Origin: a virus
IMG/VR virus record: IMGVR_UViG_3300001419_000055
Location: 1 to 24,132 of that record
Direction: 5' to 3' (one strand)
Length of the DNA: 24,132 nt
In this document: piece after piece, positions 1 to 24,132 of the stretch
Position numbering within the stretch: the first letter of the stretch is position 1
How the letters are laid out: the number at the start of each line of letters is the position of its first letter
Notes under the pieces: generated by a model
Told to the model about the DNA's origin: nothing
The model's input: the letters and a program-made list of their open reading frames with translations, nothing else
Databases searched by the model: none
Translations under genes and position numbers: made by a program

Positions 1-284
1 TTTTTCAAAAGCGGGCAGCTTAAAGCGGGTTTCAAAGCTTCTTTAAGCTGTCCCAAATCTACCCACTCTTCCAGGGTTAGATCGTCGGCAGAAAACGGAT
101 ACCCACCCTTTTGCAAGGCAGACAAATGAAGAAGTTTTAAGGTGTATTCCATAAGGTCTTCCTTCTTCTTTTTAGGACAGTTGGCACATGCCCAGGGGAG
201 GTTTTCTCCGTTTTCTATTTCACATTTTTCAAGATCAAGGGGACTACAGAGACCCTTCTGCAGCGCAGAAAGATCTTCCGTTAG
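1..284 (-). CDS. Tail assembly chaperone, frameshift-encoded C-terminal part (GT-type), partial
   Basis: This frame is open from the window edge to about position 305 and has no start codon near its beginning. Its first ATG comes only after about 45 codons. It continues the upstream 133-aa chaperone in the -1 frame past a slippery heptamer at 290-284. It would therefore be made only as a fusion, like the T domain of lambda gpG-GT and the equivalent tail genes of Mu. At least 94 residues are visible. They include four cysteines in a C-x7-C ... C-x2-C arrangement followed by a run of lysines, then a mostly helical acidic stretch. In known phages the fusion coats the tape measure protein during tail assembly. 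The tape measure gene should lie just beyond the left edge. The reading of the frame is direct; the function rests on position and frameshift architecture. Confidence 0.75.
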
Positions 285-290
285 TTTCCC
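254..290 (-). promoter_or_regulatory. Programmed -1 ribosomal frameshift signal
   Basis: Read on the minus strand, the zero-frame codons GGA AAC TAA are preceded by G. This gives the heptamer G GGA AAC (290-284), which fits the X XXY YYZ rule and is one base from lambda's GGGAAAG. The zero-frame stop follows immediately (283-281). Eleven bases after the heptamer comes a possible stimulatory hairpin: arms 272-265 and 261-254, 8 pairs including one G-U, with a 3-base loop. Slipping by -1 opens the frame that runs to the window edge. Confidence 0.75.
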
Positions 291-682
291 TGCAGATCTT
301 CCGCCTCACTGATTTCAGCAGGGCTGTCAAAGACGTGAGCCGCCATCAGCATCACCAGGTCTCCGGCGTGTTCCTGCATCCACGGCTTCCACTCCTCAAA
401 ATAATGTTCCGAAGCCGGATCAGAAGAGATGGGGACATGTTTGTTGTCCACCTTCCGCTCGAAATCACCGTCACCGATTCCGGTGAGAATAGTCATGCCG
501 TACTTGAGTCTTGCATCCGACTGCTTAAACTGCACCTTCCGGCCCTGGCGCTGTACAGCCATGTTATTGTAGCCCTGGCGTTCAGAGGGCGTTGGCATGC
601 GAAAATATATTTTGACAATACTGCCTGAAAGATTGTCATTGATCTTGAGTTCATTTTTTTCTACTGCTTCACGTCGTGCCAT
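281..682 (-). CDS. Tail assembly chaperone (G-type)
   Basis: A 133-aa protein lying between the tail tube gene and the expected tape measure gene, which is the position of G/GT tail chaperones in long-tailed phages. The start is an ATG preceded by an AAGGT Shine-Dalgarno. It has no membrane segment and is charged and acidic near the C-terminus (EISEAEDLQ). The last codons form a slippery site leading into a second open frame, which is the main support for the call. I do not recognise the sequence family itself, so the function comes from position and frameshift. The short form should be made in excess over the fusion. Confidence 0.7.
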   Translation of the reverse strand: MARREAVEKNELKINDNLSGSIVKIYFRMPTPSERQGYNNMAVQRQGRKVQFKQSDARLKYGMTILTGIGDGDFERKVDNKHVPISSDPASEHYFEEWKPWMQEHAGDLVMLMAAHVFDSPAEISEAEDLQGN

Positions 683-715
683 TATCGTTACCTTTTAAAA
701 ATTAATTTTTGATTG

Positions 716-1993
716 TTATCCTGCGTATCCAGCCTGCAGGTTCTTCACGTTCACAATGACCGAGCCATAGGTGTCATCCTCAAGCACTGCCATATCTCCG
801 GCCTCGGCCAGTACTTTCCCGTTGACAGAAAGAGGGGAGTTCAGGACAGCCACTTTGGGGAAGATCAATTCCACCTGATACTTATGGCCTGGCTCATATT
901 CAGCACCCTGACAAAGAACTCGGAAACCGAAATGATCGTTGTCCAGAATATGCTGCTGCAGGATGAAATCTTTAAATTTACGATCAAGCTTCAGGGTCTG
1001 TGACCTGGCCGGACGAAAGCAGGACGTGGCATAGCTTCCGCCTGCTCCTGGGACAAACTCAATCTCAAGGCCATTGCTGAGATCGTACTGGATGGAATTC
1101 ACCTCCGAGGTGAGCTGTCGTCCACCTTCAAAAGCAGCGCCATTCCAAGTGGCCCCCATCAATACTGTCATCTCAGCAACTCGCAGCGGGGTTTCCTGAA
1201 TCTTTGCCGGAAAGGTAAATTCCGCATCTTCGGTGGGAATATAGAGCACCTTATAGCTTACAGACGCACCGGCACCACCCGCTGACGTGATAGTGATTGC
1301 TGCAGGAGTGGCAGCAGAGACGGCGCTATATGCAACCTCTGTCCAGACACCTGGGGTCAATTCGACCTTAATTCGCTGGACATTATCAAGACGCTCTGCA
1401 TCCGTAGCCCCCTGGACACCGTTAGCAGCAAGGGGCAGGCTTACGACGTTATCGAGTGCGGTCACGGTCTCCTCGAGGACATTGTCAACATGCTTACCGG
1501 TTCCCTTGATGGATCCAGAGCATTTCACCCAGTCGTCCTTTGCAAAGGTAGCAGAGAAAGAGTCCACAAACATGGAGATAAACCGTCTCTTCAAAACGGT
1601 TTTGCCGTAACGCTGCATCAGGGAAAAGGATGGCAGTGAGCGGTCGGCATCGGTATCACCATTGATAGGAGTGATAGTGTGGAGGTGCCCTGTTCCGGCA
1701 GCCACAGCGCTGCTGACACCCAAAGCGTAGGCCAGTAAAAAAGCAAAATGCTGGGGCTGAGCCTTTGAGAAATTCAGGGATCCGGAAGCGGTATGACCGT
1801 TGTCATAGATAAAGTCCGGTTCCTCTTTTCCCGTTGCCTCATCGGCATTGGTCTCACGCCGCATTTCAAGATTGCAGACGTCACCCAGGTCAGCCATGAT
1901 CGAGAGATCAAAGGCCTGCTCGGTGTTGATTGCAGTTTCCCCGACGGCTGCAGAAACCGCCGTCAGGTTATGGGTAGCTCTATATGATCTCAT
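716..1993 (-). CDS. Major tail tube protein, siphovirus type
   Basis: A 425-aa protein that starts by ATGA overlap with the preceding 69-aa gene and has a GGAG ribosome site. The N-terminal half resembles tail-tube proteins of B3-like phages and other long-tailed phages: a MALGDxCNxE-like stretch near residue 35, then alternating beta-strand segments and an FSATFxxDDWVKCSGSIKGTG-like stretch near 150-175. A region rich in A, T, S and G (about 200-260) could be an inserted Ig-like or surface-exposed domain. It is followed at once by the chaperone frameshift pair, the usual order of tube, G/GT and tape measure. No sheath gene is seen next to it, unlike Mu, where sheath and tube are paired. A divergent sheath is the main alternative. 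Confidence 0.65.
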   Translation of the reverse strand: MRSYRATHNLTAVSAAVGETAINTEQAFDLSIMADLGDVCNLEMRRETNADEATGKEEPDFIYDNGHTASGSLNFSKAQPQHFAFLLAYALGVSSAVAAGTGHLHTITPINGDTDADRSLPSFSLMQRYGKTVLKRRFISMFVDSFSATFAKDDWVKCSGSIKGTGKHVDNVLEETVTALDNVVSLPLAANGVQGATDAERLDNVQRIKVELTPGVWTEVAYSAVSAATPAAITITSAGGAGASVSYKVLYIPTEDAEFTFPAKIQETPLRVAEMTVLMGATWNGAAFEGGRQLTSEVNSIQYDLSNGLEIEFVPGAGGSYATSCFRPARSQTLKLDRKFKDFILQQHILDNDHFGFRVLCQGAEYEPGHKYQVELIFPKVAVLNSPLSVNGKVLAEAGDMAVLEDDTYGSVIVNVKNLQAGYAG

Positions 1994-2199
1994 CTCTTAT
2001 TCTCCGTGGTCTTTTTACTGGCAGTTTCAGGTTTCGTGGCCGTCAGGGATGGCGCAGGAGCGACCCACAATTCAAAACGCTCTTTCTCCGGCTCGGGGAT
2101 CTCCGAGTACACTTTACCGGGCTGGAACTTTCGTCCGGCCAAAACTCCATCCACAACCTCAAAACGTTCCTGGCCGGGCTTCAGTATCCATTTCTTCAT
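1990..2199 (-). CDS. Small tail-module protein, unknown function
   Basis: A 69-aa protein with ATGA overlaps at both ends (start with the 141-aa gene, stop with the tube gene), so it is translationally coupled on both sides. It has a basic N-terminus (MKKWILKPG), a short beta-rich core with the sequence FQPGKVYSEIPEPE, and a basic Thr/Ser/Lys-rich tail. Small proteins of this kind are common just before the tail tube gene in Mu-like and B3-like phages. I do not recognise a named family and give no function. Confidence 0.6.
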   Translation of the reverse strand: MKKWILKPGQERFEVVDGVLAGRKFQPGKVYSEIPEPEKERFELWVAPAPSLTATKPETASKKTTENKR

Positions 2200-2621
2200 C
2201 TTTCACGCTCCCGTGTATATTCCATGGTGATTGGTTTCTGGCTCAACCACTGTTTGTTGTCTGTAAAAAACATCTTGCTTTCACCGGATCCAGGCGACCA
2301 GGCGTATTCCATTCCTGGCAGATTCAGCAGATTCTGATCAAGGTGATTCACTATTTCTTTTTCCAGGCTCAACAGGCCATCTGCGCCAGTAAGACCATCG
2401 CCAGAGACCTTGACCATGGGAAAGCAAATCACCTGCAGAGTTTCTTCGACCATGCCTCCTGCAAGCTCTTTTCTGGTGATTTTCCCGTCCTTCACACCGA
2501 CACAAGGCTGCTTAACCCCGGTGGGGATGTAATTTGGATGTGGTGTAATAAAGACATCCCTGGCCCTTAGTCCGCCAACGGTCTGTAAACTGTTTCTGAC
2601 GGCCTGTAAAAGTTCATTCAT
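2196..2621 (-). CDS. Putative tail completion/terminator protein
   Basis: A 141-aa protein between the DUF1320 protein and the tail tube operon. Tail terminator or neck proteins sit here in most long-tailed phages (head completion, terminator, tube). The N-terminal MNELLQAVRNSLQ helix followed by beta-rich sequence (VFITPHPNYIP, QPCVGVKDG, VEETLQVICFP) fits the general alpha/beta look of that group. This is an impression and not a motif match. The ATG lies 6 bases after the upstream stop with only a weak ribosome site, so translation may depend on coupling. The stop overlaps the next start as ATGA. Confidence 0.55.
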   Translation of the reverse strand: MNELLQAVRNSLQTVGGLRARDVFITPHPNYIPTGVKQPCVGVKDGKITRKELAGGMVEETLQVICFPMVKVSGDGLTGADGLLSLEKEIVNHLDQNLLNLPGMEYAWSPGSGESKMFFTDNKQWLSQKPITMEYTRERER

Positions 2622-2627
2622 GATGGA

Positions 2628-3044
2628 TTAATATCCCTTCATACTGGTTCTTGAGAAAATCCTGTCGGCCCCACTAAGCTGCACATCATCATTGCTCGCA
2701 TCTGGATCTTCATTGCCCATGCTGACATCGCCTGCAGCGATCATCGAAAGTAGAGCCACGGAACTTTCATAGCGTTTCTGCCAGTGATCTGACGGCCCTT
2801 CCTGACTTCTGCCATAGAGATTGAAAATAGCAATACTCTTTGCCAGATTGGCAACAACGCCTGGCAGAGGATTAAGAGGTAAGTCAAAGCGTTTGCCAAG
2901 ATAGGAATCAATTTCTATCCCTGCAGCCTCAATTGCCTCGTCCACAATTGTCTGATCAATGGCACCAAGCTCATGCTCATCGGTGAGGCGCAACAGCTCG
3001 TCTTCGGTGATCCTCTTTTTAAGATCGTCCAGGGTGCAGTACAT
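2628..3044 (-). CDS. DUF1320 / Mu gp36-like head-tail connector protein
   Basis: A 138-aa protein with the recognisable features of the DUF1320 family: an N-terminal MYCTLDDLKKRI start, then a predicted helical bundle with EAAGIEIDSYLGKRFDLPL (about residues 41-59), and a later helix with the W-x-K-RYESSVALLSMIAAG pattern. Mu gp36 members lie between the major capsid protein and the tail genes and are thought to act in the head-tail joint. The start overlaps the previous stop (TAATG) with a strong AAGGAG site 7 bases upstream. Confidence 0.8.
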   Translation of the reverse strand: MYCTLDDLKKRITEDELLRLTDEHELGAIDQTIVDEAIEAAGIEIDSYLGKRFDLPLNPLPGVVANLAKSIAIFNLYGRSQEGPSDHWQKRYESSVALLSMIAAGDVSMGNEDPDASNDDVQLSGADRIFSRTSMKGY

Positions 3045-3418
3045 TATTCAGCTCCTTCCTGAGCCATTTTCCAGCCGACATCACGCATGGCAGCAGATAT
3101 ATCCTCTCCCATGATCTCGGTCAGCACAGTGACCTGTGGGACACCTGATTTTGTCCAGTCCTTTACGTTCGACTTGTCCTCGTCCAAACAGCCAATGGCG
3201 CAACCAAATGCCTTATCGAGGGCGGTTACTTCTGCAAAGGGATCCGCAGGAAGTGAACAGATTGGTTTAGTTTCATGGCTGACGGTCAATAGTGGTTCCT
3301 GCTTTAATGCTTCCAGCTGCTCTTTGGTGAAGAAATCATCTGGATACTCTGCAGGCTCGGCAGTGTGGGCAATACCGGCCCTTCTGAATCCAGCCTGAGC
3401 GCTTACGATTACTATCAT
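3044..3418 (-). CDS. Mu gp35 / HI1506-like protein
   Basis: A 124-aa protein just downstream of the major capsid gene, as in Mu and the Haemophilus Mu-like prophage. The N-terminus MIVIVSAQAGFRRAGIAHT is the signature: a short strand followed by a GFRRxGxxH motif. It continues with a YPDDFFTKEQLEALKQEPLL segment, also typical (about residues 25-44). A second half with WTKSGVPQVTVLTEIMGEDISAAMRDVGW resembles a small all-helical peptide-like module and may be an added domain. The start has an AGGAG site with 7-base spacing. The role in Mu is unknown; it is linked to head structure only by position. Confidence 0.75.
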   Translation of the reverse strand: MIVIVSAQAGFRRAGIAHTAEPAEYPDDFFTKEQLEALKQEPLLTVSHETKPICSLPADPFAEVTALDKAFGCAIGCLDEDKSNVKDWTKSGVPQVTVLTEIMGEDISAAMRDVGWKMAQEGAE

Positions 3419-3434
3419 TTTGTCACTCCTCGTG

Positions 3435-3466
3435 TCAGGCTGGTGAGTTTATCATCACCAGCCTGA
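3435..3466 (-). repeat. 12-bp inverted repeat after the major capsid gene
   Basis: A perfect 12-bp inverted repeat (3435-3446 and 3455-3466) with an 8-base spacer lies in the short gap after the capsid stop codon. The minus-strand RNA would form a stable hairpin. No U-tract follows it, so it is more likely a 3' stabiliser or processing site, or a partial brake on expression, than an intrinsic terminator. Confidence 0.6.
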
Positions 3467-3474
3467 AATGTGGT

Positions 3475-4395
3475 TTATCCCTCTCCGGTGGAGCCATAAC
3501 AGAGCTGCCACAGGCCATATCCAGCCTTTCCACGAGCCTCGGCACCAAACTTGAACTTTTTGCGCATGAAGACATCATCCGCCTCCGGATCAGTCTGCTG
3601 CACAAAGACAGGCTTTTTGCGCTGCTGGAAGATGTAGGGTTTGATTGCCCGACTGGTATCGAGAAGAAACCAGGCAGTATCAGAAGTAAGCTGATCATTG
3701 ACCACAACCTTTGCCGTGTTTTTATAGGGATTGGGCTTACCATCCTCAAGGCGATCGGTTGTCATCAGGAGATTTGCGGTATCCTCAAGGGCTGGTGGCA
3801 CCATGAGCGTAGTCGGCTTTACACCAAGCGGACGGCCTTCATCATCTTTGAATTTACGCATGGCGGTACGGGCAGCGCCATAACCCGCCTGTGCTGCAGC
3901 GAGGCTCTCAATAGAGAGAATTGCCGTTCCCTTGTTTGATACGGAAACCGTCTCACCATCACCATCTCCGACCGGGTGGTCGGTATCACAGAAATACTGC
4001 CCGTCGTAACACTTGTTTGTAAAGGATCCATTGGCCACCTCACCGACAAGTTCATCGGGCCATGTTCTGGAAGAGGATCCCGCCTCCTGGGCCATGGGGC
4101 CGTAGATCCCGATCTGGTCATCCTCGATATTGTTTCTATCCACCTCGACTGTGGCCTCAAAATCATCGTTGACCAGGGTGTACTTGAAAGCAGCAAGGGC
4201 CTTGACGGTTTTCTCACCAAGCCATTTTTTCATCTTGGGGAACGTGGAGAGCCAGGAATAATCTTCCTGACTGGTGGAGGACGGAACCAACATGGCATAC
4301 AGTTGCCAGGTGGTTTCCGCACCGGCAAAGGCCTTGTTGAATGTTGTACGCAAGCTGATAAAGATAGCAGCCACATTTTGTTTATTTACGAGCAT
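3475..4395 (-). CDS. T: Major capsid protein, Mu gpT family
   Basis: A 306-aa protein matching the Mu gpT major head subunit in length and sequence style. It has an N-terminal NVAAIFISLRTTFNKAFAGA region and the conserved SSTSQEDYSWLSTFPKMKKWLGE stretch (about residues 38-60). A KALAAFKYTLVNDDFEATVEVDRNNIEDDQ region follows (about 66-95), and later a CDTDHPVG turn and a KPTTLMVPPALE strand. All are typical of the family. The start has an AAAGGAG site with 7-base spacing. It sits between the decoration-like protein and the gp35-like gene, with a strong hairpin downstream. The protein should assemble the icosahedral shell with the I/Z scaffold. Confidence 0.92.
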   Translation of the reverse strand: MLVNKQNVAAIFISLRTTFNKAFAGAETTWQLYAMLVPSSTSQEDYSWLSTFPKMKKWLGEKTVKALAAFKYTLVNDDFEATVEVDRNNIEDDQIGIYGPMAQEAGSSSRTWPDELVGEVANGSFTNKCYDGQYFCDTDHPVGDGDGETVSVSNKGTAILSIESLAAAQAGYGAARTAMRKFKDDEGRPLGVKPTTLMVPPALEDTANLLMTTDRLEDGKPNPYKNTAKVVVNDQLTSDTAWFLLDTSRAIKPYIFQQRKKPVFVQQTDPEADDVFMRKKFKFGAEARGKAGYGLWQLCYGSTGEG

Positions 4396-4441
4396 TTTGT
4401 TACTCCTTTAAAATGATTTTAATTAAGGTTTTATGGCTTGA

Positions 4442-4960
4442 TTATGATGCCATTAGCCCGGCTGTTCTCAGCGCGGCCAGCAGGCCGTTAAAGTCAACGA
4501 CCATGGCCGCGACGTCAACTGCTGCAGAATCTGCGACAGCAGCACTTTTCCCAACATGGCCAGGCAAGAGCCAAACGCCGGCACTGTCTACGCCAACACA
4601 AATCCCGGCGACAATTGAATTTGTCCCTCCTGCATTTGCCACGGTTTCATCATCCTCGACATAGATCGGGTGGCCGACATCGGTAACAGTCACGACATTC
4701 ACGGCAGAATTTTTGAATCGAAACGCTTTTTTCCTGCGAATGGGTACTGTCAGATCACCGTTTGCGCCTGCTGAGTTGTCGACCTGTTCTTCAGCCATTC
4801 CAACAACAGTAAGCCCTGCGGCATCAGCTGCAGGCAGGACATAGCCGGTTGCATTTGTTGCAGCCAGGCTACCGGCAAATACTTTCTTGGTGGCTGCCAT
4901 ACCAAGGACGAGGAGTTCTCCGTCCTTGTGAGGTGTGTTTCTATCTTCTGTTAAAGCCAT
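4442..4960 (-). CDS. Putative capsid decoration protein
   Basis: A 172-aa protein between the scaffold/protease gene and the major capsid gene. It is rich in Ala, Val, Gly and Asp, with repeated short beta strands: VFAGSLAATNATGYVLPA near residue 28, VPIRRKKAFRFKNS near 74, and GHPIYVEDDETVAN near 97. These resemble DUF2190 and other head-stabilising cement proteins found beside the capsid gene in many phages. It starts with ATG after a CGGAG ribosome site. The C-terminal 35 residues are Ala/Val-rich and probably helical. Function is inferred from composition and position. Confidence 0.55.
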   Translation of the reverse strand: MALTEDRNTPHKDGELLVLGMAATKKVFAGSLAATNATGYVLPAADAAGLTVVGMAEEQVDNSAGANGDLTVPIRRKKAFRFKNSAVNVVTVTDVGHPIYVEDDETVANAGGTNSIVAGICVGVDSAGVWLLPGHVGKSAAVADSAAVDVAAMVVDFNGLLAALRTAGLMAS

Positions 4961-5003
4961 TGTTAATCTCCGTTAAAATTGGTTTTACGATTCAAACCTG
5001 TTT

Positions 5004-5531
5004 TTATTCCAGGCCACCAAACTCTTTTAAGTCAGCCTCATCCACATCCATCATCTTGGCGACGTTGAGAATGGAATCGGACATATTAAGGGTGTCATTT
5101 TCCTGATTACCATCCGGAAGTTTTTTCAACGGAATCACAACAGGAGCTTTGGAAACAAAGATGCGAAAACCATCAAGGTCATCTGTTGCATATTTGGTGG
5201 CCCAGTCTTTCTGATCCGGGGTGATCTTGCCGTCTGTCATCGCCTTGGCGACAACCTCATCGGCATCACGTTTTGTCAGTTTTGCCTGCAGCTGGTCAAA
5301 CTGATCCTGAGAGACCATGTTCTTTCCGGACTGCTTGAGGGCGTGGATGGAGGCAACAACCGTCGATTCGTCGGACTGTTCGATGCCGAGCGCTGCGATT
5401 ACTGCTTTGGAGACAACCTCCTTGGGATTGGTGCCTTGCTCTTGCAGCCTGGTAACTGCGGCAACCACATCGGTCTCACTTGCATCCTGTTTCAATTTCA
5501 GGGCTGCAATCAGCTTTTCGAGTAACGTCAT
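5004..5531 (-). CDS. Z: Internal in-frame scaffold product, Mu gpZ-like
   Basis: Within the I gene, an in-frame ATG at 5531 (residue 160) is preceded by an AAAGGAG sequence with a 6-base spacer. This is as good as any start in the window. It falls exactly where the protease domain ends and the helical scaffold begins (MTLLEKLIAALKLKQ). The product would have 175 residues, mostly charged helix, with the pattern expected of a scaffold that leaves the head before packaging. Mu and lambda make nested scaffold genes in the same way. The site is seen directly; expression is inferred. Confidence 0.65.
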   Translation of the reverse strand: MTLLEKLIAALKLKQDASETDVVAAVTRLQEQGTNPKEVVSKAVIAALGIEQSDESTVVASIHALKQSGKNMVSQDQFDQLQAKLTKRDADEVVAKAMTDGKITPDQKDWATKYATDDLDGFRIFVSKAPVVIPLKKLPDGNQENDTLNMSDSILNVAKMMDVDEADLKEFGGLE

Positions 5532-6008
5532 AACGTGCTCCTTTTCTTTGAGTTGTGCGCCCAGCTTTGCCAGGAGCGGTTTAATATTGTTTGTTCTTGG
5601 CGCATTGGTGAGCGCCACACTGTGTACGGCCACAAGTCGTCTGTCTGATTTTCGGACATGAAAGACCGGAGAGAAATAACGGTACTCGCCTTTGCTGACA
5701 TAGCCGGATGCTTCTGCCGTCCACTCGACACGAGCCTCGATTCCAACACCGTCGGTATAGCGCCAGTCACGACACCATCCGGCTGCAGGCGCTTTAACAT
5801 CGGCCAGAGTCTGATGCTCGTAGTCAAAGACAATGTCCACGCCACGTCGCTTAAGCATTGCTTCGACAAGCTGCCAGGACTCACGATCGACTTTGTAGGA
5901 TCCGGCACCCTCCACCTCGACCGTCCCTTCAGCGAAGATACAGATCCACTCGGGAAGCTCTTTTCCGGCTTCAAGTCCAAGTGCTGCAATGATGGTCAGT
6001 ATGTTCAT
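5004..6008 (-). CDS. I: Head maturation protease with scaffold domain, Mu gpI family
   Basis: A 334-aa Mu gpI-like protein. Residues about 1-150 form the protease part, with ELPEWICIFAEGTVEVEG near 18, DIVFDYEHQT near 59, PAAGWCRDWRYTDG near 74, and GEYRYFSPVF then VALTNAPRTN near 106-142. These are typical of phage prohead proteases of this family. Residues about 155-334 are charged, helical, scaffold-like sequence. In Mu the I product is self-cleaved and the C-terminal scaffold is also made separately as Z. The stop of gpG overlaps this start by 4 bases. A strong internal ribosome site for a Z-like product is listed separately. Confidence 0.88.
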   Translation of the reverse strand: MNILTIIAALGLEAGKELPEWICIFAEGTVEVEGAGSYKVDRESWQLVEAMLKRRGVDIVFDYEHQTLADVKAPAAGWCRDWRYTDGVGIEARVEWTAEASGYVSKGEYRYFSPVFHVRKSDRRLVAVHSVALTNAPRTNNIKPLLAKLGAQLKEKEHVMTLLEKLIAALKLKQDASETDVVAAVTRLQEQGTNPKEVVSKAVIAALGIEQSDESTVVASIHALKQSGKNMVSQDQFDQLQAKLTKRDADEVVAKAMTDGKITPDQKDWATKYATDDLDGFRIFVSKAPVVIPLKKLPDGNQENDTLNMSDSILNVAKMMDVDEADLKEFGGLE

Positions 6009-6460
6009 AATTTCCCCTGCAGGATAAAATTGCTTAAATCCTCATTTATGTTGTCCCAGTCTTTGTCCTGGACCATGAGGAAGGGTCTTGCTGGTATTTT
6101 GACTTTTTTATTCCGCCCGGCCATACCGCCAAACTGGTGGATTGCTGCATACACTTTATCCGTGCCAACCATGACGATATTCCCGGCTACCTGAGAATGG
6201 ATAGAACCCATAAGCCCACCACCATGACCTTTACCGACCAGGATGGATCCACCTTTCTTTTTCGCCAGGGTGACAGGGCTCAATTCCGTCCAGCCAGTGG
6301 GACGACCTCCTTTCTCAAAGTTCCTGAGAACCGACGCTTCCACCGTGGCACCAATGATTTTAAGGGCCGGATCAAGCTTGCCGAGTCGCTTTTCAACACC
6401 TTTGATGTTTGCTCTCAGCTCATCAATGTTGTGTTGTATGGTTATTTCCGTTCCGGCCAT
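6005..6460 (-). CDS. G: Virion morphogenesis protein, Mu gpG family
   Basis: A 151-aa protein of the phage virion morphogenesis family (Mu gpG, P2 gpS relatives). The tell-tale segments are an N-terminal charged helix and RNFEKGGRPTGWTELSPVTLAKKKGG (about residues 47-72). These are followed by VGTDKVYAAIHQFGG and VKIPARPFLMV (about 98-130). In Mu gpG is needed for head/tail assembly and may act in tail completion. The ribosome site is weak (an AG-rich stretch with no clear GGAGG). A large intergenic hairpin lies upstream. The last codons overlap the I start. Confidence 0.88.
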   Translation of the reverse strand: MAGTEITIQHNIDELRANIKGVEKRLGKLDPALKIIGATVEASVLRNFEKGGRPTGWTELSPVTLAKKKGGSILVGKGHGGGLMGSIHSQVAGNIVMVGTDKVYAAIHQFGGMAGRNKKVKIPARPFLMVQDKDWDNINEDLSNFILQGKL

Positions 6461-6503
6461 TCTTGTCTTTTCTCTCTTTCTGCGTTATTATTTCAGTTAC
6501 GGT

Positions 6504-6538
6504 TATGGCGATTGATTCACGGATCGATAATCGCCATA
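6504..6538 (-). repeat. 10-bp inverted repeat between F and G
   Basis: Perfect 10-bp arms (6504-6513 and 6529-6538) with a 15-base loop occupy the 117-bp gap between the F and G genes. No U-tract follows on either strand, so it is not a clear terminator. An RNA processing site or expression control element is possible. The rest of this gap shows no gene. Confidence 0.5.
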
Positions 6539-6577
6539 CAGCGCGGGAACTGCCGTGACAGTTCGTCCGTCCTTTTC

Positions 6578-7843
6578 TTATTCTTCCTTCCTGTACACCA
6601 GTTGTCCTGTCCGTTGTTTGCTCAGATAGTTCCAGCTTGTGATCGGCATCATCGTCCAGGCCTCGATCATTCCGTTTTTTGCATCACAGATAACCAGCAG
6701 CCCTTTCTTACCTTTGTCCAACGGCAGGATTTTGATAATGCGCTGCCGGAGTACTATCTTGCCGGTTCCCTTGTGCCGATCAAAACGCTGCCACACCTCC
6801 TGTGGATCCGTGAGCGTCTCCGGGAGGAAGGGGAGGAAAGGAGTACGGTTCAAATCAATATGGGCAATCAGCACCTCTGCATTCACCACGATATCGTAAC
6901 GAAAGCCGTCTTTTGCGGTGAAGCTGTAGATCTGTTCTTTGCCACCAATGATTTTCTCAAGGGTTGAGGTGGCAAGTTCTGGGTCGGTTATTTTGGCACC
7001 CATAGAAGCCATTGGATTATCCGGTACCAGATTGTTGGCAAGTCCATATGTCGCCCAGTCACCAGGGGTGAGCTGCTCCCAGGCATCTGCTTTCATTGCC
7101 TGGTATTCAGCCATTGCCTTCTGTGACAGCTGTTTTCCCCAGGCGGCTTGTCCGGGGTTATAATCCCAGCCGGGATCAATGCCCTTTGGTACCTGGGTGA
7201 TTTCACCTGTTTTGCGATCGATATGGTCATAGTGCTCTATCCCTGGTCCCTTGGTACGAATGGGGGTTCCACTGTCCTCGAATTCCTTTTGCAGCTCTTC
7301 CAGTTCTCTTTGTGAAACTGTGGTCACTCCACATTTGCAGCCCCAGCCGTTTCGCGGAGTATGAGTGTCCCAGAAGGGATCATCATGTCGTAGCACCAGG
7401 TTGTACCACTGCATATGCTCTTTTCTCGGGTTGGCTGAGCGAGAAGCCAGATACCTGAGATACGGCCTTGCGGCCAGTACAGCAGGATCGTTTCGTGCCT
7501 TATAATGTCCGGCATCATAGGCAACAGCGAGATTGGTATCGTAAATGATAGCCGAGCGCCACCCCCGACCACCCTTGTAATTCCAGCCATGGGTCGCAAC
7601 AATTGAATCAAAGTCTTTCCGAAACTCGGCAAGAGTCGTCCCCTGACTGATTGCCTTATCAACAGCTTGACGCAGATCGCTGAGCAGCTCAGCTTTACCC
7701 GCACCGGCAACCACAAAGGCCCTGCTGTGCATTCCTCGCCACAAGTCGTCCCATGCCTCCGTCGGCAGGTTCACTTTCTGCCTGAAAAATGCGATCGCAT
7801 CACGAAAGGGCAGTGATAGATAATTTGCAGAGGGGCCTCTCAT
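6578..7843 (-). CDS. F: Head morphogenesis protein, Mu gpF family, with C-terminal PBECR-like nuclease domain
   Basis: A protein of about 421 aa. Residues about 1-220 are the Mu gpF/SPP1 gp7-type minor head domain, with an N-terminal FRDAIAFFRQKVNLPTEAW segment. It also has YDTNLAVAYDAGHYKA near 105, and the conserved SANPRKEHMQWYNLVL ... PRNGWGCKC motif near 137-175. Residues about 335-421 carry a segment with FLPETLTDPQEVWQ and a following beta-rich run. This matches my recollection of phage-associated barnase/EndoU/colicin/RelE-like (PBECR) nuclease domains attached to head proteins. Some family members carry such a domain, and it might be delivered with DNA. The start is GTG-ATG with no clear ribosome site and an in-frame TAA shortly upstream. 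ATG at 7843 is chosen. Confidence 0.85.
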   Translation of the reverse strand: MRGPSANYLSLPFRDAIAFFRQKVNLPTEAWDDLWRGMHSRAFVVAGAGKAELLSDLRQAVDKAISQGTTLAEFRKDFDSIVATHGWNYKGGRGWRSAIIYDTNLAVAYDAGHYKARNDPAVLAARPYLRYLASRSANPRKEHMQWYNLVLRHDDPFWDTHTPRNGWGCKCGVTTVSQRELEELQKEFEDSGTPIRTKGPGIEHYDHIDRKTGEITQVPKGIDPGWDYNPGQAAWGKQLSQKAMAEYQAMKADAWEQLTPGDWATYGLANNLVPDNPMASMGAKITDPELATSTLEKIIGGKEQIYSFTAKDGFRYDIVVNAEVLIAHIDLNRTPFLPFLPETLTDPQEVWQRFDRHKGTGKIVLRQRIIKILPLDKGKKGLLVICDAKNGMIEAWTMMPITSWNYLSKQRTGQLVYRKEE

Positions 7844-7889
7844 CACAAAACCATGTTTAAAAGTTGTTTAAATTTTCCCGTATCAAACG

Positions 7890-7925
7890 CACGGGTGCTC
7901 GCCCGTGTGTTGGGGCAACGTCCCC
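7890..7925. repeat. Small inverted repeats in the F-portal gap
   Basis: The gap between portal and F (7847-7947) holds a 6-bp hairpin (7890-7895 and 7902-7907, GC-rich) and a weaker 4-bp GGGG/CCCC hairpin (7912-7925). No gene or clear promoter is visible. The F gene downstream lacks a ribosome site, so local RNA structure or readthrough may govern its translation. Confidence 0.35.
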
Positions 7926-7947
7926 TAAAAAACGCTTACAGGCCATT

Positions 7948-9516
7948 TTAAGGCCTCCCGTCAAATTGCCCGGATTGGTCTGCCAGAACAAAGGCCTGCT
8001 GCATTACTTTCGCAAGGGCCGTTGTATCCATATCTCCATAAACTGCGAGGAGACGATCTCTGAATTCCTCCAGGCTGGTTACCTGGTCAAGCAGTTGTTT
8101 GGCTGGCTGCAGCAGATCTTCCAGAGAGGTTTGCGAAAGGGTCATCTCTGTCAGGGTGTCGATCTGGTCTTCTGTTTCTCCAAGTTGACCGGCAACAATG
8201 AACTTTTCAGTTTTCTTTTCTGTCTTGGGGCTTTCCTTCTCGGGTGCTTGAGCTGCTCCACCAACCATCTCCTCGTTCCCTTCTCTTTCAGGGATACCGA
8301 ATGAGCGGTTGACGAAAGAACGAGGCATGGGGACACGTTCGAGCATGTTGCTCATCCATTCCGACTTCGCGACCAGGTCATCAGGCTCTTCAAACAGGAT
8401 GGAGTATTTGGGAATAGCCGTATCCCATCCAAAGTTGAAGCCCACCAGGGGCCTGATCAGCTGGTCCCGTATCGTTGAGGCAATGGCTCGGCCATCTGCT
8501 CGCAATAGGTCAAGGCGGACTTCATTGTGGGTCTTTGAGGCTGCGTAGCTACCTTTCCCGTCAACCTCGGCGGTGAGGGTCTGTCCCAGGAGGGCTTTTG
8601 ATATTTCTCCATTGCAGAAAGAGGCCAGCAGTTTGTAGAGATCACCACTGGCATTCTTCACCGTTTCGATGAATTCAATCTCAGTGGATTTTGAAATCAC
8701 CCCGGCCGCATCACTGCCGAGCGAAGAAATGGCACTTCTGAGTGCCTTCTTTTCGTCACTGCTTGCACCTTGGTCATATTTGCCCAACCTGAGTGGCATC
8801 CCAAAAATCTCGCAGAAGATTACCCAGTCTTTAATGGCGTAATGCTTAAAGAGAGTCATCCATGCGGCAACACGATAGATCCCCGATCTGGTTGGATGGC
8901 CCGATTTCCCACCATAATCATGCATGAGAACCTTCCATGCTGGGATATCAATCCCCATGGTATTATCGTCGGTGAGTAGACGGGGAATCCTGGACAGGAG
9001 ACCGGTATCGGCGGTAAAGAGGAATCGCTTCTGTTCCAGATATTCAAGCTTGGCTGGTATTGCCTGACCCTCTGATATGTCCCAGGTGATTTCTTGAGCT
9101 GCATAGCCTTTTCCGATGGCATCCTGCATGGCGACAATTGATTCTTCCCAGTCTGCCAAACCTTCAAATGTGTCACGGACAAAATCAGCGACCGTCTGAT
9201 CTCGTGCATCTTCGCTGGCCGGTTCTACGTTGAAATCCAGGTCAAGAATTACATTTCTGCGTTTATCCCGTTCACAGAGGAGGTGGCCGTCTTTCTCTTC
9301 GAGCTGCTCAAAGAGTTCCGCCTGGGATCGCATATCTCCACCGTCAGCAGCCTTGAACACAGCAGCAAGACGCTCTGGAGTGAGGCCGTCTGTCACATAT
9401 TCCCGAAACGAGTCCAGAACAGGAGCCACAGCCAGGGGCGCACGCTCTGGAGTTTTGTTGCGGCTCAGATCGATCTTGCGGCCAAACTGATCATATATGG
9501 TTATTGATTTGGCCAT
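7948..9516 (-). CDS. Portal protein, Mu gp29 family (DUF935)
   Basis: A 522-aa Mu gp29-type portal. Family features include an N-terminal ITIYDQFGRKIDL start and the GDMRSQAELFEQLEEKDGHLLCERDKRR segment (about 59-86). They also include WEESIVAMQDAIGKGYAAQEITWD near 130-155 and SGIYRVAAWMTLFKHYAIKDWVIFCEIFGMPLRLGKYD near 215-252. The later FNGEISKALLGQTL-like region and the FGWDT motif near 375 are also characteristic. The C-terminal 100 residues are charged and variable. ATG at 9516 is preferred over 9522: it overlaps the terminase stop (TAATG) and lies 7 bases from the AAAGGAG site, while the earlier ATG is only one base away. The dodecameric portal is the head vertex for packaging. Confidence 0.92.
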   Translation of the reverse strand: MAKSITIYDQFGRKIDLSRNKTPERAPLAVAPVLDSFREYVTDGLTPERLAAVFKAADGGDMRSQAELFEQLEEKDGHLLCERDKRRNVILDLDFNVEPASEDARDQTVADFVRDTFEGLADWEESIVAMQDAIGKGYAAQEITWDISEGQAIPAKLEYLEQKRFLFTADTGLLSRIPRLLTDDNTMGIDIPAWKVLMHDYGGKSGHPTRSGIYRVAAWMTLFKHYAIKDWVIFCEIFGMPLRLGKYDQGASSDEKKALRSAISSLGSDAAGVISKSTEIEFIETVKNASGDLYKLLASFCNGEISKALLGQTLTAEVDGKGSYAASKTHNEVRLDLLRADGRAIASTIRDQLIRPLVGFNFGWDTAIPKYSILFEEPDDLVAKSEWMSNMLERVPMPRSFVNRSFGIPEREGNEEMVGGAAQAPEKESPKTEKKTEKFIVAGQLGETEDQIDTLTEMTLSQTSLEDLLQPAKQLLDQVTSLEEFRDRLLAVYGDMDTTALAKVMQQAFVLADQSGQFDGRP

Positions 9517-10985
9517 TACCATGCTCCTTTCTTGGCAAAGCGACGTTTGCTGACTGATTCGTATTCTGTTTCTCCACCACCTTCCTGGTAGGTAGCGTGG
9601 ATAGCCATGGCTCCGGCAATTCCTGAATCACCGTGCCGCTGTTTTCTGTCTTTTTTATTGGTCTTTTTCTCGGGAAGCTTGGCTATCCCTCTGATCACCT
9701 TAAAGGCTCTATGGTCTTCGATGATATCTGCGTCTTTTGGCAGCAGGATGGATCTATCCTCGAAAGCGGCTTTGTACTTGGGCATAAATTCCCGGTACCA
9801 GGATTCGGAAAGCATTACCTCGGAGATCCGATCCTCCCCATATTTCTGTGCTGCAACTTCTGCGAGGTACTGGCCGTTGCCACGAGCATCAAAAGAGCCG
9901 TGACGAAAACGGGGCAAGCGATCAATGATGTAAAAGAGAATCTGCTCCTGCTGCTTAAAGGGTATGTTTCTCATCTCCAGCACAACTGGTGCCTTAAAGA
10001 TAGCTCCCTGTGTCTCCTGCAGGGGAACAAGCACACTTAAGTCACCGGTACGGCCAAAATCTTCTCCGAGATAACTTTGTCTCTTAGGATCAAGCGCATC
10101 GAGTAGTTGTTTTAAATGATCTTCGCACCAGGCCTCGATATCCGATTGACGGACAGCCTCATCCTGATATTTGAACTCATCAGGTCTTTCCAGACGGATA
10201 ACCGGTATTTCATCACTCATGCAATTTTCAACCAGGACACGTGAAAGAAATGTCCCTGATCCCTGGGATGGAATACAGAACAGCTCTTCGTCTGCGCCAT
10301 CGCCGTAAGAGTCTATCAGCTTCTGGCGCCATTCATCCTGGGCGGTCTGTGACCAGGTGCGCTTCAGCTTGAGGCAGATTCGTTTGTAAAAGCCCTGGTC
10401 GAGTGCATCGTCGAGTGTTACCCGGTGCAGGGAATACGGTTTACGGCCAGCACGGATGTCCTTAATTAGCTCATTGAACGGGTTGTCCTCACCGTCATGT
10501 GTGGAAATTATCCGTATTTCACCGCCCCAGATTAGCAGTGCCATGGCTGCTTTGATCAGCTCGGCCAGGTCATCATGGAATGCTGCCTCGTCTATCACCA
10601 CCCGGCCCTGTTTTCCGCGAAGGTTTGATGGGCGTGAGGAAAGAGCCACTATTTTATTTCCGGAGGAGAAGCGGATCCGGAAGGTAAGGATGTCTTTATC
10701 CTTATCCTTGATAACCTCTTCTTCAACAGCACCAGCGGCTTCATCGTAGAGCTTTGCCCATTTGGCACAGTCCCCGATAAACTCCTCGGCCATCTCCTTG
10801 TTGTAGCCGATATACCAGACGTCGGAACCACTCTCCTCAGAGGCAAACAGGGTGTCATCCCCGGACTCTGACCAGGAGAGACCGATACGGCGTGATTTCT
10901 CAATCACTTTAACTTCGGCCTTATCGTCAGCCCAGTCCTGCTGGTATGGCAGAAAGACGTGTGGCGTTGAGTAGCTTTTGGTCAT
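9516..10985 (-). CDS. Terminase large subunit, Mu gp28 family
   Basis: A 489-aa DNA packaging motor. A deviant Walker A lies at about 29-38 (EKSRRIGLSW) and Walker B at about 128-135 (RVVIDEAA). The coupling motif ISTHDG is near 160. The RNase H-like nuclease domain opens with a YLGEDFGRTGDLSVLV strand near 305-320, supplying the first catalytic aspartate. A second acidic site follows at SFDARGNGQ. Start and stop are coupled to the genes on both sides (ATGA with gp27, TAATG with the portal). Mu-type headful packaging of integrated copies is inferred from the family. Confidence 0.92.
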   Translation of the reverse strand: MTKSYSTPHVFLPYQQDWADDKAEVKVIEKSRRIGLSWSESGDDTLFASEESGSDVWYIGYNKEMAEEFIGDCAKWAKLYDEAAGAVEEEVIKDKDKDILTFRIRFSSGNKIVALSSRPSNLRGKQGRVVIDEAAFHDDLAELIKAAMALLIWGGEIRIISTHDGEDNPFNELIKDIRAGRKPYSLHRVTLDDALDQGFYKRICLKLKRTWSQTAQDEWRQKLIDSYGDGADEELFCIPSQGSGTFLSRVLVENCMSDEIPVIRLERPDEFKYQDEAVRQSDIEAWCEDHLKQLLDALDPKRQSYLGEDFGRTGDLSVLVPLQETQGAIFKAPVVLEMRNIPFKQQEQILFYIIDRLPRFRHGSFDARGNGQYLAEVAAQKYGEDRISEVMLSESWYREFMPKYKAAFEDRSILLPKDADIIEDHRAFKVIRGIAKLPEKKTNKKDRKQRHGDSGIAGAMAIHATYQEGGGETEYESVSKRRFAKKGAW

Positions 10986-11419
10986 ACGCCTATTCCCAGA
11001 ATCTGACGTCTAATTTCATCTGCAGTCTCACTTGTGAGTCCTGCCTGTTTCACAACTTTTTCAACATCATTGGCAACCCGCTGTGCCTGCTCCATTTTGT
11101 CCCAGCGTTCGAGAAGCGATCCCAGCTTGGAGAGGGTGTCCATCAGTCTCGAATCCCGTTTGCTGGGATGTAGGCCTTCCACCCAGGCAAGCTGCTCTTC
11201 AAAGAGATCACGCAGCCGTTGAATATTGCCACGTTTCTGTGATCTGGCCCTGTCCCACTCGTCGAGCGGCTGTCCAGGCTCTTTTGTATCATCCTTCCAG
11301 CGTTTGAGGCTGGTCACAGAGACATCGAGCTGATCGCCGATGGAGGAGAGGCTATACCCGTCTGCATAGAGCCGTTGGGCCTGGGGTGCCAGCACCGCCT
11401 TGTCGCCTTTATTCGCCAA
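10982..11419 (-). CDS. Terminase small subunit-like protein, Mu gp27 (DUF1804)
   Basis: A 145-aa protein with an N-terminal helix-turn-helix (AQRLYADGYSLSSIGDQLDVSVTSLKRWKDD, about residues 14-44) and a charged helical C-terminal half. This is the layout of DUF1804/Mu gp27, taken as the small terminase or DNA-recognition partner of gp28. The start is TTG, with GGAG 7 bases upstream, and overlaps the end of the 83-aa gene. No ATG occurs before the helix-turn-helix in this frame. Four residues overlap terminase at the 3' end (ATGA). Confidence 0.8.
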   Translation of the reverse strand: MANKGDKAVLAPQAQRLYADGYSLSSIGDQLDVSVTSLKRWKDDTKEPGQPLDEWDRARSQKRGNIQRLRDLFEEQLAWVEGLHPSKRDSRLMDTLSKLGSLLERWDKMEQAQRVANDVEKVVKQAGLTSETADEIRRQILGIGV

Positions 11420-11660
11420 GACTCTTCTCCAGGCGTTTGATTTTACTGCCCACAGTCAACAGTTCGGCCTGTACCATTACCATGGTGTCCATAAGGGTCG
11501 CGGCTTCCGCTACTTCCATTTCTTCCGGCTCGTCAACGAGCATAGGATTAATCCGGGGAACAATGGACTCTGAGAGACTGATCAACCGCATCCGGAGTTC
11601 GGATCTCTCTTTTCTTGACGCAGAGAGTTTTACCCGCATCATGGCTATTTCACTACTCAT
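11409..11660 (-). CDS. Mu gp26-like small helical protein
   Basis: An 83-aa, mostly helical acidic/basic protein (SASRKERSELRMRLISLSESI, then a Glu-rich turn, then MDTMVMVQAELLTVGSKIKRLEKSLGE). It occupies the position of Mu gp26, between the gp25-like membrane protein and gp27. A longer reading from 11717 is possible. ATG at 11660 is chosen because AAAGGAG stands 6 bases upstream and the start overlaps the previous stop by 8 bases. A coiled-coil or small packaging/lysis helper role is possible, but none is established. Confidence 0.7.
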   Translation of the reverse strand: MSSEIAMMRVKLSASRKERSELRMRLISLSESIVPRINPMLVDEPEEMEVAEAATLMDTMVMVQAELLTVGSKIKRLEKSLGE

Positions 11661-12054
11661 CGGGATCTCCTTTACGGCGTACGATAGGGCACCACTGGTT
11701 TGCGGTGATCTTTTCAACCATGCGGGTCATGGCCTGAACATTGACATGGACCAGGTCCGTGAGGTTTCCAGCCAGTTTTTCGTAATTTTTGACAAACTCG
11801 ATATTGTTGTCGTATCGATTGGTAAAAATGAGGGCCCGTTTCTCAGATTCTTTCTCCGAGTTGGCGACCTGACGCTGTAATGCCGTGATTGCTGCGGTCT
11901 GGCTGTTGATCGACCTGGATATTATCCGGGTCATATACCCGGCAGCAAACAGAGGACACCAAACGATAACAAACAGCACTCCGCTCGTTCCCCATCCGCC
12001 TAATGCTTTGACTACTGTCACCAGGGCAGCAGCTGTTGATAGTTCCTGGACCAC
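11653..12054 (-). CDS. Mu gp25-like membrane protein (DUF2730-type)
   Basis: A 133-aa protein with one strong N-terminal membrane segment (about residues 20-41, WGTSGVLFVIVWCPLFAAGY). A long charged helical tail follows with coiled-coil character (TAAITALQRQVANSEKESEKRA). This is the layout of DUF2730/gp25 in Mu-like phages. It is also what an inner-membrane spanin looks like, so a lysis role is a fair alternative; no lipoprotein partner gene was found nested in it. The start is GTG with a GGGGAAG ribosome site, 3 bases after the TraR-like stop. Confidence 0.7.
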   Translation of the reverse strand: MVQELSTAAALVTVVKALGGWGTSGVLFVIVWCPLFAAGYMTRIISRSINSQTAAITALQRQVANSEKESEKRALIFTNRYDNNIEFVKNYEKLAGNLTDLVHVNVQAMTRMVEKITANQWCPIVRRKGDPDE

Positions 12055-12264
12055 TTATCTTCCCCTTAACGTCTCGTTTTCCTGCTCACAATGAACACAG
12101 CGTTCACATCCCGGAACCGCGATCCGTCGCGCCTCCGGGATGGGCTTCTCGCAATCGATACAGTAGAGGGCGCTTGTTGTCCCGCGTGTTTTCCCTGCTG
12201 CTGCACTGATTGCACGGCTACGGAACAGGGTTTCATGTTCCGACGCCAGGTCAACATCATCCAT
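12055..12264 (-). CDS. TraR/DksA-type zinc finger protein
   Basis: A 69-aa protein of the small TraR/DksA family. It has an N-terminal helix ending in a conserved R-A-I segment, then a four-cysteine zinc finger with C35-x2-C38 and C56-x2-C59 spaced by a PIPEARRIAVPGC loop. That is the family signature. These proteins bind the RNA polymerase secondary channel, and phage copies often sit in lysis or late operons, as here. The start overlaps the stop of the holin-like gene by one base (TGATG). Confidence 0.88.
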   Translation of the reverse strand: MDDVDLASEHETLFRSRAISAAAGKTRGTTSALYCIDCEKPIPEARRIAVPGCERCVHCEQENETLRGR

Positions 12265-12461
12265 CAGCCAACCACACCGTTCTTTTCGATCTTGTGACCC
12301 AGGCCGATAACGGTGAGGGCACCAAAACCGGCATTGAGCAGTTCAATTAGCGATCCTGATTGCGCCTGTGCTGCGTCCATATCAACGCCGAGATAATTCG
12401 CGGCTATATATGTGCACAAAAAACCCACAATTCCGACCCATGTTTTCCATCCTTTCATCAT
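12264..12461 (-). CDS. Putative holin-like small membrane protein
   Basis: A 65-aa protein with two predicted membrane segments (about residues 7-24, TWVGIVGFLCTYIAANYLG, and 41-55, LNAGFGALTVIGLG). They are joined by a short polar stretch with Asp and Gln, and the ends are charged. It lies directly after the transglycosylase, so a class II holin or other lysis membrane protein is likely, although no family motif was recognised. The ribosome site GGGAG precedes an ATG-ATG pair. Confidence 0.6.
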   Translation of the reverse strand: MMKGWKTWVGIVGFLCTYIAANYLGVDMDAAQAQSGSLIELLNAGFGALTVIGLGHKIEKNGVVG

Positions 12462-12485
12462 GATAATTCTCCCTTAAAATTGAGT

Positions 12486-12986
12486 TTAAAGATCTCCGAT
12501 CATCTGCTGTCTGATCGAGAGGATCCGCTCTACATACTGAATTGTCTCCGTGGCATGTCTCCCGGTTACACTGGGAAGTGCTGCCGCGATATCATCCCAG
12601 ATGTAGGACAGTTTTGCGCGCCCCTGGGCCTTGATGATGTTTCCGGCACCGGCGTTATAAGCACCGAACATGAAGCACAAGCGCTCAAGCCCTTCTTCCT
12701 TCTTGAAAATGTTCCACATCTTCCTGGCGTAATGGATACCCATAAGGATATTGATTTGGGGATCGAAGGGGTTGTCAGCAAGCCATAGCTCTCGGGCAAC
12801 CTGGGCGCTTGTGCTAGGCATAAGCTGCATGATCCCCATGGCACCTGCAGGACTTTGTGCATTTGGATCAAGATTCGATTCGGCTATACCCATGGCCTTG
12901 AACCACTGCCAGGAGACTTCATCGCCGAAATAGATATCAGCGTATATTTTGAAGTGGTGATCGTATTTGGTTGTGTGGTTTGGCAT
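12486..12986 (-). CDS. Lytic transglycosylase (SLT family) endolysin
   Basis: A 166-aa lysozyme-like transglycosylase. The catalytic glutamate is E36 in the GIAESNLDP motif. It is followed by AGAMGIMQLMP (about 47-57) and the FGAYNAGAGNI motif near 108-117. All three are signatures of the SLT/MltE-C group. No signal peptide is seen, so export or holin-dependent release is expected. The ATG at 12986 is preferred; an upstream TTG at 13016 would add 10 residues but has no better ribosome site. It is the first recognisable gene of the lysis module. Confidence 0.88.
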   Translation of the reverse strand: MPNHTTKYDHHFKIYADIYFGDEVSWQWFKAMGIAESNLDPNAQSPAGAMGIMQLMPSTSAQVARELWLADNPFDPQINILMGIHYARKMWNIFKKEEGLERLCFMFGAYNAGAGNIIKAQGRAKLSYIWDDIAAALPSVTGRHATETIQYVERILSIRQQMIGDL

Positions 12987-13073
12987 GTTTTCTCTTTTTT
13001 CTTGTGGCAATATCAACCTGTGCTACTCTGAAAGGCGACAACCTTTATTCATTTCACACAGGAGAATTTTTTT

Positions 13074-13394
13074 ATGCCCGATAAAGCAAAATCAGATCGT
13101 ATTACACAAAGAATGCAGTTTCGCCTGCTGCAGGAACTTGCTGAAACCATGACTATGAACCTGGCCGTAAACAAACTGATTCACCAGGAGCTTTCCCTAT
13201 TGAACGGCCGATACGAAGTAGAAGGCCCCCTAGACGCAGACATGCGCGAGATATTACGTACGCAGGCCACTGTTTTACAGGAACGTCTGATAGCGAAAGA
13301 GATTGAGGTTTTGCGGCAGAAGATTGATCTGCTAACAGAACATTCAGTCGCTGAAGAGTATCAGGATACCAACAACCCGGACGACGTGAACTAG
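13074..13394 (+). CDS. Small helical protein on the plus strand, unknown function
   Basis: A 106-aa ORF, the only likely plus-strand gene. It has a clear AGGAG site 9 bases before the ATG. The product is nearly all helix: charged N-terminus, RITQRMQFRLLQELAETMTMNLAVNKLIHQEL (about 9-40), then EILRTQATVLQERLIAKEIEVLRQKIDLLTEH (about 59-90) with a heptad-like pattern, and an acidic tail. The first part could be a ribbon-helix-helix-like DNA-binding unit, but no family is recognised. It overlaps by 242 bp a minus-strand ORF that also has a good ribosome site, so at least one of the two may be false. A promoter upstream (about 13020-13060) is only weakly suggested. Confidence 0.6.
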   Translation: MPDKAKSDRITQRMQFRLLQELAETMTMNLAVNKLIHQELSLLNGRYEVEGPLDADMREILRTQATVLQERLIAKEIEVLRQKIDLLTEHSVAEEYQDTNNPDDVN

Positions 13395-13473
13395 CCAGCT
13401 CATCTATAAACTTCAGATCGTCCCTGAAAATCTTTTGCAACCGTTCCGTATCCGTATTGGCACAGGCTAACAT
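13153..13473 (-). CDS. Possible small gene opposite the plus-strand ORF
   Basis: A 106-aa ORF starting with ATG after AAGGAG and a 7-base spacer. It sits about 38 bases downstream of a strong hairpin and about 100 bases from a possible late promoter. The first 27 residues (RLQKIFRDDLKFIDELA) look protein-like and do not overlap the plus-strand ORF. The rest runs antisense to it and is less natural, with many Ser, Arg and Leu codons. It could be a real first gene of the late operon, a truncated gene, or only a short leader peptide. No family was recognised. Confidence 0.35.
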   Translation of the reverse strand: MLACANTDTERLQKIFRDDLKFIDELASSRRPGCWYPDTLQRLNVLLADQSSAAKPQSLSLSDVPVKQWPAYVISRACLRLGGLLLRIGRSIGKAPGESVCLRPGS

Positions 13474-13501
13474 TTTCACTCTCCTTGTCTCTTTTTCTTC
13501 A

Positions 13502-13544
13502 ACCCCAGGAAACCGGGACAGGACATGGGGTGCCTGTCCCGGTT
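13502..13544. repeat. 12-bp perfect inverted repeat with loop-flank complementarity
   Basis: Arms 13511-13522 and 13533-13544 are perfectly complementary around a 10-base loop. Six bases of the loop (13526-13531) are also complementary to 13502-13507 just outside the stem, so the RNA of either strand could attempt an H-type pseudoknot. The connector over the 12-bp stem is only 3 bases, so both helices may not form at full length together. On the minus strand it lies in the leader before the ORF at 13473. Confidence 0.6.
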
Positions 13545-13575
13545 AGAGGAAGAAGAAGTAATGCTTACAGGGCGT

Positions 13576-13581
13576 GTTATA
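13576..13581 (-). promoter_or_regulatory. Possible activator-dependent late promoter (-10)
   Basis: The minus-strand sequence TATAAC (13581-13576) is a good -10 element, with no -35 match at 16-18 bases. A small dyad (TGTA, 4 bases, TACA at 13607-13618) lies about 34 bases upstream of its centre. That is roughly where Mor/C-type activators bind in Mu middle and late promoters. The next recognisable minus-strand genes are the lysis genes. This is a weak, position-based suggestion. Confidence 0.25.
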
Positions 13582-13657
13582 GATTGGTTCTAATAAAGAG
13601 GCATCGTGTAGGGTTACAGTATGTTGGACGTCGGGGGAGGGGTACAGCAGGGAAGGA

Positions 13658-13685
13658 GCAACCGGCACGGGATTGTGCCGGTTGC
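13658..13685 (-). terminator. Hairpin at the end of the antirepressor operon
   Basis: A perfect 11-bp GC-rich inverted repeat (13658-13668 and 13675-13685) with a 6-base loop starts 11 bases after the stop of the 74-aa gene. On the minus strand it is followed by TCCTTCCC, which is pyrimidine-rich but not a true U-tract. It is probably a transcription end or 3' protective hairpin of the middle operon. The stretch 13474-13695 has no other gene. Confidence 0.4.
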
Positions 13686-13695
13686 GTGGTGCTGG

Positions 13696-13920
13696 TTATA
13701 GCCGTTCTATGGCCAGGTTAATGGTGTTTTCAACACCGTGTAAAATCTGGACAAGACCATTGCAGCCCTGTTCCGAGAGTCCGAGATCCATACGGTCGCC
13801 GCTGAAATGCACTGCGGCTTCAGCAAGAAAACAGGTCACGGCGGCGGCATTGTCCAGCAGATCCGCGGTGTGATCGTTGCCCGTGCAGGAAAAAACGGTG
13901 CCTTTGATTTTCTCGGGCAT
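13696..13920 (-). CDS. Small protein of antirepressor operon, unknown function
   Basis: A 74-aa ORF whose ATG overlaps the previous stop (ATGA), so it is translationally coupled. It has a predicted helix (HTADLLDNAAAVTCFLAEAAVHF, about 17-39), a short link, and a second helix (GCNGLVQILHGVENTINLAIERL, about 52-74). The two-helix layout resembles small DUF3077-like proteins of Proteobacteria, but this is an impression only. It is the last gene before the hairpin at 13685. Confidence 0.6.
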   Translation of the reverse strand: MPEKIKGTVFSCTGNDHTADLLDNAAAVTCFLAEAAVHFSGDRMDLGLSEQGCNGLVQILHGVENTINLAIERL

Positions 13921-14273
13921 CAGTTTACCTCCTCGGCAAGTTCCAGCAGCACCTCAATCTCCTCCTCCGAATATTCTATCAGGCTGGAGATTTTACTCAC
14001 GTCTTGGTACTGGTTCAACTCTTGGAGAATCAAGCAGTCAGCAGCCAACAAAGGCTGGCCTGTTATTGCTCTCACAGCAAGGCTTTTAGTTATTGCCGCG
14101 TAGAGATAATAAAAATCTTGATGGCGGTTTACTTTGCCGGCCGTGCCTGTGTTCTTTTCGCCAGACTGCAACGCCAACAGTTCCCTACGGGACTTGAGTA
14201 GTTCGATATAGTCGTCCTTGCTTAACACAACAACATCTTTAACGGCCTCCGGTTCTCTGTGCTGAATGGTCAT
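13920..14273 (-). CDS. Hypothetical protein of antirepressor operon
   Basis: A 117-aa protein, charged and mostly helical. A VVVLSKDDYIELLKSRRELLAL segment (about 14-35) is followed by a YYLYAAITKSLAVRAITGQPLLAADCLILQELNQY region and an acidic C-terminus (EYSEEEIEVLLELAEEVN). The start overlaps the antirepressor stop (TAATG) and the stop overlaps the next gene, so the three genes form one tightly coupled unit. No family is recognised. Confidence 0.65.
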   Translation of the reverse strand: MTIQHREPEAVKDVVVLSKDDYIELLKSRRELLALQSGEKNTGTAGKVNRHQDFYYLYAAITKSLAVRAITGQPLLAADCLILQELNQYQDVSKISSLIEYSEEEIEVLLELAEEVN

Positions 14274-14884
14274 TACGCCACCTCCTTTGCCACACCGGCG
14301 CCACGAACAACAAACGAGACAGAAGCTGAAGAACGGCCAACCTTTTTAGCAATATTTGCCTGAGAGTAGCCCTGTGCGTAAAGTGAAACGATCTCTTCAA
14401 TTTCATCCTCGGAAATCTTTGAGGCCGCTTTTCTCTTCTTTGGTATCTGGCTTTCCAGGTACTTGATCTGGATATCTTTCCACTCAATTACCTGATCTTT
14501 TAACACAAGCATCATGTCGTTTGGAATAGCCGGGTGATTTACACTGTGCACCGCTCCGGGGATGGCGTAGGAGCCGGTCTTGCGGATGGATGGGAGGACT
14601 TCCGAAGTCACCCATTCGATGAAAGGTTCCGCTTCCGGTTTGTTGGATCTGAGAATGAGACGGTAGAGGCCCGGTTCGGACACGGCCTTCATTTCTCTCA
14701 TTTGACCACCTGACTGTAATTCTATTACAGTCAGGTGGTGCTCTGGAATCTTGGCAAGAGCATTCGTGATATGTTCAAGCCCAAGAACGTCACAAATATC
14801 CTTGGCAACAAACCACGGCTCATCATTGATAATTTGGGAACGAAACTGGTGGGACTGATACTGAAAGGTTTTTACTTCGTGCAT
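14273..14884 (-). CDS. BRO-N antirepressor with C-terminal helix-turn-helix
   Basis: A 203-aa protein. Residues about 5-105 are the BRO-N fold: an FQYQSHQFRSQIINDEPWFVAKDICDVLGL-like start, an LxxIPEHH beta-hairpin, and SEPGLYRLILRSNKPEAEPFIEWVTSEVLPSIRKTGSY, the family's clearest motif. Residues about 155-200 hold a resolvase/Hin-like helix-turn-helix (SEDEIEEIVSLYAQGYSQANIAKKVGRSSASV). Such proteins act as antirepressors in P1, P22-like and other phages. The ribosome site is AAAGGAG with 7-base spacing. Upstream lies a structured leader with self-complementary antisense segments, as in the c4-ant operons of P1/P7. A perfect 16-bp palindrome lies within the gene. Confidence 0.9.
   Translation of the reverse strand: MHEVKTFQYQSHQFRSQIINDEPWFVAKDICDVLGLEHITNALAKIPEHHLTVIELQSGGQMREMKAVSEPGLYRLILRSNKPEAEPFIEWVTSEVLPSIRKTGSYAIPGAVHSVNHPAIPNDMMLVLKDQVIEWKDIQIKYLESQIPKKRKAASKISEDEIEEIVSLYAQGYSQANIAKKVGRSSASVSFVVRGAGVAKEVA
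14705..14739. repeat. Perfect 16-bp palindrome inside the antirepressor gene
   Basis: Arms 14705-14720 and 14724-14739 are exact reverse complements with a 3-base centre. The site falls within the BRO-N beta-hairpin codons (about residues 49-60). The RNA would form a very stable hairpin in the coding region; as DNA it is long enough to be a dimeric protein's operator. Confidence 0.9.
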
Positions 14885-14953
14885 GATGTTTCTCCTTTTG
14901 AAGAATTAAAAGTTTCCCGTCCTTTTGCCGTCAAACAAAAAAAATGGACGGAA

Positions 14954-14970
14954 CCGTGTAGGGTTGACGG
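14954..14970 (-). promoter_or_regulatory. Antisense target site in the antirepressor leader
   Basis: This 17-base segment of the leader is complementary to the upstream RNA segment at 15129-15111. The match is three blocks of 5 pairs, broken by a 3/2-base internal loop and one bulged U. It lies 70-86 bases before the antirepressor start. The arrangement of two paired blocks resembles the a/b targets of C4 RNA in P1. Confidence 0.5.
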
Positions 14971-15052
14971 ACCGGTCAAAAGGCACCCGGCGAGCCCGAA
15001 AGCTCCCCCACACGGCCCGCCCAAAAAGAAGCAAACCATGTACTGTGGACAC

Positions 15053-15083
15053 AAAAAAACCGCCTGTTCCTGCCGGTGGCGGT
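15053..15083 (-). terminator. Intrinsic terminator/attenuator in the antirepressor leader
   Basis: On the minus strand a 6-bp GC-rich stem (15083-15078 with 15064-15059) with a 13-base loop is followed directly by seven U residues (15059-15053), a standard intrinsic terminator. The 5' arm can instead pair with GGCGG at 15092-15088 to make a competing hairpin, so the site could switch. Transcripts ending here would be about 90 bases long. An outer helix (15089-15084 with 15052-15047) could also close around it. Confidence 0.6.
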
Positions 15084-15142
15084 GTGTCCGCCTTTTGATA
15101 TAGATTCGAGCCGTCAAACCCGGTCACGGATTTTGCCGTGAC
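15053..15142 (-). ncRNA. C4-type antisense RNA upstream of the antirepressor
   Basis: A promoter with a perfect TTGACA box would start an RNA near 15142. The RNA opens with a 7-bp hairpin (15142-15136 with 15129-15123) and exposes a segment (15129-15111) complementary to the leader of the downstream antirepressor at 14970-14954. It can end at a U-rich terminator at 15053. C4 RNAs of P1/P7 and P4 have this plan: constitutive promoter, short structured RNA, two short antisense blocks and a target in the same transcript ahead of an antirepressor. The naming rests on architecture; the exact ends are inferred. An overlapping 91-aa ORF (14906-15181) has no ribosome site and is probably not translated. 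Confidence 0.6.
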
Positions 15143-15148
15143 AGGATT

Positions 15149-15178
15149 ACGATAGCCCGATTTTGCAGATTGTGTCAA
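15149..15178 (-). promoter_or_regulatory. Sigma70-like promoter for the C4-like RNA/antirepressor operon
   Basis: On the minus strand the -35 box is TTGACA (15178-15173, perfect), the spacer is 18 bases, and the -10 is TATCGT (15154-15149, 4 of 6). Transcription would start near 15142. It lies just after the Mor gene. The strong -35 argues for constitutive use and against Mor dependence. Confidence 0.6.
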
Positions 15179-15198
15179 CATTTTTATAATTTGAACCT

Positions 15199-15543
15199 TT
15201 AAAACAAACTCAGCTGACGCTCATCAACAGGCTCTTTCCCCAGTATATTCCAGACCTGACGCTCTCCAATACCAGCCGCCCGTGCAAGCTCAGGGGCTGT
15301 GGCACCGTTGTCAAACTGCTCAACGATCCATCGATCACGGGCTTTTTGCTTCAGCTTTTTAGTTGTGTGGAACAGGACATACGTACCACTATTGGCCTCT
15401 GCTAATGCCATGACAATCTCAACCCCCTTACCTGGAGCAAATTTTTCGATTATTTTTGCAATCATAGGTAGATCACCTGGGAGTTCGTCGATTTCAGGCT
15501 CCAGTGCTGCAAGCACTTGTGCAAGTTCATCTTTTTTAGTCAA
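15199..15543 (-). CDS. mor: Mor-family middle transcription activator
   Basis: A 114-aa Mor/C-like activator. The N-terminal acidic helical part (LAALEPEIDELPGDLPMIAKIIEKFAPGKGVEIVMALAEANSGTYVLF) matches the Mor dimerisation region, including the G-x-Y-V/I strand. The C-terminal helix-turn-helix is KARDRWIVEQFDNGATAPELARAAGIGERQVWNILGK (about residues 67-103). It follows GemA, as in Mu. The start is TTG with GGAGG 9 bases upstream, overlapping the GemA end by 8 bases. It is expected to recruit RNA polymerase to middle or late promoters. Confidence 0.8.
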   Translation of the reverse strand: MTKKDELAQVLAALEPEIDELPGDLPMIAKIIEKFAPGKGVEIVMALAEANSGTYVLFHTTKKLKQKARDRWIVEQFDNGATAPELARAAGIGERQVWNILGKEPVDERQLSLF

Positions 15544-16018
15544 GATCGTGACCCTCCGCCGAACAGGGATGTTCCAGTGGTGCTGGCGCCATGGACGGCG
15601 CAGAAGCGGCCCGTTTTCCCCACGCCTTTAAACCATCAATCAACACATTCAGATCCGCACCATCACACCAGCGCAGATTATCTTTGCCGGTCATCCGTTT
15701 TACATATTTCTGCAGGGAATAATTGGCCCTGTTTTTCACCACGCCTGCGTCGGCCAGGGTGATCCAAAGAGCCACAACTTTACGCATCCTGGCATCTTCA
15801 TAGTGAGGGCTGGTTTTGTTTTTTTTCGTAGAGCTTTTTTTTCTGACAGGTTTCCAGCCGAGTGCCTTGAAATGGAGAAGCAGATCAAGGGTCTGCTGCC
15901 TGGTGAGCTGCTTTGTTGATTCCAGGCCGTAGCGATCGGCGATCAGATTGTATTTGTCGATTCCTAGCTGCTTGCAGGCGATATTGATTTTGGCGTATTC
16001 GGCGTTGGTGGGAGACAT
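15536..16018 (-). CDS. gemA: GemA / Mu gp16 family protein
   Basis: A 160-aa protein with the GemA/gp16 (DUF1018) plan. The N-terminal segment is INIACKQLGIDKYNLIADRYGLESTKQLTRQQTLDLLLHFKALGW (about 11-55). A second half contains MRKVVALWITLADAGVVKNRANYSLQKYVKRMTGKDNLRWCDGADLNVLIDGLKAWGKR (about 77-135). In Mu, GemA modulates host gene expression and DNA supercoiling and lies before mor, as here. A basic linker (KKSSTKKNKTS) separates the two parts. The C-terminal Ala/Pro tail is variable. Confidence 0.85.
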   Translation of the reverse strand: MSPTNAEYAKINIACKQLGIDKYNLIADRYGLESTKQLTRQQTLDLLLHFKALGWKPVRKKSSTKKNKTSPHYEDARMRKVVALWITLADAGVVKNRANYSLQKYVKRMTGKDNLRWCDGADLNVLIDGLKAWGKRAASAPSMAPAPLEHPCSAEGHDLD

Positions 16019-16022
16019 TTTC

Positions 16023-16331
16023 TTATTTCTCTCCCTCTAACTTTCTCAACAGATCGAGTTTCTTGTTCCCCAGCCGTCCAATTTGGTTATATTTTTTCGC
16101 AAGTGCGGCGTATGCTTTTCGAGACAACGTCTTGTTTGTATTAAGTTCCTTTTCAATACGTCCCTGCTGCTGGACAATGACGTTGATCGATGAGGATAAA
16201 TCATGTTTATAGAAGTCAATAATCAATGACTCTGGAAACATTCGTGCCCCTCGTGCGGCATCAACAATTGCAACCAATGATGCTTTGGATAATTCATCTG
16301 TTTTAATCGTTGCTGTGGTATTAGAAGGCAT
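16023..16331 (-). CDS. Hypothetical early protein
   Basis: A 102-aa helical protein ending in a basic, Leu-rich segment (YNQIGRLGNKKLDLLRKLEGEK). The middle (MFPESLIIDFYKHDLSSSINVIVQQQGRIEKELN) looks like a long helix. A longer reading from 16394 is possible. ATG at 16331 is preferred because it overlaps the previous stop (TGATG). It stands between the zinc-motif protein and GemA. No family is recognised. Confidence 0.65.
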   Translation of the reverse strand: MPSNTTATIKTDELSKASLVAIVDAARGARMFPESLIIDFYKHDLSSSINVIVQQQGRIEKELNTNKTLSRKAYAALAKKYNQIGRLGNKKLDLLRKLEGEK

Positions 16332-16882
16332 CAATCCATCCCCTTTATCAAGAATCCGGGCAGGGCAGGCGGAGTACCATGCTCGGCATCCCACTTATCC
16401 CGTGCCGCCTGCAGGGGGTCGATCCCCCTGGGGCTGTGCTGGTCTCTTTTTGCGCTATGGCCCCTGGCTTCCTGTTCACGCAGATCACGCTCTTGCACAC
16501 TGTCCTCTTTATTTGCCAGATCCCAGGCAACTTTTCTCAAATAAACATGACTTGGCATTGGCAAGCTGAGACCATTGCGCTGTTCCATCATCTGTTCCAT
16601 GGCCATTGCCCAGATCCGTGGTGGACATGGCCTTGATACCTTGCCTTGTACCTGGACATGACCAGTTGCCACGAGTACAGACAATTCGTTTACCAGGCGG
16701 AGGGCTTTCTTCCATGTGAGTGCCTGTTTCCCAGGCCTAAAGAGCGATATATAACCCAGGGCAGATTTTGGAAGAGGGTGGGGAAGCTTTACAACAGCCA
16801 GCATGGTCTCGCGACACAGGGCATCATTGAGCCAGGTCTCGGCACTGGCTACGCTTCCGCAGCCTGGACAGATTAGTTTCAT
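16331..16882 (-). CDS. Early-region protein with N-terminal CxxC, unknown function
   Basis: A 183-aa protein beginning MKLICPGCGS, a CPxCG knuckle, with a further Cys at about 23. The middle has LYRPGK-like LGYISLFRPGKQALTWKKALRLVNEL (about 42-67), and a variable charged C-terminus contains a GIDPLQAARDKW segment. Similar proteins occur in early regions of Mu-like prophages, to my recollection, but no function is known. The start ATG overlaps the stop of the 56-aa gene (ATGA), which fixes it at 16882 and not at 16900. Confidence 0.7.
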   Translation of the reverse strand: MKLICPGCGSVASAETWLNDALCRETMLAVVKLPHPLPKSALGYISLFRPGKQALTWKKALRLVNELSVLVATGHVQVQGKVSRPCPPRIWAMAMEQMMEQRNGLSLPMPSHVYLRKVAWDLANKEDSVQERDLREQEARGHSAKRDQHSPRGIDPLQAARDKWDAEHGTPPALPGFLIKGMD

Positions 16883-17049
16883 ATCTTTCTCCACTGGCAC
16901 CAGCGGCCATTCTTATCCCTGCACCAATTACCACGCGCTTTTCGGCACCATGCCACTGGGCAAAGATCACCGGCAGCACGGGCTTTGCATCCCGGTAGGT
17001 CAACCTTTGGCTGTTGTACATGCTTCTTGGGCTTGTTGTTAATATCCAT
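16879..17049 (-). CDS. 56-aa Cys/Trp-rich small protein
   Basis: A small ORF with AAAGGAG 8 bases before its ATG and an ATGA stop overlap with the next gene. Both are strong signs that it is translated. The basic N-terminus (MDINNKPKKHVQQPK) is followed by five cysteines and four tryptophans in 33 residues, in a C-x8-C-x4-C-x7-C-x7-C spacing. This suggests a small zinc-binding fold. It sits in a row of small cysteine-rich early proteins. No family was recognised. Confidence 0.7.
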   Translation of the reverse strand: MDINNKPKKHVQQPKVDLPGCKARAAGDLCPVAWCRKARGNWCRDKNGRWCQWRKI

Positions 17050-17064
17050 TCATCAAACTCCTTT

Positions 17065-17105
17065 GATGATCAAAAACAGCTCAAAATGATAATCAAAAAT
17101 CAGCT
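17065..17105 (-). repeat. Tandem imperfect direct repeat upstream of the 56-aa gene
   Basis: Two copies of a GAT-x-ATCAAAAA-(T)CAGCT unit (17065-17081 and 17088-17105) start 23 bases apart. They sit directly before the ribosome site of the small Cys-rich gene. The spacing of about two helical turns could suit two regulator dimers on one face. Two hairpins at 17119-17136 and 17140-17159 (6- and 7-bp stems) adjoin them; together they fill the 17050-17171 gap. Confidence 0.45.
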
Positions 17106-17171
17106 GGCATCATCAGGCCGGAGGAACAACCCTCCGACGATCCCGCTTCACGGCGGGATTTCGCCTTATTG

Positions 17172-17363
17172 TCACCCGTTGTTACATACGGGATAGTTGC
17201 ACTTCACAAACAGGCCTCGTTTATCTTCGTGGGTGCCACGATACTGGGGACAAGAAAAAGTCATCACTTTCCCCTGGGTGATTTGTGTGCCCTGACAGTC
17301 ACCGTCGACAGGGCACTCTGCCGTTATGCCGTTATGGCGTTTTATTGCTTTTCTGAGTTTCAT
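17172..17363 (-). CDS. Small cysteine-rich protein
   Basis: A 63-aa protein whose ATG overlaps the previous stop (ATGA). It has a basic N-terminus (MKLRKAIKRH), then Cys at 17, 23, 38, 55 and 60, in a C-x5-C ... C ... C-x4-C pattern that could bind zinc. The layout is that of a short zinc-ribbon-like early phage protein. No family name can be given. Confidence 0.65.
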   Translation of the reverse strand: MKLRKAIKRHNGITAECPVDGDCQGTQITQGKVMTFSCPQYRGTHEDKRGLFVKCNYPVCNNG

Positions 17364-17515
17364 TGATTTTCTTCACGTATCTTTTTTAGCTCTACAATAA
17401 TAAGCTCGGCTTCTGAGCCCTCTATCTCATGCATCATCTCAAGATATTCATAAAATTCGTCATACGTTGCTTCCAGATATCCAAAAAGAAGCTGAAAGAT
17501 CATGTATCTTTTCAT
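17360..17515 (-). CDS. Small acidic helical protein
   Basis: A 51-aa protein (start MKRYMIFQLLFGYLEATYDEF) that is almost all helix and acidic towards the end. A longer reading from 17560 overlaps DUF3164 and is less likely. ATG at 17515 lies just after the DUF3164 stop behind a G-rich stretch (GGGGGTG). Start and stop are tightly packed between neighbours. No family is recognised. Confidence 0.55.
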   Translation of the reverse strand: MKRYMIFQLLFGYLEATYDEFYEYLEMMHEIEGSEAELIIVELKKIREENQ

Positions 17516-17516
17516 A

Positions 17517-18131
17517 TCACACCCCCGCCAAATCAAGCCGAAGAGTCTCCCATTCGGCATCTTTGTTTTCCTTTGTTTGGAACATCAGATAACTGCGATT
17601 ACCGGTGATGGTCACGGCCTCGGAGATAAGCTCCATGGCAGCGACCCATTCAGCATCCTTGATTTTCAGCTTCCGCAGCCCAAGAATCCGCTTGGTGTCC
17701 ACATTGCCCTTGCGATCGACCTTAAATGCGTCAAAAACAACAACTTTAAAATTATCATTTGCGCCCTGGCTCCACCGTTCCAGACAGGAATCGATTTTCT
17801 TTTTTGCAAGCTGCAGCCGCTCATCAAATTCAATCACCTTGTTGACCTTGATCTGCACCCGCTTGTTGCCTGAAAACCCGGTGAGCATATAGTTTCCTCC
17901 GGGCGACAAGGTCTCCTCACCGTGTTTTGCCGCCAGCCAGTCCAGATATTTCCCGATGTCAACAAGCACCGCTTTTTTGAATGCGGCCAGACGCTCCTGC
18001 ATAAGCATGGCCGCCCTCAACTGTTTTTCCACCAGCTGATCCCGCTTTTTATCCACCGGATCAATGTATTTCGGAGGGACAGGTGTCCCCGTGGCATCAA
18101 TCCAGTTGCCATTACTATCTTTAACAGACAT
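17517..18131 (-). CDS. DUF3164 family protein
   Basis: A 204-aa protein of the DUF3164 family common in Mu-like phages. It starts with MSVKDSNGNWIDATGTPVPPKYIDPVDKKRD, the clear family opening. A helical part follows (LQERLAAFKKAVLVDIGKYLDWLAAKHGEE), then a GNYMLTGFSGNKRVQIKVNKVIEFDERLQLAKKKIDSCL core (about 85-125). The end, RKLKIKDAEWVAAMELISEAV, is also typical. ATG at 18131 is chosen over 18203 because AAGGAGG stands 6 bases upstream. In related phages it lies near Gam, but no Gam-like gene was found here. Its role is unknown. Confidence 0.9.
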   Translation of the reverse strand: MSVKDSNGNWIDATGTPVPPKYIDPVDKKRDQLVEKQLRAAMLMQERLAAFKKAVLVDIGKYLDWLAAKHGEETLSPGGNYMLTGFSGNKRVQIKVNKVIEFDERLQLAKKKIDSCLERWSQGANDNFKVVVFDAFKVDRKGNVDTKRILGLRKLKIKDAEWVAAMELISEAVTITGNRSYLMFQTKENKDAEWETLRLDLAGV

Positions 18132-18492
18132 CTGATCCCTCCTTGATAAATCGTCCTTTGCGGTTAAAATAGACCCGGTTTCTTGAGACAAACACCTCTG
18201 CAAGACGCAAAATCAAAAGCCTGTCTGCATCGGGGATATGGATGCCGTCATCATGTAGGGCAAGGTACAGATTTATCTTTTGACCAAGCAGGGCCATGGC
18301 CATATCCGCATCATGCTCATATCCTGCAATAACGTTCTCAGGCCCCTTTTTTCCTTCAAAGATAAAGGCTGCTTTCTCACGGATGGCTGAAAGTTTCACA
18401 TTAACCTCATCCAATCCGGACATGCTGACAACCGCCTGAATATCACTTATATCGCCCAGAATCTGCCGGGCTGCTTCCTGTGTCTGGTTCAT
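18121..18492 (-). CDS. Hypothetical early protein
   Basis: A 123-aa protein starting at ATG after a CAGGAG site with 7-base spacing. It has two helical halves (TQEAARQILGDISDIQAVVSMSGLDEVNVKLSAIREKAAFIFEG, about 3-47) and a second part with DADMAMALLGQKINLYLALHDDGIHIPDADRLLILRLAEVFVSRNRVYF. The first half contains no known motif. It overlaps DUF3164 by 11 bases and is probably cotranslated. No family is recognised. Confidence 0.6.
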   Translation of the reverse strand: MNQTQEAARQILGDISDIQAVVSMSGLDEVNVKLSAIREKAAFIFEGKKGPENVIAGYEHDADMAMALLGQKINLYLALHDDGIHIPDADRLLILRLAEVFVSRNRVYFNRKGRFIKEGSDVC

Positions 18493-18504
18493 TTTAATCT
18501 CCTG

Positions 18505-18723
18505 TTATGCTACGGGATCTTTCACTTGCATATCCCAATATTTCATTTGCCGATCAGTCAAAAACATATAGCTATCGTGGCCACACTCAGGGCAGACAGA
18601 GACTGTCCTGGTACAAATGGAGTCCACCATTGGCACCTTGGCAAGTTCATCTTCATAGCCTTTCCATTTGCAGGTTTTCTTTGCACACTCTATCGGATGC
18701 GTTCCTTCTTTTGGGTAACTCAT
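18505..18723 (-). CDS. Small zinc-ribbon protein
   Basis: A 72-aa protein with a rubredoxin-like knuckle: Cys 13 and 18 (CAKKTC), then Cys 37, and CPECGH at 44-49. It probably binds one zinc ion. ATG at 18723 is preferred over 18762, since GAGG lies 5 bases upstream. It belongs to the block of small cysteine-rich early proteins. No function is assigned; nucleic-acid or protein binding is typical of the fold. Confidence 0.65.
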   Translation of the reverse strand: MSYPKEGTHPIECAKKTCKWKGYEDELAKVPMVDSICTRTVSVCPECGHDSYMFLTDRQMKYWDMQVKDPVA

Positions 18724-18794
18724 AAGTACCTCAAGGATTTGAGTAAAAAGCATAACCAGCAATTACAGCGGAGCCGGTAAGCTTTGCAGTATTG

Positions 18795-18822
18795 ATTCAG
18801 CGTCCTTTGCGGCCCGCTGAAT
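18795..18822. repeat. 8-bp inverted repeat beside the 199-aa gene
   Basis: Arms 18795-18802 and 18815-18822 match exactly across a 12-base loop in the gap after the 199-aa gene. The plus-strand copy is followed by TTT, the minus-strand copy is not. It may be a weak terminator or RNA end. Confidence 0.35.
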
Positions 18823-18829
18823 TTTAACG

Positions 18830-19429
18830 TTAAGCCGCATCTTTTAGCGACGCATTCCAATCATCAATTGCCTGCAGGTATTGCCACTCTTTTATTTCTT
18901 CCATACCCGTTATTGGCTTCCACAGAATAGCGTCATAATTACAGTTCCTGTGGTTACCTTTGGCCTTGTCTTCTATGTATCCAGCGAGCGTGTCAGGTTT
19001 TTCGTCGTACCAGGGGACACTTACAAGAAGGATAGGTGGAGCCGAAGGTATGGTGACCAAGGTTGGTCTGTAGCATTTTCCACCCATGAATATTGTGGGA
19101 CTGCTACTTAGTCCAATAAGCTCCAGGCAGCTATTCTCAGGAAGTGTTTTAATGCTTTTCAACTGTGCGTTTAATTCGTTGCCAGCTTTTGTATTTTTCT
19201 TAGGCCACCAACCATACTTCAACCTTTTATATAGATAGCGATCAGGCTCTTCTTTGAAGATGATTCCAACCAATCTCTGGTCACGAACATAATAATCTTT
19301 TTCAGCTCCTATTTTGTCCATAAACTTTTTGTACTCTTTTCGAGCCTTTTTGTTTATTTCTTGAATCTCTTCAATTTTCTCTAGCATATCGCCAGATGTT
19401 ACCTTAAAAAAACGTCTATAAACATTCAT
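18830..19429 (-). CDS. Uncharacterised 199-aa early/accessory protein
   Basis: A protein whose first 60 residues are a charged coiled-coil-like helix (EKIEEIQEINKKARKEYKKFMDKIGAEKDYYVRDQRLVGIIF). A mixed fold follows with an RLKYGWWPKKNTKAGNELN segment and a C-terminal NYDAILWKPITGMEEIKEWQYLQAIDDW. An AGGAG site stands before an ATG-ATG pair; the second ATG (19429) has better spacing. Base composition looks lower in G+C than that of the neighbours, and it has its own ribosome site and flanking gaps. This suggests a more recent insertion. It is not recognised, and no function is claimed. Confidence 0.6.
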   Translation of the reverse strand: MNVYRRFFKVTSGDMLEKIEEIQEINKKARKEYKKFMDKIGAEKDYYVRDQRLVGIIFKEEPDRYLYKRLKYGWWPKKNTKAGNELNAQLKSIKTLPENSCLELIGLSSSPTIFMGGKCYRPTLVTIPSAPPILLVSVPWYDEKPDTLAGYIEDKAKGNHRNCNYDAILWKPITGMEEIKEWQYLQAIDDWNASLKDAA

Positions 19430-19453
19430 CATAGACTCCTATTAAAGAGTGCT

Positions 19454-19783
19454 TTACGCATCATTTATATCCTTATTAAACTCGCACCGCTTACACGCTC
19501 GATACTGCCTTACCCTGGAAGGATTACCAGCTGAAAAAATCCGGCGACGCTCCTTTACACATCTATGGAATTCGATCTGGCCAAGTTCCGGACAATCTAC
19601 TATCTCTTGCCCAAAACACTCCTCAACGGAGGCAAGTAGCGCCACAGGAGGAACGCCATACGAGTGACTTAACGCCTGGCTGATGGCACCTGCTGAATAT
19701 CCTATAATTTTCCCAACTTTAGCCTGGCTTCCAAGTCGTTCCACCGCTTCCCGTAAAAGTGTGAGCCTGTCTGTATCAGTCAT
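19454..19783 (-). CDS. Helix-turn-helix regulator with Cys-rich tail
   Basis: A 109-aa protein with an N-terminal Cro/C1-like helix-turn-helix (LREAVERLGSQAKVGKIIGYSAGAISQALSHSYG, about residues 9-42). A middle segment (VALLASVEECFGQEIVDCPELGQIEFHRC) and a short tail with C-x2-C (YRACKRCEF) follow. The two C residues plus the earlier pair could bind zinc. It overlaps the winged-helix gene's end by 8 bases. Such genes follow B in Mu-like phages from several groups and probably regulate early expression. Confidence 0.7.
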   Translation of the reverse strand: MTDTDRLTLLREAVERLGSQAKVGKIIGYSAGAISQALSHSYGVPPVALLASVEECFGQEIVDCPELGQIEFHRCVKERRRIFSAGNPSRVRQYRACKRCEFNKDINDA

Positions 19784-20378
19784 TGTTCACCTCCACATCC
19801 TCACGCCACATGACTTTTTTAAGGTTTTGATCCCATACCCGCTTGACACGTTGAATCATAGGTGGCTTAGGGCCTGTATAGCTGGACTTGATAAACATGT
19901 AGCGGGAGTCTTTTTTTCGTAAATACCCTGCAAAACATAGATGTTTCACGTAATCAGCAGCAGCAGTTTCTTTAACAATGCAGTCTGGGGTGCTAGCATT
20001 TATAGCCAACTCTTTAGCGGTGAAATTCCCGATCATGCGCATGGTTCGCCACATATTGATATGACCCTGGCCCTGGGTTACTCGGGTACCATCTTTCCGC
20101 ACTCTTGGTGCATCCACACCGGCATCTTTTATCATCTTAAATGCGGTTGCAGTTGCTCCAAGGCTGCCAGGTGTCCCGGAGGGCTTAGAACCGTCCTTTT
20201 CTAGGTAGCCTGCGGCACAGAGGCCATTGATATAATCCCTAACAGTGCTGATCTCTAACTTGACCTGCTGCTCAAGTTCACGGACAGTAAATCGCGGACT
20301 CACTCTGATAATTTCCCACATGGCCTCACGACTATCGAACCCATTAAGCTTATCCATTGCCTTCCTTTTCCTGGTCAT
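19776..20378 (-). CDS. Winged-helix DNA-binding protein, MuB-adjacent
   Basis: A 200-aa protein with two related helix-turn-helix regions. One lies at about residues 18-55 (MWEIIRVSPRFTVRELEQQVKLEISTVRDYINGLCAAGYLEKDG). The other lies at about 108-155 (MWRTMRMIGNFTAKELAINASTPDCIVKETAAADYVKHLCFAGYLRKKD). The internal duplication is visible by eye: MWxxxRxxxxFTxxEL ... AAxYxxxLCxAGYLxKxD. ATG at 20378 overlaps the MuB stop (TGATG) and has GGAGG 8 bases upstream. A transcription regulator or replication accessory role is likely. Confidence 0.75.
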   Translation of the reverse strand: MTRKRKAMDKLNGFDSREAMWEIIRVSPRFTVRELEQQVKLEISTVRDYINGLCAAGYLEKDGSKPSGTPGSLGATATAFKMIKDAGVDAPRVRKDGTRVTQGQGHINMWRTMRMIGNFTAKELAINASTPDCIVKETAAADYVKHLCFAGYLRKKDSRYMFIKSSYTGPKPPMIQRVKRVWDQNLKKVMWREDVEVNND

Positions 20379-21139
20379 CAATATGCCCTCCGGACAGGGG
20401 CTTCACCGGTAAAGAACTGGCGTTTTCCCCAATCAGCAAGACCCATTTCAGTGAGACCAATGGTTCCCGCTTCGCCCTGGATAAGCTCCAGGTTAACAAT
20501 GATTCTTCTGGCCGATCCACGGCAAACCTTGTGCATAGCCTGGAGGAGATCGTCTCCAATTCTCACACCATGGCAATACAGGTTTGCCAGATGGCGACAA
20601 TCATCAAGATCAGCCGGTTGAGCCGGTACCCAATCCAGCACCCGCCCGTGAAAACGCTCCCATCGCTCAAGTTTTGAAGGAAGACGCTCTTCACCGATCA
20701 AAAGGATAGCGGCCTGGGATCCATCATGGATATCCCGGATAAGCTCAACAGCTCCTTTTTTCACCATGTGATCAAGCTCATCGATAATTAGTGGACGCTG
20801 GCTGTCAGCAAGTTGTTTGCAGACCTGGTTCACCATCTCGTAGAGAGTTTTTGCTGGGATGATCCCCATTTCATGCAGAATTGCCAAAAGCACCGCCTTG
20901 CGTGTCCATGAGGACTGGCATTGGATCAAATAGGCATTCTGGGTGTTCTGTACATAGGTGGCAGCTGTTGATTTTCCCCAGCCGGAAGGCCCGTAGAAGC
21001 AGACAAATCCAGGCAAATGCGCCGGCCTGTCCACGGCTCTCATCAGAGCCTTGCTGCACAGGCTCACGTTGGTGAGCGGGGCAGTGGTTGAGAACATCCC
21101 ATTATTTGGGATGTTGCTTTGTGTTCCTGTTTGTGTCAT
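20378..21139 (-). CDS. muB: Transposition ATPase, MuB family
   Basis: A 253-aa AAA+ ATPase. Walker A is FYGPSGWGKST (about residues 48-58), Walker B is PLIIDELDHM (about 106-115), and a sensor-like AILLIGEE lies at about 124-131. ATG at 21139 is chosen because AGGAG lies 5 bases upstream; a longer reading from 21205 lacks a site. MuB is 312 aa with an N-terminal helix-turn-helix. This copy has only about 40 residues before the ATPase core, so that domain looks reduced or missing. It selects targets for MuA and gives transposition immunity. A 9-bp hairpin lies in codons 9-16. Confidence 0.9.
   Translation of the reverse strand: MTQTGTQSNIPNNGMFSTTAPLTNVSLCSKALMRAVDRPAHLPGFVCFYGPSGWGKSTAATYVQNTQNAYLIQCQSSWTRKAVLLAILHEMGIIPAKTLYEMVNQVCKQLADSQRPLIIDELDHMVKKGAVELIRDIHDGSQAAILLIGEERLPSKLERWERFHGRVLDWVPAQPADLDDCRHLANLYCHGVRIGDDLLQAMHKVCRGSARRIIVNLELIQGEAGTIGLTEMGLADWGKRQFFTGEAPVRRAY
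21093..21115. repeat. 9-bp inverted repeat near the MuB start
   Basis: Arms 21093-21101 and 21107-21115 with a 5-base loop fall in codons 9-16 of the B gene. The hairpin might modulate early translation; it could also be chance. Confidence 0.4.
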
Positions 21140-21187
21140 AATTACTCCTGTTCTGTTTGTGGCTCTTCTTGAGCCGATTTTATGAAG

Positions 21188-21220
21188 GGTCGTGGTTGCA
21201 GCCACGGCCTTTTTCTTTTT
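21188..21220 (+). terminator. Plus-strand intrinsic terminator between B and the small membrane gene
   Basis: An 8-bp stem (21188-21195 with 21202-21209, one G-U) and a 6-base loop are followed on the plus strand by a T-rich tract (TTTTTCTTTTT). Read on the minus strand it has no U-tract, so it would block antisense transcription. No plus-strand gene precedes it here. Confidence 0.55.
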
Positions 21221-21235
21221 CCCGTTAATGTAAAA

Positions 21236-21550
21236 TCAAATAGCAAACTCTTTCCAAAAGGGTCGCCAATATCGGTTTACATCCCTCCTGTGTACAGCCA
21301 GCACAGTAGCGTTTGGTGACTCTTCGACACCATTTAGCACATCAGTCTCAATGAATTTTTTTATACCCACCCAGGTGATAGTGTCACCTTTACACGTAAG
21401 TACCGTCTGTCCATAGGCGATATAATCCATGCTATCGTTTGTGTATGTGTACGACACATCCCACTCACTCTCCTTCACTGTGAAAAAGTTTTGGATAACG
21501 AGTGCCAAACAAAAAGCTGCCACCCAGAACCACAACACATCAATTTTCAT
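21236..21550 (-). CDS. Small membrane-anchored protein between A and B
   Basis: A 104-aa protein with a strong N-terminal membrane anchor or uncleaved signal (IDVLWFWVAAFCLALVIQNFF, about residues 3-23). A polar, presumably periplasmic domain follows with SYTYTNDSMDYIAYGQTVLTCKGDTITWVG and a basic C-terminus. AAAGGAG stands 6 bases before the ATG, a strong site of its own. A and B are usually neighbours, so this looks like an inserted cargo gene. Base use is lower in G+C than in A and B. The family is not recognised; exclusion or host-modification roles are possible. Confidence 0.65.
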   Translation of the reverse strand: MKIDVLWFWVAAFCLALVIQNFFTVKESEWDVSYTYTNDSMDYIAYGQTVLTCKGDTITWVGIKKFIETDVLNGVEESPNATVLAVHRRDVNRYWRPFWKEFAI

Positions 21551-21564
21551 ATTGTTCTCCTTTC

Positions 21565-23646
21565 CTATTGTTGCACCTGCTGCCCGCCCAAATGCTCGGC
21601 AACAGACTTAAAAGCCAGATAACTGGCACTTTTTCGATACGCTTCGTAAAACAGCATTTCCTTTTCACTAAGACTGACACCCTCTTTAAGGCGCGCATCC
21701 ATATCATTCCAAAAGAGATATTTCCCTTTATCGTCCTCAGGGATCACCAGCGCCTCTGCCTTTTTCGCCATCTCTATTTGTAACGCCCGCTTATCAGCCT
21801 TTATCTGTGCCGCGGTATGTATATCAATCACCTCGGACACCGGTTCGATATCAATAACACCGCGTTGCTCTGCATAAATTTCTTCCAGCTGGTCCAGTTT
21901 AATTTTCGCTCGGCGTTTGGCCCGGTCATCAGCCGCCTTATCCTGCTGAGACTGTGGAAAAAACTGCGTCCGGTTCTTCTCAAATTCCGCGTAACAGATA
22001 AGGCGCTCTTCTTTGTCCCAGACCTGTACCTTTTCCCCGTCATGGATATCGTAGGCAACCTGCACCTTCTGCCCTCTGTAATCCTCAAGGAACTTATTTG
22101 AATAGGTGTTGCCAAACAGGAAAACGCTGTCACGAACGACTGTACATTCCTTTCTGGGACGAAAAAGAATTTCTATTTCTCCATCCGTAAGCTGATGCTC
22201 TTTCTGGTCCCATCCCTTGGCCATATGCCAGACCCATGCCTCCAGTGGTGCCATATGCCGCCGAAGGCCGGTCTGCGGATCGTTGATTTTAGGCAGGGAT
22301 GAGTGGGGACGCCTATTGTAGGCATCGACTTCTTCTTCACAAAATTGCAAAAAGGCTGGCCAGGAAAGGAGTTTGACGCACGTGTTGTTTTTCCTGAAAT
22401 CCTTCTGCATCAGCAAGTACGTCCCTCGCTCTGTAAGCTTATCCATTTCCTTCCCCATAAACGTGGGCAGCTTCTTGGCCGCGCGGATCCACAACGACTT
22501 GTTTAAACGTTCGATAATTCCTCTTGCCTGTGCATTACCGGCCCGGCCGGTTTCAAGGGTAGTTCCAAGACGTGGAAAGAGACCGATAAATTCATCACTG
22601 TTGACCTTGGCAACGTTACCGGAACCGCCATCCGTATAGAGGGTGTCAAAGATACCGCCAAAAGGCTTCGTTTCGGTGACTGTGGCCGCGTGCCGCACCG
22701 CGTCCGCAACAGTCATTGCAGACTCGGCAAGCCCGGTCGACCAGCCGACGACAACTCTGGTTGCGGCATCAATAATGGCACAGATCTCCGGTTTAAACGG
22801 CCTGCCGTGACTCGGATGTGCCACTTTGGCCTTAAAGGAATGACCATCGCAGATACCAAGACCAAGAGGCTTGTAATTGCTGGTATCCCGTGTTTTATGC
22901 CCTTTCAGGGCTGTGAAGGCAGATCCTGTCTTCCGGCCGCGTTCCCGATCCAGGCGGCTGCGTTTGTTGTGGAAGCGTCGCACCTGGTGATAACTGGGCA
23001 TTTCAATATTTTCAGGGAGGATCTTCTCCATTTCTTCCATCGCTTCAGGAAGAGACGGATTGCTCGGGATCTGATAACACTTGAAAAAATAGTCAGCCCA
23101 GCGCGGCACCACTTTTTTCTCAATACATGCGGGTGCAAATGCGGCCAACCCCTGTTTGTCGTAAGCTTTCCATCTGTAAATTGTACTTTTACTGACGGCT
23201 CTGCCTTTTTTACCGCCTCTTGCGTTGGCTATGGGGACAAATTTCTGCAGCTGATCCGGCAGGGTGCCATTCTTGCATTGACTGGTAAATTCTTTAATGG
23301 CCAGACTGGTACCGTATTTTCTCTCCAACCGTTGAAATTCCCTGAAAAGGGCCACCCGCGCATCCATAACCTCACGTTGCCAGCCCTTTAAGGTGGAAAG
23401 TTTTGGGAGATCATTGTCAATAATGGCCAATTGGCCGCCAGGGCTGCTCACAGCAACGGCCTTTGTGTTGAGTAAGGCTTCCTGGCGGTCTGTGGGCATA
23501 AGGTCAACTATGTATTTCTTGACCACCAGACCACCGACCAATTCCTGAACGGCAGGCCAGTTTTCAGTCTGTGCCCATCGGTTGACGGTACGCTTTGCCA
23601 CGTCCAGAATTGAGGATATTTCAACGGCTGTGAGTCTGGTTTCCAT
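21565..23646 (-). CDS. muA: Transposase, MuA family
   Basis: A 693-aa MuA-type DDE transposase. Residues 1-60 form an N-terminal winged-helix/helix-turn-helix (LTAVEISSILDVAKRTVNRWAQ). A second DNA-binding region is near 145-175 (KSTIYRWKAYDKQG). The catalytic core follows, with D267 (GICDGHS), D339 (LYTDGGSGN) and E379 (GIIERLNKS). MuA has D269, D336 and E392, so the first two spacings agree closely while the second gap is shorter. The C-terminal 150 residues are charged, as in the MuB- and ClpX-interacting part of MuA. The ATG at 23646 lies 3 bases after the previous stop, with a weak GGGGA site. Confidence 0.95.
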   Translation of the reverse strand: METRLTAVEISSILDVAKRTVNRWAQTENWPAVQELVGGLVVKKYIVDLMPTDRQEALLNTKAVAVSSPGGQLAIIDNDLPKLSTLKGWQREVMDARVALFREFQRLERKYGTSLAIKEFTSQCKNGTLPDQLQKFVPIANARGGKKGRAVSKSTIYRWKAYDKQGLAAFAPACIEKKVVPRWADYFFKCYQIPSNPSLPEAMEEMEKILPENIEMPSYHQVRRFHNKRSRLDRERGRKTGSAFTALKGHKTRDTSNYKPLGLGICDGHSFKAKVAHPSHGRPFKPEICAIIDAATRVVVGWSTGLAESAMTVADAVRHAATVTETKPFGGIFDTLYTDGGSGNVAKVNSDEFIGLFPRLGTTLETGRAGNAQARGIIERLNKSLWIRAAKKLPTFMGKEMDKLTERGTYLLMQKDFRKNNTCVKLLSWPAFLQFCEEEVDAYNRRPHSSLPKINDPQTGLRRHMAPLEAWVWHMAKGWDQKEHQLTDGEIEILFRPRKECTVVRDSVFLFGNTYSNKFLEDYRGQKVQVAYDIHDGEKVQVWDKEERLICYAEFEKNRTQFFPQSQQDKAADDRAKRRAKIKLDQLEEIYAEQRGVIDIEPVSEVIDIHTAAQIKADKRALQIEMAKKAEALVIPEDDKGKYLFWNDMDARLKEGVSLSEKEMLFYEAYRKSASYLAFKSVAEHLGGQQVQQ

Positions 23647-23649
23647 TGA

Positions 23650-24132
23650 TCATCCCCGCAAATGAGTTTGTGTTTTGAGCAATTCTTCAAACGCCGTCTC
23701 CATGGCCTGCACATCCTCATAGGTCTCGACAACTATCCAGCCTTTGCCGGGGTAATGGCGCTCGATCAGCATATTTCCCTTCACAGGCCGATAAAGGATA
23801 AAGCCTGCAGCTTCCAGTTTTTCGAGATTACTGGCCTCCAGGCTGTATCCTCTATCAGGGATTCTATGGTTGCCGTTTTCGCTGATGGTATTACGCATGG
23901 CGTCCAGGTGCTTGACCACGGTGAGACGATCTGTGGTTTTCCAGTTGCTGGTAATCTCGGTTTGAATGGCCGCTAAAAAACCATTGAAACCTTTTTTAAA
24001 TTCGTCACTCATCCGGGTACCGTCGTACTTCCTGGTCTCTTTTGCCTCTATGGTCTTTTCCTCGATCTTGGCAAGGCCGAGTTCACGGACGGTCTTTCGT
24101 ATATGGGCTGCTGTGATTCTGCCCTCTGCTGT
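23650..24132 (-). CDS. Early protein upstream of transposase, 5' end outside window
   Basis: The frame is open from the right edge (24132) to 23650, so 161 residues are visible and the start lies outside. An internal ATG at 24012 has no ribosome site, so it is not taken as the start. The visible part has a basic helical stretch (ITAAHIRKTVRELGLAKIEEKTIEAKE). It continues with a helical region (FKKGFNGFLAAIQTEITSNWKTTDRLTVVKHLDAMRNTI) and a C-terminal part with a YPGKGWIVVETYEDVQ strand. It is not recognised. Position before A suggests an early regulatory or partition-type protein. Confidence 0.6.
   Translation of the reverse strand, partial: TAEGRITAAHIRKTVRELGLAKIEEKTIEAKETRKYDGTRMSDEFKKGFNGFLAAIQTEITSNWKTTDRLTVVKHLDAMRNTISENGNHRIPDRGYSLEASNLEKLEAAGFILYRPVKGNMLIERHYPGKGWIVVETYEDVQAMETAFEELLKTQTHLRG

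Follow-up and report, generated by a model that had tools for sequence, protein, structure and literature searches.

An intact C4 antisense-RNA cassette of the P1/P7 and Gifsy-1 type ahead of an antirepressor gene in a Mu-like phage

In the phages P1 and P7, the C4 RNA of the immI region (c4-icd-ant) has been described as a trans-acting antisense RNA, which blocks the translation of ant (PMC12197685). The P1 record (NC_005856) annotates the promoter P1c4 (TTGACC, TATAGT), a1 (TTGACAG), b1 (GTTAGTGC) and a C4 of 77 nt, together with a2 (TTGACAG) and b2 (GTTAGTGA), which are the annotated repression targets, icd and ant. A second system is found in the lambda-like Gifsy-1, in which the short IsrK RNA turns on the translation of the read-through anrP mRNA; in vitro, the isrK-orf45 RNA showed two conformations on native gels, and the 2016 paper on IsrK makes no mention of the C4 of P1 (PMC4825925). 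In the phage P4, the CI RNA is an antisense RNA processed from a transcript with targets, seqA and seqC, on both of its sides (PMC4825925).

Here we analysed a stretch of DNA of 24,132 bases (hereafter the window), corresponding to the IMG/VR virus record IMGVR_UViG_3300001419_000055, which in our judgement almost certainly holds an immunity cassette built on a C4 antisense RNA, complete and of the type of P1/P7 c4 and Gifsy-1 isrK, in a Mu-like phage. The minus strand of the window codes for a Mu-type transposase, a MuB-like ATPase, GemA and a protein of the Mor/C family, followed by late genes, and the Mu-like markers PF09299, PF13401, PF06252 and PF08765 were matched; by this set of four genes the virus is classified as a Mu-like phage. 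On this strand, gemA (16018-15536; PF06252, E = 1.9e-25) is followed by the gene of the Mor/C-family activator, mor (15543-15199; PF08765), just upstream of the cassette, whose product is the single Mor/C-family protein among the scanned proteins of the window. About 300 bases directly after mor are non-coding, and the gene that follows codes for a protein of 203 aa, in which a Bro-N domain and a helix-turn-helix were recognised. In Mu the same genomic interval, from gemA-mor to lysis, is occupied by the middle operon (Mor, C), with the protein activator C instead of a C4. The host of the window phage is probably a sulfur-cycling bacterium, its relatives being located in metagenome-assembled genomes (MAGs) of Desulfocapsa and Desulfobulbaceae. 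As a separate observation, the early operon of the window contains a Hammerhead_II ribozyme (17166-17098, minus strand; 47.9 bits, cut-off 37), about 2 kb upstream of C4; such a ribozyme also occurs in 9 of the 12 Mu-like records or genomes with a C4 that were searched for it and, where checked, it lay on the same strand, 2-5 kb upstream of C4.

All the parts of the cassette are present and in order on the minus strand. About 20 bp past the mor stop codon there is a sigma-70-type promoter (15178-15149), composed of a −35 box TTGACA (15178-15173), an 18-nt spacer and a −10 box TATCGT (15154-15149), which agrees with the consensus at 10 of 12 positions, just 4 of the 6 in the −10 box; from its position, the leader RNA would start at 15142. 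On the opposite strand, a promoter-like TTTGCA/TATAAT (15162-15190) is aimed into mor from its 3' side and may be due to chance. The Rfam isrK model (RF01394) matched 15142-15053 over its full length (E = 7e-10 in a 401-base region) with 49.7 bits, a match obtained with a permissive threshold and 0.3 bit under the gathering score of 50. This isrK-like leader is formed by a 5' hairpin, GUCACGG-CAAAAU-CCGUGAC (15142-15123), identified by sequence and fold, a hairpin carrying a1 (UUGACGG, 15117-15111), the upstream copy of the C4 target, b1 (UCAAAAGG, 15098-15091) and an intrinsic terminator, CCGCC...GGCGG-U7 (15082-15053), which corresponds to the one in the isrK model and marks the boundary between leader and C4. 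The Rfam model of the C4 targets, c4-a1b1 (RF03163), spans 15155-15103 (52.8 bits, cut-off 46.7, E = 6.6e-11), and the C4 model (RF01695) spans 15027-14946, covering positions 1-87 of 87 (60.1 bits, cut-off 45, E = 1.5e-9), both in searches of the whole window at gathering thresholds. The predicted C4 RNA (15022-14946), made of the P1 stem, P2 and P3, is 77 nt long and folds at −43.8 kcal/mol (z = −3.2); the whole leader also folds far better than its shuffles (z = −5.0).

Within C4, b' (CCUUUUGA, 14983-14976), located in the P3 loop, is complementary to b1 and b2, and a' (CCGUCAA, 14970-14964) is complementary to a1 and a2. The second target copy lies downstream of C4, where a2 (UUGACGG, 14934-14928) is followed by GGACGG (14922-14917), an alternative partner of the 3' arm of C4 (CCGUCC) according to folds and arm comparison, and by b2 (UCAAAAGG, 14901-14894), which overlaps the Shine-Dalgarno sequence AGGAG (14896-14892) of ant. 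The ant gene (14884-14273), coding for the Bro-N and helix-turn-helix antirepressor (PF02498, E = 6.8e-22; PHROG anti-repressor Ant, E = 4e-44), has its AUG at 14884, 17 nt after b2, and the 7-bp a'/a2 and 8-bp b'/b2 pairings are located at its ribosome-binding region. A first-pass annotation of this DNA had already pointed out the promoter just after mor, the U-rich terminator between the complementary segments and a C4-ant logic of the P1/P7 type before a Bro-N antirepressor gene in a Mu-like phage, all of which are borne out, the last by the parts, the Rfam matches and the covariation described below; the search with the C4 model, proposed there as a test, gave the above-threshold match just reported. 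The complementarity that it had drawn between 15129-15111 and 14970-14954 is real, but it does not consist of three 5-bp blocks: it is better described as the 7 bp between a1 and a', which fall within those two segments, with the pairing of b1 and b' in addition, and the elements b1, b', a2 and b2 had been missed.

The order of promoter, a1, b1, terminator hairpin, 77-nt C4, a2, b2 and antirepressor gene is common to P1/P7 and the window, and the spacing is also very close, since the −35 box and a1 are 60 nt apart in P1 and 61 nt apart in the window, and b2 precedes the next start codon by 18 and 17 nt, respectively. There are differences as well: in P1 icd is interposed between b2 and ant, whereas the window has no icd and b2 overlaps the Shine-Dalgarno sequence of ant itself; moreover, the cassette is here borne by a transposing phage of the Mu-like type, unlike in P1/P7, and no repressor operator was identified in the window. 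A short reading frame resembling the icd-ant coupling of P1 was observed in another C4 locus, L064 (6136-6198), where it seems to lie between b2 and an ORF6N antirepressor gene and to end near the Shine-Dalgarno sequence of the latter. With isrK-orf45-anrP of Gifsy-1 the window shares an isrK-like terminated leader, a C4 25 nt later and an antirepressor gene. In fact, in Gifsy-1 IsrK (34316-34240) is followed, 25 nt further, by a C4 (34214-34131) scoring 69 bits, although the phage is lambda-like and not Mu-like and the specificity word is UUGGCGU versus UUGACGG in the window. In P1, an isrK-like leader just before C4 reached 35 bits, below the cut-off. Since IsrK, or an isrK-like leader, adjoins C4 in both Gifsy-1 and P1, IsrK is the leader of the same cassette as C4. 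The Salmonella RNA STnc1160, of about 80 nt and downstream of IsrK, coincides with the 69-bit match in Gifsy-1 (NC_010392, 34214-34131, minus strand) and, from this coincidence, appears to be a C4 RNA. The CI RNA of P4, compared by description only, is similar in being an antisense RNA flanked by targets in its own transcript, but it works through transcription termination of replication genes, unlike our reading of the window C4.

The pairings were then evaluated across C4 loci. In 55 distinct loci with 23 different a' words, a1 was an exact 7/7 partner of a' in 53 and a2 in 46, while exchanging partners among loci that differ in a' gave exact matches at rates of 0.5% (a1) and 0.2% (a2); this set comprises the loci with a parsable a' (4 unparsable ones were left out) and was not selected for targets. 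In alignments, 252 of 252 a'-a2 cells were paired over 36 loci, with 52 double changes, and 99.2% of the a1-a' cells, with 50 double changes, although these loci were picked for a recognisable a1 or a2 and many of them are related, so that the rates of the 55-locus set are the fair ones. None of 500 shuffles reached the double-change counts of either alignment, and shuffled and slid controls were far lower. For b', the match to its own partner averaged 7.0 nt (b1) and 6.8 nt (b2), compared to 4.8 and 4.45 nt for swapped partners. In the window and in the four cassettes of its relatives L021-L023 the words are GACGG, GGAAG, GGUCG, GAGAG and GAGAU, different in each case, with a1, a' and a2 always in agreement. 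This covariation shows that the a1-a'-a2 and b1-b'-b2 pairings are under selection, and the compensatory changes in relatives that the first-pass annotation had asked for are thus found for a1, a' and a2. Together with the Rfam scores, it also rules out that the complementarity is due to chance or to a plain terminator palindrome. By contrast, the different a' words of the C4 pairs examined within one genome were dropped as evidence, since word frequencies predict such differences about half the time. We regard it as highly improbable that the cassette is a decayed remnant no longer functional in the window phage: pairing elements, promoter, terminator, Shine-Dalgarno sequence and ant reading frame are all intact, and the specificity covaries among relatives.

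Protein searches identified as relatives the Mu-like viral contigs L021, L022 and L023 and the Desulfobacterota MAG contigs L028 (Desulfocapsa), L029 and L030 (Desulfobulbaceae), and a scan of viral contigs with DUF3164 recovered the same L021-L023 and nothing further. C4 is present in L021 (two copies), L022, L023 and L030 (one copy), and L028 carries the cassette of L022 again. In L021, two tandem C4-antirepressor cassettes (5959-9401) each follow a copy of mor, the second truncated; their a' words are CUUCCAA and CGACCAA and their antirepressors ORF6N and Bro-N. No C4 was found in L029, a close Mu-like relative with gemA, mor and lysis genes, whose mor-to-lysis interval (8330-9985) contains small ORFs and neither C4 nor an antirepressor gene; therefore, the cassette is dispensable. 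In the Mu-like relatives the cassette lies between mor and lysis with varied specificities, and in every Mu-like copy scanned the gene after C4 belongs to an antirepressor family, namely Bro-N, ORF6N, Rha or AntA. Judged from these sequences, Mu-like copies retain the RNA part but exchange the effector.

On a larger scale, the order to which the Desulfocapsa MAG belongs was taken as host order; C4 matches were found in 42 of its 258 genomes, 33 above the cut-off, and in 7 of 395 genomes sampled evenly across the phylum, five of which are also in the order set. The order contains 32 strong GemA matches (E of at most 1.6e-19, except for one at 3.3e-19 and one at 2.5e-19 that are counted in), of which 10 had a same-strand C4 match 1.0-3.5 kb downstream, the gaps being computed from the listed coordinates and one of these C4 matches (G265) being below the cut-off; an eleventh pair (G221) has a weaker GemA match. 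By sequence, the cassette is common and swappable in Mu-like phages of this kind. C4 also occurs in this order at loci without any Mu-like gene nearby. On the other hand, no C4 match was obtained in the nine named Mu-like phages Mu, D3112, B3, RcapMu, SuMu, martha 12B12, MuM16-2, PhiKM and Bise, nor in the gemA-bearing Mae-JY22. The window Ant, used as protein query, found no relatives in viral contigs and only distant Bro-N proteins in named phages, in which a DNA similarity search with the leader gave only short C4-type fragments, the best in Pseudomonas phage phiAH14b, which is an element of the integrase type and has a strong C4.

The first-pass annotation had further placed the circuit, as a middle-region switch, directly under the Mor stage, and one could suppose that Mor activates the cassette promoter, with the RNA circuit acting as a timer of the lytic middle stage of the phage. 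The promoter does lie about 20 bp after mor, the cassette fills the interval in which Mu keeps its middle operon with C, and in L021 a cassette follows each mor copy. An activator-dependent promoter of the Mu Pm type is, however, expected to have a weak −35 box, and that of the window is perfect. All 14 Mu-like copies have the same perfect TTGACA, located 60-63 bp before a1, and 31 of 38 non-Mu copies match it at five or all six positions, including those of viral records where no Mor was found; thus, the promoter belongs to the cassette. A Mor scan of 16 C4-bearing or related viral records gave matches in only two Mu-like relatives. Moreover, the spacing of the cassette from gemA and mor varies, as in the gaps of 1.0-3.5 kb reported above, and L029 has mor without C4. 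As the cassette brings its own sigma-70 promoter, a position directly under the Mor stage is not supported, and we consider an activation by this protein unlikely.

For the C4 immunity cassette, the steps of RNA processing, arrest of ant translation and decoy action, as well as what the antirepressor acts on, can be modelled on P1 and Gifsy-1. The cassette-borne promoter would produce one transcript, part of which would stop at the terminator and give the isrK-like leader with a1 and b1; read-through would give C4, for which a processing by RNase P is assumed, the predicted length of 77 nt being the same as in P1. In the prophage, a' and b' of C4 would pair with a2 and b2, at the Shine-Dalgarno sequence of ant, and prevent the synthesis of the antirepressor. 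The leader, which carries the same two targets, could pair with C4 either in cis or as a released decoy, and the balance between leader and C4 would set the timing of ant translation, after which the antirepressor would inactivate the phage repressor.

It is possible, but in our opinion doubtful, that the leader is mainly a two-state switch in cis, in which the choice made at transcription or processing, more than an antisense action in trans, decides the expression of ant. In the ant-mRNA state, a1-b1 are paired with a'-b' and the 3' arm of C4 with the strand downstream of a2; this GGACGG/CCGUCC hairpin holds a2 and excludes the P1 stem of C4, opposing this state to the C4-folded one. For the full leader, the fold of minimum energy corresponds to the cis state and is 6.8 kcal/mol lower than the best C4-folded state. 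Of the 15 Mu-like cassettes, 12 prefer the cis state, by margins of 0.6 to 10.9 kcal/mol, and the other 3 show no such preference; these equilibrium folds, however, leave aside RNase P processing and folding in the course of transcription. For the arm of the alternative hairpin, the match to its own C4 arm (6.33) exceeds that to swapped arms (5.86; 0/5000), a modest covariation support, and the two conformations of isrK-orf45 RNA described above are in line with this alternative. Nevertheless, an action in trans predicts the same pairing, and in P1/P7 C4 was reported to act in this way. On the basis of the modelled folds, a two-state transcript is plausible.

The RNA switch itself is already known, and what is described here is an intact example in a group of Mu-like phages for which our literature search found no record of a C4, although this is not proof of absence. 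We suggest only tentatively that Mu-like phages of Desulfobacterota might, as a whole group, base their immunity on a swappable RNA cassette with a two-state transcript (decoy leader, C4 or ant mRNA), in which a 7-base word would define the immunity groups; L021, with two cassettes of mutually incompatible words and different antirepressors, would be a case of this kind. With this finding, the RNA-based lysogeny switch of P1/P7 and of lambdoid prophages is also seen in transposing phages of the Mu-like type, whose hosts are probably sulfur-cycling bacteria. Finally, with IsrK or its counterpart next to C4 in P1, Gifsy-1 and the window alike, two RNAs studied separately so far are parts of one circuit, and their union makes it testable how IsrK may switch on the antirepressor, namely by titrating C4.
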